A stretch of DNA of 64,000 bases from the NCBI GenBank assembly GCA_945888515.1, contig CAMDAD010000014.1, forward strand, positions 1 to 64,000. Direction: 5' to 3'. The notes under the pieces were generated by a model. It had not been told where the DNA came from. It saw nothing but the letters and a program-made list of their open reading frames with translations, and searched no databases. A program made the translations under genes and the position numbers. The DNA is from Akkermansia muciniphila. Lineage in GTDB: Bacteria; Verrucomicrobiota; Verrucomicrobiia; Verrucomicrobiales; Akkermansiaceae. This document shows positions 1-64,000 of this stretch, in pieces (the stretch's first letter is position 1; every line of letters starts with the position of its first letter).

Positions 1-439
1 CGAGATCCATCTTGTTGATAGCAACTACCAAATGCTGAATGCGCAAGAGGTTGGCGATGAAGCTGTGTCGTTTGGTTTGCTCGATCACACCTTTGCGCGC
101 ATCGATCAGGATAATCGCGAGGTTGGCCGTCGAGGCACCGGTAACCATGTTGCGGGTGTATTGGATATGGCCCGGAGTATCGGCGATGATAAACTTGCGC
201 TTGGGCGTGGCGAAGTAGCGGTAGGCGACATCGATCGTGATGCCTTGCTCGCGCTCGGCTTTGAGGCCATCGGTGAGGAGAGCGAGGTTTACATGTTCAT
301 CGCCGCGCTTGCGTGAGGATTCTTCCACAGCTTCGAGTTGGTCCTCGAAGATGGATTTGGAATCATAAAGCAAGCGGCCAATGAGAGTGGATTTGCCGTC
401 ATCGACGGAACCGGCGGTGGTGAATCTTAGTAAGTCCAT
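1..439 (-). CDS. cysN: Sulfate adenylyltransferase subunit 1 (ATP sulfurylase GTPase), 5' part only
   Basis: N-terminal 146 residues of the GTPase subunit of ATP sulfurylase; the rest lies beyond the left edge. The start ATG at 437-439 gives an opening MDLLRF, followed by the P-loop GSVDDGKST at about residues 10-18, a switch-I-like REQGITID, and the G3 motif ADTPGH. By family knowledge CysN hydrolyses GTP to drive CysD in making adenosine 5'-phosphosulfate from sulfate and ATP. It is last in a minus-strand run cysC-cysD-small ORF-cysN, so it is probably co-transcribed. Whether a CysC domain is fused at its C-terminus cannot be seen, but a separate cysC is present upstream. Confidence 0.95.
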
Positions 440-494
440 GGAAGAAAAAAGCTGAAATTTGGAAAAGCCGAAAAGCTGAAAGAAGAGTCGGAAA

Positions 495-701
495 TTAAGA
501 ATTTAGATTGCTGCGCAGTTGGTGAACGATGGTGGTGAAAATGGCGATGAGTTCTTCGGATTCTACGGATGTGCCGGAGCGAGTCATTGGGCGTCCGACG
601 ATCCGAACTTCCTCCCCATTTTTGGGAAGTGCGACGAAATTGCTAATCGCCATCGAGCCATACATGTTACATCGCTTGCGAAGTTCAGGAGTGATTCTCA
701 T
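495..701 (-). CDS. Small hypothetical protein between cysD and cysN
   Basis: A 68-residue ORF opening [11 protein letters not shown], with no signal peptide or membrane segment. It starts 33 nt after the cysD stop and ends 55 nt before cysN, filling the gap between two genes whose products normally form one complex. I recognise no domain. Its centre ([17 protein letters not shown]) reads like a real small basic protein, and its position inside the sulfate-activation operon is the main reason for calling it. It could be chance coding in a leader region. No function is proposed. Confidence 0.5.
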
Positions 702-734
702 GATTTGTTTTTTGCCTTAAAAAATTTCAGATTT

Positions 735-1640
735 TCAAAAATATCCTTCTTTCTTGCGGTCTTCCATGGCGGTTTCCGATCGTTTGTCGTCGGCACGGGT
801 ACCGCGTTCGGTTTGGCGGGCCGCGGCGACTTCGGCGATGACTTCGTCGAGGTTGGAAGCGTAAGACTCCACAGCCCCGGTGCAGGTGGCATCGCCGATG
901 GTGCGGAAGCGGACGATGCGTTTTTCCACGGTTTCGTGGGCCTGAGGTTGGAGGAAATCGGTGACGGCCAGGAGCTGACCATTGCGTTCGAATATTTCTC
1001 GCTCGTGGGAGAAGTAGATCGAAGGCAGCGGAATTTCCTCGCGTTGGATATACATCCAGATGTCCATCTCGGTGAAATTGGAGAGAGGGAAGATGCGGAA
1101 GTGCTCGCCCGGGTTCTTGCGACCGTTAAAAAGGTTCCAAAGTTCGGGGCGTTGGTTTTTGGGATCCCACTGGCCGAAGTCATCGCGGTGGGAGAAGAAG
1201 CGCTCTTTGGCGCGGGCTTTTTCTTCATCGCGGCGACCGCCACCGAGGCAGGCATCGTATTGATGTTTCTCGATGGTATCCAGCAGCGTTACCGTCTGCA
1301 GCTTGTTGCGGGAGGCATTCGGGCCTTTTTCCTCAACCACGCGTCCGGTGTCGATTGATTCCTGCACGAGACCGACAACGAGACGGGCGCCGATTTTTTC
1401 GACGAATTCATCGCGGTAGGTCATTGTTTCCACGAAATTGTGTCCGGTATCGACGTGGACGAGGGGGAAGGGCATCTTGGCGGGCCAGAATGCCTTGCGG
1501 GCGAGCCAGGCCATGACGATGGAATCCTTACCGCCGGAGAAGAGCAACGCCGGATTTTCAAACTGCGCGGCGGTCTCGCGGAGCACAAAAATGGCTTCCG
1601 CTTCCAATTGATCCAAGTGACTGAGTTGATAGTTAGGCAT
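735..1640 (-). CDS. cysD: Sulfate adenylyltransferase subunit 2
   Basis: 301 residues, the usual CysD length. The PP-loop SGGKDS is at residues 35-40, the middle contains the family stretch FPLSNFTEMDIW, and the protein ends in the characteristic KKEGYF tail. By family knowledge it binds ATP and sulfate and forms APS together with CysN, the first step of assimilatory sulfate reduction or sulfation. The start is the ATG at 1638-1640. A 128-nt AT-rich gap separates it from upstream cysC and carries an inverted repeat (1699-1714), so cysD may have its own promoter. Confidence 0.97.
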   Translation of the reverse strand: MPNYQLSHLDQLEAEAIFVLRETAAQFENPALLFSGGKDSIVMAWLARKAFWPAKMPFPLVHVDTGHNFVETMTYRDEFVEKIGARLVVGLVQESIDTGRVVEEKGPNASRNKLQTVTLLDTIEKHQYDACLGGGRRDEEKARAKERFFSHRDDFGQWDPKNQRPELWNLFNGRKNPGEHFRIFPLSNFTEMDIWMYIQREEIPLPSIYFSHEREIFERNGQLLAVTDFLQPQAHETVEKRIVRFRTIGDATCTGAVESYASNLDEVIAEVAAARQTERGTRADDKRSETAMEDRKKEGYF

Positions 1641-1695
1641 GATAAAAAGAAGGGCTGAAGGAGCGAACAGGTGCCGCCCGCGCGAGGTATGGAAT

Positions 1696-1716
1696 CATTT
1701 GACCGATTCGTCAATG
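1696..1716. promoter_or_regulatory. Inverted repeat upstream of cysD (candidate operator)
   Basis: TTGAC (1699-1703), spacer CGATTC, GTCAA (1710-1714) is a perfect 5-bp dyad with a 6-nt spacer, extended by CA/TG outside one bulged base. It lies about 60 nt upstream of the cysD start in the AT-rich cysC-cysD gap. Its core, TGAC-N6-GTCA, resembles the 24-bp palindrome between metK and ahcY at 40767-40790. Operator function is inferred; no bound protein is known. Confidence 0.4.
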
Positions 1717-1768
1717 AAAAAATATAAGTTTGTTGTGTAACTTACTAATGATTATCAGTGACTGAAAA

Positions 1769-2362
1769 TCAGCGACTTCTGCGGAGCAAGGTCGCCTGAA
1801 GCAGATGGTCTACGCATTCTTCCAGAGTCAGATTTTCGCTGTCGAGCACGAGATCGGCCTGCATGGGTTCCTGAAAGGAGCTATCCTTTCCGGTGAAGTG
1901 CTTGACTTCGCCCATGGCTGCTTTGGCATAGAGGCCTTTGACATCACGGGCGGCGCAGGCTTCGTAACTGGCTTTGACGTAAACTTCGAAAAAATCCTCT
2001 CCGAGGATGCCGCGTGCGACATCGCGCAGTTCACCGCGCGGAGTGATGGCTGAGACGAGGGTGATGATGCCCTGCGAGGCGAAGAGCTTGGCGACCTCGG
2101 CGATACGACGTATGTTTTCCAAGCGATGGTCATCTGAGAAGCCGAGATCGACATTCAGACCGGCGCGCATGTTATCACCATCGAGTATCACAGTAGCCCG
2201 ACCTTGTTGGTGCAGAACGCGCTCAGCGGCATTGGCTATGGTGGATTTTCCGCTACCCGACAGACCGCAGAGCCAAATCACCATGCCGCGTTGTTCGAGT
2301 AATCGTTCTTTCTCCTCACGTTGCAAAAAGCGGTGAAACTCGGTGTAAATGTCGGCATTCAT
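1769..2362 (-). CDS. cysC: Adenylylsulfate (APS) kinase
   Basis: 197 residues. The Walker A motif GLSGSGKST is at 33-41, followed by LDGDNMR and the APS-kinase stretch SAITPRGELR. By family knowledge it phosphorylates APS at the 3' position to give PAPS, used for reduction to sulfite or as sulfate donor for sulfotransferases. It is the first gene of the sulfate-activation run. The start ATG is at 2360-2362, with about 240 nt of non-coding DNA upstream before the small membrane-protein gene. I see no PAPS reductase in the window, so the fate of PAPS cannot be told from here. Confidence 0.96.
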   Translation of the reverse strand: MNADIYTEFHRFLQREEKERLLEQRGMVIWLCGLSGSGKSTIANAAERVLHQQGRATVILDGDNMRAGLNVDLGFSDDHRLENIRRIAEVAKLFASQGIITLVSAITPRGELRDVARGILGEDFFEVYVKASYEACAARDVKGLYAKAAMGEVKHFTGKDSSFQEPMQADLVLDSENLTLEECVDHLLQATLLRRSR

Positions 2363-2602
2363 GAGACGTCACAGCATCATGATTTCCATGGCCATGTAAA
2401 GCATGAATGCGAGACAAACACAGTAAACGCTTGTGGTTTTTTGACTAGCTGGAAAAAGCGTAGCCATCAGTGATGCATCCGCTGCGGCAAAAAGTCAGCG
2501 CCATGGGTGCGAGGATCCATGCGTTTACTCGGAAGGTGAAAATCAGCTGCGCCCCTCGCCTTGCCGGAGTGCGATGTGTTGATCGACAGGTCGCGCCTTT
2601 TC

Positions 2603-2875
2603 TCACTGCCGTTCCGCCTCTGTTTCGGAAGCACGTTTTTCCTCTGTCGCAGCGGCAGGGGAGGATCCTATCGGAGGCAATGGATTACCTACGATGTTGG
2701 CGATGACAAAAGCGAGAAAGCCGACGCAGCCCATCAGTCCGAGAAAGACCATAAACACCATGCCGAAGGGTGGATGGAAGCGTGGGTGAATGCCTCGACG
2801 CGAAAATTTCCAACTCATCCAGAAGGCCGCCAATGTGCCGAGAATCATTGTGGACAAAAATGCTTGGTAGTTCAT
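2603..2875 (-). CDS. Small two-segment membrane protein, unknown
   Basis: 90 residues with two probable transmembrane segments, at about 5-22 and 38-62 (rich in G, M, F and V), and a charged C-terminal tail of Glu, Ala and Arg. No family recognised. It follows the NusG-paralogue gene on the same strand after a 39-nt gap, so it may belong to the transcript led by the GbsR-type regulator. The start is the ATG at 2873-2875. Coding status rests on clean hydrophobic segments and position. Confidence 0.6.
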   Translation of the reverse strand: MNYQAFLSTMILGTLAAFWMSWKFSRRGIHPRFHPPFGMVFMVFLGLMGCVGFLAFVIANIVGNPLPPIGSSPAAATEEKRASETEAERQ

Positions 2876-2914
2876 GGGCGTGTCGTGTGGATGATCATGT
2901 TGGGTAAACCAATT

Positions 2915-3460
2915 TCAGGGTATATTCTCTTGGGGCAGTGGACGGCGCGGAAGAAGAAGGGAGAATAAATCAATATCGACCATTTGTGGCTGACCGAGGA
3001 ACTCCAGTAACACCTTCACTCGCTCGATGCTTGGCATCACCTCCACCACGGAGCCTCTCAGACCTTGCAGTGGGCCGTGAGCCAACTCCACTTCATCGCC
3101 TTTTTCAAAACGAGGTTTCACCGTAAGCACATCATCTTGGGAATTTTCCTGCCACGTTTCCCTCATCTCATCGACGAACCACAGTGGCACGGGCGGTATT
3201 ACGCTGCCGAACTTCACAAAGCCGCGCACGCCATGTGCGTGACCGACTGCGCGTTGTCGTTCTGCCAGTTCAAAACGCGCGAGCACATAGCCGGGAAACA
3301 GTGCCTCTTCCCACCAGACTTTGCCACGCCGTGTGGCTTTGCGGTAACGCAGCATGGGACAAAATACCTCCACTCCCTCGAGCTCACGCAAATGCTGTGC
3401 CGCCAAGCGCTCGCGCTTGGTTTGAGTCCGCACCACATACCATTGAGGTTCTTCTCTCAT
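2915..3460 (-). CDS. NusG-family specialised antiterminator (RfaH/UpxY-like)
   Basis: 181 residues. The NGN domain starts with WYVVRTQTKRE (about residue 7) and contains the family motif LFPGYVL (54-60); a KOW-like segment follows at about 118-150. By family knowledge NusG paralogues bind RNA polymerase at the beta' clamp helices and let it read through terminators of chosen long operons, often for surface polysaccharides. The ATG lies immediately after the TGA of the GbsR-type gene, so the two are almost certainly co-expressed. General NusG would sit beside rplK/secE, which are absent, so this is a paralogue. Its target operon is unknown; sulfate activation lies downstream. Confidence 0.88.
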   Translation of the reverse strand: MREEPQWYVVRTQTKRERLAAQHLRELEGVEVFCPMLRYRKATRRGKVWWEEALFPGYVLARFELAERQRAVGHAHGVRGFVKFGSVIPPVPLWFVDEMRETWQENSQDDVLTVKPRFEKGDEVELAHGPLQGLRGSVVEVMPSIERVKVLLEFLGQPQMVDIDLFSLLLPRRPLPQENIP

Positions 3461-3461
3461 C

Positions 3462-3971
3462 TCATTCGCCTAACATACGCTGAATCAGCGGCAATACAAC
3501 GCGACCGCGGTTCATCCATGCATCCAGTTTTTCCAAACGATCCCGATAGAATTTCCGCAGCTCCCTGTCTTCCTCGTCTTCGGCAGTATTCATCAGTTTC
3601 CCGACTTTGTCCTTGCCACTCTCTAGATGCGGACGCACTTGCTCACGGATGAAACCGCCGACCAATCTTCTGAGATCTACGTCAGGCTCATAAAGCGTGC
3701 GTCGGCTCCCATTCGCCTCCGCTTCCTTTACCGCGCCCAGTTCACGCAACATCCGAAGCCCTTGGCTGGCGGAGCCTTTACTCAATCGGAGTTTTTGCAC
3801 GACGTCATCGAGCGATAGCGCGTTGCGTGAAACAAACAGCAGCCCGTAGATTTCTCCTAGTGACTTAGGTAGGCCGATGACCTTCACGCCATCGACAAAC
3901 ACATCGATGACCTGCCGCTCCAAAACACTGAGGTCCGTGCCGTTTTCCACCGCATGCTCCGTCGCATCCAT
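3462..3971 (-). CDS. GbsR/MarR-type HTH transcriptional regulator
   Basis: 169 residues. A winged-helix region at about 35-100 includes GLPKSLGEIYGLLF, then DDVVQKLRLSKGSASQGL, matching the GbsR branch of the MarR superfamily; a helical tail follows. By family knowledge GbsR-like proteins are repressors, some sensing choline or related small molecules. In Verrucomicrobia and Planctomycetes I know such proteins mostly beside exopolysaccharide genes with a NusG paralogue, and here too the next gene is one. No polysaccharide cluster is visible, so the regulated pathway is unclear. The start is the ATG at 3969-3971. Confidence 0.85.
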   Translation of the reverse strand: MDATEHAVENGTDLSVLERQVIDVFVDGVKVIGLPKSLGEIYGLLFVSRNALSLDDVVQKLRLSKGSASQGLRMLRELGAVKEAEANGSRRTLYEPDVDLRRLVGGFIREQVRPHLESGKDKVGKLMNTAEDEEDRELRKFYRDRLEKLDAWMNRGRVVLPLIQRMLGE

Positions 3972-3993
3972 ACGGCAATACTAGCGGAATGAA

Positions 3994-5274
3994 TCATTTG
4001 TTCAATTCTTTTTGAACAAAATTCCTCCAATCATTCACAGCGAGTTGGATGCCGCGTGCCTTTTGTAAGGTTTCCTCATATTCCATTTCCGCTTGTGAGT
4101 CGGCGACGATGCCTGCGCCCACATGATAGTGGACGTGTGAGTTTTCGCGTATCAGGGTGCGGATGGCGATGCTGAATTGGCTCTCTTGATTGTAACCGAG
4201 ATACCCGATGGCTCCGCAGTAGAGCCCGCGAGGCACGGGTTCGATTTCGGCTATGATCTCGCAGGCCCGCTGTTTGGGCGCACCTGTGATGCTACCTCCG
4301 GGAAAACAGGCGGACAGCAGATCAATCGCATCCACATCCGGTCGCAGGATGCCTCGCACGGTCGAGACCAGATGGAACACCTGCTCTAGCGTCTCGAGCT
4401 GCAGCATTTCATCCACACGCACGCTGCCGAATTCGCAGACCTGACCGATGTCGTTGCGCAAGAGGTCGGTAATCATAATCAGCTCGGAGATTTCCTTAGC
4501 GGATGTTTGCAGTTCATAGGCGGAGCGGCGGTCTTCATCGGCATCCGCACACCGCGGGCGAGTGCCTTTGATCGGACGGGTCTCGACCTGCCTTCCGCTA
4601 ATGCGCAAAAATGTTTCTGGCGATGAGCTGAGAACCTCGCGTCCTGCCAGTTGCAACCATGCCGCCATGGGAGCGGGTGATCGGGCACGCAGGCGCTCGT
4701 AGAGACCTAGCAGCGTGCCTTCTTCTTCGCAGGTAGCGATGAATTGCTGCGTCAGATTGACTTGATAAATGTCTCCCGCGGAAATCCAGGAGCGGATGCG
4801 CTCCACGGCGGACAAAAACGTTTCACGCGTCATCACCGCGCGGAATTCCGACAGCTCACAGGGGTTTTGGGCTGTGGGCGGACGCAATTGTTGCGAGAGA
4901 TTTCCCTGCTCCCGCCATTGTCGCTGCTCGTGCTGGTAAATCAGCATCTGCGGGTAGTGACCGAATATGTAGCTGCCGTCATATTCGATCCAGCCGCAGA
5001 GCCCACCGAGCGGATGGCCGCAGTCCACCGCTTCGCGCTGGTGGGAGTGCCAGATTTGCTGCAGTCTTCGGCGATCTGCTAGATCATGAAGATTGCCGCG
5101 AACATAAAATTCTGGCGCTGCCGCGATGATGGATACGGCAGGACCGGCACTGTTCGGGGTATTTCCCGATGAGTCGAAAAACACCACACCATCGAGATGC
5201 GATAGGTGCGCTGCGACTTCCATGGGAGACATTTCCTGCCAGGTCTGTTCGAGAATTTGCTGATCCGCGCGCAC
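3994..5274 (-). CDS. pabB: Aminodeoxychorismate synthase component I
   Basis: 426 residues of the chorismate-binding family. The signature PIKGTRPR carries the Lys typical of PabB rather than the Ala of TrpE; SSPETFLR, GGSITGAPK and VGAGIVADS are also present. By family knowledge it aminates chorismate to 4-amino-4-deoxychorismate with ammonia from PabA, for p-aminobenzoate and folate. No pabA or pabC is adjacent. The GTG at 5274 is the first start in frame; an ATG 14 codons in (5232) is an alternative. The gene stands alone between def and the GbsR gene. Confidence 0.9.
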   Translation of the reverse strand: MRADQQILEQTWQEMSPMEVAAHLSHLDGVVFFDSSGNTPNSAGPAVSIIAAAPEFYVRGNLHDLADRRRLQQIWHSHQREAVDCGHPLGGLCGWIEYDGSYIFGHYPQMLIYQHEQRQWREQGNLSQQLRPPTAQNPCELSEFRAVMTRETFLSAVERIRSWISAGDIYQVNLTQQFIATCEEEGTLLGLYERLRARSPAPMAAWLQLAGREVLSSSPETFLRISGRQVETRPIKGTRPRCADADEDRRSAYELQTSAKEISELIMITDLLRNDIGQVCEFGSVRVDEMLQLETLEQVFHLVSTVRGILRPDVDAIDLLSACFPGGSITGAPKQRACEIIAEIEPVPRGLYCGAIGYLGYNQESQFSIAIRTLIRENSHVHYHVGAGIVADSQAEMEYEETLQKARGIQLAVNDWRNFVQKELNK

Positions 5275-5500
5275 GCCGGAACTTGTACCATCAGGGCGCG
5301 GTCGTCAATCTCTGGCATGCAGGTCAACAAGTGGTGGGCATTTTATTCCCATCCACTGCACAGGCTTGGCCTTCTTTGCGCGTATGCAAGAAAATTTGTT
5401 CCAGAGTTAAGCCCCTCACCGCAGGCACCTGTTTTGGTGGGAATGCCTCGGGTAGATCATCTGTTAGAGAGCGTGATGCGCTTCTCGTGAACGGCTTTAC

Positions 5501-6040
5501 TTATTCCAAAGACTTCAGCTGCTTGCGAATGGCCATCTTGGCTGCAGGCGAAAGGCGGTCGAGAAACAAGACGCCATCCAGGTGGTCAATCTCATGCTGA
5601 AAGGCACGAGCTAAGAGGCCGTCGGTCTCGACTTCGATCTGGGTGCCATCGAGTTGCTGAAAACTCACGCTTACTGCCGAAGGTCGGCCGACAGGAGCAC
5701 GCACCCCGCGAATGCTAAGGCAGCCCTCTGTTTCCACGGCGCGAGGTCCTTCGAGTTTCATGATTGGATTGATAAACACTAGGGGCATGTGCTCGACCAT
5801 GTCCACCTCTTCTCCATTGACCGTCATGAAGCTCACGCAATGGGGATCGTGTGAGACATCGATCACTGCCAAGCGCAGGGCGCGACCGATTTGTGGAGCG
5901 GCGAGTCCCACACCATTTGCGTGATACATGGTTTCCAACATGTTTTCTGCGAGCGTGACGATCTCTTCTGTGATCTCCGTGATCTCAGCGCATTTTTCCC
6001 TTAGCACGGGATCACCGATTTGGACGATATCTAACAACAT
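5501..6040 (-). CDS. def: Peptide deformylase
   Basis: 179 residues with all three motifs: GVGLAAPQIG (43-52), EGCLS (105-109, metal-binding Cys) and QHEIDH (148-153, catalytic Glu150 and metal ligands His149 and His153). By family knowledge it removes the formyl group from initiator methionines. It starts 16 nt after exbD ends and is probably the last gene of the tonB-exbB-exbD transcript. The start codon is the ATG at 6038-6040. 226 nt without a gene separate it from pabB. Confidence 0.97.
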   Translation of the reverse strand: MLLDIVQIGDPVLREKCAEITEITEEIVTLAENMLETMYHANGVGLAAPQIGRALRLAVIDVSHDPHCVSFMTVNGEEVDMVEHMPLVFINPIMKLEGPRAVETEGCLSIRGVRAPVGRPSAVSVSFQQLDGTQIEVETDGLLARAFQHEIDHLDGVLFLDRLSPAAKMAIRKQLKSLE

Positions 6041-6056
6041 ATGCTTTCTCTAACGA

Positions 6057-6482
6057 TTAGGGTTCAGGAGTGGCGGGCGACATCTTGGCCCGCGTGGGCA
6101 TGACCTTGATGCCGAGGCGACTGAGGGCGCCCCAGATCTCCACCATTTTGCCGAAGGGTGCCTTTTCATCGGCTTCGACCTCGAGCGTGCGGTCGGGATT
6201 GAGCTTGCGCCAGGCCTCGAGGTAGGAATCGAGCAGACCTTCCGGCACGGCGGCGCCTTCCAGCGCGAGATTGCCCGTGGCATCGATGGCGAGCACCGAC
6301 ATTTCCGCCATCACGGTTTCGGTGGGCAGATCCTTGGCGGTGGGCAAGGTGATTTGCATTTGGTGGCGCGGGCGCTTGAAGTTGGTGGAGACGATGAAAA
6401 AGATCAGCAGAATGAACAAAATGTCGATCATGGGCACGATCGGCACAGCGGAGTTTTTTTTGACGGGACGGACAAACTGCAT
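6057..6482 (-). CDS. exbD: ExbD/TolR-type biopolymer transport protein
   Basis: About 141 residues when started at the ATG at 6480-6482 (opening MQFVRPVKK), which sits 11 nt after the exbB stop; a longer reading from 6524 would overlap exbB. A single N-terminal membrane helix with VPMIDILFILLIFFIV carries the conserved Asp of the family, followed by a periplasmic domain. By family knowledge ExbD works with ExbB as a proton-driven motor that energises TonB. It is third in a tight tonB-exbB-exbD unit. Confidence 0.93.
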   Translation of the reverse strand: MQFVRPVKKNSAVPIVPMIDILFILLIFFIVSTNFKRPRHQMQITLPTAKDLPTETVMAEMSVLAIDATGNLALEGAAVPEGLLDSYLEAWRKLNPDRTLEVEADEKAPFGKMVEIWGALSRLGIKVMPTRAKMSPATPEP

Positions 6483-6493
6483 GGGTGCGGTGG

Positions 6494-7183
6494 TTAGTGT
6501 TCGGGCGGACGGGCTTTTTGGCAAACATGCACCAGCTTGCTGAGCAGCATTTCCAGTTCCGTGGTGAAGCTCTCAATTTTACGATTGAAAAAACTTTGTG
6601 CAATGACGCAGGGCACGGTAATAGCGAGACCGAAAATCGTGGTATTGAGAGCCACGGCGATGCCCTGAGCGATGCGCTGGGCGTCACTCATATCGCCAGA
6701 TTTGCCCATTTCCTGGAAAAGAAAAGCCAATCCGCTGGCGGTGCCGAGTAGGCCGAGAAGGGGCGAAACGACGATCACGACATCCAGCGCCGTCATGCCA
6801 GTGCTGAGATGCAGCAGCTCGTGTCGGGCGGTGGTTTGCACGGCATCGCTGATGTCCGCTTGCGACTTGCCGCGGTTTCGGACGCACACAGCAGCGAGGC
6901 GGGCGAGGGCGGTTTTACCCTGTTCGAATTCCTTCAGTAGCGGTTCCATGGTTCCATCATCCACGGACTGTTCAAAGCGATTCACCTGGTCGGCCAATAC
7001 AGGCGGGATAATGATGACGCGGCGTAGCGAGAGAACTTTGAACACGATGATGGTGAAGCCCACGAGGAGGCAAAGCAGAAGTGGGTACATAAAGTAGCCA
7101 CCAGCAACAAAGTATTCCCACACCGTCTGCAGGGCGTTCTGGGTGGGTGCGGATGTTTGGGCAAGGGTGAGTAGGAGTGTCAT
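6494..7183 (-). CDS. exbB: ExbB/MotA/TolQ-type proton channel
   Basis: 229 residues with an N-terminal helix (about 27-50), a cytoplasmic loop, and two helices from about 130 on, including SPLLGLLGTASGL and the later TIFGLAITVPCV. This is the MotA/TolQ/ExbB channel signature. By family knowledge it forms the proton-conducting motor with ExbD. The ATG lies 1 nt after the stop of the TonB-like gene, indicating translational coupling. No outer-membrane TonB-dependent receptor is in the window. Confidence 0.94.
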   Translation of the reverse strand: MTLLLTLAQTSAPTQNALQTVWEYFVAGGYFMYPLLLCLLVGFTIIVFKVLSLRRVIIIPPVLADQVNRFEQSVDDGTMEPLLKEFEQGKTALARLAAVCVRNRGKSQADISDAVQTTARHELLHLSTGMTALDVVIVVSPLLGLLGTASGLAFLFQEMGKSGDMSDAQRIAQGIAVALNTTIFGLAITVPCVIAQSFFNRKIESFTTELEMLLSKLVHVCQKARPPEH

Positions 7184-7184
7184 G

Positions 7185-8360
7185 TTAGAAGTAAAAATTG
7201 TAAATCAGTTCGATCGGCTCGTCATCGATTTCGGCTTTGAGTTCGGCGGGGATTGGAGGGATTTTCGCTTGGCGGATGGCGCTGAGGGTGAAGCCTTTTT
7301 GCACCTCGCCAGCATCGACCATCTCGACTACGGAAATGGTGCGGACGGTGCTGTCTGGAGCGATGACGAAGCGCACGGTGAGAATGCCTGGTGTGATGAA
7401 ATCTCGATACTTGGTGCAGTTGCGATGCCACTCGGCTTCCACGACACGACTGAGCGCACTGTGGTAGCGCCCCATGGGGGTATTGGCCACGTTGAGCGCC
7501 GATCGCCCCTTGCGCGTAATGGAGCCGCTGAGTTTTGTTTTGGTTTGATTGCCGCGAAAGCCAGGTTCGTTGGGATCTTGTTTGGGTGTGGGCTTGGGCA
7601 ACTCGGGACGCGTGGTTTCGGCCATTTCTTTGTTTTCATTGGCCGGCTTGTTTGCTGCTTGCGGCTTGAGGGCTTCTTCCTCGGTTTTGGTTCGCTCCAC
7701 GACCTGATCTCCGAGCAGCGTGGGACGGGAATCAGCGGTCATTTTTTTCGGATCCTCGCTCTTGTTTTCCTCTGGCTCGGTGGCCGGGGTGCTGGTCGTG
7801 GGTGGCTCTGTGGCAGCGGTCTTGGTGGGAGACTCGGCCGCAGTGGTGGTCGCGGGAGTAGGCGGCGTAGGCGTAGTCATGGCTTTGGCAAGTTCACTGC
7901 TGTCTAGTTTGCCGTCTTGCAAGCGACTCTCCGTGGTTTCGATTTCGCCAGGGCGACGCGGATCGCGACCGGCCTGGCTGGGCATGTTTGGCGCGCCGGC
8001 GACAGGAATAGCATCGCTGGTGGCCATGGTGTCGCGGTCGCCAATAAAGTCGGCTTTTTCCGGCGGTGCCGATGCCTGATCGCTAGAGGTGCGGGCAAAC
8101 GAGGGGCGCTGTTTTTCCGCGGGTGGAGTCTCCGCTTCGGGCTTGGGTGTGAGCGCTACGGGAGGGGCCATGACGATGACCACCTGCTCTTTCGGTTTTG
8201 GCGCGATTTTGGGACTGTGCTTGGCGAGGAGTTGTGATTGCAGTGCGAGGAAACCTACCACCACCAGCAACGCGAAAGTGATGACCACGGCAATCGCAAA
8301 CGAAAGCAACCAGAGTTGTCGTTCTTTTTCCCATGCGTGAGTTGTATGCGCCGCTGCCAT
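7185..8360 (-). CDS. TonB/TolA-like energy transducer with long low-complexity linker
   Basis: 391 residues from the ATG at 8358-8360 (a GTG at 8369 would add three). A membrane helix at about residues 16-42 precedes a roughly 230-residue linker rich in Pro, Thr, Lys, Glu and Ala that could span the periplasm. The C-terminal domain (last 100 residues, from about RYHSALSRVVEAEW to the terminal IYNFYF) has the TonB/TolA C-terminal look, with LTVRFVIAPDSTV and AIRQAKIPPIP. First gene of tonB-exbB-exbD. By family knowledge it carries motor force to outer-membrane receptors. TolA is the main alternative, but no tolB or pal is nearby. Confidence 0.85.
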   Translation of the reverse strand: MAAAHTTHAWEKERQLWLLSFAIAVVITFALLVVVGFLALQSQLLAKHSPKIAPKPKEQVVIVMAPPVALTPKPEAETPPAEKQRPSFARTSSDQASAPPEKADFIGDRDTMATSDAIPVAGAPNMPSQAGRDPRRPGEIETTESRLQDGKLDSSELAKAMTTPTPPTPATTTAAESPTKTAATEPPTTSTPATEPEENKSEDPKKMTADSRPTLLGDQVVERTKTEEEALKPQAANKPANENKEMAETTRPELPKPTPKQDPNEPGFRGNQTKTKLSGSITRKGRSALNVANTPMGRYHSALSRVVEAEWHRNCTKYRDFITPGILTVRFVIAPDSTVRTISVVEMVDAGEVQKGFTLSAIRQAKIPPIPAELKAEIDDEPIELIYNFYF

Positions 8361-8468
8361 TGGCCGCACTGATTATGAGCGCATTTGTGAGCAATCACAA
8401 GGAATTAGGCGGCGAATTTATGATTTCTTTCTTTGCAAATACGGCCATCAGGCTACAGAATCGCGCCC

Positions 8469-8852
8469 ATGCGAACCCATGGGCTCATTTTGATGTTGTT
8501 GGCAATGCTTCCGCTTTCCTGCACGCGGAAAATGATCCCCGTGCCGGTCCATGCACCCGTCAAGACCGCTGCCGAAAAACAAGACGTGGCATCCACTACA
8601 GCCTCCCCCGTGGATGACTCTCTTGACTGGGCCAATCAACTCCGCGATCCGGATTTGTTGAATCGGCTGGACGATCCGTCATTACAGAATGCGGAAAAAT
8701 CGCAAGCTAAGCCCAACACAAACAAGCCCGTGGTCATCAAAGGATCTGACTTGCCGCCTGATCCGAGCAATCAGAATCGCCCCCCACCTGCGCCCCCTCT
8801 GCCACCGATCAGCGGTGCCACTGGAGGTAAAGTCCAGGGTTCCGGAAACTGA
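8469..8852 (+). CDS. Small proline-rich lipoprotein
   Basis: 127 residues from the ATG at 8469. The opening is a lipoprotein signal: MRTHG, a hydrophobic stretch and the lipobox LPLSC. The mature part is low-complexity, with Asp/Leu stretches (RDPDLLNRLDDPSL) and a Pro-rich, Gly-ending tail. No domain recognised. It is divergent from the TonB-like gene and upstream of the membrane-anchored alpha/alpha-barrel gene. Its 3' end overlaps the antisense ORF described next by 44 nt. Probably anchored in the outer or inner membrane; function unknown. Confidence 0.7.
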   Translation: MRTHGLILMLLAMLPLSCTRKMIPVPVHAPVKTAAEKQDVASTTASPVDDSLDWANQLRDPDLLNRLDDPSLQNAEKSQAKPNTNKPVVIKGSDLPPDPSNQNRPPPAPPLPPISGATGGKVQGSGN

Positions 8853-9201
8853 AACGTAAATGAGTCCCTCGGCGATCAGCGCGCGCGCTATCGCAGTGGA
8901 ACCGCACTTCAGGAATTCGCTGAAAACCGGCTCTGGCGGACGATCGTAGTACGATGGCATACCACAAATTCTGATGAGATTCGCTGCGTATCCGGTAGCT
9001 TCGCCCTGCGTTCCATGGCGCGACCGTTGCGCGAATCAAGGGCCGATTGTTGTGGACCAATTCGTTCGGCTGCATGGCATGATCGACTCCTACCGCGAGT
9101 TCTCCCACAGATTGCCCATGGGCATCATACCAAATTGCTTTCTCTACCGCCCCAGCGAACTGGCAGGCGCTGAGCGCTAGTAAAATGCGGATTAAGTTCA
9201 T
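8809..9201 (-). pseudogene. Possible frameshifted small secreted protein
   Basis: The ORF starts at the ATG at 9199-9201 with a convincing signal peptide (MNLIRILLALSAC, cleavage near AGA) and then protein-like sequence (IWYDAHGQSVGEL). After about 80 codons it turns Arg/His-rich, while the +1 frame (from about 8960) becomes the natural-looking one (YYDRPPEPVFSEF, then IYVSVSGTLDF). The simplest reading is one small exported protein broken by a frameshift near 8950, either decay or a sequence error. It converges on and overlaps the lipoprotein gene. No family recognised. Confidence 0.35.
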
Positions 9202-9403
9202 GACCGATCACCATAAAGCCGCTAGGACGAATCACCAGTGGGAATTCTGAGAAATAGATGAAATTTTTCTAAGATATCGTAGTCGATGCGCGTTTTTGAT
9301 ACTGACAAGTCGCTTATGTGTGCAATTTTGCTGGTAATTTCCCCGAAATTTCGCACATTTGCCTCGGAAACGATTCTACTAATCCTTCAAACCTAAAAGT
9401 CCC

Positions 9404-10867
9404 ATGAGTCTCCACGCCCAACTCAGCCCGGAAGCGCAAGCCCGCCTTGACGCGATGAAGCGCAATTCGACGATCTCCTCGATCATCATTGCGATCCTAT
9501 CCATCGTCCTCATCGGCCTCCTGCTTGCCTTTATTTTCATCCAGCCTTTCCTCAAGGAAACGCCCGTGATCGTGACCTACAGCGCAAACGTCCCCGCGGA
9601 AGAAGTGCTGGAAACCAAAAAAGTGAGCACCAATACCAAACAAAAACCCTCCGCTCCCTCTTCCTCGAGCGCCAAGGTGATTGCCGCTGCTACGACTTCC
9701 AACGTAGCGATTCCCGTGCCGGAAGTCGATGTGCCACAACCTTCCACGGATTTCGGCAATGGCGATGACTTCGGCGATGGTTGGGGCTCCGGTGGTGACG
9801 GCGGCGGCGGTGGTGGTGGCTTCGGCGCGATCCCTGCGACGATGCGCAAGCGCTGCTCGAAAGAAGACCGCCTACAACGCCTGGCAGAAACCGGCGGCAA
9901 CGAGCAGTGCGAAGAAGCGGTGCTCAAAGCCCTGCGCTGGATGAAAAAAACCCAGAATCCTGATGGTTCTTGGAACGGTCAGAAAAAGTCCGCAATGACA
10001 GGCCTCGGCTTGCTGGCTTATCTCGGCCATTGCGAGACTCCACTCTCGGAGGAATTTGGGGAATCCTGCCTCAAGGCCATGACCTACCTCATCAACTTGA
10101 GTATGAAAAATCAAGGTAAACTCGCCGACTCCGCAGGCGACAAGCACTGGCCCTATGAGCACTCGATTTGCGTTTACGCTCTCGCGGAAGCAACCACTTT
10201 CTGCAAGCAACTGAACATCAGCGTGCCGAATTTAGCGGAAGCTACTCAAAAATCTGGTCAACTTCTGATCGATAATCAACACAAAGGCGGTGGATGGGAT
10301 TATGCCTATGATGAGTCTGGCCCTCGTGGTGGTGACGTTTCCATCGCCGGATGGCATATCCAAGCGCTGAAGGCCATGAAGCATACTGGCTTGGATTTCA
10401 AAAACCTCAGTCGCTGTGCTTCGAAAGGCTTGGCGTATCTGGAAGACAAGCAGGATGACAATGGTGGTTTCGGCTACACAGGGAAAAAGCCGCTCGCTTC
10501 AAAAGGCGGATACTACACACTCACAGGTGTGGGCGTGCTCTGCTTCCAGATGTGGGACAAAGGTTCTTCATCGGAAGTTCGCAAAGGAACCAAGTATATT
10601 AAAAATAACACGAAGCTGAAGTTCGGCACGGCAGACTGCGATTTGTATGCCCACTACTACGAGGCACAGGCGATGATGAATCGCGGTGGCGAGGAGTGGA
10701 AGCACTACAATGGACTGATGCGCGATGAAGTGCTGAAAAACCAGAAGCCCGACGGTACTTGGCACGGCGGTGCAGGTCATGGCGCTGGTGCGTTTTACCA
10801 TACAGCTCTCTGCACGTTGATGCTCGAGGTTTACTACCGCTTCCTGCCCGGCACCAGTCAGCTTTGA
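9404..10867 (+). CDS. Membrane-anchored alpha/alpha-barrel protein (prenyltransferase/squalene-cyclase fold) with TonB-like N-terminus
   Basis: 487 residues. A membrane helix lies at about 23-48. A linker rich in Ser, Ala, Lys and Val follows, with V-P/V-V alternation like TonB proteins, then a Gly/Asp-rich run (about 118-142). The rest (about 165-480) is a repeat domain with the squalene-cyclase/prenyltransferase pattern: repeated NPDGSWNG, DNGGFGY and KPDGTWHGG (QW-like motifs) spaced by helices. Catalytic DxDD is not visible, so a cyclase reaction is not claimed. The barrel would face the periplasm. It is followed by a strong terminator. A sugar- or protein-binding role is possible. Confidence 0.8.
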   Translation: MSLHAQLSPEAQARLDAMKRNSTISSIIIAILSIVLIGLLLAFIFIQPFLKETPVIVTYSANVPAEEVLETKKVSTNTKQKPSAPSSSSAKVIAAATTSNVAIPVPEVDVPQPSTDFGNGDDFGDGWGSGGDGGGGGGGFGAIPATMRKRCSKEDRLQRLAETGGNEQCEEAVLKALRWMKKTQNPDGSWNGQKKSAMTGLGLLAYLGHCETPLSEEFGESCLKAMTYLINLSMKNQGKLADSAGDKHWPYEHSICVYALAEATTFCKQLNISVPNLAEATQKSGQLLIDNQHKGGGWDYAYDESGPRGGDVSIAGWHIQALKAMKHTGLDFKNLSRCASKGLAYLEDKQDDNGGFGYTGKKPLASKGGYYTLTGVGVLCFQMWDKGSSSEVRKGTKYIKNNTKLKFGTADCDLYAHYYEAQAMMNRGGEEWKHYNGLMRDEVLKNQKPDGTWHGGAGHGAGAFYHTALCTLMLEVYYRFLPGTSQL

Positions 10868-10884
10868 TAAGCCGATTTTTTCAG

Positions 10885-10915
10885 AAAGGCGATCCAGTCA
10901 CGGATCGCCTTTTTT
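10885..10915 (+). terminator. Rho-independent terminator
   Basis: GGCGATCC (10888-10895), loop AGTCAC, GGATCGCC (10902-10909), then six T (10910-10915). A-rich bases before the stem pair with the T run, so it could act in both directions. It lies 17 nt after the stop of the alpha/alpha-barrel gene and separates it from the serine hydrolase. Confidence 0.92.
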
Positions 10916-10974
10916 CTGGCCTTTTTTTCCGATGGCTGCTTGCGCAAGATGTTTTGAACCTGTAGTAACTACCT

Positions 10975-12126
10975 ATGAATGCACTGCGCAAGGCCTTGTT
11001 TTTTCTGAGTCTGATGGCGATGGCTTCTGCTGGAACTGAGGAGAGAAGCCCTTTGATGCAGGCGTTGCATAAGGAGGTCAAAAGCGGTGAAATCGCTGGT
11101 GGCATCGTCGTCGTGGGTAACGCCGAGGGCAGGAATCAGATGGTTTGCTCCGGCTGGGCCGACATCGGAAGCAAGAGACAACTTCTGCCAGATGACCTGT
11201 TCTGGATCGCCTCCATGACCAAGCCAATCACGGCCTGTGCGGTGATGAAGTTGCAAGAGATGGGGAAACTGCGACTGGATGATCCTGTAGCAAAGCATTT
11301 GCCTGAGTTTGGTGCACTCAAAGATGCGGCGGGAAAACCGGTTACGGTGACGATCGGTCAGTGCCTGAGTCATACTTCTGGATTGAGCGAGCTGCCGCGC
11401 GATCAGGAAGCCTCGCTCACTGCATTGGCGGATCTAACAAAACGGGTGGCGAGTTTGCCGGTGTTGTATCCTCCGGATAGCAAGTGGCGGTATTGCCAAA
11501 GCGGTATCAATACCGCTGCGCGCGTGGTGGAGGTGGCATCGGGTCTGCCATTTGTCGACTTTCTGGCGACTCATTTTTTTGATCCGTTAGAGATGAAGGA
11601 TACCACGTTCTATCCCAATGAGTCACAGATGGCGAGACTAGCTCAATCCTATAAGCGAGAAAAAGGCGCCCTACAACCAGCGCCGCTGCTTTTTCTCGGC
11701 GGGAAATCCGCCACGGACCGCACCCGTTATCCTCGAGCAAATGGCGGTCTCTTTTCCACCGCGGAGGACTACGAACATTTTGCCCAGATGATGCTAGGCG
11801 GCGGTGTATGGCGTGGGAAACGGATCCTGACCGAGGCATCCGTGAAGCAGATGACTTCTTTGCAAACCAGAGCACTCCCGACGGGCTTTACTCCCGGAAA
11901 TGGCTGGGGCTGGGGTTGGTGTCTCGTGCGCGAGCCACAGGGAGTGAGTGCTTCGCTGTCGGCGGGTTCTTACGGTCATGGTGGCGCTTACGGCACGCAG
12001 TGCTGGATCGATCCGGAGCGCGGTCGGTATTTTTTGCTGCTGGTGCAGCGGGCGGACTTCCCGAATTCCGATGGATCCCACACGCGACAACAACTGCAGG
12101 ATGCTGCTTTTCCCCCAATCAAGTGA
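10975..12126 (+). CDS. Secreted serine hydrolase, beta-lactamase/class C esterase family
   Basis: 383 residues with a signal peptide (MNALRKALFF, cleavage near ASA). The Ser-x-x-Lys motif SMTK is at 80-83, with catalytic Ser80 and Lys83; the second-motif region is YCQSG and an HGG-type third motif (GHGGAYGT) lies near the C-terminus. By family knowledge such proteins are esterases, D-aminopeptidases or penicillin-binding-like hydrolases rather than true beta-lactamases, so the substrate is open. The start codon of the next gene overlaps its stop (TGATG), so the two are coupled. Confidence 0.88.
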   Translation: MNALRKALFFLSLMAMASAGTEERSPLMQALHKEVKSGEIAGGIVVVGNAEGRNQMVCSGWADIGSKRQLLPDDLFWIASMTKPITACAVMKLQEMGKLRLDDPVAKHLPEFGALKDAAGKPVTVTIGQCLSHTSGLSELPRDQEASLTALADLTKRVASLPVLYPPDSKWRYCQSGINTAARVVEVASGLPFVDFLATHFFDPLEMKDTTFYPNESQMARLAQSYKREKGALQPAPLLFLGGKSATDRTRYPRANGGLFSTAEDYEHFAQMMLGGGVWRGKRILTEASVKQMTSLQTRALPTGFTPGNGWGWGWCLVREPQGVSASLSAGSYGHGGAYGTQCWIDPERGRYFLLLVQRADFPNSDGSHTRQQLQDAAFPPIK

Positions 12127-12410
12127 TGCAACAAGAACCGACGAAAAAAACTCCGGTCGAGATCGAGGCGCCAAGTGCAGAGCAAATCCGAGCGGCGAAA
12201 AAAATGCGACGCCAACAGCAGGCAGCCTTCCGACCGGAACCCACCGAGCAGAAAAAAAGGCAACGCCGCTCCGGACTGGAGGGAGTGGTGCTGATGTTGC
12301 TGTCCATGGCTCTGGCCTATTTTTTGTATCCCTTGGGAACTGTGGCCTGGATCATCGCCGCATTGCCGTTTCTGGGCGGGATCATTGTGCTGCTGAAGGG
12401 ATGGCAGTAA
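12126..12410 (+). CDS. Small membrane protein, unknown
   Basis: 94 residues from the ATG at 12126, which overlaps the TGA of the serine hydrolase. The N-terminal half is charged (Lys, Arg, Gln and Glu, with KKMRRQQQAAF); the C-terminal half has two hydrophobic segments (LMLLSMALAYFLY and WIIAALPFLGGIIVLL). No family recognised. The overlap argues for real translation and co-expression. Confidence 0.68.
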   Translation: MQQEPTKKTPVEIEAPSAEQIRAAKKMRRQQQAAFRPEPTEQKKRQRRSGLEGVVLMLLSMALAYFLYPLGTVAWIIAALPFLGGIIVLLKGWQ

Positions 12411-12475
12411 GGTGATGAATGGCTGCCGGAAAATCCGCGCGGTGTCGATGAGGATGGCGATGATGGCCTCGCAGA

Positions 12476-13036
12476 TCAGCGATCCGCGATTAGGCGGAGT
12501 CGTGGGCCTTGGGGAGTGGGGTAGATGACGCCGAGGAAGGCTGTGGGTTCTTCGGCAGTAGCGGTTTGTTTTTCTTGCCCCTCGAGCGTCACGGTGATGT
12601 TTTGCGTTTTGGTTGGCACAGATGCCAAGTCCTGACTGGCTGCGATCTCCATGTCCTGCTCCGCCGTGCGAAGCTTCACGGCTTGATCGGTAAGGTTGAG
12701 CAAACGCAAGGAGGTTTTGTCTTTTTCCGCCTTGCTGGTGACTGTGTGCCAGGCGAGTTCTTTGTTTTTCCGATAGAGCAGGATCAAGTAGCCGTTGCTA
12801 CCTGCGGGGACTTTGCAGGGAGTTATCTCTTGGTCTTTTGCACGGAAAACAGCTTCTTTGTCAGGTAGGGTGAAGGTGCCGCTGTCCGAACCTGCAGGCA
12901 GTGTAAAAGGTTGCGTGCGTTTGTCGCACTCTACCTCGATGGTATGCTCTTCCTCATGAGTGAGATTGGCGACATTGCAGTGGCCGGCGATGGCAGTCTG
13001 AAAAAGAGCGAGTTGGAAAAAAACGATCAGGCGCAT
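12476..13036 (-). CDS. Small secreted protein, lineage-specific family (member 1)
   Basis: 186 residues with a signal peptide (MRLIVFFQLALFQ, cleavage near AIA). The mature part looks all-beta, with segments GYLILLYRKNKELAW and TSLRLLNLTDQAV that resemble the proteins at 29842 and 42379 (WLVVLWRD and SLRLINA in the first of those). No named domain. It starts 4 nt after the stop of the next upstream gene (13041-13721), so the two form an operon. Periplasmic or outer-surface location inferred from the signal peptide. Confidence 0.72.
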   Translation of the reverse strand: MRLIVFFQLALFQTAIAGHCNVANLTHEEEHTIEVECDKRTQPFTLPAGSDSGTFTLPDKEAVFRAKDQEITPCKVPAGSNGYLILLYRKNKELAWHTVTSKAEKDKTSLRLLNLTDQAVKLRTAEQDMEIAASQDLASVPTKTQNITVTLEGQEKQTATAEEPTAFLGVIYPTPQGPRLRLIADR

Positions 13037-13040
13037 GGTT

Positions 13041-13721
13041 TTATTTTTTGGGCTTCATCCACGGTGGTAGCTCCTGTTTTTCATTGCGCACCAACAGGGC
13101 GGCGAGGGTGCGTTTGTGGTTGCTACCGATGAACAGACTATAGGCTCCTTTTTCTTGCGAGCCTGCACAGCTACCGATGGTTTTTTCACGATGCACCACA
13201 GTAAATGCGCCGCCATTCCAGTTCGCGATGTCCTGCGTGCCGAAAAGATCCAGTGTGAGTTGATTGGGACCGATTTGGAAAAGTTCCGTTTCTGGGCAGA
13301 GCGAAATCACTTGCAATTGATGACCCTTTTTTTCGGCCAGAGGAGTGCAGCGCTTAATCCGGAGCTCGGGCGGTGATTCCTTGCCGTCGTCATTTTTTTT
13401 AGTGCCGACTTGCTGCAAAAAAATCACATACAAAACACTCTCGTTCGCATCCAGCGTGATAGTCCCCTTCGCGCTTTTGATGCCCTCGATTTGCAAGGTC
13501 AGGCTATGGTTGCCCTTGGGGACGATGAACCAGCCGGTGGAGCTGACTTCTTTCAATCCGCCTGGGACGAGCTCTTTGCCGTCGATGGTGATGGCGCAGG
13601 GCTTGTGATTGGGGATCATGTTGACCAAATGGAGAAAGCCTTGTTCGATCTCTTGAGCCGAACTCATCAGCATCAGCGCCATGGTCAGGAAGAGCGATAG
13701 GAGAGAGGTGGAGTTTGGCAT
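13041..13721 (-). CDS. Secreted protein with PEGA-like N-terminal part, unknown
   Basis: 226 residues: a signal peptide (MPNSTSLLSLFLTMALM, cleavage near SSA), then beta-rich sequence. The opening of the mature protein (GFLHLVNMIPNHKP, CAITIDGKEL) and PKGNHSLTLQIEG recall PEGA/DUF4397-type carbohydrate-surface beta domains, though weakly. It is the first gene of a two-gene operon with the secreted protein at 12476-13036. About 890 nt of non-coding DNA lies upstream and should hold its promoter. No enzyme motif seen. Confidence 0.7.
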   Translation of the reverse strand: MPNSTSLLSLFLTMALMLMSSAQEIEQGFLHLVNMIPNHKPCAITIDGKELVPGGLKEVSSTGWFIVPKGNHSLTLQIEGIKSAKGTITLDANESVLYVIFLQQVGTKKNDDGKESPPELRIKRCTPLAEKKGHQLQVISLCPETELFQIGPNQLTLDLFGTQDIANWNGGAFTVVHREKTIGSCAGSQEKGAYSLFIGSNHKRTLAALLVRNEKQELPPWMKPKK

Positions 13722-14612
13722 AAGCGGGATTCGTTGCCTGCGGAGCAGTTTCTATACCGGATACAAAATACAAATTTCGTTACTCACGCAGCGTGTCATC
13801 TGGCGATGTTTCCGCAAGAGTAAAATCAGCGCACGCATGGCATGCGCTGCGAAAGTGGAATCGTTGTCCTGTGCTCCGTGCGCAGATCGCATCGGGTGAT
13901 GTCCATAATTGTCTAAAACCGCTCGAAACGTCGTAAAAGACTCACCGGAATTTGACAGCTGCTACTTCTCTAAACTCAGTGGTTACGGCCTCAGATGAGA
14001 CTGCCGGAGCTCCCCAGCTCCGACAGTCAATTACCTATGAAAACCCAAGAATACCTTGTCTTGCGACGCGCTACTTTTGGGAAGTGCTGTGTGCAATTTA
14101 CTTCGCACACACGCAGAAAAGTAACCAGCCGACTCATATCCTCAAGTTTTTTTCCGAGGATTATACCAGTTGGTATGGTTTAATTTTCTGATAAGACGCG
14201 ATTCTTTCTTCATTGCTCGGGGGTGGAATATACAAAAATAGACATAGATGAATGAGTTGGAAGAGTGCGAGAAAGTAGCGAGGCAAACCCTTAGTTGTCA
14301 TACAAAATAAGGGATGGAAATGGAGGGGAGGGCGACGATCAACACGCTGGCATTTTATCATAATTTGACAAATTAGGACATAGGACAGAGCGATATCTAA
14401 TGTGTTGATTGCCAATGCTTTATTTGAAATTGGGGGTAATTAGCACAAATTTTTGTAGAATTTTTCCGTAGTAGTTACGCGCGATAATGGTTATAGTTAC
14501 GATAAAGAATACGAGTTTACACGACGGATGTGAGTGGAGATCAATGAGAGGATTTTTTTCTAACGCCGCATTTGATCTTGCTTAGGCGCGGGAGCTACGG
14601 CATGGGTTTGGC
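13722..14612. other. Non-coding, AT-rich interval
   Basis: 891 nt between the divergent secreted-protein operon and the M20 peptidase gene. Only short ORFs without protein-like composition occur. The region is AT-richer than its surroundings, especially 14160-14530. One strong hairpin is listed separately at 13999-14028. No tRNA cloverleaf or transposon remnant was recognised. It may hold promoters for both flanking genes or a small RNA. Confidence 0.6.
13999..14028. repeat. Strong 13-bp hairpin, no T-run
   Basis: GACTGCCGGAGCT (13999-14011), loop CCCC, AGCTCCGACAGTC (14016-14028): a 13-bp stem with a single C/A mismatch. It is not followed by a T tract on either strand, so it is not a standard terminator. 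It could be part of a small RNA, a protein-binding site, or an isolated repeat copy. Confidence 0.6.
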
Positions 14613-15947
14613 ATGACACCTGAGCTTCTCGAGCTGTTTGAATTTCTGCGTTTTCCCAGCGTTTCTACCGACTCTTCTCACGCGGGCGACGTCCGCGCCT
14701 GTGCGGCATGGCTCGTGACCAAACTCTCATCTATGGGCTTGCAGACGGAGTTGCACGAAACGGCGCGTCATCCCATCGTGGTCGCGCGCAATGAGCATCG
14801 GGCGAATCGTAAGACCGTATTGATTTATGGGCATTACGATGTGCAGCCAGTGGATCCGCTGGCTTTATGGCATAGTGCACCGTTCGAACCAGAAATCCGC
14901 GAGGGGAAAATTTGGTGCCGTGGTGCTACGGACAACAAGGGACAGATGTTTGCTCATGTTTTAGGCGTAGAAAAAACTCTGCGTGAGCATGGTGATCTGC
15001 CGGTCAATTTGATTTTTCTTTTCGAGGGCGAGGAGGAAATCGGCAGTCCGAACCTAACGCCATTTCTCCAAGCGCATCGTGAAGAACTGCGCTGCGACGT
15101 GATTGCGGTATCGGACACAGGCATGGTAGCCGCCGGGGTGCCGACCATGGGCTACGGTCTGCGTGGCATCGCCTGCGCGGAGGTGATCTTGCGGGGGCCG
15201 AAAGGCGACTTACACTCGGGCATTTACGGCGGTGCGGTGGCAAATCCTGCCACGGCGATGGCACGCCTGGTGGCGAGCCTGCACGACGATGCGGGGAACA
15301 TTCAGGTCGAGGGATTCTATGATGATGTGCGCCCTTTGCAGGACTGGGAGCGTGAAATGTGGAAGAACATTCCGGGGGTGTCGGACGCGGATTACCTTGC
15401 CGTGACGGGATCGCCTGCGGTGTTTGGAGAGGATGGCTACAGCTCCGCCGAACGTGTGTGGGCTCGTCCCACCGCGGAAGTGAATGGCATAGGCGGTGGC
15501 TATCAAGGAGAGGGATCTAAGACCGTATTGCCTGCGCAGGCTTTTGCGAAATTTTCCTTCCGCCTCGTGCCGGATCAGGAGCCGAAAGACATTCTGGAAA
15601 AAGTGCGACTGCACTTCGAGAAGCATTGCCCGGCGGGTGTAAGCATCGAGATCGAGATCGGTCACGATGGCAAACCGTATCACGCCGATCCGCACTCGGA
15701 CTTCGGCAAAGCGGCGCAGCGTGCGCTGACCAGTGCCTTCGGTCGCGAGCCGGTGCTGATCCGTGAGGGCGGAAGTATTCCCATCATCCAAGCCTTCCGC
15801 GAAATCCTCGGCGCGGATACATTGTTGTTAGGTTTGGCCTTGCCGGATTGTCAGATCCATGCGCCTAACGAAAATTTTCCTGTGGCGAATTTCGAGGCGG
15901 GGATTTTACTGAATCAGCACTTGCTGCGAGAACTGGCGAAAGGCTGA
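14613..15947 (+). CDS. M20-family zinc dipeptidase/carboxypeptidase
   Basis: 444 residues. The M20 motifs are in order: GHYDVQP (metal His and catalytic Asp), GATDNKGQ (bridging Asp), EGEEEIGS (catalytic Glu and metal Glu), and later a lid domain with LHSGIYGG and the His-containing QIHAPNE. By family knowledge these enzymes use two zinc ions to hydrolyse dipeptides. There is no signal peptide, so it is cytoplasmic. Standalone, facing the minus-strand hypothetical gene with stops 1 nt apart. Confidence 0.93.
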   Translation: MTPELLELFEFLRFPSVSTDSSHAGDVRACAAWLVTKLSSMGLQTELHETARHPIVVARNEHRANRKTVLIYGHYDVQPVDPLALWHSAPFEPEIREGKIWCRGATDNKGQMFAHVLGVEKTLREHGDLPVNLIFLFEGEEEIGSPNLTPFLQAHREELRCDVIAVSDTGMVAAGVPTMGYGLRGIACAEVILRGPKGDLHSGIYGGAVANPATAMARLVASLHDDAGNIQVEGFYDDVRPLQDWEREMWKNIPGVSDADYLAVTGSPAVFGEDGYSSAERVWARPTAEVNGIGGGYQGEGSKTVLPAQAFAKFSFRLVPDQEPKDILEKVRLHFEKHCPAGVSIEIEIGHDGKPYHADPHSDFGKAAQRALTSAFGREPVLIREGGSIPIIQAFREILGADTLLLGLALPDCQIHAPNENFPVANFEAGILLNQHLLRELAKG

Positions 15948-15948
15948 G

Positions 15949-16485
15949 TCAAGCACGATGCGGTGAATTTGTTAGGATCTGCTGCCAAAGCTGGCTCTCG
16001 CCGGGATGCCCCCAGTGATCTAGTCGTGCGGTGATTTCCGCCGTGCTTAGCTCGGGGCAGGTAGGGTCTCCGGCGAGTTGTGGGCGTGCGGCACAAGCGA
16101 GTGCCCAGACGGCCCAGGCGCGGGTGGCACGGAGTTCTTCTCTCGTGCCGCGGAGTCGGCAGGCCTGGTGCTGGTAGCTGAGGCGCGGGTTGCCGGGAAA
16201 GTCATCGCTGCCATGGTGTTGCAGGATCCAGAAGAGAGCGGCATAGGGTAGGGGCCATGTGCGGAGAATGTCATCCGCCGCATCTACATCGGCATAGAGA
16301 GCACGGGTCAATGCCAGGAGCGCGCGACCAGCGTGACCCTGCAGCCACAGGAAATGTCCATAGCGCAGGGCATCGATGAAAAACGCGGCATCGCGCGCGG
16401 TGCCGTGACGGCGCAGTAACGTGTGGTCGAGCACTTCATCCGCATGAATCGTCGGCAGGAACGGACATGGTTGCGCGGGAGACAT
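15949..16485 (-). CDS. Hypothetical cytoplasmic protein, His/Trp/Leu-rich
   Basis: 178 residues from the ATG at 16483-16485 (a longer reading to 16521 overlaps the divergent gene). Mostly helical, with AAFFIDALRYGHFLW and PYAALFWILQHHGSDDF, and no signal peptide. No family recognised. It converges on the M20 gene and is divergent from the transglutaminase. The long protein-like stretches and consistent codon use support it as a gene. Confidence 0.6.
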   Translation of the reverse strand: MSPAQPCPFLPTIHADEVLDHTLLRRHGTARDAAFFIDALRYGHFLWLQGHAGRALLALTRALYADVDAADDILRTWPLPYAALFWILQHHGSDDFPGNPRLSYQHQACRLRGTREELRATRAWAVWALACAARPQLAGDPTCPELSTAEITARLDHWGHPGESQLWQQILTNSPHRA

Positions 16486-16546
16486 GGCATTGCTTATGCG
16501 CATCTCGTGTCTTGCTTGCAAGGAGATCTTGTGGGATAGTCAAGCC

Positions 16547-18700
16547 ATGGAGGCGAATGCCGCGACTGCTAACGCATCAGCTGTGCGATTCCCGCGTATG
16601 CTGCTGGGAGCGGCACTGATTTTCTGGGGGTGGATGGTGGATCTGCCGTTGGCGGGTTTGGCCTTGGCATTTTTGTTTGAGGGACCGCATTGGTTGCCGC
16701 AGCGTTGGAACTTTGGCGAGACAGCCTACGTGCGTGCTTGGTCGATCTCGGTCATCTCAATGATGCTCACGGCTTTTGTCCTTTGGATGAATGGTGTGGA
16801 GCCCGAGACGGTGCGCGAGTTTGTGTCGTGGATGCCATTGTTTTTGATGACGGTGCAGTTCACGCAGGGTTATGGTTTCGCGGACACGATTCCGTTGAAT
16901 ACGTTCTCGTATTTTTCGCGAAAAAAAATGGCACTGGACCGTGAACTCGGCATGAATCCTGTGTGTCAGCGCATTTCCTTTACGCCGGTGTATTTTGTCG
17001 TGACGCTGCTTTTCTCCGCGGCAGGAAGCAACGCGTATGATGAGTTGTTTTTCGTGGGATTACTTTTGCTAACAGGCTGGTGCTTGTGGACTTGCACGAG
17101 CCTGCGCGCGCGGCAGAAAAAGTCGCTCCTTGCGGGTTTGCTTGTGATGTTTGCTTTAGCCGCGGTAACGCAGTGGGGCTTGCTGCGCGCGCATCAGATG
17201 TTGATGGGGCGAGGGGCTGATGGAGTGGCTACTTCCTCCTTGGGAACGCAGTGGCACCGCAGCAATACGAACATCGGTCATGTGGGGCAGATCAAACAAT
17301 CATCGGAAATATTCTGGCGGCTGCAGCAGGAGCATGGCACCACTCCGGACCTGCTGATGACGGCATCTTACAATCGCTATTTTCCCAGCGGACATTGGCG
17401 CTATGAGCCGCCGCCGGGAAACACGCAGGAGTTGGACTTTAAGGGACTCGCTGCGGTGGGGCGGGCGGATCGAGGCGAGAACGTGGCCGATGATGTGCGA
17501 CTCTATCGCACTACGGGAGAGATCCTTGCAGGCGAGGAAGCGCGCGCGGATCTGCCCCGTTTCCGGTTGGTGGGCCCAGTGAAAACGGACTCGTTGCTGC
17601 CACTTCCGGGTTCGCTCTACTCGCTGTATGTGAACGCGCAAGAGTTGGAATACAATTCGGTGGGCACGGTCCGCATCACCCCGCGCCATGCGGTGGTTGA
17701 GGCTACGGTGCGCTGGGACGGTGGCTTTGATCGCGATGCCGCTCCCTTTGCGATCGAGCCGAAAGAAGAGAGATCGATTGATCTCGATGTGCCGCCGCAG
17801 GAGCGTGCTGTCTTGCGAGAAATTGTCGATTCGTTAGGCCTGTCGGACCTGCCGATGGAGGAAAAAATCGCCGCGGTGCGTTTGTATTTTTACTCGAATT
17901 TCAAGTATTCCACCTACCTCCGTGTGCAAGACCGTCTGACCAGCAAAAGAAAAGCCGAAGAGCGGGGCAATCGTTATCGAACGATGACAGGACGTGACAG
18001 CGCGCTGGCGCAATTTTTGTTAGAAGAAAAACGTGGGCATTGCGAGTACTTTGCCACGGCAACGACACTGTTACTGCGAACGGCAGGAGTGCCTGCCCGC
18101 TATACAGTTGGCTTTTCCGTGCAAGAGCGAAATCCGAGGACGGGCGAGCATGTATTGCGAGGCACGCATGCGCATGCCTGGTGCCGCGTGTGGAATGAGC
18201 AAACCCAGCGATGGCAGAACGTCGACACCACACCACCTTCGTGGATCACGGCGGATCCGGCGATGAGTGGCTGGCGGCGTGATCTGATAGACGCGATGCA
18301 ACGACTGCGCGAAAATTTCACTCTCTGGCGTACGCAACCGGAAAACAGGTCGATGGTGACGACGACGTTTTCCGTGATCGCCGCCTTGGTTGCGGCATGG
18401 GTGATTTTCCGTTTGTGGAAAACGCGCTCGCGTGTGACGCGTCAAGCCAAGTCGAAAGCCCCGGCGCGGCGACACACGCCATTGAGTCAATTGGAGCGAT
18501 GGCTTGTCGGGAAAATCGGTCATCGGCCCGAGGGTATGCCCTACGCCGATTGGTTGCGTCGGTTGGAGTCATCGGGCGATGCCCGACTGGTGACGGAGGC
18601 AATCGATCTGCACAACCGTCTGCGTTATGATCCTTCCGATCCCGAGCCCATGATCATAGAGCGGCTGCAATATCTCTGTGAGGCGATCCGCGCGCGGTAA
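16547..18700 (+). CDS. Membrane transglutaminase-like protein (DUF3488/TgpA type)
   Basis: 717 residues from the ATG at 16547 (an in-frame start at 16484 exists). The first 200 residues are membrane helices; a periplasmic region holds the transglutaminase core with the catalytic triad in KRGHCEYFATA (Cys), THAHAWCRVW (His) and VDTTPP (Asp). One more helix at about residue 620 precedes a cytoplasmic tail. By family knowledge TgpA-like proteins are often beside MoxR and DUF58 genes, which are absent here. Substrate unknown. Its TAA abuts the stop of rfbB on the other strand. Confidence 0.88.
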   Translation: MEANAATANASAVRFPRMLLGAALIFWGWMVDLPLAGLALAFLFEGPHWLPQRWNFGETAYVRAWSISVISMMLTAFVLWMNGVEPETVREFVSWMPLFLMTVQFTQGYGFADTIPLNTFSYFSRKKMALDRELGMNPVCQRISFTPVYFVVTLLFSAAGSNAYDELFFVGLLLLTGWCLWTCTSLRARQKKSLLAGLLVMFALAAVTQWGLLRAHQMLMGRGADGVATSSLGTQWHRSNTNIGHVGQIKQSSEIFWRLQQEHGTTPDLLMTASYNRYFPSGHWRYEPPPGNTQELDFKGLAAVGRADRGENVADDVRLYRTTGEILAGEEARADLPRFRLVGPVKTDSLLPLPGSLYSLYVNAQELEYNSVGTVRITPRHAVVEATVRWDGGFDRDAAPFAIEPKEERSIDLDVPPQERAVLREIVDSLGLSDLPMEEKIAAVRLYFYSNFKYSTYLRVQDRLTSKRKAEERGNRYRTMTGRDSALAQFLLEEKRGHCEYFATATTLLLRTAGVPARYTVGFSVQERNPRTGEHVLRGTHAHAWCRVWNEQTQRWQNVDTTPPSWITADPAMSGWRRDLIDAMQRLRENFTLWRTQPENRSMVTTTFSVIAALVAAWVIFRLWKTRSRVTRQAKSKAPARRHTPLSQLERWLVGKIGHRPEGMPYADWLRRLESSGDARLVTEAIDLHNRLRYDPSDPEPMIIERLQYLCEAIRAR

Positions 18701-19771
18701 TCAGCTCTTTCCGAGACGTGACATGTTGTAACGGTGAGCGAGGATGGCTTGCCACCATTCGGGGTGGGCAAGATACCAAGCGATGGTCTCGCGCAGGCCC
18801 TGGCGAAGATCGGTCTGGGGCTGCCATGATAGGCTGCGTCTCAAATGTGTGGCGTCGATGGCATAGCGATGGTCGTGACCGGGCCGATCGCTTACGGGAG
18901 TGATGGCGCTTGCGTATGAGTTTCCATCGGCGCGCGGGTGCATCTCGTCCATCTGCTCGCACAGAAGCCGAAGCAAGGAAAGATTGGTGGTTTCGATACC
19001 GGTGCCGATGATATAGGAATCGCCGATGGTTCCGTGACTGAGGATTTTTGTGAGTGCGAGGCAGTGATCGCTCACGTGCAACCAGTCGCGGATTTGCGAG
19101 CCATCGCCGTAGAGCGGAATGGGTGCGCCTTGCATCAGTTTTACGATCGCCAATGGAATCAATTTTTCCGGGAATTGGCGCGGCCCGTAATTGTTCGAGG
19201 CATTAGCGACGATGCAGGGAAAGCCATATGTGTGATGCCAGGCGCGCACTAGGTGATCGGCCGCGGCTTTGGTGGCGGAGTATGGTGAGCGCGGCGCGTA
19301 GCGGGTGCTCTCACAAAAAGGCGCATCCAGCGGACCTAGTGATCCGTGCACCTCATCCGTGGACAAATGCAGCAATCGAAAGTCTCGTTTCGCTGGAGTT
19401 GAAAGCTGTTGCCAGTAGTGCAGGCATTGCTCCAATAAAACGGCGGTGCCGCATACATTCGTTTGCACAAAAACAGACGGACCATCGATCGAGCGATCCA
19501 CGTGCGACTCTGCGGCCAGATGCATGACGGCGCGCGGCTGATGAGTCTGTAAAAGATGCTGTAGCAATGACGCGTCCGTTAGATTTCCCTGCACAAAATG
19601 ATGGCGGGGATGGGTGAGATAGTCCCCCCAGCCCTCTAGATTTCCGGCATATGTCAGTGCATCTAGATTGACGATGTGCCAGTCCGTATCGCGCAGCAAG
19701 TGCATCACTAGGTTCGACCCGATAAAGCCGGCGCCTCCAGTGATCAATACGGTGGGTCTTTGCTGATTCAT
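18701..19771 (-). CDS. rfbB: dTDP-glucose 4,6-dehydratase
   Basis: 356 residues of the extended short-chain dehydrogenase family. The NAD loop TGGAGFIGSN starts at residue 11; HLAAESHVDRSID, STDEVHG, YSATKAAADH (catalytic Tyr and Lys) and NNYGPRQFPEKLIPL match RfbB. By family knowledge it converts dTDP-glucose to the 4-keto-6-deoxy sugar on the way to dTDP-rhamnose. rfbA, rfbC and rfbD are not adjacent, so the pathway must be completed elsewhere. The start ATG is 4 nt from the stop of the upstream hydrolase gene. Confidence 0.93.
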   Translation of the reverse strand: MNQQRPTVLITGGAGFIGSNLVMHLLRDTDWHIVNLDALTYAGNLEGWGDYLTHPRHHFVQGNLTDASLLQHLLQTHQPRAVMHLAAESHVDRSIDGPSVFVQTNVCGTAVLLEQCLHYWQQLSTPAKRDFRLLHLSTDEVHGSLGPLDAPFCESTRYAPRSPYSATKAAADHLVRAWHHTYGFPCIVANASNNYGPRQFPEKLIPLAIVKLMQGAPIPLYGDGSQIRDWLHVSDHCLALTKILSHGTIGDSYIIGTGIETTNLSLLRLLCEQMDEMHPRADGNSYASAITPVSDRPGHDHRYAIDATHLRRSLSWQPQTDLRQGLRETIAWYLAHPEWWQAILAHRYNMSRLGKS

Positions 19772-19775
19772 GGCA

Positions 19776-20615
19776 CTAGCGCACTTCTTTCATGGCGCGA
19801 ACAACCGCCGTTGTTTGCGAATCCTGCCAGTCGTTGTGACCGCAGGCATCGCAGAGGTTGAGCGAAAATTTCTCCGGAGAAATGGCATGCAGCTCGCTGG
19901 ACATGGATGCCGGAATCACCGCGTCGTTCAAGCCGTGCAGCAAGTAGATGCGCGCCTCGGGTTGGCGTGCGATGCTCTGCATGGCCTTGCGGTTGTCGAA
20001 TCGATGCGTGACGAGAAAGCCTAGGTCCATTCCGATGACTTGTTTGGTCATGTCCATGGTGCTGGTGAAAGGAGCGAGCAGCACACCGCGGTCGAGCGAG
20101 AATTCCTCTGCGCCCATCAGCGCCACGGCACAGCCGAGACTATGACCAAAAACACGCGTGCGTTGTTGCAGTGTGTTTTTGTCCCATTGCAATTCCGCAG
20201 CGGCTAGTGGCACCACCTTTTGCAGCGACTCGCGGATCGTGTCCGGGCTGGGCGAGCCTTGATTCGCACCGTAGCCGGGGTAGTCGATCAGCAAATAGGC
20301 ATCTTCCGGTGGTGCCTCGTGTTTCATGAAAGATGACCAATCAGTCGCAAGCGTGCCATTGCCACCGCATACCAGCCAGAGGCGTTTCGGATTTTCTTCC
20401 GGCCGAGGGCGAAAAAGATACGCCTGCTGTCGTCCTGCCGAGGTCGTGAAGGCGAGGATTTTACCCTGCGTCTGCTTCGTCCACTGCGCATCATGCGTGG
20501 CAGGATAAGCGCGCGGGTAGTAGATCCATTTTTGCTGACATGACACCATGGCCATGGTCGGCAATACGATCAATGCCAGGCTCCAGAGTAGTAGGGGACG
20601 AATGATTCGACGCAT
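19776..20615 (-). CDS. Lipoprotein-type alpha/beta hydrolase
   Basis: 279 residues. An N-terminal hydrophobic segment ends in VSC near residue 26, a possible lipobox. The alpha/beta-hydrolase nucleophile elbow is GHSLGC, with an oxyanion region LVCGGNG and likely Asp and His in GLNDAVIP and CGHNDW. Esterase, lipase or thioesterase activity is possible; substrate unknown. Upstream of rfbB with a 4-nt gap, so co-transcribed. About 110 nt separates it from the divergent divIC gene. Confidence 0.85.
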   Translation of the reverse strand: MRRIIRPLLLWSLALIVLPTMAMVSCQQKWIYYPRAYPATHDAQWTKQTQGKILAFTTSAGRQQAYLFRPRPEENPKRLWLVCGGNGTLATDWSSFMKHEAPPEDAYLLIDYPGYGANQGSPSPDTIRESLQKVVPLAAAELQWDKNTLQQRTRVFGHSLGCAVALMGAEEFSLDRGVLLAPFTSTMDMTKQVIGMDLGFLVTHRFDNRKAMQSIARQPEARIYLLHGLNDAVIPASMSSELHAISPEKFSLNLCDACGHNDWQDSQTTAVVRAMKEVR

Positions 20616-20726
20616 GAACTTGGCAAAAGCCTGACACGGATGGCATCACGAGGCGATAAAAAAGCAAAGGTCAAGCATTCTTTCATTGGCAAGCTGAATC
20701 GTTTATGCTAAAGAGCGCTTAGGGAA

Positions 20727-21065
20727 ATGGCCGTGCAAAAAAGACATACCAAGCGAAATGTCAAGCGCTTGAAAGCGCAGACGACATTCATTCGCGCGAC
20801 GAATGGTTTGTTAGTTGCGGTCATTTTGATCGTTTGTGCCTTGATTCTCTGTCTCTCCTACCTGCCACAAAAAATCGCCTACGAGAAAAAACAAGGGGAA
20901 CTCGTTGAGGCGCGGCAGCGTGAGGAACAGGCAGAAAGCCAACTCGACTACCTGCGCGTCAAGCTCGAGTCCATCAAGCACGATTCCACGTATCTCGAAA
21001 TCCAGGCAAGGGACCGATTGCAGGTCTATCGGCCCGGGGAAACCATTTTCCGAATCGAACGATGA
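20727..21065 (+). CDS. Septum formation initiator, DivIC/FtsB family
   Basis: 112 residues: a basic N-terminus (KRHTKRNVKRLK), one membrane helix (about 30-50), then a coiled coil (about 52-90) and a short terminal segment (ARDRLQVYRPGETIF) typical of the family. By family knowledge it bridges divisome proteins at the septum. Its TGA overlaps the ATG of hpt (ATGA). DivIC versus FtsB cannot be told from sequence alone. Confidence 0.85.
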   Translation: MAVQKRHTKRNVKRLKAQTTFIRATNGLLVAVILIVCALILCLSYLPQKIAYEKKQGELVEARQREEQAESQLDYLRVKLESIKHDSTYLEIQARDRLQVYRPGETIFRIER

Positions 21066-21607
21066 TTGCAGACGAGCTGGGACGCGCCACCGACGTCGAG
21101 CGTGTGTTGATCGATGAAAAAGTCATTGAGAAGCGTCTGGATGCGATGGCTGCGGAAATTGATCGCGAGTTTCCTGTTGGTCCCATCGTGGCCATCGTGT
21201 TGCTGAAAGGAGCTTTCGTTTTTGCAGCGGATTTGCTGCGCAGGATTCCACGACCACTGGAAATCGAATGCGTCAACGTCGCGAGTTATCACGGTGGCAC
21301 GGAAAGCAGTGGCGTGGTGAAATTTCTCGATCACAGCTTGCCCGATGTGAAGGGCCGGCATGTGTTGTTGTTAGATGACATCCTCGATACCGGGCGCACG
21401 CTGAAAGCGGTGAGCGATCGGTTGTTACAGGAAGGTTGCGCGGCCGTGCATACGGGTGTGCTGCTGGCCAAAGACCGCCCGCGTGAAGAGGAAGTGCAGG
21501 CGCACTACGTCGGCTTTGTCATCGGCGATGAATTTGTGGTCGGTTACGGTCTCGATTACATGGGTCGCTACCGCAATCTGCCTTTCGTAGGTGTACTCAA
21601 CAGTTAA
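21062..21607 (+). CDS. hpt: Hypoxanthine phosphoribosyltransferase
   Basis: 181 residues. The PRPP loop VLLLDDILDTGRT is at 101-113 and the substrate-binding tail contains FVVGYGLDYMGRYRNLPFVG. By family knowledge it salvages hypoxanthine and guanine to nucleotides. It overlaps divIC by 4 nt and converges on the L,D-transpeptidase gene 12 nt away. In many genomes hpt lies next to tilS and ftsH; these are absent here. Confidence 0.95.
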   Translation: MIADELGRATDVERVLIDEKVIEKRLDAMAAEIDREFPVGPIVAIVLLKGAFVFAADLLRRIPRPLEIECVNVASYHGGTESSGVVKFLDHSLPDVKGRHVLLLDDILDTGRTLKAVSDRLLQEGCAAVHTGVLLAKDRPREEEVQAHYVGFVIGDEFVVGYGLDYMGRYRNLPFVGVLNS

Positions 21608-21619
21608 GTGGAGCCCCGC

Positions 21620-22291
21620 TCACTCGAAGGTCGGCGTTTTATGCTGCCGGAAGTAGCCATCTCCGATATACATTTGTGGGGAGTAGTCCGGTAGTGGTCC
21701 AGCATCCGGAGGTCTGGGGATATTTCTGCCAATGGTCGAGTCTTCCGGTTGGGCGGCAGCGATGCTTACGGGTGTGCCGACTTTGACAAGGCGGAAAAAT
21801 TTTGGTGAGAGGTTTTCGTGCATGCGGATGCAACCATGGCTAGACGGGTAAGGCTTGACCCAACCGGTATGAATACCGTAGTTCGCTTTAAACTCGCACC
21901 AATACGGCATCGGGGTGCCCTTGAATAACCAACCACGCGGGCGACTGCCGATCATTGCTTTTTGCGATTGATTGCCGTTATACGCCCAACCGTGACTGTT
22001 CGCGCGTTTGTATGGCGTCTTGTTAAAAATGGTGAAGTGGCCTTGTGGCGTCGGGGCTGAGGCCGTGCCTACCGTGCAGGGCGCGATGAGCAGGGGCTGG
22101 GAGCCTTCCATCACATAAACCATCTGGTGGCGAAGGGAAATTTTCACACGAACGGCGTTCGGGTTGGTCGGCAGTGTGGCGGGTCTATCATAGGCGTGAT
22201 AGGCACCCAGCTGGGAGACGCCGGAAGAACAGGATGGGAGCCCTGTCAGCGAGAGCACGGCAGCGGATACGAATAAGATGATGGATTTCAT
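21620..22291 (-). CDS. L,D-transpeptidase (YkuD) lipoprotein
   Basis: 223 residues. Lipoprotein signal with Cys21 in LPSC. The YkuD domain (about 45-175) has His141 and the active-site signature SHGCIRMH (151-158, nucleophile Cys154). By family knowledge such enzymes form 3-3 peptidoglycan crosslinks or attach proteins to the wall; a periplasmic site is implied. It follows the OmlA-like lipoprotein gene by 12 nt in the same transcript. Confidence 0.92.
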   Translation of the reverse strand: MKSIILFVSAAVLSLTGLPSCSSGVSQLGAYHAYDRPATLPTNPNAVRVKISLRHQMVYVMEGSQPLLIAPCTVGTASAPTPQGHFTIFNKTPYKRANSHGWAYNGNQSQKAMIGSRPRGWLFKGTPMPYWCEFKANYGIHTGWVKPYPSSHGCIRMHENLSPKFFRLVKVGTPVSIAAAQPEDSTIGRNIPRPPDAGPLPDYSPQMYIGDGYFRQHKTPTFE

Positions 22292-22303
22292 AACAGAAGC
22301 AGG

Positions 22304-22759
22304 TTAGTGAGAGAATGATTGCATTTTTTCCCATGCTTCCACGCGTTGATTCTGGAATAAGACCGTGGCGCGTCGATAAGGAACGTAGGCAATGTCATGA
22401 AAAAGAAACGGCTGACCGCAGCCGTAGCCACCCCAGCGATTCCATCCGGCTACGCCGCCGTAGCCACCAAATCCGATGGTGTTGGCGTAGACGGGCTGCG
22501 ATCCCATGTAATCCCAGCGCTCTGCGGAAGTGCCGTTCGTCATGCCGCTGTAGCGACGCGAGGGAGCCCCCCATGCGAGCATGACAGCTTCTGGCGACAT
22601 GCCGCGACTGAGTTCGCCCTGCCGCACTAGTACTTGCTGCTTGGCGGGTAGCGCATCATACACGGCGGGACTATCGGCAATGCGTTGCGCTGGGGTGTTA
22701 GGCGCACAAGCACCTAGTGACCAAACGATCATCATTAGGGGAATTGCCGCGAGTTTCAT
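22304..22759 (-). CDS. Lipoprotein with SmpA/OmlA-like motif
   Basis: 151 residues from the ATG at 22757-22759, with signal and lipobox LGAC. After it, LVRQGELSRGMSPEAVMLAWGAPSRR matches the pattern of SmpA/OmlA-type beta-sandwich lipoproteins, where a GMS-x-x-V-x-x-x-G-x-P turn is common. The C-terminal part is Gly/Tyr-rich. Known members belong to outer-membrane assembly, but the similarity is one motif, so this is a suggestion. Upstream partner of the L,D-transpeptidase. Confidence 0.75.
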   Translation of the reverse strand: MKLAAIPLMMIVWSLGACAPNTPAQRIADSPAVYDALPAKQQVLVRQGELSRGMSPEAVMLAWGAPSRRYSGMTNGTSAERWDYMGSQPVYANTIGFGGYGGVAGWNRWGGYGCGQPFLFHDIAYVPYRRATVLFQNQRVEAWEKMQSFSH

Positions 22760-22884
22760 GTAGCACGATCGTATCACTTGTGCGGATCTTTGCAATCGAA
22801 CATTGTGAAAAAGAAGCGCCAGCCAGCCGATCGGTGGTGGTATTTTCTCGTCGCGGCTCTCACGATCATCTATGTTCTGCTCCG

Positions 22885-24303
22885 ATGTGGATGGTGGCGG
22901 AAATCATTGGAGCGGTGGTGTTGCTGTTTCATGCGGCAGGAGTGGTGCATGCCGTGCACGCGCTGATGCGCACCCGGACCTCGCAGGGCTCGATCGCTTG
23001 GATTATGTCGCTGCTGTTTTTGCCATACATCGCAGTGCCTTTATATTGGTTTTTCGGGCGCGACCGCTTTGAGGGATACATTCGGGCTCGCCGCAGCAAT
23101 GACAAGGTGCTCTCGCGCAAAGCGGCTGATTTTTATGCCGACCTCAAGCCATACGAGCAAGCACATGATTGCCCCTTCATGAAATCCGCGGAAACACTTT
23201 CGGGTCTACCCTTGCTAAATAGTAATAATCTTACTTTATTTACTGATGGTAAAAAAACGTTTGATGCTCTTTTTCACTCGATCGAGTCAGCGCAGTCGTA
23301 TGTGCTCGTGAATTACTACATCATGCGCCACGATGTCATCGGCGACGCCTTGCAAAAGATCCTCGTCGCCAAGGCGCGCGCGGGCGTTAGCGTTTATTTG
23401 TTGTTTGATGAGTTCGGCTCCGGCAAGCTGCCGCGAGCTTTTCTCCGCGAAATGAAGGACGCGGGTGTGCATTTTCATTCTTTCGGAATCAACCGATTCT
23501 GGTGGTCGCGCCTGCAGTATAATTTCCGCAACCACCGCAAAATCGTCGTCTGTGATGGCCGGGAGGCGTATATAGGCGGCTTGAATGTGGCAGATGAATA
23601 CCTCGGCTGGCACCCACAACTGGGCTACTGGCGTGATACCCACATGCGCATCACCGGGCCTGCCGTGCGCGCGGTGCAGTTGGTGTTTTTCGAGGACTGG
23701 TTCTGGGCCTGCGGGATGGTGCCGGAATGCATTCCCGAGAATGCCGCTCAGCCGGAAAATCAAAGCCTGCTGATCCTGCCCACGGGCCCTGCCGATGTGC
23801 TGGATTCGTGGCAGCTCTTCATCGTGGAGGCTTGTCAAAACGCGCGCGAGAGATTGTGGATCGCGTCGCCCTATTTCGTGCCAGATGGTGGCGTCACTTC
23901 CGCGCTTCAGGCCGCGGCGGTGCGTGGGGTGGATGTGCGAATTCTGATCCCCGCGCGCGCCGATAACCGACTGGTCAACTGGGCAGCCTATTCGTATTAC
24001 GAACAAATCTTACCATCAGGCGTGAAAATCTTCCGTTATCAAAAAGGATTTCTTCATCAGAAAGTCGTGCTCAGCGATGCCTACGTGGCCGTCGGTACGG
24101 GCAATCTCGACAACCGCTCGTTCCGCTTGAATTTCGAAATCACTGGGGTCACGAACGACCCGATCTTTTCCACGCAAGTGCGTGAAATGTTAGAAGATGA
24201 TTTCGCGCAGTCTCTGCCGAGTGATCTCGAGGAATACTTGGATAAGCCTTGGTACTTCAAAGCCGCCTGCCGCGCCGCACGATTGCTCTCACCGATCTTG
24301 TGA
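22885..24303 (+). CDS. cls: Cardiolipin synthase (phospholipase D family)
   Basis: 472 residues from the ATG at 22885. Two membrane helices start the protein, then two PLD (HKD) motifs: NHRKIVVCDG...YIGGLN, and FLHQKVVLSD...GTGNLDNRSF. By family knowledge two phosphatidylglycerols are joined to cardiolipin at the inner membrane. A possible earlier N-terminus exists in another frame (GTG at 22805, a clear membrane helix); see findings. The gene contains a short AT-rich patch (about 23215-23260) with unusual codons such as TTA TTT ACT. Confidence 0.9.
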   Translation: MWMVAEIIGAVVLLFHAAGVVHAVHALMRTRTSQGSIAWIMSLLFLPYIAVPLYWFFGRDRFEGYIRARRSNDKVLSRKAADFYADLKPYEQAHDCPFMKSAETLSGLPLLNSNNLTLFTDGKKTFDALFHSIESAQSYVLVNYYIMRHDVIGDALQKILVAKARAGVSVYLLFDEFGSGKLPRAFLREMKDAGVHFHSFGINRFWWSRLQYNFRNHRKIVVCDGREAYIGGLNVADEYLGWHPQLGYWRDTHMRITGPAVRAVQLVFFEDWFWACGMVPECIPENAAQPENQSLLILPTGPADVLDSWQLFIVEACQNARERLWIASPYFVPDGGVTSALQAAAVRGVDVRILIPARADNRLVNWAAYSYYEQILPSGVKIFRYQKGFLHQKVVLSDAYVAVGTGNLDNRSFRLNFEITGVTNDPIFSTQVREMLEDDFAQSLPSDLEEYLDKPWYFKAACRAARLLSPIL

Positions 24304-24322
24304 GGCGGATGGCGCTAGAGCG

Positions 24323-24568
24323 TCAGGGGACCCACTCGACGGCCGCCTTCGCCATCTCGAGAAGCGCGCGCTCTTTGGTGAAACGATACGGTGCGCTGAT
24401 GATCTGGGTGCCGATGACGAGGCTGATTTCGCCTCGCGCTTCCGGAGTGGTTTGCTCGCAAGAAACCGCGGGCAGACTCCCAAGCAGCGCGGACATTAGC
24501 CATACGGCCACTGCTCTGAGCGCGCGCCATGCAGCGGGTTTTCTCCAGGAGCTTTGGGGAAGTATCAT
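24323..24568 (-). CDS. Possible small lipoprotein, unknown
   Basis: An ORF read from the ATG at about 24568 (81 residues). It opens with Arg/Trp-rich sequence, a hydrophobic stretch and a lipobox-like LPAVSC, then about 44 residues ending EMAKAAVEWVP. A longer frame to 24712 has no extra support. No family recognised. The interval between cls and the esterase has no other candidate, and composition is only moderately protein-like. Confidence 0.35.
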   Translation of the reverse strand: MILPQSSWRKPAAWRALRAVAVWLMSALLGSLPAVSCEQTTPEARGEISLVIGTQIISAPYRFTKERALLEMAKAAVEWVP

Positions 24569-24766
24569 GGTGCGGACATCATCGGGGAGATGGCTCGCGG
24601 AGTCGATACTGATTTTGGCGGAATGTGTCGGTCGAAGTAACTGCTGTTTCCCCATGCGATTGACGGGAGAGTTTGTTGATAAGAGAAGCGGGGGGAAGAC
24701 GGGACGCGTCACATCGATGACTCACTTCTTCCTTTCTTCCGGCAGCGATTGAGGCAGAGTGCGGGA

Positions 24767-26026
24767 ATGAAAATCCTGTTTCTGCTCGTCGGCATGTTGG
24801 TGGCCACCGCGGCCGAGGAATTTAACTACGATGAAGCGAAAGTGCCGCCGTATGAACTGCCGTCCCTGCTGCCGACGAGGGCTGGCAGCACTCTCGTTTC
24901 TCCGGACCAATGGCAAACCCAACGCCGCGCGGAAATTTTTTCTTTGTTAGAGAAGGAGATGTTCGGTAAGTCGCCGCCACGACCTGCTCTGCGATTCCGC
25001 ATCATGGAAGCGGCCGCACCCGCTCTCGGCGGCGCGGCGCTGCGGCAGCAGGTGCGTGTGTATTTTTCCGCTCAGGAAGAGCCTGCTCTTGATCTGTTGA
25101 TCTATCGTCCGGCCCTAACGAAAAATCCAGTGCCGTTGATCTTCGGCTTGAACTTCAAGGGCAATCAATCAGTGCAGCCGGATCCGGCGATTCTGCTGTG
25201 CCGCTCCTGGGTCAATAACAAGGATCTGAAAAAACCAGACGTCCATCACGCGCTCGAAGAATCGCGCGGCATCGATGCGGGAAAATGGCCTGTCGAATCC
25301 GCCATCGAGCGCGGCTATGCCGTGGTCACGGGATATTATGGCGACATCGATCCGGACTATGACGACAGCTGGAAAAACGGTGTGCACGCGCTTTTCCCCG
25401 ACATCGAAAAACAGCGAAACAAAGAAACTTGGGGCAGCCTCGCCGCCTGGGCCTGGGGCATGAGCGTCGCCATGGACTGGATCGTGCAGGAGCCTACGCT
25501 GGATGGCAAACGCGTGGCGATTCAGGGCTTCTCCCGACTGGGCAAAGCGACCCTCTGGGCGGCGGCCTGCGATGAGCGTTTTGCGGCGGTGATTTCGCAG
25601 AACAGCGGTGCCGGCGGCGCGGCACTGAACAAACGCATCTTCGGAGAAACGGTCGGCCGCCTCAATAGCTCCTTCCCGCATTGGTTCTGCGGAAATTTCC
25701 GCCAATACTCTCAGAACGAGGCAGCGATGCCCTTCGATGCCCATTTCCTCTTAGCGCTCGCCGCGCCGCGCCCGCTCCTCATCACCAGCGCCACCGAGGA
25801 CCGCTGGGCGGACCCCCAGGGAGAATTCCTCGCCGCCCGCGCCACAAATCCGGTCTACCAACTGTTCGGCCATCCCGTTCTTCAGGCGACCACCCAGCCA
25901 CCGCCCGGCAAACTCGCGAATGATCGCATCGGCTACTTCCTGCGCCAAGGTCCCCATTCTGTCACACGCGAAGACTGGCAAGCCTACTGCGATTTCTGCG
26001 ATCAACATCTGCCGAAGCGCCCGTGA
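24767..26026 (+). CDS. Secreted glucuronoyl esterase-like protein (CE15)
   Basis: 419 residues from the ATG at 24767, with a signal peptide (MKILFLLVGMLV, cleavage near ATA). The CE15 nucleophile motif GxSRxGK appears as GFSRLGK near residue 254, followed by QNSGAGGAALNKR and FPHWFCGNF; a catalytic-type His lies in GPHSV near the end. By family knowledge CE15 enzymes cut the ester between glucuronoxylan and lignin. The two plus-strand genes downstream handle 2-hydroxy acids and keto-deoxy sugars, supporting a uronate theme. Confidence 0.88.
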   Translation: MKILFLLVGMLVATAAEEFNYDEAKVPPYELPSLLPTRAGSTLVSPDQWQTQRRAEIFSLLEKEMFGKSPPRPALRFRIMEAAAPALGGAALRQQVRVYFSAQEEPALDLLIYRPALTKNPVPLIFGLNFKGNQSVQPDPAILLCRSWVNNKDLKKPDVHHALEESRGIDAGKWPVESAIERGYAVVTGYYGDIDPDYDDSWKNGVHALFPDIEKQRNKETWGSLAAWAWGMSVAMDWIVQEPTLDGKRVAIQGFSRLGKATLWAAACDERFAAVISQNSGAGGAALNKRIFGETVGRLNSSFPHWFCGNFRQYSQNEAAMPFDAHFLLALAAPRPLLITSATEDRWADPQGEFLAARATNPVYQLFGHPVLQATTQPPPGKLANDRIGYFLRQGPHSVTREDWQAYCDFCDQHLPKRP

Positions 26027-26095
26027 TCTCTTGAATTCGTCGATTCTTTTTCTTGACCATTCCCTCTTTCATCTCTAACATTTGTCATACAACTT

Positions 26096-27073
26096 ATGTC
26101 CACACGCGTATTGCTCACCACTTGCAGTTTTCAAGACACTCCCGGGCCTCATCATGACCTTCTCGCCAGCCAAGGATTCGATGTCGTTCGCGAACGCGGA
26201 CCTCTCACTGAGGCCCGCATGTTGGAGCTGGCGGGGGACTTCGATGCCTTTCTCTGTGGCGACGACGCCATCACCCGCGCCGTGCTGGACAAATGCGGCC
26301 CGCGCCTGAAAGTCATTTCCAAATACGGCATCGGCCTCGATAAAATCGATATCGCCGCTACCAAGGAAAAAAACATCCCCGTCATGTTCACTCCAGGCGT
26401 GAACCACACCACGGTCGCCGAGCACACATTCTGCCTCATGCTGGCTCTGGTGAAAAATCTCATCCCCAGCGTGGATGCCACGCGCAAGGGCGAATGGCTG
26501 CGCCTCACTGGCCATGAGCTGTGGGCAAAAAAAATCGGCGTCATCGGCCTCGGTCGCATCGGTCAGGAAGTGATCATCCGCGCCAAGGCCTTCGGCATGG
26601 AAGTCCACGGCTACGGCAATTTCTGGCCCGAGGAATTTTGCCAACAATACGGCGTGATCCGCCACGATTCGATCGACTCGATTTTCGCCACCTGCGACAT
26701 CATCAGTCCGCACACCAAACTCGCCGCTGATACGAAGCATCTCATCAATGCCGAGCGCCTCGCGCTGCTGCCGAAAGATGCCGTGATCGTCAATACCGGC
26801 CGCGGTGAGCTCGCCGATGCCTCAGCCATCCTCGCGGCGCTCGATTCCGGCAAGCTCGCCGGCTACGCCACCGATGTGATGGAGCAGGAGCCGCCTGCCG
26901 CCGATGACCCGATGCTGCGGCACCCGAAAGTCCTCGTCACCGCCCACGTCGGCTCCCGCACCTATGAAAGCGTGCCGCGCCAGGCGATGAAAGCCCTCAA
27001 CAACCTCGTGAACTTCCTCAACGGCAGCGGCCCCGTGTTTTGCGCCAATGGCATCGTGCCCTCCGCCGAATAA
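26096..27073 (+). CDS. D-isomer 2-hydroxyacid dehydrogenase (SerA/PGDH-like)
   Basis: 325 residues. The NAD-binding motif GLGRIGQEV lies in the C-terminal Rossmann half; catalytic Arg (NTGRGEL), Glu (MEQEPP) and His (TAHVGS) are all present. By family knowledge members reduce or oxidise 2-keto/2-hydroxy acids; 3-phosphoglycerate or a uronate-derived acid are possible substrates. It stands 21 nt upstream of the KDG-kinase-like gene and 69 nt after the CE15 gene. The absence of an ACT domain argues against canonical serine-regulated SerA. Confidence 0.88.
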   Translation: MSTRVLLTTCSFQDTPGPHHDLLASQGFDVVRERGPLTEARMLELAGDFDAFLCGDDAITRAVLDKCGPRLKVISKYGIGLDKIDIAATKEKNIPVMFTPGVNHTTVAEHTFCLMLALVKNLIPSVDATRKGEWLRLTGHELWAKKIGVIGLGRIGQEVIIRAKAFGMEVHGYGNFWPEEFCQQYGVIRHDSIDSIFATCDIISPHTKLAADTKHLINAERLALLPKDAVIVNTGRGELADASAILAALDSGKLAGYATDVMEQEPPAADDPMLRHPKVLVTAHVGSRTYESVPRQAMKALNNLVNFLNGSGPVFCANGIVPSAE

Positions 27074-27094
27074 GACTTTTTCCCAGCAACTACT

Positions 27095-28192
27095 ATGAGC
27101 TTAGTAATTAAATCCGCCGATACCTGTGCCTACGATATTATTTCGCTGGGCGAAATCATGCTGCGTCTCGATCCCGGTGACGGCCGCGTCCGCACTACCC
27201 GCCAGTTCCAGGCCTGGGAGGGCGGTGGTGAGTATAACGTCGCCCGCGGTATGCGCCGCTGCTTCGGCAAACGCGCCGCCGTGGTCACCGCTTTTGCGGA
27301 AAATGATGTCGGCCGCTTGATCGAGGACTTCATCCTGCAAGGCGGCGTGGACACCCGTTTCATTCAGTGGCGCAAGTTCGACGGCATCGGTCGCGATGTG
27401 CGCAACGGTCTCAACTTCACCGAGCGTGGTTTCGGCATTCGCGGGGCCAAAGGCACCAGCGATCGTGGCAATACCGCCGCCAGCCAGCTCAAGCCCGGCG
27501 ATATCGATTGGGATGAAGTGTTCGGCAAACACGGTGCCCGCTGGTTCCACACGGGTGGTATCTTCGCCGCACTATCAGAAACCACCGCCGCCGTGGTGTT
27601 AGAGGCCTGCAAAAAAGCCAAGGAATACGGCACCATCGTTTCCTACGACCTGAACTACCGCCCCAGCCTGTGGAAATCCATCGGCGGCCAAGCGAAAGCC
27701 CAGGAAGTGAATCGCGAGATCGCCCGCTACGTCGATGTGATGATCGGCAACGAAGAAGACTTCACCGCCTGCCTCGGCTTCGAGGTCGAGGGCGTGAGCG
27801 AGCACATCACCGGCATCAACGTGGAGCACTTCAAGAACATGATCGACCGAGTGGTCAAAGATTTCACCAACTTCCAAGTCGTCGCCACCACCCTGCGCGA
27901 CGTGCACAGCGCCACGATCAACGACTGGGCGGCGGTGTGCTGGCATGACGGGAAATTTTTCGAGTCCATTCAGCGACCGAAAATGGAAATCTACGACCGC
28001 GTCGGCGGCGGCGATTCCTTCGCCAGCGGCCTAGCCTACGGCTTTCTCGAATTCAACGATGCCGCGCTGGCGGTCGATTACGGTGCCGCCCACGGCGCCC
28101 TCGCGATGACCACGCCCGGCGATACCTCGATGGCCACGCTCGATGAGGTGAAAAAGCTCGTTGGCGGCGGCTCGGCACGGGTGGATCGCTAA
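27095..28192 (+). CDS. PfkB-family sugar kinase, 2-keto-3-deoxygluconate kinase-like
   Basis: 365 residues. It starts ISLGEIMLRLDPGDGR as in KDG kinases and ends with the PfkB signature DRVGGGDSFASGL (catalytic Asp). By family knowledge KdgK phosphorylates KDG, the common product of hexuronate breakdown. Context agrees: a glucuronoyl esterase and a 2-hydroxyacid dehydrogenase lie upstream on the same strand. No KDPG aldolase is next to it, so the exact pathway is inference. Confidence 0.88.
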   Translation: MSLVIKSADTCAYDIISLGEIMLRLDPGDGRVRTTRQFQAWEGGGEYNVARGMRRCFGKRAAVVTAFAENDVGRLIEDFILQGGVDTRFIQWRKFDGIGRDVRNGLNFTERGFGIRGAKGTSDRGNTAASQLKPGDIDWDEVFGKHGARWFHTGGIFAALSETTAAVVLEACKKAKEYGTIVSYDLNYRPSLWKSIGGQAKAQEVNREIARYVDVMIGNEEDFTACLGFEVEGVSEHITGINVEHFKNMIDRVVKDFTNFQVVATTLRDVHSATINDWAAVCWHDGKFFESIQRPKMEIYDRVGGGDSFASGLAYGFLEFNDAALAVDYGAAHGALAMTTPGDTSMATLDEVKKLVGGGSARVDR

Positions 28193-28315
28193 CAATCAGG
28201 CCTCTATCACCTAACGGATCAGTCAAACCACTGCAGACGTCTCTCGAGAGGATAGCGTAGCTGTAGCGAAGTAGGCATCCTGTGTCTTTAAGGATTCGCG
28301 AGCAACTTCTTCTTT

Positions 28316-28556
28316 TTTGCCCTAACGGGGCATACGGTGACAGCGAAGGGTGCCCCAAGGCACCCTGGAAAAGCATCCCCAAAAACATCCGCGCCCCAAC
28401 GTGGGCGCACGGAAAATGTGAGCATCGTTTCCTTGCTAACCAAGTTCCGTGCGCCCATTCAGGGCGCTATGATAGAGAATGCTTGTTCCCCAGGGTGAAC
28501 CCTACTCGTGTTCACCCTTCGCTATCACCGTTGTCCCCCACAGGGACGAAGAGCCA
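28316..28556. repeat. Nested inverted-repeat element (REPIN/BIME-like)
   Basis: Downstream of the kinase gene, outer unit A (28334-28352, ACGGTGACAGCGAAGGGTG) recurs inverted at 28513-28531 with 18 of 19 bases matching; each is next to its own hairpin (GGGTGCC/GGCACCC at 28348-28365; GGGTGAAC/GTTCACCC at 28493-28517). Inside lies a second inverted pair, about GCGCCCC..GGGCGCACGGAA (28391-28414) against 28445-28467. The layout outer-inner-centre-inner-outer resembles a REP doublet. It fills most of the 393-nt gap before the DUF2330 gene; I found no other copy in the window. Confidence 0.75.
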
Positions 28557-28585
28557 AAATTCGAACCCTTAAATTCCGCGCTCCA

Positions 28586-29650
28586 TTACCAACCGTTTCC
28601 GCTTCGGCATTTACGGCGTTTCCTCAACAAAGTCCACGAGAACAGAGCCACCAAGGCGAGGCCGCTCAGCTCGATGGTCTTACCAGTCGATGCCGCGCTG
28701 ATGTTGAAGCTTTTTTCTTTGGCCGTTGGGGAAAAATACACGTCTCCGGCGGCTTGTTGATAGGGCCATTGATCATCGATTTTGTTGAGCCAAAAGCGCG
28801 AGGGACCGGTGGATGCCGGGAGTTGCAGCGCGGACAGTAATTCGGTGCGATGCGCGGTGATATCGCCGGACCACAGGGCTTTTCCGCTCCAGCGTTTGTT
28901 GCCATTGATTCTTCCCTCATACTGGGTCTCGGCGATGAAGTAGATGCGCAACAAACGATTTTTCGCACCGAGCTGTTGGCTGGATGCGGCGGATTCCGGT
29001 TCGCGATAGGGAAAAAGTGGTTGATCGGTGCGGAAACTGATGCGCAGGGCCGCAGCTTTCACGGTGTTTTGCGCGGCAGCTTGACCTTTCACCACCTTTA
29101 GCGCGGTGAAATGCCAGGAGCCACCGAGGTAAGGCTTGGCCCATTCGGCGACGGCGGGCGAATACGCGTAGCCGTTTTTCTTGAGCCACTGCACCAGATC
29201 CTCGCCGGTCTGTGCCGTGAGCACCGTGGCATCAAAGCCCGCCACACGTTTTTCCTCCACCACTGTCACGCCATTCGCCAACGAACGAGCTGGTGCCTGC
29301 GCGGCACATCCTAACGGAAACCCGCCGCCGCCTTGTGGTGGTGGCATGGTGATGCGATCTAAGAAAGTGAATGCCGCATTTCCCGATTCTGACAATTGCG
29401 GGAGCGAGGGTGATGGCACGAGAAATCCGATGTCGCTGGCATCCGTTTTGAAATCAGCCTTGCGAATGAAGTGCTGGGTCTGGCGATCCTTATCCCAAAA
29501 CAGGATCACGGTTTGATCCGCATTCACGACGGGACTATCCGCGCGGGACACGGCACAGCAGCCGAGAGGATTCATCGGTTGAAATGCCATACTCACTGTC
29601 GTCACGCCCAGCATGACGACGCAGATTTTCGTTAGCATGCTTCGCTTCAT
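28586..29650 (-). CDS. DUF2330-domain secreted protein with C-terminal membrane anchor
   Basis: 354 residues from the ATG at 29648-29650, with a signal peptide. The mature start CCAVSRADSPVVNADQTVI matches DUF2330 proteins, which share Cys pairs and a VxNxxQTVI stretch. Near the C-terminus a hydrophobic helix (LSGLALVALFSW) is followed by RKRRK, a cell-surface retention pattern. Function of the family is unknown. It is one of several exported proteins in 28586-31370 on the minus strand. Confidence 0.82.
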   Translation of the reverse strand: MKRSMLTKICVVMLGVTTVSMAFQPMNPLGCCAVSRADSPVVNADQTVILFWDKDRQTQHFIRKADFKTDASDIGFLVPSPSLPQLSESGNAAFTFLDRITMPPPQGGGGFPLGCAAQAPARSLANGVTVVEEKRVAGFDATVLTAQTGEDLVQWLKKNGYAYSPAVAEWAKPYLGGSWHFTALKVVKGQAAAQNTVKAAALRISFRTDQPLFPYREPESAASSQQLGAKNRLLRIYFIAETQYEGRINGNKRWSGKALWSGDITAHRTELLSALQLPASTGPSRFWLNKIDDQWPYQQAAGDVYFSPTAKEKSFNISAASTGKTIELSGLALVALFSWTLLRKRRKCRSGNGW

Positions 29651-29841
29651 CCAAGATCGTTGTTTTTGCATAAACGGGAGCATGATATCCGATATCAGGA
29701 TGTCAATCGCTATGTGCTGTTTTTTCAGCATTTCGTGAAATGGATCCGACAACCATCGCATCGACTTGTGACGTGGGAGTATTTCCCTACGCAACACAGC
29801 AGACGTGGTGAAGACGTGCCGCGAAGAACTCATCAATCACA

Positions 29842-30594
29842 CTAGGGCTTCTTGGCTGGGGGCGCGGGAGCTCGTTCGCGGAGATTCAGCACCTTGACGG
29901 GATTGCGCGGGGAGACGCCATCGGCGCGGTAGAGGATGACGTTGCCGCGTTCTCCGGGATTTTGCGTGATGGCGCTTTGATAGACGACGCGCCAGTTTTG
30001 CTCGGCATCCAGCACGGAAATTTGCACGGGGGTCGTAGGCTGGGTGAGCGGCAGCACTTTCATGCCACCACCTTTCAAATCCAGTGTCTGCTCGGCAAAT
30101 ACAAAGCGCGTGTTGGTGGCTAGCGCGTTGATCAGGCGCAGGCTGCCTTCGGGAAATGCCGCAAGGTCATCGGCGATGACGGCCGAGCGCGCAGCGTCCC
30201 ACGTGTTTTTCTGCGGATCGCGCCATAACACCACGAGCCAGTTGCCGTTTTCTGGGACGTTTAGCTTGTGCCACTCGGTGACAGCTTCGCCCTGCTTTTT
30301 TTGCAATGTCAGGCTCCCTGCGGCGGATGGCAGTTTGACCGACGGAGAAAAGGCGCCGAGCGAGAGAGTGGTTTCAATTTTTTTCTCCTCGCCTAACGGA
30401 ATCTCGATCATGCGTGGTGGCAGCGTGCCCGGCTCGGCCTCCAGTTCGTAGCGCACACCATCACGGATTTCCTGACGAAATGGCGGCATGTCGCCGATGG
30501 CGAGGAAGCGGATTTGTCGATCGGTGGGTTTTTCCTGGGCGTTGGCAAATCCAATCGTCAATAGTAGCAACACGGAGCGAAGGAGAAATGTCAT
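29842..30594 (-). CDS. Secreted protein, lineage-specific family (member 2)
   Basis: 250 residues with a signal peptide (MTFLLRSVLLLLTIGF, cleavage near ANA). Beta-rich, with WLVVLWRDPQKNTW and GSLRLINALATNTRF, resembling the proteins at 12476 and 42379. No named domain. The ATG overlaps the TGA of the upstream DUF1080 gene (ATGA, 30591-30594), so the two are translationally coupled. Function unknown; envelope location inferred. Confidence 0.72.
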   Translation of the reverse strand: MTFLLRSVLLLLTIGFANAQEKPTDRQIRFLAIGDMPPFRQEIRDGVRYELEAEPGTLPPRMIEIPLGEEKKIETTLSLGAFSPSVKLPSAAGSLTLQKKQGEAVTEWHKLNVPENGNWLVVLWRDPQKNTWDAARSAVIADDLAAFPEGSLRLINALATNTRFVFAEQTLDLKGGGMKVLPLTQPTTPVQISVLDAEQNWRVVYQSAITQNPGERGNVILYRADGVSPRNPVKVLNLRERAPAPPAKKP

Positions 30595-31370
30595 CGGGCA
30601 AACGAGGTGTCGGGTTTGTCCAGTGTCAACTCGCGAATCCAGATGTTGCGGTAGCGCACATCGTGGCCCTCGGCCTGAAGCTTGATGCCCTGCGGGCTAT
30701 CGGTAATGCCCTTGCCACCTGCGTTGCCGCCATCCACCCCGGAGTTTGCACCGCCCCAGACCTGGTTGATGGGGATGTTGTGGTGCGCGGGCTTGCCGTT
30801 GAAGTAGAGACTGACCAAGGCTTTTTCCGCGAGCTTGCCATCGGTGAAACGCGCGGCGCGGAAGATGATGTCGTAGCTGTTCCACTGGCCGATGCCATTG
30901 TAGAGCGCATAGGGCGACTCCGTTTCATTGATCACGGCGGCCATCCCGTGTTTGGTTTTGTCGCCATCGAGGATCTGGATCTCGTATCGGTTCTGCAAAT
31001 AGACGCCGCTATTCCCACCTTTCTTAGCGATGAAAAATTCCACGTGCAGGCGGAAATCGCGATAAGCTTTTTTTGTAACGATGTCTGCTGAGCCATACTT
31101 TCCGCCAGTGGCAGCGGGGTCATCGGTCTTCAGACAAGTGCCGCCGTTCAGCGGGTCTTCTACAATGGGCCACTTGATCGGAAGCGAGGAAGCAAAACGT
31201 GGTCCCTGCCAGTAGGTCCATTTTTCTTCTAACATCTTTTTCGTTCCATCAAACAAAACCTCAGCACCCGCAGGCGACTTGGTCCCCACGCCAACATCAG
31301 GCACGGCGACTGGTTCGGCAGCGGAAATGATTGTTGCGAACAAGCAACAGAAAGTGACAGCGTGTTTCAT
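30591..31370 (-). CDS. DUF1080 (3-keto-disaccharide hydrolase family) secreted protein
   Basis: 259 residues from the ATG at 31368-31370. Signal peptide, then the DUF1080 concanavalin-like fold: LFDGTKKM near the start, DFRLHVEFFIAKKGGNSGVYLQ, RYEIQILD, and GIKLQAEGHDVRYRNIWIREL at the end. By family knowledge DUF1080 proteins are common in Verrucomicrobia and Planctomycetes; some hydrolyse 3-keto-glycosides. Coupled to the secreted gene downstream by an ATGA overlap. Similar in type to the broken gene at 46970-47645. Confidence 0.88.
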   Translation of the reverse strand: MKHAVTFCCLFATIISAAEPVAVPDVGVGTKSPAGAEVLFDGTKKMLEEKWTYWQGPRFASSLPIKWPIVEDPLNGGTCLKTDDPAATGGKYGSADIVTKKAYRDFRLHVEFFIAKKGGNSGVYLQNRYEIQILDGDKTKHGMAAVINETESPYALYNGIGQWNSYDIIFRAARFTDGKLAEKALVSLYFNGKPAHHNIPINQVWGGANSGVDGGNAGGKGITDSPQGIKLQAEGHDVRYRNIWIRELTLDKPDTSFAR

Positions 31371-31645
31371 AAAGCGAACCCTATCTCGCAACAGGCCCAG
31401 ATGGCAAGCGGGAAACTATTCTTACAGGTCATCGGAATTGCCCCAAGCGCGCGCGTTGCGATAAAATGATGGAGTAAAATGTGTTAGACTGACGAATCAT
31501 CGGGGCACGGCAGAATGTAGCGTTTGGATGACACGGTCGCGGCACGCCGCCATCGGATATCTCATGTTCCAGCTCACAGAGGATAGATTCTTTGCTGCTG
31601 CTTTTCCATTGAAGTGCGCCCGTTGTGCGATTACTGTCGTCAGCA

Positions 31646-33064
31646 ATGAAGAACGAAACAGAGGTGTTTGCTGGGGTAAAATCGAGGCAGTCGCGTAGCA
31701 AAGCGCCGTGGGCATGGCTGGCCTTGATCGTGGCGATGCTCTCCGCTACGGCGATTTTGTTTTCTCCTTTGGCAGGAAAAATCAAACGGGGATTGCTCAG
31801 CTTGCGCTCGGATCAGCGGCGTGGGTTTGTGGAGAAAGAGGATTTAGAGCGGCAGATCGAGGACCGCTTGCGGGCTGAGTTAGAGCAGGAGCTTGCGGCT
31901 AAAATGAGCGAGATTAAGAAGCAGCAGCGCGCGCTGGCTCTTCAGGTGGACCGCATTCCGGATCCTCCGCCCTCGGCTAGTGCGTCGACTCTTGCTGGGG
32001 TCGATGTCGCAACACTGCGCAGTGGCATCCCTTTTCACTCGGAAGTGGTCGTCGCCAGCGGTCAACTCGCTTCGCTCGAGCGCAGTGATAAGAATAGCTA
32101 CAAAGCGGAATACAAATTAACTGTCAAGGTGCCGCAACCTGCGAAGACTCTCTCAGAATTGCAGAAAGTCAGCCCCAAGATCGATGCGTTGTTACCCAAA
32201 TTGCCGCAGTTGTTAGAAAAAAGTCTGGTCTCTCCGAACTACCAAATTCTTTACAATAACAAAATCGCTCGCATCAAAAAGGATGCGAACGAATTGCAAG
32301 AACTGATTAGCAAACACAATTTTTACGACTTGGAAACCATGTTGCACCTGCGTGATCCGTCGACGAATCGACGGGTATTTTTGATGCAATCGGAAATGGA
32401 CGTGGTATCGGACGGCTCGGATGGCGATCGGTTGGCGACGATGCCTCTTGAAATCGTCGAGTCTACCAATTATCAGCCATTCACCAGCTACGGATGGAAA
32501 AAAACGGGGACCACGACGAACCCTATGATCGCTGGTTGGGAAAAACGCATCGCCAACGCGGAGCAGGAGCTGTCCACCCCAGCCACTACTGCAGCGAGAA
32601 AAACGTGGCTAAAAGATCGCATTAGTTATTTGAAGCGTGGCATTGCGGATATGAAAGCGCGCAGTTTTCTTGTCGCCGAATACGATCCTTTTGTTGTGAT
32701 TCCCGTGCACATGCTGACGGCTACGGATGATCCATACGCACCGCGCATTGGCGATTACGCCGTGGTGATTCACCATGAAAAAATCTATCCGGCGATCGTC
32801 GGCGATGGTGGACCGTCGTATAAAGTGGGCGAAGCTTCATTGCGCATGGCTAGGGAAATCAATCCGCGCTCCTCGCCATACAGCAGACCAGTATCCGACT
32901 TAAAAGTCACTTATCTCGTTTTTCCCAACTCACGGGACGAAGAGCGATGCGCGCCTGATTACGAAAAATGGAAGAAGCGCTGTGAGGACTTGCTGTCGGA
33001 GATTGGGGGCTTGGGTGCAGGTTATGAGTTACACACCTGGACGAATGCCTTTCCTCCTCCGTGA
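31646..33064 (+). CDS. Membrane-anchored GH75-like (chitosanase family) protein
   Basis: 472 residues from the ATG at 31646. A membrane helix (about 22-42) is followed by a coiled coil (Glu/Lys/Gln-rich, about 55-100) and a C-terminal domain with FLMQSEMDVVSDGSDGDR, NYQPFTSYGWK, DPFVVIP, GDYAVVIHHEKIYPAIVGD and GEASLRMAREIN. That order matches the GH75 fungal-type chitosanase family as I know it. The catalytic residues are not verified here. It is divergent from the DUF1080 gene. Enzyme activity is an inference. Confidence 0.72.
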   Translation: MKNETEVFAGVKSRQSRSKAPWAWLALIVAMLSATAILFSPLAGKIKRGLLSLRSDQRRGFVEKEDLERQIEDRLRAELEQELAAKMSEIKKQQRALALQVDRIPDPPPSASASTLAGVDVATLRSGIPFHSEVVVASGQLASLERSDKNSYKAEYKLTVKVPQPAKTLSELQKVSPKIDALLPKLPQLLEKSLVSPNYQILYNNKIARIKKDANELQELISKHNFYDLETMLHLRDPSTNRRVFLMQSEMDVVSDGSDGDRLATMPLEIVESTNYQPFTSYGWKKTGTTTNPMIAGWEKRIANAEQELSTPATTAARKTWLKDRISYLKRGIADMKARSFLVAEYDPFVVIPVHMLTATDDPYAPRIGDYAVVIHHEKIYPAIVGDGGPSYKVGEASLRMAREINPRSSPYSRPVSDLKVTYLVFPNSRDEERCAPDYEKWKKRCEDLLSEIGGLGAGYELHTWTNAFPPP

Positions 33065-33119
33065 ATGCGGCTTGACTGAAGCGCTAGCGAAAAAATGATT
33101 CGCCAAGCTTCGTTGTGCA

Positions 33120-34094
33120 GTGCATACGTCGTATGTGACAAAAGCGTTTTTACTTGGCGCGGGATTGGGAACGCGATTGCAGCCTTTGACGCATCGATTG
33201 CCCAAGCCATTAGTACCACTGGGGCATCAGGCATTGATTAAGCATGCGTGGCAGGCCTGCGTGGATTTGGGTTGCCATGACTTTGCGATCAACACGCACC
33301 ATCTACCGCACATGTGGCGGGATCCGCTTTTGGGGTGGGGATGTGAAGACTGGCAAGCGGTAGCCGAGAAGGGTGGCAATGAGGAGGAGGTCATCTTGGG
33401 GCACTGGCAGGACACGTCGATCCGCTTGTTTCACGAGCCTGTGTTGTTAGAGACAGGTGGTGGCTTGCGCAATGTGCGTGAATGGATGGGAAAAGAGAAT
33501 GTGTTGGTTCACAATGGTGATATTTTCTCGAGCATGCCCCTGCAGCGGTTAGTGGATCAGCACTCGCGCTCTGGTTTTCCCGTGACGCTGGCCTTGCGTT
33601 CGGAAGGATCGGCAAAACACATCGCTTGCGTTGAAGGCAGAGTCATCGATATCCGCAACCGACTCGGCAGAGCCGAGGGAACTCATGTGTTCACCGGCGT
33701 TTACTGCATGAATGCAGCGCTATTTGACTTTTTACCAGAGGACTCTGTGGTATCGGTGATTCCCGCCTTTCTCCGTCTCGCAGAGTTAGGTCAACTCGGC
33801 TGTGTCGTGCTGGATGAGGGCGAGTGGTTTGATCTCGGCGAACGTGAGAGTTATCTGCGTGCGCACAGGGACTTACGGCTAGGAGATCCGATCCATGCGA
33901 CCGCCGTGATTGCGGCTGATGCGAGCATTGAACGAAGCGTCATCGGTGCCGGAAGCGTTATCGGCGCGGGAGCCGTGATCCGCGACTCTGTCGTGTGGCC
34001 CCAGAGTCACGTGGAATCGGGCGCGCGCTTGCAGCACTGTATCGTGTATTCCGGGAGAGTGGTTGAGGGCGCGCACCGCGACGCGTCTCTCTAA
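33120..34094 (+). CDS. Sugar-1-phosphate nucleotidyltransferase with hexapeptide C-terminus
   Basis: 324 residues, start GTG at 33120. The pyrophosphorylase signature LGAGLGTRLQPLTHRLPKP opens the protein; VLVHNGDIF is the metal/sugar-binding Asp region. The C-terminal 70 residues have left-handed beta-helix hexapeptides (ASIERSVIGAGSVIGAGAVI). Family members make GDP-mannose, dTDP- or UDP-sugars or MurNAc-1-P derivatives; the sugar cannot be fixed. Standalone. Confidence 0.88.
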   Translation: MHTSYVTKAFLLGAGLGTRLQPLTHRLPKPLVPLGHQALIKHAWQACVDLGCHDFAINTHHLPHMWRDPLLGWGCEDWQAVAEKGGNEEEVILGHWQDTSIRLFHEPVLLETGGGLRNVREWMGKENVLVHNGDIFSSMPLQRLVDQHSRSGFPVTLALRSEGSAKHIACVEGRVIDIRNRLGRAEGTHVFTGVYCMNAALFDFLPEDSVVSVIPAFLRLAELGQLGCVVLDEGEWFDLGERESYLRAHRDLRLGDPIHATAVIAADASIERSVIGAGSVIGAGAVIRDSVVWPQSHVESGARLQHCIVYSGRVVEGAHRDASL

Positions 34095-34363
34095 CAACTT
34101 CGTCATTTGCGCGCCACCGCGCACTTCAGATCGAGTCGTCTTTTCCGCGGTCGATGGATAAGAGGCAAAGGGCAGAGCATACGGCCTAGCTCGTATCGAT
34201 GAGGTGAGTAGAGGGAGACTCGATGAGAGCCAACCATTCCCATCCCTCTGGCATTTCGCCATGCTCTGATGACACAAAAATGAAAGTCGTTTAAGTGATT
34301 CGCCGTATGGAAAGTTGCGCACTTCGTTTTTGAGGTTAAGTTGCGCTACCAACGTCACGCATC

Positions 34364-35665
34364 ATGAATTCCCGCCGCCTGTTTTTAAAAAGTCTGGCAT
34401 CCACCTTGGCCCTGCCCATGCTGGAGCCTTTGCGCGCCGCCACGGCATCGGCAGTTCCTGGGTCGCCGCTTCGGTTAGCATACGTTTATTTGCCGAATGG
34501 CGTGAACACGAAGCTCTGGTTTCCGACTGGTTCCGGAAAAAATTACGAGCTTTCGCCTTCCCTCGCGCCGTTGACGAACATGCGCGATCATTTCCAAGTG
34601 ATTAAAGGACTCGCTCTCGACAAGGCGAGTTCCAATGGTGACGGCGCGGGAGATCACGCTCGTGCCAATGCCAGTTTTCTCACAGGTTGCCAAGCGCGCA
34701 AGACGGCGGGAGCGGACATTCGGATCGGCGTCTCTGCCGATCAGATCGCCGCGCGCCAGATCGGACACTTGACGCGCCTTCCCTCTTTGGAGCTCTCCAC
34801 AGACGAGCCGCGTCGTTCTGGAAATTGTGATTCCGGTTACTCATGCGCATACCAGTATAACCTCGCATGGCGCTCCGAAACCACGCCTGCGCCGCCGATG
34901 CGTGACCCGCGCATGGTGTTCGAGGCACTTTTCGGTTCGAAGGATGAGAAGGGGAATGCCGAGCGACAGCTTCGCAAAAAATCGGTTCTCGACTTTGTCA
35001 TGGATGATGCGAAGCGCCTGCAATCGCGCGCCACGGGTGCGGATAAAAACAAGCTCGACGAATATTTTACCTCCGTGCGCGAGATCGAACAACGGATCGA
35101 ACGTGCCGAAAAACATCGCAAAGAGCGTCCGGAAATCGACGTGCCGAACGGCGTGCCTTCTTCCTACCGCGAGCACATCCGGGCGATGTATGATTTAATG
35201 TTGGTCGCTTTCCAAACGGACAGCACCCGCGTCGCCTCCTTTTTGTTAGCCCACGATGGCTCGAACCGCACCTTCCCGGAGATCGGGGTGAATGAGTCGC
35301 ATCACGGGATTTCCCATCATCAGCGCGACGCAAAACGACTGGCGCTGATTGCGAAGATTGATGAATATTATGCCGCCGAGTTTGCCCGGTTCCTGACGAA
35401 TCTGAAAAATGTCAAAGAGGGTGACGGAAACTTGTTAGATCATTCGATGATCGTATACGGTGGCGGTATTTGCGATGGAGATCGCCACAATCACGATCAC
35501 TTGCCAGTCCTTCTGGCGGGTCATGGCAATGGCACATTGCAAACAGGTCGATTGCTCGAAGCCCGCGAGGAAACGCCGCTGACCAACCTGCACTTGACTC
35601 TGCTCGATCGCATGGGTGTGCAAGCAGAGCGAGTCGGTGACTCGACAGGCAAACTGGACGTATGA
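34364..35665 (+). CDS. DUF1552 secreted protein (Tat signal)
   Basis: 433 residues. A twin-arginine signal (NSRRLFLKS) precedes the domain; YVYLPNGVNTKLW, DHARANASFLTG, and a conserved region near the middle match DUF1552. By family knowledge it lies beside DUF1592-type cytochrome-bearing genes in Planctomycetes and Verrucomicrobia; no such partner is here, though a cytochrome c gene lies 255 nt downstream. Function of the family is not established. Metal-binding His/Asp residues (HDGSN, ESHHGISHH, CDGDRHNHD) suggest a hydrolase-like fold. Confidence 0.88.
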   Translation: MNSRRLFLKSLASTLALPMLEPLRAATASAVPGSPLRLAYVYLPNGVNTKLWFPTGSGKNYELSPSLAPLTNMRDHFQVIKGLALDKASSNGDGAGDHARANASFLTGCQARKTAGADIRIGVSADQIAARQIGHLTRLPSLELSTDEPRRSGNCDSGYSCAYQYNLAWRSETTPAPPMRDPRMVFEALFGSKDEKGNAERQLRKKSVLDFVMDDAKRLQSRATGADKNKLDEYFTSVREIEQRIERAEKHRKERPEIDVPNGVPSSYREHIRAMYDLMLVAFQTDSTRVASFLLAHDGSNRTFPEIGVNESHHGISHHQRDAKRLALIAKIDEYYAAEFARFLTNLKNVKEGDGNLLDHSMIVYGGGICDGDRHNHDHLPVLLAGHGNGTLQTGRLLEAREETPLTNLHLTLLDRMGVQAERVGDSTGKLDV

Positions 35666-35920
35666 TGGTGGCGGAGTTTCGCCAGAGTCATGGCATTGGC
35701 CAGATGCCACTCATGAGGTGTATGAGGTGATCTCTTCGCTACATTCGCTTGCTGATTTTGACACAGGTTTTTTCCACTGATCAAGTAGTCGGCGATCATA
35801 GGTCAGTCAGAGGGATTTGGTGAGTTGCGGTGCATGTCTCGCTTTTCATGCAATGATCGACAGAAAAGACCTTTCGCAGACGTTCCTCTAACTGCTGGGA
35901 GAATTCTCGGGGAGGATACG

Positions 35921-36793
35921 ATGAAACACGTTTTACTTTTTTTCTCAGCCGCCTGCACGGGGCTTTTTGCGGCACCCGACGGCGCACAGTTGTTTACGAA
36001 CAATTGCTCGGCGTGCCATGCCATGGATCAAATGGTGGTAGGTCCATCACTTGCGGAAATTCGCAGGTTGTATCTGGGCAAACCAGACGATTTCGTAAAG
36101 TGGAGTGTGGCACCGAAGAAGAAACGTCCCCATGCGATCGAAATGCCCTCCATGGTCCATGTGGGTGACGAGGGTTTGCGAGCCATTTATGAGCACGTGA
36201 TGAAGGTTGCGGAGGGTGTGAAAGAGAAAAAACAGGATCCTGGTGATCCTTACAAGGCTTCCGCGGTCTACGCGGCACGGCCTCAGGTGCAGCGGATTTT
36301 TATGCCAAATGCCAGCCCCGCGGCCATTGCGGTGGCGCTCGATGCGACGAATTCGCTCTGCTGGGATGCGGGTGCATGCCGACTTCGCTATGCATGGACT
36401 GGTGGTTTCATCGATGGTTTTCCTTATTGGCGCGGCAATGGCAGCAGCCTTGCGACGGTGGTGGGCACAGTAAAATACACGGAAGCGCAATCGCCATTTG
36501 GCGCAGGCAAAGAGGTCAAATTTCTTGGCTACACGATCAAGGATAAGCTCCCAACGTTCCGCTATCAGATCGGCGCGCAGACCGTGACGGAGCGCTTTAC
36601 CGCGCTCAAGGAGGGCACGGGTTTCCACCGCACCTTCGCCGTGACTCCCACGCCCGCAGCGCCGATGACCTTGGAATTCACTGCACAAGACGGAGTGACC
36701 CTCACCAGCGATAAAGGCACCATGAAGGGCACGAGCCTTACTCTCGCCCCGGCCGATGCCGCTACGTTCACACTTACTTTTTCTCTGAAATGA
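35921..36793 (+). CDS. Secreted cytochrome c with extra C-terminal domain
   Basis: 290 residues from the ATG at 35921, which has a strong Shine-Dalgarno (GGGGAGG at about 35909-35915). Signal peptide, then heme-binding CSACH (residues 29-33), with a likely distal Met in EMPSMV. After about residue 110 there is a beta-rich domain (TGGFIDGFPYWRGNG, GYTIKDKLPTFRYQIG) seen fused to such cytochromes in PVC bacteria. Its TGA overlaps the ATG of the next gene (ATGA). An electron-transfer partner for the beta-propeller protein is inferred. Confidence 0.85.
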   Translation: MKHVLLFFSAACTGLFAAPDGAQLFTNNCSACHAMDQMVVGPSLAEIRRLYLGKPDDFVKWSVAPKKKRPHAIEMPSMVHVGDEGLRAIYEHVMKVAEGVKEKKQDPGDPYKASAVYAARPQVQRIFMPNASPAAIAVALDATNSLCWDAGACRLRYAWTGGFIDGFPYWRGNGSSLATVVGTVKYTEAQSPFGAGKEVKFLGYTIKDKLPTFRYQIGAQTVTERFTALKEGTGFHRTFAVTPTPAAPMTLEFTAQDGVTLTSDKGTMKGTSLTLAPADAATFTLTFSLK

Positions 36794-38292
36794 AAGCACT
36801 TTCTTTACTCGCATGGTTGTCTCTGAGTCTCGTCGCCACTGCTTGGACGGAGCATTTTTCTTTTGAAGAAATCGCCGGCCCGCCAGGAGTGGATCCGCAG
36901 GTCGGGGCGATGGAGACCTTGGCCGATGGTCGATTGGCGGTGGCTTTTCATCGCGGCGAAGTGATGATCTACGATCCTGCGACCCAATCATGGTCGGGGT
37001 TTGCCAGCGGATTGCAGGAGCCATTAGGCATGGTCGCCGATAAGGACGGTAGCCTCTTGGTGATGCAGCGCGCCGAGCTGACACGCCTGCGCGATACCGA
37101 TGGCGATGGCAGTGCGGATTCGTACGAGACCGTGTTTGATGACTTCGGCATCTCGGGCAACTACCATGAGTTTGCCTACGGTCCCGCGCGCGATGCGCAG
37201 GGGAATCTCTACATTGTGTTAGGCGTGGCATCGAATGGCGCGCCCATGGCGAAAGAGATCCGCGGTGAATTTTCGAAAATCGGCAAGGTCGATTTCGCCG
37301 GCATGACCACAACCGAAACGTGGGGTAAGAACCGCGGCGCCGCCGGACGGATGTATGCCCGTGTGAAATGGCGTGGTTGGGTGCTTAAACTCTCGCCCGA
37401 TGGCAAAACGATGGAGCCCTTCGCCAGCGGCTTCCGCTCGCCGAATGGCATCGGCTTTGATGCTGCGGGCCGACTTCTCATTACAGATAACCAAGGCGAC
37501 TGGCGCCCCACCAGCCCGCTCTACGACGTGAAAAAGGGCGGCTTCTACGGACATCCTGCATCATTGGTGTGGACGCCCGGCTGGGATGGAAAGGATCCCA
37601 TGGGTATGCCTGTACCCGAGCTCGATCGGTTGCAACAGCCCGCCATCGGCTACTTCCCGCTTGGCGAACTCGCCAACTCCCCGACCTGGCCCGTGATCAT
37701 ACCGAAAGGCAGTTTCCCTTCTAGTTGGACCAACCAAACTCTCATCGGCGAGATGAATCAAAAAAATCTGGTGCGTGTTCTGGAAGATCAGGTCGATGGC
37801 ACTTTTCAGACAGCATTAGTGCCCACCTTTAACGGCTCACCGCTCGGCATGGGCAGCAACCGACTTGCTTTTGGGAAAGACGGTTCGCTCTACATCGGAA
37901 AAACGGCCCTGTCCTGGGCTGGTGGTAAGGGCATCACGCGCATCAAGTGGAATGGCAAAGCATTTCTCTCGCTCGATCAGATCAAAGCACAGAAGCAAGG
38001 TTTCGCCCTGCGTTTCAGCCAGCCGCTTGATGCGGCCACGTTGGACAAGCTCACCGTCAGCCGCCACACTTACGACTACCATCAAGCCTACGGCGCGCCG
38101 AAAAAAGACCTCGCCACACTCGAAGTGAAAAACGCCAAACTCTCCGCCGATGGCCAGACTCTCACCTTCGAGGTCGGAGATCTCAAAGAAAAATACCTGC
38201 ACTTCATCGACATGACCGGCCTGCGCGGCAAGGATGGCCAAAAAGTGTTAGGTGCCAAGGCGTGGTATCAGGTCATTAAGGCTCCGAAGTGA
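36790..38292 (+). CDS. Secreted beta-propeller protein, sugar-dehydrogenase/PVC membrane-dehydrogenase type
   Basis: 500 residues with a signal peptide (MKALSLLAWLSLSLVA). About six blade-like repeats follow, including GPPGVDPQVGAMETLADGR, RDTDGDGSADSYETV, ASGFRSPNGIGFDAAGRLL and FGKDGSLYIGKTA. By family knowledge such proteins resemble PQQ-dependent dehydrogenases and are common in Planctomycetes and Verrucomicrobia, often with a c-type cytochrome; here it overlaps one by 4 nt, so the pair is coupled. Substrate unknown. Confidence 0.85.
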   Translation: MKALSLLAWLSLSLVATAWTEHFSFEEIAGPPGVDPQVGAMETLADGRLAVAFHRGEVMIYDPATQSWSGFASGLQEPLGMVADKDGSLLVMQRAELTRLRDTDGDGSADSYETVFDDFGISGNYHEFAYGPARDAQGNLYIVLGVASNGAPMAKEIRGEFSKIGKVDFAGMTTTETWGKNRGAAGRMYARVKWRGWVLKLSPDGKTMEPFASGFRSPNGIGFDAAGRLLITDNQGDWRPTSPLYDVKKGGFYGHPASLVWTPGWDGKDPMGMPVPELDRLQQPAIGYFPLGELANSPTWPVIIPKGSFPSSWTNQTLIGEMNQKNLVRVLEDQVDGTFQTALVPTFNGSPLGMGSNRLAFGKDGSLYIGKTALSWAGGKGITRIKWNGKAFLSLDQIKAQKQGFALRFSQPLDAATLDKLTVSRHTYDYHQAYGAPKKDLATLEVKNAKLSADGQTLTFEVGDLKEKYLHFIDMTGLRGKDGQKVLGAKAWYQVIKAPK

Positions 38293-38561
38293 GTAAACAA
38301 ATTTTGTATTTTTTCACCATTGGATCAAGGATGAGTTTCTGTTTTGACGTGTGTGTATGGGAAATAAAATTCGCCCTACAAGTGGGGACGAGCGACCGAC
38401 AACAATCAATTTTTAAAAAGATATTTTTCAAGTATGCATGATGCATGAAGTGGAGTATTTAGTGATTGCAGTTAGACAGTTTTATCGTTCACAAAATGAT
38501 TTCGAGAAAATTTATACTTTTCTCGAAACTCTATCTATCTCAAATCGTCTGAAGCTGCCGC
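38293..38561. other. AT-rich interval between convergent genes, with an 11-bp hairpin
   Basis: 269 nt between the beta-propeller gene and the ArsR-methyltransferase gene. TTTCGAGAAAA (38500-38510), loop TTTATAC, TTTTCTCGAAA (38518-38528) is a perfect 11-bp hairpin, which with its A/T flanks could end transcription from both sides. The rest shows no coding or RNA signal to my reading. Confidence 0.5.
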
Positions 38562-39521
38562 TCAGAGGCATTTTGTTGATTGGTTATTGAATGAGTCTCG
38601 CGGAGGCTTCCGCGCTGTCGCCACCAGCGTCTGCAGCTTCGGTGCTTTGGTTTCGCGATCGACGATGGAGGTTTCCACTTCGTGGAAGCCGGCTTGTTCT
38701 AATGACTCGGCGAGTTCCCCCTCAGGGAAGCCGAGCCAGCGGTCGGAGTAGAGCTCGTGGGCCTTGGTGAAGCTGTGCTTGGCGAGATCGAGAATCAGCA
38801 ATCGACCGCCAGGTTTGAGAATGCGATAGGCCTCGGCGATGGCGCGCGCCGGTTCCTCGGCGTGGTGCAGCGCCTGACTGAGGATGGCGAGATCGACGCT
38901 GGAATCATCAATCGGAACGTCTTCGATTTCGCCGAGACGGAATTCCAGATTCGGAAGCTCGTGTTGCAGCGCCAGATTTTTTCCGAACTCCACCATTTTG
39001 GGTGAGATGTCGATGGCGATCACGTGCTTCGCGCGTTGGGCGAGCAGTTGCGAGAGGGTGCCTTCGCCCGCGCCGAGGTCGGCGACGACGTCGTAGTTCA
39101 GCACCTTGAGCAAGGCTTCGGCGAGGCCTTTCCACGAGCGCCCCGGCACGTAGTTTTTGCCGAATTTTCCCGCGAGCTCATCGAAATACGCGCGGGCTTT
39201 GTCCTTGCGTTTGCGGTTGAGGTGGCGCAATGCGGCGAGGTCCTTGGCGGATTCGGGGAGTTCTGCCGCGGCGCTCTGGGCGATGGCCAGCAGCTCTTGC
39301 GGTAGCTCTGCTTGATAGATGTTATTTTTTCCCGAACGCTGATCGGTGACCAATCCCTCTTGTTTCAATAAGGATAGCTGCGTGGAAATGCGGCTCTGAC
39401 CCATGCCGAGAATTTCCTGCAGTTCCACGACAGACAAGGGATGGCTTTGCAGCAATAAGACGATGCGCAAACGTGTGGGGTCGGCGAGAAGTTTTAGGCA
39501 TTTCAAGGTTGACAGTTTCAT
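38562..39521 (-). CDS. ArsR-family regulator fused to a methyltransferase (SahR-like)
   Basis: 319 residues from the ATG at 39519-39521. An ArsR winged helix (about 1-75, with [14 protein letters not shown] and [18 protein letters not shown]) is joined to a class-I SAM methyltransferase (motif [13 protein letters not shown] at 145-156, later [14 protein letters not shown]). In Proteobacteria ArsR-type SahR proteins regulate metK and ahcY in response to S-adenosylhomocysteine, and some carry this methyltransferase half. Here it is divergent from metK with a 54-nt gap. Autoregulation and metK control are inferred. Confidence 0.88.
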
Positions 39522-39534
39522 CTTGTGTGTGATT

Positions 39535-39562
39535 GTATCAACGCATCGCGATTTGACGATAC
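39535..39562. promoter_or_regulatory. 28-bp dyad in the regulator-metK intergenic gap
   Basis: The 54-nt gap contains an imperfect 28-bp dyad centred between 39548 and 39549: outer GTATC (39535-39539) and GATAC (39558-39562), with inner ATCGCGAT (39545-39552), 10 of 14 arm positions matching. It lies 14 nt from either start codon. Position and symmetry suit an operator for the ArsR-type protein. Binding is an inference. Confidence 0.55.
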
Positions 39563-39575
39563 GAAAATTACCATT

Positions 39576-40769
39576 ATGAGCCGTTACATTTTTTCCTCCG
39601 AATCCGTGGGTGAAGGGCATCCTGACAAAGTGGCCGACACCATTTCCGATGCGATCCTCGATGCCTGTCTGGCCGTCGATTCCAGCAGCCGCGTCGCCTG
39701 CGAGACATTTGTGAAAAGCAACATCGTCGTTGTGGGTGGTGAGATTACCATTCCCAAGATCGGTCAGAAGTCGATTGGTGAGGCGATCAACATTGACAAA
39801 ATCATCCGCGATGCCGTGCGCGGGATTGGGTATGTGAATCGCGACGACGTTTTCCACGCCGACCAGATTTTTATCAACAACTACCTCACCACCCAGTCGC
39901 CGGACATTGCACAGGGCGTGGATGCGAAAAAAGCCAAGGGCAAGAAACATGCCGAGCAAGGAGCGGGGGACCAAGGCATCATGTTTGGCTATGCCTGCAA
40001 TGAGACGGCCGAGCTCATGCCCGCGCCCATCATGTATGCGCATTTGTTAGGTCGTGAGCTGACGAAAGTCCGCAAGGCCGGCAAGGTCGCCAAGTGGCTG
40101 CGCCCGGATGCCAAGTCGCAAGTTTCTGTGGAGTATGTCGATGGCAAGCCGACACGCATCGTTAACGTCGTTATTTCCACCCAACACGCGGCATCGGTGG
40201 AGCATCCGGAGATTGAAAAATTCTGCATCGCCCTGATCAAGCGCGTATTGCCAAAAAACATGCTGACGAAAGACACCGAGTATCTGATTAACCCGACGGG
40301 CAAGTTCGTCGTCGGCGGACCTCAGGGCGATAGCGGTCTCACGGGACGCAAGATCATCGTCGATACTTACGGCGGCATGGGTCGTCACGGTGGTGGTGCT
40401 TTCTCCGGTAAAGACCCGTCAAAGGTCGATCGCAGCGCCGCTTACATGGGTCGCTGGGTGGCGAAAAACGTGGTGGCAGCTGGTCTGGCAGAAAAGTGCG
40501 AAATCCAATTTGCCTATGCCATCGGCCATCCACTTCCCGTAAGCGTCCATGTGGATACCTTCGGCACGGGCACGAAGCCTGATGCCGCCATCCTCGCAGC
40601 TGTGCTGAAAGTTTTCTCCTTCAAGCCTGCAGACATCGTCAAGCAGCTCAACCTACTGCGCCCGATCTATTCCAAGTCCACCAACTACGGCCACTTCGGC
40701 AAAGACGATGCGGATCTCACCTGGGAGCGCACGGATAAGGTAGAGGCTCTCAAGAAGGCAATTAAGTGA
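39576..40769 (+). CDS. metK: S-adenosylmethionine synthetase
   Basis: 397 residues from the ATG at 39576 (opening [14 protein letters not shown]). Signatures [19 protein letters not shown] and [18 protein letters not shown] are intact. By family knowledge it makes SAM from methionine and ATP. Followed by ahcY on the same strand, giving the SAM-to-SAH cycle. The stop TGA forms the left end of a 24-bp palindrome (40767-40790). Confidence 0.97.
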
Positions 40770-40790
40770 TCTGACGAATTCGTCAGATCA
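40767..40790. promoter_or_regulatory. 24-bp perfect palindrome between metK and ahcY
   Basis: TGATCTGACGAA followed by TTCGTCAGATCA: all 12 bp pair, with the metK stop TGA as the first three bases. No T-run follows on either strand, so it does not look like a terminator. Its core TGACGAATTCGTCA resembles the cysD dyad at 1699-1714 (TGACCGATTCGTCA), 12 of 14 bases. Operator or mRNA-stability hairpin are the candidates. Confidence 0.65.
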
Positions 40791-40823
40791 TACCAATCAG
40801 ACTGATCAAATGAACCAAACAAC

Positions 40824-42230
40824 ATGAACGACTATAAAGTACGCGACATCGGCCTCGCAGAATTCGGCCGCAAAGAAATCGACATCGCTGAGCATGAAAT
40901 GCCCGGTCTGATGGCCACCCGTGAAAAATACGGCAAAGTAAAGCCGCTGCAAGGCGTGCGCATCATGGGCTCGCTGCACATGACGATTCAAACGGCGGTG
41001 CTCATCGAAACTCTCGTAGATCTCGGCGCGGAAGTGCGCTGGGTGAGTTGCAACATTTTCTCTACTCAGGATCACGCCGCTGCAGCGATTGCTGCTCGGG
41101 GCATTCCGGTTTTCGCTTGGAAAGGCGAAACTCTTGAGGAGTATTGGTGGTGCACATGGAAGGCGCTCGTCAATCCACAAGGTCTCGGACCACAGTTGAT
41201 TGTCGATGACGGTGGCGACGCAACCTTGCTCATCCACAAAGGATACGAGCTGGAAAACGGTTCGGACTGGGTCACCACTCCCTCCGGTAGCCATGAAGAA
41301 CAAGTCATTAAGGATCTGCTCAAACAAATCCACAAGGATCAACCAGGTATCTTCCATGAGATCGTGAAGGAATGGAAAGGTGTTTCGGAAGAAACCACCA
41401 CCGGTGTGCATCGTCTCTATCAAATGGCGAAAGCCGGCACTCTTTTGGTGCCTGCCATTAACGTGAACGACTCGGTGACGAAGTCGAAATTCGACAACCT
41501 CTACGGCTGCCGCGAGTCGCTCGTGGATGGCATCAAGCGTGCCACCGACGTGATGATTTCCGGCAAAGTCGGCGTGGTTTGCGGCTACGGGGATGTCGGC
41601 AAAGGCTGCGCGCAAGCCCTGCGTGGACAAGGCGCTCAGGTCGTCGTGACCGAAGTCGATCCGATCTGTGCGCTCCAAGCCGCGATGGAAGGCTTCCGCG
41701 TGTTGACGGTGGAAGACACCTTGGGCTGGGGCGATATTTACGTAACCACCACGGGCAACAAAGACATCATCCGTCTCGAGCACATGGAGAAAATGAAAGA
41801 CCAGGCCATCGTCTGCAACATCGGTCACTTCGATAACGAAATTCAGATCGATAAGCTCGATCAAGCCCCCGGCGTGAACAAACTCAACATCAAACCGCAG
41901 GTGGACAAATACACATTCCCTGCTGGGAATTGCATTTACATGCTGGCCGAAGGTCGTTTGGTCAACCTCGGTTGCGCCACGGGTCACCCGAGTTTCGTGA
42001 TGTCGAACAGCTTCACCAACCAGACGCTCGCGCAAATTGATTTGTGGCAAAACAAAGATGTTTACCAAGCCGGTCAAGTGACTGTGTTGCCGAAGCATCT
42101 CGATGAAGAAGTGGCGCGCTTGCACTTGGAGAAAATCGGCGCGAAGCTCACCAAGCTCACGCCGGACCAAGCCGACTACATTGGCGTATCAGCGGAAGGT
42201 CCCTTCAAGGCGGATCATTACCGCTACTAA
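40824..42230 (+). CDS. ahcY: S-adenosylhomocysteine hydrolase
   Basis: 468 residues. It has the NAD motif [10 protein letters not shown], the substrate segment [16 protein letters not shown], and the canonical C-terminus KADHYRY. By family knowledge it hydrolyses S-adenosylhomocysteine to adenosine and homocysteine, relieving product inhibition of methyltransferases. It is 54 nt downstream of metK with a palindrome between; a terminator follows at 42278-42305. The length matches bacterial members with the extra insertion. Confidence 0.97.
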
Positions 42231-42277
42231 CCGTGGCGGAGGCGCCTCGCCTCTCAGCCTGCCATCAACTTCTCCGC

Positions 42278-42305
42278 AACCCCGCCCTCACCGGCGGGGT
42301 TGTTT
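42278..42305 (+). terminator. Rho-independent terminator after ahcY
   Basis: AACCCCGCC (42278-42286), loop CTCACC, GGCGGGGTT (42293-42301), then GTTT. A 9-bp GC-rich stem with a short T run, 47 nt after the ahcY stop. Confidence 0.85.
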
Positions 42306-42378
42306 GGTATCAAAACTCACCCGAAAGCAGAGTCTCATTTTTTGTCGATCTCGTCTGCTATCGATAGCAAACCGTAGG

Positions 42379-43329
42379 CTAGGGCGTTTTTGTGTTCGCC
42401 GGCTCATAGAGGGCTTTTGCCACGGCGGTAATGGCAACGCCGTGAGGTCTCGCGGCATCTTTGGGAACCGACCATGCAAGCAGAAAGGCTCGTTGATCAG
42501 GGCTGACATCAAAGGCGGTCTGGATCAAAGGCTCCGCATGCTGATCAAGCGGTGCATGTAAGACCATCATCAGTTGATTCTGTTGATTCATGGGCAATGC
42601 TGCTTTACCAATGTAGTCCTTGTTGATCAGGTAGGGTTGATCACCCCGTTCCAGTGCGAGAGCCGAGTGGGAAACATTCACGACGATGGCCTGGTGCGAC
42701 TGAATTTGCGAAGGTGACAAATCAATGATCTTGCACTGGGGGCGCGACCACAATTTTTCCGCAGGATCTTTCCAGACGATGATGCCCAGATGTGTCGCTG
42801 TGGGGGACACGGTAAAATCCTCAATGGTCACGAGTCTTGGGCCCTTTTGTTCTTCGGGTGACGAGTTGCCACTCGGATCCGCAGGCATCTGGTAGGAAAA
42901 CGTTAGAGCGGGCAGCTTGGGCACCGTCATCGCCGGGCTAATCTGATTTTGTGCCGCATGAATGCGAACCGTACCTTTTTTGGTTTTGATGTGGTAGACC
43001 ACCGGTGGGTATTCGAGCGGATGACGGTATTTTTCCCGCGGCATTCCCGCGGCATCGAGATAGATGATCGGTGGTGCGACGTAGCCCACAGGAATGACGT
43101 GAATTTTCAGGCTGGGACCTTGGAGTTCTTCTTCGGTCAACTGCCCTTTTTCCCATTCAGCATCCGCAGGAGGCACGGGGATTTTGCTCAGATCGATGTT
43201 GCCCGGCGTGATGGATGGTCCCTTTGCTGCATCAGCCGGGGGAGGTGGCGGCGGTTGCTGTGCCATGATCGTGGGCGTAAAGCTCGAGCAGATGATGAGC
43301 AAAGGCAGGACGTAAGCGTAAAATTTCAT
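42379..43329 (-). CDS. Secreted protein, lineage-specific family (member 3)
   Basis: 316 residues from the ATG at 43327-43329. Signal peptide, Pro-rich stretch (QQPPPPPPADA), then beta-rich sequence with LGIIVWKDPAEKLW and AFLLAWSVPKDAARPHG, like the proteins at 12476 and 29842. It starts 12 nt after the stop of the Verru_Chthon A-like gene, so both are in one transcript. No named domain. It may be a secreted partner of that large protein. Confidence 0.75.
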   Translation of the reverse strand: MKFYAYVLPLLIICSSFTPTIMAQQPPPPPPADAAKGPSITPGNIDLSKIPVPPADAEWEKGQLTEEELQGPSLKIHVIPVGYVAPPIIYLDAAGMPREKYRHPLEYPPVVYHIKTKKGTVRIHAAQNQISPAMTVPKLPALTFSYQMPADPSGNSSPEEQKGPRLVTIEDFTVSPTATHLGIIVWKDPAEKLWSRPQCKIIDLSPSQIQSHQAIVVNVSHSALALERGDQPYLINKDYIGKAALPMNQQNQLMMVLHAPLDQHAEPLIQTAFDVSPDQRAFLLAWSVPKDAARPHGVAITAVAKALYEPANTKTP

Positions 43330-43341
43330 CAATGATATTTG

Positions 43342-46300
43342 TTAGATTTCGCCGGCATTCAGCCAGCGGAAGGATACCAATTCGAAGCGGCGGCCAAAGA
43401 CGCGATTGATTGGAGTGAATCCAGTGGTGGCTGATCCTGTAGCCGTGAATGGAGGCATTTCCGCCGGGTTGCTACGATCCACGTAGTAGGGCATGCGTTG
43501 CACCTCCGCTTCGCACCAAGCGCGTGCAGTCACCGTGACCCCATCAGCGGCACGTGCTTCACCGTAAGCTCTGATGGTGAATGTATCGCCGCGGGAGACA
43601 AGCAGCGACCCCAACGGTTGCAAGAGATCACCCTGCTGGAGACAGGTGGGCAGACCGATCGCGGCATTATCGCGCATGTGCGTGGGATCCGCCCAAGCAT
43701 CCAGATTGCTGCCGGGCTCGTAACTGGCCCGACCATGCCCCGTGCGAGTCAGTGCCAGTTCGGTGCGGACGAAGCGTGTGTTGATTCCTGCGTTGTCGAT
43801 GGCCGCTTGCAAGGTTCCTTTGAGACCTGAAGCGGAGACATTGCTCGACACACCAGTGCTGCGCACGAGTCGGCGATTCACGAAGTCAGCTACCGAGTGA
43901 AACGGACCGCGGCGTCGCACTTCCGCAACAATCTGCGTAGCTAGCGCGGTGATTTGTGCATCGCTCAGACGGCGCATGCCTGTCCATACCTGGGGGTCGT
44001 AGATGGAATTTGGTTCGTACGCAGCCCCCGTGTTGTTATAGTTACGGGGAAAAGGAGTGCTCTGCCCGGTGCTTCCTCCCAAGCTGAGGCCACGCAATGA
44101 GCTGAGCAATGCGCGCCAGGCTGCTGGATCCGTGCAGTTGACATTAAAGCCACCGCGCAGCAGAAGCTGTGATGCAGCCCGATGATAATCGTTGAGAACG
44201 GCGGGCTCCGCAGTTCCAATGCTCTGCAAACGACGATTCGCGAGGGGGGCATCGGGATTGGCGGCGAAGGCGGTTTTTTCCGATGCGTTCGCACCCGATA
44301 GGAAAAATCGATCCCATAACTCGTAATTCGCCTCATAGGCTAGATCGTAAATTACGGGCTCGCTATTGCGATCCTGTACCATCCATGCGGGTAAGTGGGG
44401 AAGTTCTGTCGTCCACATCGATGAAAGCGCACTGTTGACATCCGCACTGCGATCCCGGGATTTGAGGTTTTGGGGGACGAGACTGCCGCCGATGGGATAG
44501 TTCGCATGCCAGAGAAAGGGGGTGATTTGCGCATGTTGGAATCGACCGAGCGATACAACCCTCTCCGCGGGTAGTGGCAAATCATAGATGGGATAGACAT
44601 GGGTGGGCCGTGATGACGCGCCGCCGAAGAAAGGATTGGCGCGGAATCCGTTTGCGGAGGAGTGTGCTGCCATTTCGGGCGAGAGATAAGGCAAACCTTG
44701 TTCCCTCTCCACGGCATAGGGTCCCCACATATACCAGTGATGGGACTCAGCATTATCCGTGATGTTATCGTAGGGAGTGTGATGCGACATCGGCGCACGC
44801 AAGTTGTAATCGGCCAATACCGCTCCCTGCCACATGCGATCCGCTCCTGCCCCAGCGAGGTTAGAGGGGTTTTTTTCGGCCCACCATTTGAGTCGAAAAC
44901 CATAATTGGTGCGCGCCCATGGTTCGAAGTCCGAGGTGGTTTCGTAGTTATAGACCATCTCCTGTCCGCCCACCTTCCAACGACCATTGTTAAATCGCCC
45001 CTCGTAGCCGCGCTTCCAGTTGTCGGTATCCACCAGTTGCAACAAGGGCAGGTTGAGCAGAGAAGTGTAGTTGTTCGCCGAGCCCAGGTGCATGCTGACT
45101 TTGAGTCCGTTGTCGGGATTCCCTTCCCACCAGTCCATCATATCAATCCAATAATACGAACCTTTGTTGTGATCCGCGCGGATGGGTAGATCCTGTGCGG
45201 AGACTCCCGGCAGTGCGTTGAGGGTAATGTAAAAATTGGTGAGTTGTCTTGGCGATATCTGGGCGCTCATGACATTTTGTCCCGTGGTGGATCGTTGAAC
45301 CAGTGGCATAGCTCGCCCCGCGATGGCGGATGCGTTTGGTTTTGGAGAAAAGACCAAGGCTTCGCCCGGTTCGAACGCCGTGCTCTCAATGGTCAATCGC
45401 ATGCGGTTTTCCTTTGCACCACGAGTGTCGTAGGCAGTGGATATAATGCGTGAACCAGCTGCCCCACCTGCATTGGCGGTGATGCGTTCCACGTCCATCG
45501 AATCATTAACCGCGTGATTGAAATCGATGGTGTATTCGGCGGCCGCCAGCCTCACATGGTAGGGGTTCCACAAAATGATGCGTGGAAAAAGGTGCACCGC
45601 TAAAAATCCACGAATGTAGGAGAAGCGTGTGTACAGTTGAACCGATGCCATCACGGGGTGTATGGGATGACTTTGGAAACGCTGGAAATTCGGGGCACGG
45701 TTGAATTTGCCCATCGCGGTAAGTTCTGATGCGGCAGAGGGGGCCACTCCCGCGGTCGCACTTCTATCGGCAAGCATCGACCACGCACGCAAGGAGCCAA
45801 AACGCGGTCCCTGGGTAGAGCGCAGTGTCGAGTTGAGCAAGGGAGTGTTGTCGGTGACAGCGGGATATAGGGGGCCGTTCGCCGGCGCGTTACCCTGAAT
45901 CAGATATACGGAAAGATCTTTTTTCAAACCTCCGCGGATGGGATCTGATAGCACGCTACGGGACGCCGCTGTGGTCGAATGCCGCCACTGATTCCACGCA
46001 GTGCGGCTTCCTGATGCGGTGAGTTCTCCTTGGCGGTGGCTGATGAATTTGCGGATTTCGTCATCGCGCAGCAGTTGATGGTTTTCCAAGCCGGCCAGGA
46101 CACTAATGCCAGTGCGCGGCGGCTGCATTAAGCGGTTGTTTTCCGTCAGATTCTGGCTATTCACACCGGTGGCAGCATCCGCCTTCGTGGATTGATCGGA
46201 CACCCAGTAGGCGTATCCTCCGGGTGTCGATCCATTTTGCGTCGTGACCAGAGGCACATCCACAAAGTCTGTGGTTGCTTGCACTGAACCGGGCCCAAGG

Positions 46301-46749
46301 ATTCTGGTCAAAGAGGAGCCTGGAGAGCTTGGTGTGCCATTTCCACTGACCATCCATCGCTGAAAAAAACTTTGCTGTGTAATCGCAGGATTGGTGCGGT
46401 CATCGGTAATGCTGGAATCTTGGCGTGTGGTGGTCCAGCGCATGGATGGCAATTCGTTGGAGCCACTCGTTTGCGTGGTTTTCCACACTCCTAGCCAGTG
46501 ACGGTGCTGGCTGGAGTTGATCATGTCTGCTGCGGCAGTAATGCGTTGATCCGGACCGGCATGACGCTGCAAGTCTCCCAGCGCGAGTTGTAGTGCCAGT
46601 CGGGCGTTGGCCCGAGCCTGGACCTGGCCATTTCCTTGCTGCGAACCGCGCAGGGTTACGGATGATAAAGAGAGGACCCCGATGGCAATCATAGTCAACA
46701 GCACCAGAAGCGAAATCGTCGTGATTAGCGTGAAACCGCGATGCCGCAT
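43342..46749 (-). CDS. Verru_Chthon cassette protein A-like giant pilin-like protein
   Basis: 1,135 residues from the ATG at 46747-46749 (46791 and further upstream starts are also in frame). A type IV pilin-like N-terminus, RG|FTLITTISLLVLL, opens the protein; the Glu5 of classical pilins is Thr. Then GDLQRHAGPDQRITA-type sequence and a long beta- and loop-rich body match the TIGR02600 description of Verru_Chthon cassette A as I know it. Expected partners B, C and D are not nearby; the only neighbour is the secreted protein downstream. Secretion by a pilus/type II-like route is inferred. Confidence 0.82.
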   Translation of the reverse strand: MRHRGFTLITTISLLVLLTMIAIGVLSLSSVTLRGSQQGNGQVQARANARLALQLALGDLQRHAGPDQRITAAADMINSSQHRHWLGVWKTTQTSGSNELPSMRWTTTRQDSSITDDRTNPAITQQSFFQRWMVSGNGTPSSPGSSLTRILGPGSVQATTDFVDVPLVTTQNGSTPGGYAYWVSDQSTKADAATGVNSQNLTENNRLMQPPRTGISVLAGLENHQLLRDDEIRKFISHRQGELTASGSRTAWNQWRHSTTAASRSVLSDPIRGGLKKDLSVYLIQGNAPANGPLYPAVTDNTPLLNSTLRSTQGPRFGSLRAWSMLADRSATAGVAPSAASELTAMGKFNRAPNFQRFQSHPIHPVMASVQLYTRFSYIRGFLAVHLFPRIILWNPYHVRLAAAEYTIDFNHAVNDSMDVERITANAGGAAGSRIISTAYDTRGAKENRMRLTIESTAFEPGEALVFSPKPNASAIAGRAMPLVQRSTTGQNVMSAQISPRQLTNFYITLNALPGVSAQDLPIRADHNKGSYYWIDMMDWWEGNPDNGLKVSMHLGSANNYTSLLNLPLLQLVDTDNWKRGYEGRFNNGRWKVGGQEMVYNYETTSDFEPWARTNYGFRLKWWAEKNPSNLAGAGADRMWQGAVLADYNLRAPMSHHTPYDNITDNAESHHWYMWGPYAVEREQGLPYLSPEMAAHSSANGFRANPFFGGASSRPTHVYPIYDLPLPAERVVSLGRFQHAQITPFLWHANYPIGGSLVPQNLKSRDRSADVNSALSSMWTTELPHLPAWMVQDRNSEPVIYDLAYEANYELWDRFFLSGANASEKTAFAANPDAPLANRRLQSIGTAEPAVLNDYHRAASQLLLRGGFNVNCTDPAAWRALLSSLRGLSLGGSTGQSTPFPRNYNNTGAAYEPNSIYDPQVWTGMRRLSDAQITALATQIVAEVRRRGPFHSVADFVNRRLVRSTGVSSNVSASGLKGTLQAAIDNAGINTRFVRTELALTRTGHGRASYEPGSNLDAWADPTHMRDNAAIGLPTCLQQGDLLQPLGSLLVSRGDTFTIRAYGEARAADGVTVTARAWCEAEVQRMPYYVDRSNPAEMPPFTATGSATTGFTPINRVFGRRFELVSFRWLNAGEI

Positions 46750-46969
46750 CAATTGTATCTCTTGATGCAACTTATCTCCGATTGATTTCATAATATTGCA
46801 ATGAATTGTGATGCAGATTCTACGCCAAGTAAATACAATGTCCACCAAATTTGATAAAATGAAAAATGTTGGGTACAAAAAATTAACGGGATCTTAATAT
46901 CTGTAATGAAAATCAAGCGAATTGATGGGCTGCAACAGAGATTCTGAACCCATCACTCTGATTCCTTGG

Positions 46970-47645
46970 CTAGTGAGTAGAGGGTAGCTTAGCAAGTTTG
47001 ACGTCGAGAATCCACACCTCATGGCCTTCCGACTCGAATTGGATTTTCCCTTTGATGCGGTCGATCGTCACACCAGAGAGAACTTTTTTGTCATTCACCC
47101 AGTGTTCGAACGTGTGGCCAAGGCAGATGAGCTTCATTTCGTTCCATTCGCCCAGTGGTTTTTCGTTGCCCTCCGTTTTCGTGATACGCGTGCCCTTGCT
47201 CACTCCTCCGAATGGTTTTTCCCCAACCTGGATCGACGCATTGGGTTGGGTGCCCGGGATAAGCCATAGATCGCCGGCGTCCCCTTGTTGCATCTGGAAT
47301 TCCATCCCATTGCACCACATTCTGTCTTCGCCGATTGCATGATAGATTAGGCCTGAATTCCGGATGACTTCCGGATTCGCGGTCTCCGCCCAGCGATAGG
47401 AAAACGTGAGTTGAAAATTCGCGTATTCTTGTTCTGTCGAAAGATACCCCGTTTTTTTCCCGCTGATATTGATGCAGCCATCATGGCTACGGAAAACGTC
47501 CGTGTCACCATCGATCTTGCCCTCATCTTTCACAAACGCATACCAGCCTGCAAGACTTTTGCCATCATACAGAGAAACCGGCTGCTCGGCCCATGCGGTG
47601 GCAGCACATACAACGAAAAAAAAACAGAAGATGAAAGGATCTCAT
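46970..47645 (-). pseudogene. DUF1080 secreted protein with homopolymer frameshift in the signal peptide
   Basis: From the ATG at 47643-47645 the frame MRSFHLLFFF enters a T9 run (A9 on plus, 47616-47624) and then leaves the gene frame; with T8 it would continue FVVCAATAWA and into SLYDGKSLAGWY and the DUF1080 body through to 46970. The span is 676 nt, one more than a multiple of three. The rest of the domain (TFSYRW, NKVLSG-like, KIQFESEGHEVWILDVKL) is intact. Slippage-based switching, a sequencing error, or real inactivation all fit. The nearest in-frame start is a GTG at 47533, too late for export. Confidence 0.7.
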
Positions 47646-47699
47646 CCCTGCGATACGGAGTGGGAAATGTTTTTTTCTCATTTTTTGTGATTTTGCCGG

Positions 47700-47762
47700 T
47701 TTGGCCGCTTTGGCCGCTTTGGCCGCTTTGGCCTCTTTGGCCTCTTTGGCCTCTTTGGCCGC
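47700..47762. repeat. 9-bp tandem repeat, 7 copies
   Basis: Seven copies of TTTGGCC(G/T)C: copies 1-3 and 7 have G, 4-6 have T. Degenerate partial units flank both ends. It sits in the divergent gap between the DUF1080 start (47645) and the giant gene start (47915). Read on the minus strand it encodes (AKE/AKA) repeats, but no gene is supported there. Such repeats are prone to copy-number change. Confidence 0.9.
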
Positions 47763-47914
47763 TTTGGGAAATGCTCCAATTTTTTTTGATTTTTTTCTTG
47801 AGCTGGCGTAAAATGAGCTTATGTTTGTTTCTGTATTAAAGAAGTATGTAGATTTTCTCAATTTGTCAGAATGAAAATTGCAGATTCGTTAGAATTCCCA
47901 CAAGAACTCATCCT

Positions 47915-50900
47915 ATGAAAGCAAAAAACTCCAATTATTTGATTCGCCACCTCATGAGCTTGGCCACTCCGGCCTTGATGATGACATTATTTTCGCCTGC
48001 CCAAGCGCAGAATCGTTTCTGGGATGGCGGTACGGCCAACATTGCTGGAAACGGCAACGGCGCCAGTGCTGGTGGAACCGGTAACTGGAACACGACATTG
48101 ACCAACTGGGATCAAGGATCTGGCTTGGCGATGGTTGCGTGGAATAACGCTAATTTGAACACCGCGGTATTTGCTGGCACCGCAGGCACTGTGACGATCA
48201 ACGCGCCTGTATCCGCAGGCGGGCTTACATTTACGACCACGGGTTATACCCTTGCGGGTGGTGCATCGCCGAACAACCTGACTCTGGGCGGGACCTCTGC
48301 AACGATTACGACATCGGCACTAACCACGGCAGGCACGACAACGATTAGCAGCATCATCTCTGGGAATCTTACCGGTGGCCTGACCATTGCCTCTAACGGT
48401 GATATGACAGCCTCAGGTGGCGGTGCTGCAGGTCGTGGTGTGATTTTCAGCGGAACTAACACGTTTACGGGAAACATCACGGTGACTTCGGGGCTCTTCA
48501 ATCCCGGCGCTAATGCAACTCTGGGCAATGCCGCCAACACCATCACACTGAACGGTGGAGGTCTGCTGGCCAACGTGACTAATACGATCTCGCGCAATGT
48601 TACTTACGGTACGTCGAATGGCACGATCCGGGTTTATGGCGCACAAACTCTCACCATGAGTGGTGTGCAGAGCGGTACCGGAACTCTCACGAAGACGGAT
48701 ACAGGCATTTTGATTTTTAATAACACTGGTAATAATCGCTCTGGAGCCACTACGATCGCTAGTGGTGAGTTGCGAGCTGTGGCTCCGACTACAGCGGGTG
48801 CCTATACGATACTCGGATCGGGTGCCGTCACCGCGAATTCCGGCACTACCCTGCGTTTTTTCACGGGCAGCACCGCGGCTGCTATCATTTACGCCAACGC
48901 CATCAATTTGAATGGTGCTACTCTCATCAATGAAGATGGAAACCATACGCTCACGGGAGCGATTGCGCTCACCGGCACCAACACCATCAATGGAGTTTGG
49001 GGCGAAAAAAATCTGACCCTATCAGGTGTTGTGAGCGGAGCTGGTAACATCATCAAATCAGGTGCGGCGCGCTTGATTCTCACAGGCGCTAATACATACT
49101 CGGGAACGACTACGATCAACGCGGGATCTGGTGCTTTGCAAGTGGGGGATGGAAGCACCACGGGAGCATTGGGCACGGGGGCTGTCACGAACAATGCCTC
49201 GCTCATTTTCAATCGCGGCAATGCCATGACCGTTGCGAGCGTGATCAGCGGCACCGGCTCGATTACTCAATCAGGTGCGGGAACCACATCCCTTACTGCA
49301 GCCAATACCTTCAGTGGAGGCACGACTCTGGCCGCGGGCGGACTCAGCATCAGCAATGCCACGGGTTTTGGCTCGGGCAGTGTTACGATCACAAGCACCA
49401 CTGGTACCACGATCACGGTTGCCAACAATGCGGCCACCACCGTAGCCAATAATTTTGTTTTGCCTGCGCCCGTAACGGCGCAGAATTATAACATTATCAA
49501 AAACACGGCGAGTGCGACTACGGGAACGGAGCTCACGCTCTCGGGCGTGATCAGCGGTGGCGGTGCTAATGCTAAACTTCTTCTCAACAGCAGTACGGGA
49601 GGTGACACAACAACTACCTACCGTTTGTCTAACACGAATACCTTCACCGGTTCGGTACAAATATTCCGTGGTGGTGTGATCGTAACCAATCAGAGCTCTC
49701 TGGGAGCAAGCACGAACGTTCTCGAACTCAACAGCAACAACTCTCCTCTGGGTGATTTGCGATTCGAGAGCGGCTTTACGTTGCCGAATCCTGTATCACT
49801 GCTGTTGCCTGCGACGATCAGTTCCAATGGATTCAGTGCTGCGCTCTCTGGTGCTGTCAGTGGATCCTCTGCATTGAACAAAGTAGGTGCGGGTAGTTTG
49901 ACACTATCCGGTGCTAACACAGCCGCAGGAGCCATGACTGTTTCGGCTGGCACACTGTCACTGGACTACAGCACGCAGGATAACAGCAAGTTGTCCGATA
50001 CCGCTTCGTTGACTCTTGCTGCAGGAACGTCGCTCAATCTTACGAGCACTGCGGCCTCGACGCATGTGGAAACGATTGCTTCCACGACGATTAATGGCTC
50101 CGTATCGATCACGCGCAGTGGCAGCAGCTTAAACAAAATTGCGTTAGGTGCGATCACGAACGTCGGTGGTGCACTTGCGATCAGTGCTGACAACGTTGCC
50201 ACCACCACTGTTGACATGACGAACGGCTTGTTGCCTGCCTACATTTCTGTCAATGGATCACGTGCCACAAAAGACTTGGATAATAACATTCTCGCCTACA
50301 CAGGCTTCACTGACGTGGATCGCCTAGGTGGCAGTATTGCTGATGCTCCCGGTGCAGACATTCGCATCGTGGAAGCTGGCACCTCGGGTAATGTGACTTT
50401 GGCAGCTTCTGGCACCACTACGGTGGGAACCATTTTCAACGCTGGCACGGTTGCACCGACGCTGATCGACCTCGGTGAAGGAAGCACTCTGCGTTTGAAT
50501 GATCTGGGCACCATTGCTGCCGGGGTGAATGGTCTCACCATCACGAATGGCGCGATCACCGCAGGAGGAGTCGCTGACACGGCCGGCACCTTGGATCTCT
50601 TTAATGATAGCGCCATCGTAACCACGATTGGTTCCAGTCTAGCCGATAACGGCGCGGGTGTAGTTGGTTTGGCGAAATCCGGCACAGGCGTTGTCGTCTT
50701 GAGTGGCGCAAATACCTACTCGGGAGCGACAACGATCAACGGCGGCACGCTGGCTCTTGCTGGTGGCAGTGCCATATCCAACACGGGTGACGTGATTCTT
50801 AGCAATACGGGTGCGATTTTGCGTGTCGACGCCAATGAAACCATTGGTTCACTGACGACGTCTTCTCCCAGTACGGTCAATTTGCAAGCTAACGCGCTTA

Positions 50901-53900
50901 CGGTCTCTACCACCACGAATACAACCGTGGCTGGCATCATTGCCGGCACGGGTGGATCGTTGGTCAAAGATGGGCCAGGAACATTGACACTGATTGGTGC
51001 AAACACATACACGGGCGGAACGACCGTAACAGCTGGTGTTCTCAACAGTCGCTTCAACACAACACAAAACTCGATCGGAACAGGCGCGGCCTCGATTGCG
51101 TCGGGAGCGACACTGAGCATTGATAACACCAACACGTCCGGAACAACCCCCGTGTTCGCGAACACGATGACGGGAAGCGGCCTGTTGCGCGTGACTTTTG
51201 CTGCCAACACGACGGCACGAAATACCACGATCTCTGGTGTGGCTGGCTTTGCGGGAACCATTCAGTTGTCCAACTTGGGCGCAAATGGTGACAAGTGGAG
51301 CGTAGCCGGTTTGACGAGCACTGCATCCGTCGTTGTCGATAGCGGTTCACAATTGTTTCCGAACACCACCGCTTCCAGCTTTGCAGGTGGCATTACTCTC
51401 TCAGGAACTGGCAACAGCGAGAACCGAGGTGCCGTTCGCCTTGGTACAACTCTGGGCGGAAATGTCACCTTGTTAGCTGATACTACAATCGGTGGTGAAG
51501 GCGGCACGTTGACGGGAGCGATCTCGGGTGGAGCAGCCAGCGCGATGACGATGACTTTGGGAACGGCAAACTCCACAACGGGATCTACGCTGAGCGGCAA
51601 TATCTCGAATGGAACCGCCACATCTTTGAGCATCACTGCACTCAACGGAACGAACACATTGAGTGGTTCTAACAGCTACACTGGTGCCACTACCGTAACA
51701 GCGGGAACCTTCAATATCCTTGGTACGCAAACTGGCGGTGGTGCGGTGAATGTAAACGGTACATCCACGCTCAATCTCGCAGGAGCGGTGACGGGCTCGA
51801 CCGTGACCATGGCCGCGGGCACGACGCTGCGTGGCGAAGGTTCCGCTGGGGCTTTGACGTATTCTGGAGCAGGAACACTGCTTATCAATCCAGCGACCAC
51901 TGAAGCACTCACCCTATCCGGTGCACTCACCATGACGGGTGCCACTACCGTGAATTTTGCCGGGGGCGCTCCTACATCGGGCGCGATTCGTGTGATGAAC
52001 TTCGGAAGCACAACTGCCAACGCAGCGAATTTCGTGCTGGCCAATTCCTCGAATTTCCGTAGTCCGTCGTTCACAGTTAATGCAACAAATGTTGAGCTCA
52101 GCCTCGGCAATACCGATCTGACTTGGACCGGAACGGGCGGCACGAACTGGAATGTCAATACTACAACCAACTGGAACAATACGGTGCCAGCTGCCGCTAC
52201 CTTCTTCTTCGGTGACGCGGTTACGTTCAACGACAGTCCCGGCGCCAACCAAACGGTCAACATGGCGGTCGATGTGCAGCCTTCCAGCGTCACCTTCAAC
52301 AATAGCACGATCAGCTATGCGCTCGTGGCTACGACAGGGAGAATCATTGGCACGACGGGCATTACGAAAAATGGCACGAACAATGTGACTCTGGGCGGTG
52401 CTAACGGACAAAACTACACGGGGCTAATTGCAGTGAATGCAGGCTCACTCACCATGGGGTCACGTGATGCTTTCGGATTGTCATCTGGCATTTCTATTGC
52501 GAGCGAAGCTTCCGTGAACATCAATGACCAAACTCCCGGGGCTGTCACAACGGGTGGCTATACTTACACAATTCAAGGCACGGGTGTAGCAAATGCAGGA
52601 GCCATCCACAATACGACCGCAGTTCCTGCGGGAGTGGCATCGAACGCCGGTGTGAGAACCTTGAATCTCGCTGGAAATGCTTCGATCGGTGGTACGAGCC
52701 GATTTGATATTGGTTTTGCCAACACCGCGGGAACGGGTGGCATCAATGGCAATGGCTTTACGTTGACAAAGGTGGGAACCAACCCCATCCATGCCCGCGG
52801 ACCTGCTACCAATGTGAATTACGTAGTGAATGAAGGGACGCTCGGTTTCGAAAACGTCGCAACCGCATCAGGCACCAACGATATTGTGGTGAACAGTCCG
52901 GGTAAAGTCGCTGTGGTGGGAGCGCTCACGCTTCCGAATAATGTCACGGTGAATACTGGTGGCACGATTGCAGGTTTCACGACGGCCGGCGGCGTTTGGT
53001 CTGGCAATATTGCGCTGGCCTCGGGATCTAATATCGAAGCTGGAGCTGATTTCTCGATTTCCGGCACGGCAACCCTGGATTCATCAGGATCGCTCAATAA
53101 GGTTGGTGGTTCACAGTGTGCGATCACAGGTTTTCTGGTGGGATCTGGCGGTGTATTGAATCACAATGCTGGAACCATCCAAATCGGCAATCTCGGGGCT
53201 ACGGGATCCATTACGGGCTTCCCTACCATTAATCTGGGCAACGGCGTTTTGTTCCGCAACCGCTTGACGACGGTGAATAACACCATCAGTTCCAATTTCA
53301 ACTTCGCCAATGCCTCTGCAGAAGTTCGCCAGCATGGTGCTTTAACGACTGATACATTGACATTGACAGGCACGGTGGGCACAAGCACGGTGAACGGGAT
53401 CCTTCGTACGACATTCGGTCGCATGGTGTTGGGTTCTGGCGCGAGTTCCACTGTCAATATGGTGGCGATCCAAGGTGCGCCCGCTTCCGGTCCTGGTGTG
53501 ATCGAGGTGGCTACCGGCGCAACGCTGACATCGCCGTGGTTTAACATCGGCCAAGATAGTTCCAATTCGGGCATTCTGAGTGTTACGGGTGGTACTGTTA
53601 CGGCATTGACGGGCGGCGGTGGAGGCAACAACGCGGTTCGCATCGGTCACTGGAACAACAACAGTGCTACAGTCCCCAGTCAGCTGAATGTATCGGCGGG
53701 TCTGTTCGATGCCAGTGCAGCCAATTTGACTACATTCGTCGGATGGGACGGCTTCGGAACGATGACGGTAGGTGGTGGGGCGAGTGCCGCTACCGCACGT
53801 GTCACTGGGTTGCAGTTGGATGGCAATGGTGACTCCCCGACATACAACGACACGGCCACGATGCTGCCCAATGGCACTCTTGAAGTGGGAACGGGCGGTA

Positions 53901-56900
53901 TCGCTGGTGCTTCGACGAATGATTTCGTCATTCTTGGCGGGGGCACGATTCGCGGTGTAGCAAATTCCACTTGGTCTGCAAGAATGGATGCCACAGCGGC
54001 TACGACTTCTTTCCTTGCGGCAAATACGGGCGTGATCGTCACGCAATCGGGTTCATTGACAGGAACGGGAACGATCGAAAAAACCGGCGCGGGCATTTTG
54101 CAGGCAACTGGTGGCGTATTCCCCGGAACCTTGACATCGTCGGGCGGCGCACTGCATCTAGGCAGCACCGCGTGGACAGGATCGACCTTCTTGTTGCGTT
54201 CGGCTGCAGGTGGTGTGATCCAACCCGGAACGCCCAGCACGGCTGCGTCTGTCACAGTCAATGCCCTTACGTTCAATGGAGGCACGCCGACATTCCGTGC
54301 CAATTTTAACGGAGGTGCTTTCGGCGACAGATTCTTGGTATCCAGCACGGATGGTTTCCGCGTTGATGCGCCTACGGCACTGACGGTGATCCCAGGTAGT
54401 GATTTGTTCCTATTTGATAAGATTCCGTTGATTGATTACAATGGAACGATCGGCGGCACCGAGGGCTTTGCGGGCTTGACCGCAACAGCTGCTGGAAACC
54501 CCCACTACATCCTTAGTCTTGAGAATGATGAGGTGAATACCGTGGTGAACGTTGTCATCGAAGGCTTGGATTCGGTGGTGTGGAAGGGCAGTGTCAATGG
54601 CACTTGGGATGTGAATACCACTGCCAACTGGGAGACTCTCAGCGACGCGCAGGCCAGCAATTTCTACTCGCTGGATGCCGTGCGATTCAATGATGACGGC
54701 GCAGCAGCACCGCTTGTTACACTGGCGGGGACCATCAATCCATCCTCGGTTCAATTCGATGCCGTGGCAGATTACACTTTGCAAGGTGATCCCATCATAG
54801 GTTCGGGAACATTTCAGAAGTTCAACACGGGTACTGTGACTTTGCTGAATAACAATACCTACACAGGTGCAGTTACGATCAATGGTGGCAGTGTGCGTGT
54901 GGGCAATGGTGGCACGACCGGTGCGCTGGGTGGTTCCGGTAATATCAGTATTGGAACATCAGGAACATTGGAGATCAGTCGCTCCGACGCTCAGACCCTG
55001 ACTCGCACCGCCATCGGCGGAGGCACGCTGGTCAAGAGCGGCACGGGAACACTTACCGTGAACTCTGCCAACCATGTTGTTGATTTTGTGGTGAATGAAG
55101 GTACTTTCGCACCTCGCGGCGGCGCATGGGCGACAAGTTTTGCCGCAAATCGCACTATTACGGTCAATACTGGCGGGACACTTGACACCACGACACACGC
55201 ACTTGGTGGCTTGGGCGGTGCTACTCGTCCCAACAATATCGTGATCAATGAGGACGCCATCTGGAAGCTGAATAATGAGCAGCAGTTGCCTAACACAGCC
55301 CTGACCCTAAATGCGGGCATCGTCAATGGTCCTGGCGACGTTCGTGGTGGTGGCACAATTGCTACGATTGCTCACGCGACGAAATCATCCGTCATCAACG
55401 CGCCAATCAGCACGGGGAATGGTGGTGTCACGTTCAACACGGCAGACGGTGATGTAGCGGTTGATTTATCGGTGACCGGCGCGATCGTGGGTGGCAATGT
55501 CATCACGAAGATAGGTGCAGGCACGATGGTGCCGAGCGGAAACAACTCTTACACCGGGGGGACTGCTCTGAACGGTGGTGTTCTCGTTGCATCAACTGTT
55601 GCAGATGCCGGCGGTGTGGGCAGCATTGGTGTTTACACCTCTGGCTCTCCCGGCTATCTGGGCATCGCCAATGATGCAACGTTCCGCTATACGGGCACCG
55701 GTACAGAAACCACGGCTCGTAACCTTTGGATCGATACCGGCACTCAGAACAAGACGATCGATGTGGTGAGTGCCACAGCATCGCTGACCTTTAGTGGCAC
55801 TGCTGGTAACATCAACAAGCCTTTCACCAAGGCCGGTCTGGGAACTCTCACCCTGGTGGACGACATCGTCACCGATGGGGCGGTAACCGTATCCGCAGGT
55901 CGTCTGATTCTGACGGGCAATAATTCACACACAGGAGTTACCACCATCACTGGCGGATCCTTGGAAATCGGTTCGGGCGGAAGCGCCGGAACACTGGGCA
56001 GCGGTGCTGTCACAAACAATGCCTCGTTGATTATCAATCTCAGTGCAGCCTTGACGGTCGGTAACGTAATTTCCGGAACCGGAACGTTGACCCAATCGGG
56101 AAGTGGAACCACGACTCTAGTAGGAAACAACGACTACAGCGGAAGTACTGTGATCAGTAGCGGTGCCCTTGAGGTGGGTGCTGGCGGAACGGCGGGAACG
56201 CTGGGAAGCGGTGCCGTGACAAACAACACCAGCCTGACCTTCAATCGCAGTGACGCGCTGACGGTGGCCAATGAGATCTCGGGAACGGGGACCATGACGA
56301 AGAATGCAGCAGGCACCCTGACAATGACGGGAAGCAGCAGCTATTCCGGCGCCACCACGGTAGCGGCAGGAACCTTGCTTGCGAACAATACTTCCGGTTC
56401 TGCCACGGGCACGAGTGCGGTATCGGTCAGTGCCGGAGCGGTGCTTGGTGGAACGGGCAGCATTTCCGGCACGGTTGCCGTGGCCGGCACCGGCAGCATT
56501 GCCCCAGGTGTGACGATCGGTCAATTGACGACCGGCGCATTGACACTTGCGGGCACTTACACCTGCGATGTGGATGCTACCAGTTCGGATGTGCTTGCCG
56601 TCAATGGAAACATCGATCTCACGGGGGCGACTCTTACCATGAGCGGCGCGATGACCGCATCGAGCTACACGATTGCCACCTACACCGGCACGCGCACGGG
56701 AACCTTCACTCTTTCTCCAGCGTTGCCTGCCGGTTATGAGATGGATTACAGCACCGCTGGCGTGATCAAGATCGCCAAGTCGGGCTACAACTCCTGGGCA
56801 TCGATCAATGCTCCTACGGGCCAATTCAACGACGACTTCGACGGCGACGGTGTCAGCAATGGCATCGAGTTTGTTGTTGGTGGAACCAAAGATAGCAACG

Positions 56901-57202
56901 ATGGCAATAAGCTGCCGCAAGTGACGACGGATGGAAGCAATCTGATTTTCACGTTCATCCGCAGCAAGGATTCGATCACTCCTGAAATAGCGGTTGCTGT
57001 GCAGGTCGATACCGATCTGGAGGATTGGCCAACGAGTGGTGCGAACTACTACGCGGTGCCATCCGCGCCCGTGGTGAACACTCCGGGCCTTTCGGTGGTC
57101 GACAATGCTCCTGCGAATGACCAAACCATCACCCTGACGGTGCCGATGGGAACAGATACGAAGAAATTCGCCCGCCTATCGGTCACGGTTGCCGCGCCTT
57201 GA
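47915..57202 (+). CDS. Giant autotransporter-associated beta-strand repeat protein
   Basis: 3,095 residues. Signal peptide (cleavage after AQA at about residue 32). Three long segments each begin with a W-x-G..W..NW block (about residues 33, 1400 and 2222). Between them are many PF12951-type repeats such as SGANTYSGATTINGG, with near-identical modules at about 390-450 and 2700-2820. A Ca-binding-like NDDFDGDGVSNG lies near 2970, then a short terminal domain. No outer-membrane beta-barrel or PEP-CTERM/T9SS tail is visible, so export past the outer membrane is unexplained. Thr, Gly, Ala and Asn-rich; a surface adhesin or fibre is inferred. Confidence 0.88.
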   Translation: MKAKNSNYLIRHLMSLATPALMMTLFSPAQAQNRFWDGGTANIAGNGNGASAGGTGNWNTTLTNWDQGSGLAMVAWNNANLNTAVFAGTAGTVTINAPVSAGGLTFTTTGYTLAGGASPNNLTLGGTSATITTSALTTAGTTTISSIISGNLTGGLTIASNGDMTASGGGAAGRGVIFSGTNTFTGNITVTSGLFNPGANATLGNAANTITLNGGGLLANVTNTISRNVTYGTSNGTIRVYGAQTLTMSGVQSGTGTLTKTDTGILIFNNTGNNRSGATTIASGELRAVAPTTAGAYTILGSGAVTANSGTTLRFFTGSTAAAIIYANAINLNGATLINEDGNHTLTGAIALTGTNTINGVWGEKNLTLSGVVSGAGNIIKSGAARLILTGANTYSGTTTINAGSGALQVGDGSTTGALGTGAVTNNASLIFNRGNAMTVASVISGTGSITQSGAGTTSLTAANTFSGGTTLAAGGLSISNATGFGSGSVTITSTTGTTITVANNAATTVANNFVLPAPVTAQNYNIIKNTASATTGTELTLSGVISGGGANAKLLLNSSTGGDTTTTYRLSNTNTFTGSVQIFRGGVIVTNQSSLGASTNVLELNSNNSPLGDLRFESGFTLPNPVSLLLPATISSNGFSAALSGAVSGSSALNKVGAGSLTLSGANTAAGAMTVSAGTLSLDYSTQDNSKLSDTASLTLAAGTSLNLTSTAASTHVETIASTTINGSVSITRSGSSLNKIALGAITNVGGALAISADNVATTTVDMTNGLLPAYISVNGSRATKDLDNNILAYTGFTDVDRLGGSIADAPGADIRIVEAGTSGNVTLAASGTTTVGTIFNAGTVAPTLIDLGEGSTLRLNDLGTIAAGVNGLTITNGAITAGGVADTAGTLDLFNDSAIVTTIGSSLADNGAGVVGLAKSGTGVVVLSGANTYSGATTINGGTLALAGGSAISNTGDVILSNTGAILRVDANETIGSLTTSSPSTVNLQANALTVSTTTNTTVAGIIAGTGGSLVKDGPGTLTLIGANTYTGGTTVTAGVLNSRFNTTQNSIGTGAASIASGATLSIDNTNTSGTTPVFANTMTGSGLLRVTFAANTTARNTTISGVAGFAGTIQLSNLGANGDKWSVAGLTSTASVVVDSGSQLFPNTTASSFAGGITLSGTGNSENRGAVRLGTTLGGNVTLLADTTIGGEGGTLTGAISGGAASAMTMTLGTANSTTGSTLSGNISNGTATSLSITALNGTNTLSGSNSYTGATTVTAGTFNILGTQTGGGAVNVNGTSTLNLAGAVTGSTVTMAAGTTLRGEGSAGALTYSGAGTLLINPATTEALTLSGALTMTGATTVNFAGGAPTSGAIRVMNFGSTTANAANFVLANSSNFRSPSFTVNATNVELSLGNTDLTWTGTGGTNWNVNTTTNWNNTVPAAATFFFGDAVTFNDSPGANQTVNMAVDVQPSSVTFNNSTISYALVATTGRIIGTTGITKNGTNNVTLGGANGQNYTGLIAVNAGSLTMGSRDAFGLSSGISIASEASVNINDQTPGAVTTGGYTYTIQGTGVANAGAIHNTTAVPAGVASNAGVRTLNLAGNASIGGTSRFDIGFANTAGTGGINGNGFTLTKVGTNPIHARGPATNVNYVVNEGTLGFENVATASGTNDIVVNSPGKVAVVGALTLPNNVTVNTGGTIAGFTTAGGVWSGNIALASGSNIEAGADFSISGTATLDSSGSLNKVGGSQCAITGFLVGSGGVLNHNAGTIQIGNLGATGSITGFPTINLGNGVLFRNRLTTVNNTISSNFNFANASAEVRQHGALTTDTLTLTGTVGTSTVNGILRTTFGRMVLGSGASSTVNMVAIQGAPASGPGVIEVATGATLTSPWFNIGQDSSNSGILSVTGGTVTALTGGGGGNNAVRIGHWNNNSATVPSQLNVSAGLFDASAANLTTFVGWDGFGTMTVGGGASAATARVTGLQLDGNGDSPTYNDTATMLPNGTLEVGTGGIAGASTNDFVILGGGTIRGVANSTWSARMDATAATTSFLAANTGVIVTQSGSLTGTGTIEKTGAGILQATGGVFPGTLTSSGGALHLGSTAWTGSTFLLRSAAGGVIQPGTPSTAASVTVNALTFNGGTPTFRANFNGGAFGDRFLVSSTDGFRVDAPTALTVIPGSDLFLFDKIPLIDYNGTIGGTEGFAGLTATAAGNPHYILSLENDEVNTVVNVVIEGLDSVVWKGSVNGTWDVNTTANWETLSDAQASNFYSLDAVRFNDDGAAAPLVTLAGTINPSSVQFDAVADYTLQGDPIIGSGTFQKFNTGTVTLLNNNTYTGAVTINGGSVRVGNGGTTGALGGSGNISIGTSGTLEISRSDAQTLTRTAIGGGTLVKSGTGTLTVNSANHVVDFVVNEGTFAPRGGAWATSFAANRTITVNTGGTLDTTTHALGGLGGATRPNNIVINEDAIWKLNNEQQLPNTALTLNAGIVNGPGDVRGGGTIATIAHATKSSVINAPISTGNGGVTFNTADGDVAVDLSVTGAIVGGNVITKIGAGTMVPSGNNSYTGGTALNGGVLVASTVADAGGVGSIGVYTSGSPGYLGIANDATFRYTGTGTETTARNLWIDTGTQNKTIDVVSATASLTFSGTAGNINKPFTKAGLGTLTLVDDIVTDGAVTVSAGRLILTGNNSHTGVTTITGGSLEIGSGGSAGTLGSGAVTNNASLIINLSAALTVGNVISGTGTLTQSGSGTTTLVGNNDYSGSTVISSGALEVGAGGTAGTLGSGAVTNNTSLTFNRSDALTVANEISGTGTMTKNAAGTLTMTGSSSYSGATTVAAGTLLANNTSGSATGTSAVSVSAGAVLGGTGSISGTVAVAGTGSIAPGVTIGQLTTGALTLAGTYTCDVDATSSDVLAVNGNIDLTGATLTMSGAMTASSYTIATYTGTRTGTFTLSPALPAGYEMDYSTAGVIKIAKSGYNSWASINAPTGQFNDDFDGDGVSNGIEFVVGGTKDSNDGNKLPQVTTDGSNLIFTFIRSKDSITPEIAVAVQVDTDLEDWPTSGANYYAVPSAPVVNTPGLSVVDNAPANDQTITLTVPMGTDTKKFARLSVTVAAP

Positions 57203-57237
57203 TCTTCCCTAGGCCCTACGTGCTTTAGCGATGATAC

Positions 57238-57277
57238 ATCCGGTCTCCTGCTCAATCGCGGGAGACCGGATTGTTTT
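57238..57277 (+). terminator. Rho-independent terminator after the giant gene
   Basis: ATCCGGTCTCC (57238-57248) pairs with GGAGACCGGAT (57261-57271), and the stem continues inward by a few pairs; TTGTTTT follows. 36 nt after the giant gene's stop. Confidence 0.85.
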
Positions 57278-57376
57278 GGTAGTCGGTGGGATTCATCGAT
57301 CTATGGAAAAAGCAACGTGATACGACTTGCAAAGCGCGCAAGATTGTGAAACCTTTCACAAGCTTCACCACGACAC

Positions 57377-58384
57377 ATGCCAGCGATCACCAAGCAACCG
57401 GGACACAGCGATTCTTTTCCATTCGAACTCGTACGACCGCACTTGGAGCTTGTGGAGGTGGCGATCCGCGAGCAGGTGAGGGCCTTTGATCCGATGGTGG
57501 AGCCTTACGTTTCCTACGTCTGCAACACTTCTGGCAAACGAATCCGTCCGGCACTGGCGGTATTGACAGGCGGCGCATTGGGCGAGGCGAATGAAAATCA
57601 CCGCAAAATCGGCGTCATTCTCGAGCTCATTCACATGGCGACGCTGGTGCACGATGACATCATCGACGGCGCCAGCACCCGCCGCATGGTTCCCACGGCG
57701 AATGCGAAGTGGGGTAACGGGCTTTCTGTTCTGTTAGGCGACGCTTTGTTTTCTCATGCGCTGACCTTGGCGACGGACTTTGACTCGATCGACATCTGTC
57801 GCAAGGTCGGTCATGCCGCGCGGGAAGTGTGCCAGGGAGAAATCATGCAGACCCAGCGTCGCTTCGATCTCACGCTGACCAAGGAAGAATATTTCCAGAT
57901 CATGGAAATGAAAACAGGTGCTCTTTTTGCTGCCGCTGCGGGCCTTGCGGCGAAGCTTTCTGGAGCCAGTGAGGAAGTTGAGAAACGCATGTATCAATAT
58001 GGTCTGCGCCTCGGCGCGGTGTATCAGATTTACGATGACTGCCTCGACCTCGTGGGTGTGGAGGAAACGGTGGGCAAGACATTGCGCACGGACTTAGAAA
58101 AAGGAAAACTCACGCTACCGATTTTGAATCTGTTAGAATCCGCCAGTGATGCGCAGCGCATGAAGCTCACGGCGCGCATCATCAATCAGCAACCGCTCGA
58201 TTTACCGGTGCTTGTTGGCATTGCCGAGTATGAAGGCGCTGTAGAGAGTGCGATCGATACCGCCAAAGACTTGTTAGGCCAATGCCACGATGACTTGTCG
58301 GTGCTACCGGATAATGAAAGCTCACAAGCCCTTCATCAGATCGCGCGTTTCCTCGGATCTCTGCTAGAGAAATGCCGTCGCTGA
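57377..58384 (+). CDS. ispB: Polyprenyl diphosphate synthase (octaprenyl/IspB-like)
   Basis: 335 residues. First Asp-rich motif DDIID (93-97) and second DDCLD (about 216) of trans-prenyl transferases, with GKRIRPALA and GDALFSHA. By family knowledge it builds long trans-prenyl chains for quinones; undecaprenyl would be made by a different (cis) family. It leads the plus-strand run ispB-murJ-queD, 16 nt before murJ. Confidence 0.9.
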   Translation: MPAITKQPGHSDSFPFELVRPHLELVEVAIREQVRAFDPMVEPYVSYVCNTSGKRIRPALAVLTGGALGEANENHRKIGVILELIHMATLVHDDIIDGASTRRMVPTANAKWGNGLSVLLGDALFSHALTLATDFDSIDICRKVGHAAREVCQGEIMQTQRRFDLTLTKEEYFQIMEMKTGALFAAAAGLAAKLSGASEEVEKRMYQYGLRLGAVYQIYDDCLDLVGVEETVGKTLRTDLEKGKLTLPILNLLESASDAQRMKLTARIINQQPLDLPVLVGIAEYEGAVESAIDTAKDLLGQCHDDLSVLPDNESSQALHQIARFLGSLLEKCRR

Positions 58385-58400
58385 GAGGGCGTCCCACTCC

Positions 58401-60050
58401 ATGGCAGAAGAACTCGTCAGCGCCGCCGATGAAAACCGCAAGGCTGCGAAGGCCACGGGGAAAATTGGCATTGCTGTGATGTTGAGTCGCATTCTCGGGT
58501 TGATTCGCGATATATTCATGGTGCGTCTTTTTGGCACCAGTCTTCTAGCGGATTGCTTCAATCTCGCCTTCAAGATCCCCAACTTGCTGCGCGATTTGTT
58601 TGCGGAGGGTGCTTTGTCGCAAGCTTTTGTCACGACGTTTTCCAAGCGCCTGAAGGAAGAGGGCGAGACATCTGCTTGGTTGTTGGCGAATCGCGTACTC
58701 TCGCTGGCGGTGGTGGTCATGAGCGGGGTAACCATCGTCGGCGTGTTACTGGCACCTTGGATTGTAGATTTGATCCTTTCGTTTGCCGATCAATCGTTTG
58801 GACCAGAGCAGCGTGAACTAATCGTTTTGTTGGCAAGGATTATGTATCCATTTATTTTACTGGTCAGTATTTCTGCACTGGTAATGGGGATGCTCAATGC
58901 AAAGCAGGTGTTCGGCATGCCGGCTCTGGCTTCGTGTTTTTTCAATCTTGGTTGCATCATCGGCGGAGGATCTCTCGGTTACTGGATGGATCCGCAGTGG
59001 GGTGAAAAAAGTCTGATCGGCATCAGTATCGGCGTATTGATTGGCGGCATGGGACAATTGGTGGTGCAGTTTCCCTCGCTCAGGCGCGTTGGTTTCCGGT
59101 TGCAGTGGGATCGTTTATGGAGTGACAGTGGCGTCAAAAAAATCATCGCGCTGATGGGGCCGGCGATGATTGCCGCCAGTGCGGTGCAGGTGAATGTGAT
59201 GGTGAATGCGATGTTTGCGACCAGCACGGGTGAGGGCGGAGTATCGGCACTGAATTATGCATTTCGTCTGATGCAGTTGCCCATCGGTATGTTCGGTGTG
59301 GCGGTGGCCACGATTACCTTACCTGCTCTGTCGCGTGCTGCAGTCGGGGGAATTGGCCGTGAGTTTTCGCCTACCTTGGCGCGCGGTTTGAATTTGGTCA
59401 CCATTCTTGTTCTGCCTTGTGCGGTAGGGCTTTCGCTGTTGGCTACACCGCTGGTGGCGATGATCTTCAAGGGGGGCGACATGCACCACAGCAGCACCAG
59501 TATGATTGCTGGAGCTTTGCAGTGTTATGGCTATGGATTGGTTTTCTACAGTTGGATCAAGATTGTGCAACCGGCGTTTTATGCGATCGACAAACGCTGG
59601 GTGCCAATGGTCATCAGCTTCATCGCGATGGGACTCAATTTTTCCCTCAATTGGTATTTTGTAAGAGTCATGCAGTGGGGTCATGAATCGCTGGCCTTGA
59701 CCACAAGTTTGCTTGCGGTGGTGAATTTTCTACTGCTCTACGGCATGCTTCATCGGTTGGTGGGTGGGCTTTCGATTCACTCGCTCTGGAGCACCCTGTG
59801 GCGCTGCGCGATCGCTGCGGGATGGATGGGTGCTTTGTGTTGGCTGGCGGATGAGTATCTTTTTGTGCAGTTGGACGGCTTGTCATGGGTGATGCGCTGT
59901 TTGGTTCTCAGTGCCGTCATCGGGGTGGCCGCTGCGCTGTATTTCACTGCCTGCTATCTGCTTGGTGTCAGGGAAACGCGCGATTGCTTGGGCATGGTGC
60001 TGCGACGCGTTCCAGGTCTGAAAAGGTTTGCGCCGGGTGCGGGGAAATGA
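58401..60050 (+). CDS. murJ: Lipid II flippase
   Basis: 549 residues, all-helical with about 14 membrane segments. The MviN/MurJ start GIAVMLSRILGLIRDIFMVRLFG and ADCFNLAFKIPNLLRDLFAEGALSQAF are clear. By family knowledge it flips lipid II to the periplasm for peptidoglycan synthesis. It is between ispB and queD on the same strand. Confidence 0.95.
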   Translation: MAEELVSAADENRKAAKATGKIGIAVMLSRILGLIRDIFMVRLFGTSLLADCFNLAFKIPNLLRDLFAEGALSQAFVTTFSKRLKEEGETSAWLLANRVLSLAVVVMSGVTIVGVLLAPWIVDLILSFADQSFGPEQRELIVLLARIMYPFILLVSISALVMGMLNAKQVFGMPALASCFFNLGCIIGGGSLGYWMDPQWGEKSLIGISIGVLIGGMGQLVVQFPSLRRVGFRLQWDRLWSDSGVKKIIALMGPAMIAASAVQVNVMVNAMFATSTGEGGVSALNYAFRLMQLPIGMFGVAVATITLPALSRAAVGGIGREFSPTLARGLNLVTILVLPCAVGLSLLATPLVAMIFKGGDMHHSSTSMIAGALQCYGYGLVFYSWIKIVQPAFYAIDKRWVPMVISFIAMGLNFSLNWYFVRVMQWGHESLALTTSLLAVVNFLLLYGMLHRLVGGLSIHSLWSTLWRCAIAAGWMGALCWLADEYLFVQLDGLSWVMRCLVLSAVIGVAAALYFTACYLLGVRETRDCLGMVLRRVPGLKRFAPGAGK

Positions 60051-60062
60051 TTCAGTGATGCC

Positions 60063-60428
60063 ATGCGCGCGCGATTGACCAAAGAATTTCGTTTTGAAGC
60101 AGCTCACACTCTGCCGAGCCTGCCAGAAGATCACAAGTGCCGCAAAATGCATGGCCATAGTTTCAAGGTGACGGTCACGATCGAGGGCGAAGTCGATGAA
60201 AAAATTGGTTGGATTTATGATCACAAGCGTATTTCTGATGCAATGAATCCTTTACTGGAATTGTTAGATCACGGTTACCTCAACGATATCGAAGGACTGG
60301 AGAGTCCTACGATTGAAAAGATGTGCGCGTGGTTCTGGCGCAGGATTGAGGAGCAGTTGCCCGGGCTCTACGAGATTTGCATTTATGAAACGCCGACGGC
60401 GAGTTGCTCGTTTCGCGGTGAGTTCTGA
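60063..60428 (+). CDS. queD: 6-carboxytetrahydropterin synthase
   Basis: 121 residues. Zinc-ligand histidines 15, 30 and 32 (FEAAHTLP; HGHSF), catalytic Cys26, and a Glu-rich C-terminal part (CIYETPTASC). By family knowledge it makes 6-carboxytetrahydropterin for queuosine. 12 nt after murJ and 2 nt from the opposite stop of the synthase gene. Other queuosine genes are not in view. Confidence 0.92.
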   Translation: MRARLTKEFRFEAAHTLPSLPEDHKCRKMHGHSFKVTVTIEGEVDEKIGWIYDHKRISDAMNPLLELLDHGYLNDIEGLESPTIEKMCAWFWRRIEEQLPGLYEICIYETPTASCSFRGEF

Positions 60429-60430
60429 AG

Positions 60431-61249
60431 TTACCCGACCATGTGTTTGGCGAGGATCGCCATCTTGCGGAAGTTTGAGAGGCTATAGCGTTTCTGGAAT
60501 ACCTTAAAACCATTCGCGCGCATTTGCTGAAGAACGCTGTGATAGATATCGCGCATGACCTCTGCTGCGATCAGCGCCTTGCGATCACTGGCCGGCAAGC
60601 TGGCACGTGCTTTCTCATACAAAGCCTCGGCGCGTTTTGCCTCGAAATGCATGAGGGAAAAAAACCGATCGTCCACGGTGCGCGCGATGAGATCCGCCTC
60701 GCTGTAGCCGAAACGCTTCAAGTCTTCCAGTGGCAGATAGATTCGTTTGCCGTTATCTAGGTCCTCGCGGATGTCGCGCAGGATGTTGGTGAGCTGCAGT
60801 GCATGGCCAAGAGCTACGGCGTAGGTTTCTGAGGCGGGATGCGTCGCACCGAAAAGTTTTAGCGAAATCAGCCCCACTGCACAGGCGACTTTCCAAGTGT
60901 AGCCTTGGAGGTCCTCCCATGTTTGAAACCGCTGCGGCTCGGTATCCATCATACAGCCATCGATGATCGCCACCATCAGCTCCCGGGGGATTTGATATTT
61001 TTCCTGCATGGCGAGGACTTCTCGTTGGAACGAAGTCGGCTCGGTAAATCCTTTGCTAATACCCTCCCGCCACTCTAACAAATCAGCTTTGCGGTTTTCC
61101 ACAGGGCGGGATTCCTCATCGGCAATGTCATCGATCACACGGCAGTAGGCGTAAAAAACGACCATGTCTTCCCGCCGTTCCTTCGGTAGGATGTTCAGGG
61201 CAAAGGCGAGGTTGGATTTTGCCTTGCGGGTGATTTCAGACGATCTCAT
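60431..61249 (-). CDS. Squalene/phytoene synthase family protein
   Basis: 272 residues. Asp-rich motifs DDIAD (40-44) and DIREDLDNGKRIYLP (about 160) and the catalytic segment CRVIDDIADEE. By family knowledge these head-to-head prenyl synthases give squalene (for hopanoids) or phytoene (for carotenoids); which cannot be told. The ATG overlaps the stop of lepB (ATGA), so it is coupled to signal peptidase I. Confidence 0.9.
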   Translation of the reverse strand: MRSSEITRKAKSNLAFALNILPKERREDMVVFYAYCRVIDDIADEESRPVENRKADLLEWREGISKGFTEPTSFQREVLAMQEKYQIPRELMVAIIDGCMMDTEPQRFQTWEDLQGYTWKVACAVGLISLKLFGATHPASETYAVALGHALQLTNILRDIREDLDNGKRIYLPLEDLKRFGYSEADLIARTVDDRFFSLMHFEAKRAEALYEKARASLPASDRKALIAAEVMRDIYHSVLQQMRANGFKVFQKRYSLSNFRKMAILAKHMVG

Positions 61250-62400
61250 TTAATAAAGCCCCAGTGCCCCGTAGTGAAGGGCCAGAGAGAGAAGAGTGCC
61301 GGACCGACGAGATTGAACTCTTTCACGCTGCCCCAGTAGCGAGAGTCGAGCGAGTTGCCCGAATTATCTCCCAGCGCTGCATACTCGCGCATGCCACGCG
61401 GTGCGGTGGCTGCGAGAGCGAGTTCATCGCCCGACTTAACGATTTCCGCAGCCGGGTGATCGCCGTAGGAATAGCCATGACCGCCCATCCGTCCTTGGTT
61501 CGGAAAGGTGAAGACTTGGTTGATGCCCTTTTCTGTGGCGATCTTGCCATTGACAAAAAGGTGTGGACTATCGAGGGAAATGGTATCGCCAGGCACGCCG
61601 CAGAGCCGCTTAATGTAATGCGTTGCCTTCGCTTGATCACTACCGCTGAACTTGCCGATCTTGCGCTCGATGCCGAGGGTGTCGAACACAAACACCTCGC
61701 CCCGTGTGGGCTTGCGGAAGTGATAGGAGATTTTGTCCACCAAGACCAGGTCCCCGCCATCGATGGTGCCCTGAAACATGATATCTCCTTTTTCGAAACT
61801 TTTTCTCCCCATCAAGGCTTGATCAGTTTCATTGATGGGAGCCGGAAATGTCACAGAAGATCCGTTTTCGAAAATGATTTTCGTGCGCGAGAAGAATAGG
61901 AACGTAGCGTCTTCGCGGCTTCTGATGCGTCCTGTTGTCGGAGCCTTGATGACGGTCCACTGCCTGCCGCGGGTGGCCCAGTCGAACGCCTGTTTCCCGA
62001 GCCATGGTTTCTTGAAGTTTTCGTCGAAGTTCGGAGTCGCGATGATGCCGTTGAGTGTCGGCTGCATCGAGCCAGTGGGAATACGAAACGGTTGAATCAC
62101 GTAGGAGCGCAGACCCAGTGCCACGACGAGAGCGACAAAGATGACCTCCACGTTTTCCTCGAACCAACGGGGCGCGCGATAGTGTGGTAGTGCATTTTCG
62201 CAGGTGGCACGCAGTTGTCGTGAGCATTCTTCAGCAGCTTCACGCTTGCCGTTTTTGAGAGCCGCGCGCAGATCGGAGAGACGCGATTCGATTTCATCGA
62301 TGCGGTCCGGCTTGAGCAGGTCACGCTTGTAATCAAGAAACTTCTGCGCGCCCTTGAGCAGCAGTTGCATTTCCTTTTTCCACTTCGGTGTAAAAAACAT
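61246..62400 (-). CDS. lepB: Signal peptidase I
   Basis: 384 residues from the ATG at 62398-62400. A soluble 80-residue N-terminus, a membrane helix, then the catalytic Ser111 in PTGSMQPTL and the Lys in YIKRLCGVPGD; GDNSGNSLDSRYWG is box E. By family knowledge it cuts signal peptides from exported proteins. It is large, as in many Verrucomicrobia. It overlaps the downstream synthase gene by 4 nt. Confidence 0.95.
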   Translation of the reverse strand: MFFTPKWKKEMQLLLKGAQKFLDYKRDLLKPDRIDEIESRLSDLRAALKNGKREAAEECSRQLRATCENALPHYRAPRWFEENVEVIFVALVVALGLRSYVIQPFRIPTGSMQPTLNGIIATPNFDENFKKPWLGKQAFDWATRGRQWTVIKAPTTGRIRSREDATFLFFSRTKIIFENGSSVTFPAPINETDQALMGRKSFEKGDIMFQGTIDGGDLVLVDKISYHFRKPTRGEVFVFDTLGIERKIGKFSGSDQAKATHYIKRLCGVPGDTISLDSPHLFVNGKIATEKGINQVFTFPNQGRMGGHGYSYGDHPAAEIVKSGDELALAATAPRGMREYAALGDNSGNSLDSRYWGSVKEFNLVGPALFSLWPFTTGHWGFIK

Positions 62401-62558
62401 CGACGTCACCCTGCACGATTCGCCTTCTTGTGACAAGTGTAAAGCGGGGAGTCTGGTCGTCGCGTAATTCCTATCAAACTCTGCGCTTTATCATTCCTCT
62501 GATTGACGTGGCATGCCGGAGGCACGCCAGATGACGATCTGATGGGCCAGAAGAAAGT

Positions 62559-63281
62559 TCAGCAGAAATAAAATCGCAATGCCGATAGTGTGAACAGTGC
62601 GGCGGTTTCGCTTCGCAAAACGAGGTCGCCTAGGCTCGCGGGCTGATATCCGGCATCGAGGGCGAGTTGCGTTTCTTCTGATGAAAAATCTCCCTCGGGG
62701 CCGATCATTGCGGTGACTTGTTCGCTGGCGGGGAGAGCTTCGATCACGCGGCGTAAGGGTTGGGCGCCAGGTGCGAGAGAGGCGATGATTTTTCCTCCGT
62801 CGCGCTCTTGTGCGAGAAAGTCTCTGCCATCCACGGGCGGTTCCACGATAGGCATCCAGTATTGACCGCTCTGTTTGCAGGCTTCCAGAGCGACTTTCTG
62901 CCACTTTTGCGCTTTTTTGATCGCTTCTTGAGCATCGTATTTCACGACGGTATGCCGCGTCACTAGAGGCACGATGTGCGCGACACCAAGTTCGACAGCT
63001 TTTTCGATGATCCACTCCATGGTTTTTCCCTTTGGTACGGCTTGGGCAAGTAGGAGGGTGGGGCCGGGAGATGGATGAAAGAGCACATCGCCAATTTCTA
63101 ACGAAACGGTATTTTTCCGCACATCAAGGAGCGTGGCGGTGGCGCTGCGACCGCAACCGTCGAACACCGTGATCGTATCGCCCGCGGCATGGCGCAGCAC
63201 TTGCGCGCAGTGACGAGATTCTTCTTCCTCCAGTTGCGCCTGGGAATGCCAGGCAGCGGGAGGAAGATAGAAGCGTGCCAT
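62559..63281 (-). CDS. rsmE: 16S rRNA m3U1498 methyltransferase
   Basis: 240 residues, SPOUT-type. Motifs LAQAVPKGKTMEWIIEKAVELGV, IGPEGDFSSEET, and the C-terminal LVLRSETAAL knot. By family knowledge it methylates U1498. It starts 12 nt after the dnaJ stop; the gap to lepB is about 158 nt. Confidence 0.95.
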   Translation of the reverse strand: MARFYLPPAAWHSQAQLEEEESRHCAQVLRHAAGDTITVFDGCGRSATATLLDVRKNTVSLEIGDVLFHPSPGPTLLLAQAVPKGKTMEWIIEKAVELGVAHIVPLVTRHTVVKYDAQEAIKKAQKWQKVALEACKQSGQYWMPIVEPPVDGRDFLAQERDGGKIIASLAPGAQPLRRVIEALPASEQVTAMIGPEGDFSSEETQLALDAGYQPASLGDLVLRSETAALFTLSALRFYFC

Positions 63282-63293
63282 GACAGGAATCTG

Positions 63294-64000
63294 TTAGAGA
63301 TCGAAGAACCGCTTAGCCTTGGCAAAGAAGCTCTTCTCCATGGGCTTATTTTTCTCGCCGATCGATTCCCCGAAGGCGCGCAGTTTTTCCTGTTGCTCGA
63401 TGTTGAGTTTGGTCGGTACCTCCACTTGCAAGGAAACGTGAAGATCACCTCGGCGTCCGCCGCTGAGATTGCTCATACCTTTTTCCTTGAGGCGGAAAAC
63501 GGTGCCGCCCTGGGTGCCAGTGGGGATTTTGATCGAGGCTTGGCCATCGAGAGTGGGAACTTTCGTTTCACCACCGAGCGCGGCGGTGACAAAGGAAATC
63601 GGCACTTCGCAGAGCAGATCGTTGCCATCGCGCTCGAAAAAATCGTGCTTTTTGATGATGAGGAAAACGTAGAGATCGCCCGAGGGACCGCCGCGCAGGC
63701 CGGCATCGCCATTGCCCGTGGAGCGGAGGCGCGTGCCGGTATCCACGCCAGCGGGGATTCGGATCTTGATTCTGGTTTCCTTTTGCTCGCGGCCCTCGCC
63801 ATGGCAGGTATCGCAGGGATCAGAAATCAGTTCGCCGCTACCGTGGCAGGTGGGGCACTCGCTTTGTTGCACAAAGATTCCGGCCGAGCGGGTGACCACG
63901 CCACGACCGCCGCAGGTGTGGCATTTTTTCGTGCCGCTACCACTTTTCGAGCCCGTGGTGCCGCAGGTCGCGCAGGCGACGAAGCGCTCGATGAGCAGCT
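63294..64000 (-). CDS. dnaJ: Chaperone DnaJ, C-terminal part
   Basis: 235 residues from the right edge to the stop. Four CxxCxGxG-type zinc-finger units are present (CATCG, CHTCGGRG, CPTCHGSG, CDTCHGEG), followed by the C-terminal substrate domains (RIPAGVDTGTRLR, LGGETKVPTLDG). The J-domain lies outside the window. Co-oriented with rsmE. Confidence 0.95.
   Translation of the reverse strand, partial: LLIERFVACATCGTTGSKSGSGTKKCHTCGGRGVVTRSAGIFVQQSECPTCHGSGELISDPCDTCHGEGREQKETRIKIRIPAGVDTGTRLRSTGNGDAGLRGGPSGDLYVFLIIKKHDFFERDGNDLLCEVPISFVTAALGGETKVPTLDGQASIKIPTGTQGGTVFRLKEKGMSNLSGGRRGDLHVSLQVEVPTKLNIEQQEKLRAFGESIGEKNKPMEKSFFAKAKRFFDL

What the first reader, a model, noticed from the sequence alone, without database searches (positions are those of the whole stretch)
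9404..10867. TonB-like N-terminus joined to a terpene-cyclase-fold repeat domain
The membrane helix and alternating Val/Pro linker look like a TonB-type energy transducer, yet the C-terminal part is an alpha/alpha-barrel repeat protein with QW-type motifs and no visible DxDD. It lies just beyond a tonB-exbB-exbD unit. A periplasmic barrel driven or tethered by an ExbBD-type motor would be new to me.
Basis: partly seen in the sequence, partly recalled or inferred. Interest (0 to 1): 0.6.

Follow-up and report, generated by a model that had tools for sequence, protein, structure and literature searches.

The report
Motor-arm protein with a cyclase-like barrel
A bacterial inner-membrane protein that looks like the TonB/TolA arms used to pull on the outer membrane carries, at its far end, a barrel shaped like a sterol-making enzyme but without that enzyme's catalytic motif; close relatives sit in one operon with an ion-driven motor, so proteins now labelled 'terpene cyclase' in Akkermansia-like bacteria are probably mechanical parts, not enzymes.

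Summary
The ORF (9404-10867, 487 aa) is real. Its model has a TM helix, a disordered linker (51-144) and an alpha/alpha barrel with the squalene-hopene-cyclase fold (Z 26.6); DxDD occurs in 0 of 62 homologues. Residues 1-144 form a mobile module that relatives also carry on VWA and PA14-like domains. In sister lineages its helix has the TonB/TolA Ser-x3-His signature. Eight toroid, five VWA and one PA14 gene lie on the same strand within 1.5 kb of exbB-exbD-exbD, mostly with two TPR genes. The VWA form was published in 2025 as a motor-driven force transducer; the toroid form appears new. In the window's family (Akkermansiaceae) most copies lack the His and are not in motor operons. But the genome's motors have mostly also lost the Ser that contacts that His, and its two Pfam-recognised exbBD-linked TonBs lack the His too. 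A detached operon of the same gene types (exbB, exbDa, exbDb, two TPR genes, one in the Akkermansia 'Mul1B' family) co-occurs with the His-less module, mainly within one genus. Best reading: an orphan-encoded transducer arm, probably of that motor, using a His-free contact. A passive tether is the main rival. The neighbouring tonB-exbBD unit is unlikely to be its partner.

The parts
9404..10867 (+). The module+toroid protein, 487 aa (stop included)
9404..9463 (+). Residues 1-20, cytosolic stub MSLHAQLSPEAQARLDAMKR; the most conserved zone of the protein (mean 0.83 over 62 rows)
9464..9553 (+). Residues 21-50, TM helix; TonB/TolA-type His position occupied by Ile here, His in sister lineages
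9554..9835 (+). Residues 51-144, disordered linker; 79-144 (KPSAPSSSSAKVIAA...IPVPEVDVP...DFGNGDDFGDGWGSGG) conserved (0.72-0.74) above the folded toroid (0.66)
9836..10864 (+). Residues 145-487, alpha/alpha toroid of squalene-hopene-cyclase fold without DxDD; invariant in 62 rows: C151, C210-E211-T212, Y251, D311, S313, W317, Q320-A324, Y415, Y418, Y419, Q422, E475
10886..10911 (+). aaggcgatcc-agtcac-ggatcgcctt hairpin followed by T's just after the stop: probable intrinsic terminator, read by eye; the consensus scan did not list it
   Evidence: sequence; not listed
7185..8369 (-). TonB-like protein P0004 (no Pfam match), TM without His; neighbouring unit, not thought to be part of the same system
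6494..7183 (-). ExbB; position of the His-contact Ser is Leu
6057..6524 (-). ExbD

Best explanation
It is an orphan-encoded member of a family of TolA/TonB-type periplasmic transducers: cytosolic stub, one TM helix, disordered linker, and a globular end that is a toroid, a VWA or a PA14-like domain. Shown here: descent from a module that in sister lineages has the Ser-x3-His helix and is encoded just downstream of exbB-exbD-exbD, and exchange of the same toroid between His+ motor-linked and His-less N-termini. Inferred: in Akkermansiaceae the arm is still attached to an ExbBD-type motor, most likely the exbB-exbDa-exbDb-TPR-TPR (Mul1-type) motor encoded elsewhere. Contact would be through the conserved cytosolic stub and linker and through a helix contact in which the polar His-Ser pair was lost on both sides. 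The motor would swing or pull the toroid against an outer-membrane or periplasmic partner, plausibly in uptake of large glycans. The toroid would serve as a binding head, not as a cyclase.
For: Module on several C-domains within the genome and family. 14 module genes on the same strand within 1.5 kb of exbB-exbD-exbD (8 toroid, 5 VWA, 1 PA14), all His+: His+ 14 of 70, His- 0 of 88. TM His in 59 of 61 modules outside the window's family and 11 of 97 inside it (table). A large and a small TPR gene, exbB, exbDa, exbDb and the transducer in one cluster. Toroid tree: motor-linked His+ toroids L153/L154/L156 lie inside a starred set of 23 rows (20 His-, 3 His+; 98/97) that holds the window copy. Motor covariation: the ExbB Ser that aligns with TolQ Ser28, the contact of TolA His22 (PMC12215075 passages; alignment), is present in 14 of 14 His+ operons, but is I (C20), L (C14), M (C10), F (C1a), A (C1b), S (C16) in 6 of the genome's 7 ExbBs, and L in three orthologues of the window unit. 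His-less module and Mul1B over its cut-off: both in 130, module only 7, Mul1B only 17, neither 24, of 178 genomes. The stub and linker are more conserved than the toroid. Both C20 ExbDs keep the TM Asp (sequence).
Against: The window copy lacks the His, called essential for Tol or Ton activity in PMC12215075 (passages). No His-less copy is in a motor operon (0 of 88). The module/Mul1B association is strong only in one genus (19/0/9/22 of 50); without it p = 0.15. With the large TPR gene as marker it is weaker: in the 35 family genomes, 28 of 28 with the module and 5 of 7 without carry it. No phylogenetic correction was made. The motor-side Ser could be read for only one Mul1-type ExbB (G000). 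The Mul1B model does not clear its cut-off on any of the 10 small TPRs of transducer operons scanned (best L113, 2e-6); the small TPRs matched a homology profile, most at 5e-19 or better, L153, L154 and L156 only weakly. No interaction was tested.
Confidence: 0.5

Rival explanations
1. Passive tether. After the His was lost the module became a plain inner-membrane anchor that holds a periplasmic toroid (or VWA, PA14) near the membrane; no motor acts on it.
For: No His in the window copy; 0 of 88 His-less module genes beside a same-strand motor; signal-peptide-type toroids without the module exist in the same genome and toroids without it occur inside the tree.
Against: A passive tether need not conserve its linker, yet residues 79-144 (0.72-0.74) and stub 1-20 (0.83) exceed the folded toroid (0.66). 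The genome's two Pfam-recognised exbBD-linked TonBs also lack the His, and most of its ExbBs lack the partner Ser. His-less module and Mul1B co-occur.
Confidence: 0.3
2. It is driven by the adjacent TonB-like/ExbB/ExbD unit (6057-8369).
For: The neighbourhood is kept in G000, G005, G009, G006 and, in part, G002.
Against: Opposite strand with two ORFs between; the unit has its own TonB-like protein; exbB is not among the 14 commonest neighbour families of 79 named loci; in the same genus the three tandem toroid genes of G003 (L046) have no exbB or exbD in the 20 kb read.
Confidence: 0.08
3. A membrane-anchored enzyme: terpene/hopanoid cyclase as annotated in Akkermansia, or an alpha/alpha-barrel sugar-active enzyme (GH76-like, epimerase-like).
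For: Fold matches to squalene-hopene cyclases, GH76 mannanases and sugar epimerases; invariant polar residues C151, C210, E211, D311, Q320; expression of A. muciniphila 'terpene cyclase/mutase' genes rose slightly with bile (PMC7671984 passages).
Against: DxDD in 0 of 62; expected periplasmic location behind a TolA-like stub; the same anchor carries VWA and PA14-like domains; 8 toroid genes sit in motor operons.
Confidence: 0.1

Closest known systems
vWA force transducers of Williams-Jones et al. 2025 (PMC12204202, section 8 read in full)
   Same: TMH with SHLS motif + disordered linker + non-TonB globular end, downstream of TPR, tolQ-like and two tolR-like genes in PVC bacteria; our VWA loci L159, L161, L162, L163 and L165 fit that description.
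   Different: Globular end here is a cyclase-fold toroid (or PA14-like); the window copy has no His and no linked motor. The words toroid, squalene and PA14 do not occur in that paper's main text.
TonB / TolA
   Same: Cytosolic stub, single TM helix (Ser-x3-His in sister lineages), disordered Pro-containing linker, periplasmic globular end, ExbB/ExbD partners.
   Different: No TonB_C domain; toroid instead; His absent in the window copy.
Squalene-hopene cyclase family (PF13243/PF13249)
   Same: Alpha/alpha toroid, Z 26.6 to 2sqc_A; QW-like repeats; PF13243 just over its cut-off (27.4 vs 26.1).
   Different: One barrel of about 340 aa, no DxDD in 62 of 62, tethered in the envelope by a transducer-type anchor.
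Akkermansia Mul1 locus (NCBIfam NF052542, 'Mul1B family putative transporter subunit')
   Same: The genome's exbB-exbDa-exbDb-TPR998-TPR339 operon contains it (9.5e-73); Mul1B lies next to a TPR998 match also in G011.
   Different: Its transducer has not been named as far as I could read: the founding paper (Davey et al. 2023) is not held and is recalled only.
GltJ gliding-motor protein
   Same: Recalled as a TonB-like arm driven by an ExbBD-like motor; the TonB-like neighbour P0004 matches it weakly (0.0025).
   Different: No toroid; the match is to the neighbour, not to this protein.

Membership tests
vWA-type force transducers (PMC12204202) | TMH + disordered linker + folded periplasmic end | tested here: met
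   AlphaFold model: helix 9-46, disorder 51-144, fold 145-480
vWA-type force transducers (PMC12204202) | SHLS-type His in the TMH | tested here: not met
   Ile at that position in the window copy; His in 59 of 61 modules outside the family and 11 of 97 inside
vWA-type force transducers (PMC12204202) | VWA globular end | tested here: not met
   Squalene-cyclase-fold toroid; the VWA siblings P0002 and P0003 share the N-module
vWA-type force transducers (PMC12204202) | Gene beside TPR-tolQ-tolR-tolR | tested here: not met
   Not in the window; met by 8 toroid relatives for exbB-exbD-exbD
vWA-type force transducers (PMC12204202) | Motor box in the linker | not testable with these tools
   No complex prediction available; the linker is conserved
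TonB | TonB_C domain (PF03544) | tested here: not met
   two other proteins of the genome have it
Squalene-hopene cyclase | alpha/alpha toroid fold | tested here: met
   2sqc_A Z 26.6, 283 aligned
Squalene-hopene cyclase | catalytic DxDD | tested here: not met
   0 of 62 homologues
Squalene-hopene cyclase | cyclase activity | not testable with these tools
   needs biochemistry
Mul1-type uptake machine | co-occurrence with Mul1B | tested here: inconclusive
   130/7/17/24 of 178; strong within genus g13 only

The most novel reading that the evidence does not exclude
The 'terpene cyclase/mutase' proteins of Akkermansiaceae, including gut Akkermansia, are the moving arms of the Mul1 motor that takes up mucin or other large glycans: an ExbBD-type machine with interchangeable toroid, VWA and PA14 heads that couples to its arms without the canonical His-Ser contact.
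Probability: 0.27. Interest if true: 0.85.

Novelty: new variant of a known kind. Interest (0 to 1): 0.6.

Why it matters
It adds a third and fourth kind of head (toroid, PA14-like) to the newly described non-TonB force transducers. It suggests that genes annotated as terpene cyclases, and used to argue for hopanoid-based bile tolerance in A. muciniphila (PMC7671984, passages), may be parts of an envelope machine. It gives a testable partner for the Mul1-type motor, and a natural experiment in motor coupling: a His-Ser contact lost on both sides.

Tried and rejected
Adjacent tonB-exbBD as cognate motor: rejected as unlikely (see rivals). 'His lost, therefore uncoupled': weakened after the genome's own Pfam-recognised TonBs (L040 15442-16158, L274 10405-11145) proved His-less beside exbBD. 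Active-site geometry of the toroid: not possible, no coordinates in the box. E. coli ExbB Ser34 alignment by single-sequence phmmer did not reach TM1; a profile of 13 of the 14 His+ ExbBs (L121 left out) reached TolQ TM1. Consensus scan for promoters and terminators gave nothing above shuffles. Conserved neighbours of His-less toroids: the commonest was a Gfo/Idh-like oxidoreductase by eye (26 of 79 loci), no motor among the top 14 families. Mul1B model on the small TPRs of 10 transducer operons: below cut-off in all 10. PA14 label: Pfam PF07691 over cut-off in L156, L148, L158 only, of 8 scanned; none for L066; the other members are linked to these by an iterated profile. Literature: 0 papers with ExbD+TonB+squalene+Verrucomicrobia or squalene+ExbD+von Willebrand. 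Rows dropped: 9 linker-only module matches before the His counts; one ExbB of the genome (C4) not aligned. Controls not done: phylogenetic correction of the co-occurrence; the sampled loci favour strong module matches.

Full report
What is there. Window 9404-10867 (+) encodes 487 aa. In the window's own genome (G000, 3.36 Mb, 54 contigs) it has seven matches: itself; an 81% full-length relative on C36 whose first codons lie in another frame; two proteins that share only residues 1-140 and then carry a VWA domain (C15, C10); and three proteins that share only the barrel and begin with signal-like N-termini (C21, C3, C47). So the N-terminal part is a mobile module.

Structure. AlphaFold2 with 62 sequences gave mean pLDDT 79: helix 9-46, disorder 51-144, and a toroid at 145-480 mostly above 90. 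Solved structures: squalene-hopene cyclase 2sqc_A Z 26.6 over 283 residues; sugar epimerases and GH76 enzymes follow, and complement C3 and TEP1 chains appear in the Foldseek list. DxDD occurs in none of the 62 sequences. Mean conservation by zone: stub 1-20 0.83, TM 21-50 0.61, linker 51-78 0.48, linker 79-112 0.72, Gly-rich 113-144 0.74, toroid 0.66. A disordered stretch more conserved than the fold it carries suggests a binding role, not a spacer. The 62 sequences come from the 80 best matches, so close relatives are favoured.

Relatives. A search with residues 1-145 found the module in 42 of 57 relatives' genomes. A profile of 15 module sequences (A2) found it in 121 of 387 genomes of the phylum. 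Named hosts include Luteolibacter, Roseibacillus and Haloferula, with many Akkermansiaceae MAGs. From 140 fetched regions plus the window, 167 module ORFs were collected; 9 linker-only matches were set aside, leaving 158. Their ends are toroid, VWA, PA14-like or unassigned. PA14 is confirmed by Pfam over its cut-off in 3 of 8 scanned members. In f2 and f5 genomes the module is preceded by an extra N-terminal region, with TPR repeats by Pfam in L094.

The TonB/TolA signature. In sister lineages the helix reads, for example, SLLIHAGLL (L113) or VAILIHALII (L101); TolA, as printed in PMC12215075, reads ISAVLHVILFAALIW (passages). His is at the same column in 13 of 15 rows of A2; the exceptions are L105 and the window. 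By a pattern test, His is present in 59 of 61 modules outside the window's family and in 11 of 97 inside it (table). Of 70 His+ modules, 14 have a same-strand exbB or exbD within 1.5 kb; of 88 His- modules, none (Fisher 5e-6; the sample is not random and rows are related). The 14 are 8 toroid (L113, L121, L128, L129, L131, L153, L154, L156), 5 VWA (L159, L161, L162, L163, L165) and 1 PA14 (L158). L113 also has a second tandem toroid beyond that distance.

The operon. Around these genes lie a large TPR gene (about 860-1070 aa), a small TPR gene (about 300 aa), exbB, exbDa, exbDb, then the transducer, sometimes followed by a PA14 transducer (L154, L156); the order was read by eye and differs in places. 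That is close to the arrangement described for vWA force transducers in PMC12204202 (section 8). In the window's genome the same gene types form a detached operon on C20: exbB, exbDa, exbDb, TPR998, TPR339. exbDa and exbDb match the first and second exbD of the transducer operons in order. TPR339 matches NCBIfam NF052542, 'Mul1B family putative transporter subunit', at 9.5e-73. In G011 the Mul1B match lies next to a TPR998 match. The genome has 7 ExbB and 8 ExbD matches in all.

Loss of the contact on both sides. Cryo-EM work reports that TolA His22 contacts TolQ Ser28, and TonB His20 contacts ExbB Ser34 (PMC12215075, passages). A profile of 13 His+ ExbBs aligns their invariant Ser with TolQ Ser28: Ser30 of chain 9kpz_A, which is numbered two higher than 8odt_A. 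That Ser is in 14 of 14 His+ operons. In G000 the position is I in the Mul1-type ExbB (C20), L in the window unit (and in three orthologues L041, L043, L044), M (C10), F (C1a), A (C1b) and S (C16); the seventh ExbB was not aligned. The two Pfam-recognised TonBs of the genome (C10, C1a) and the window's TonB-like protein have no TM His. So in this genome His-less arms and Ser-less motors go together, and lack of the His does not by itself mean uncoupling.

Exchange of the toroid. In a tree of 79 toroids the motor-linked His+ toroids of G015, G021 and G027 fall inside a starred set of 23 rows (20 His-, 3 His+; 98/97) that holds the window copy; at least five label changes are forced by starred branches. 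Their N-modules resemble those of f4. The simplest reading is that the same toroid has been recombined onto both kinds of anchor. Long branches elsewhere in the tree make deep joins unsure.

Co-occurrence. In 178 genomes of the family (at least 90% complete), the His-less module profile (E <= 1e-6) and Mul1B over its cut-off are both present in 130, module only in 7, Mul1B only in 17, neither in 24. The signal comes mainly from genus g13 (19/0/9/22); without it p = 0.15. In the 35 family genomes, the large TPR gene is present in 28 of 28 with the module and in 5 of 7 without it, a weaker contrast. No correction for shared ancestry was made.

Consequence for annotation. PMC7671984 (passages) lists five further A. 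muciniphila genes as 'terpene cyclase/mutase family protein', two pairs of them consecutive in numbering, and links them to hopanoids and bile tolerance. G167, a single contig of 2,664,102 bp (the size of A. muciniphila MucT, recalled), carries two tandem module+toroid genes at C1:1345801-1347857 and Mul1B at C1:641901-642863. That these are two of the genes named in that paper is likely but was not checked by locus tag. PMC11790493 (passages) states that large sections of mucin are imported. The Mul1 paper itself (Davey et al. 2023) was not readable here and is recalled.

Verdict. Descent from a TonB/TolA-type transducer module: about 0.85. Still motor-driven: about 0.5. Driven by the Mul1-type motor in glycan uptake: about 0.27. 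Kind: new variant (toroid end, His-free coupling) of the force transducers published in 2025.

Noticed in passing
L104:8602-11691 (-), L111:7686-10790 (+): About 1030-aa proteins with signal-like N-terminus, VIT domain, VWA domain, the Gly-rich linker tail and the same toroid in one chain.
   Followed up: partly
L088:7440-10496 (-), also L092, L093, L095, L096, L106, L107, L110, L115: Large VWA proteins (L088 is YfbK-type by Pfam) carry the conserved linker motif (KPSAPSSSSAKVIAA...DFGNGDDFG), most of them without the module's TM: the linker itself is mobile.
   Followed up: partly
L002 (G000:C36:8517-9974): Full-length 81% relative whose first 12 codons (MSLHAQLSPEAQ) lie in a different frame from the rest: pseudogene or assembly error.
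   Followed up: partly
L094, L108, L112, L116: In f2 and f5 genomes an extra N-terminal region, with TPR repeats by Pfam in L094, precedes the module, so it would lie on the cytosolic side.
   Followed up: no
L272:7582-13656 (G000:C20): Detached exbB-exbDa-exbDb-TPR998-TPR339 (Mul1B) operon in the window's genome.
   Followed up: yes
L005:54-2511 (G000:C21), L007:1411-3767 (G000:C47): Stand-alone toroid genes on C21 and C47 directly follow genes for long Gln/Ala-rich or coiled-coil-like proteins with similar C-termini.
   Followed up: no
window 16484-18700 (+): Membrane transglutaminase-like protein (PF01841, 2.9e-16) near the finding.
   Followed up: no
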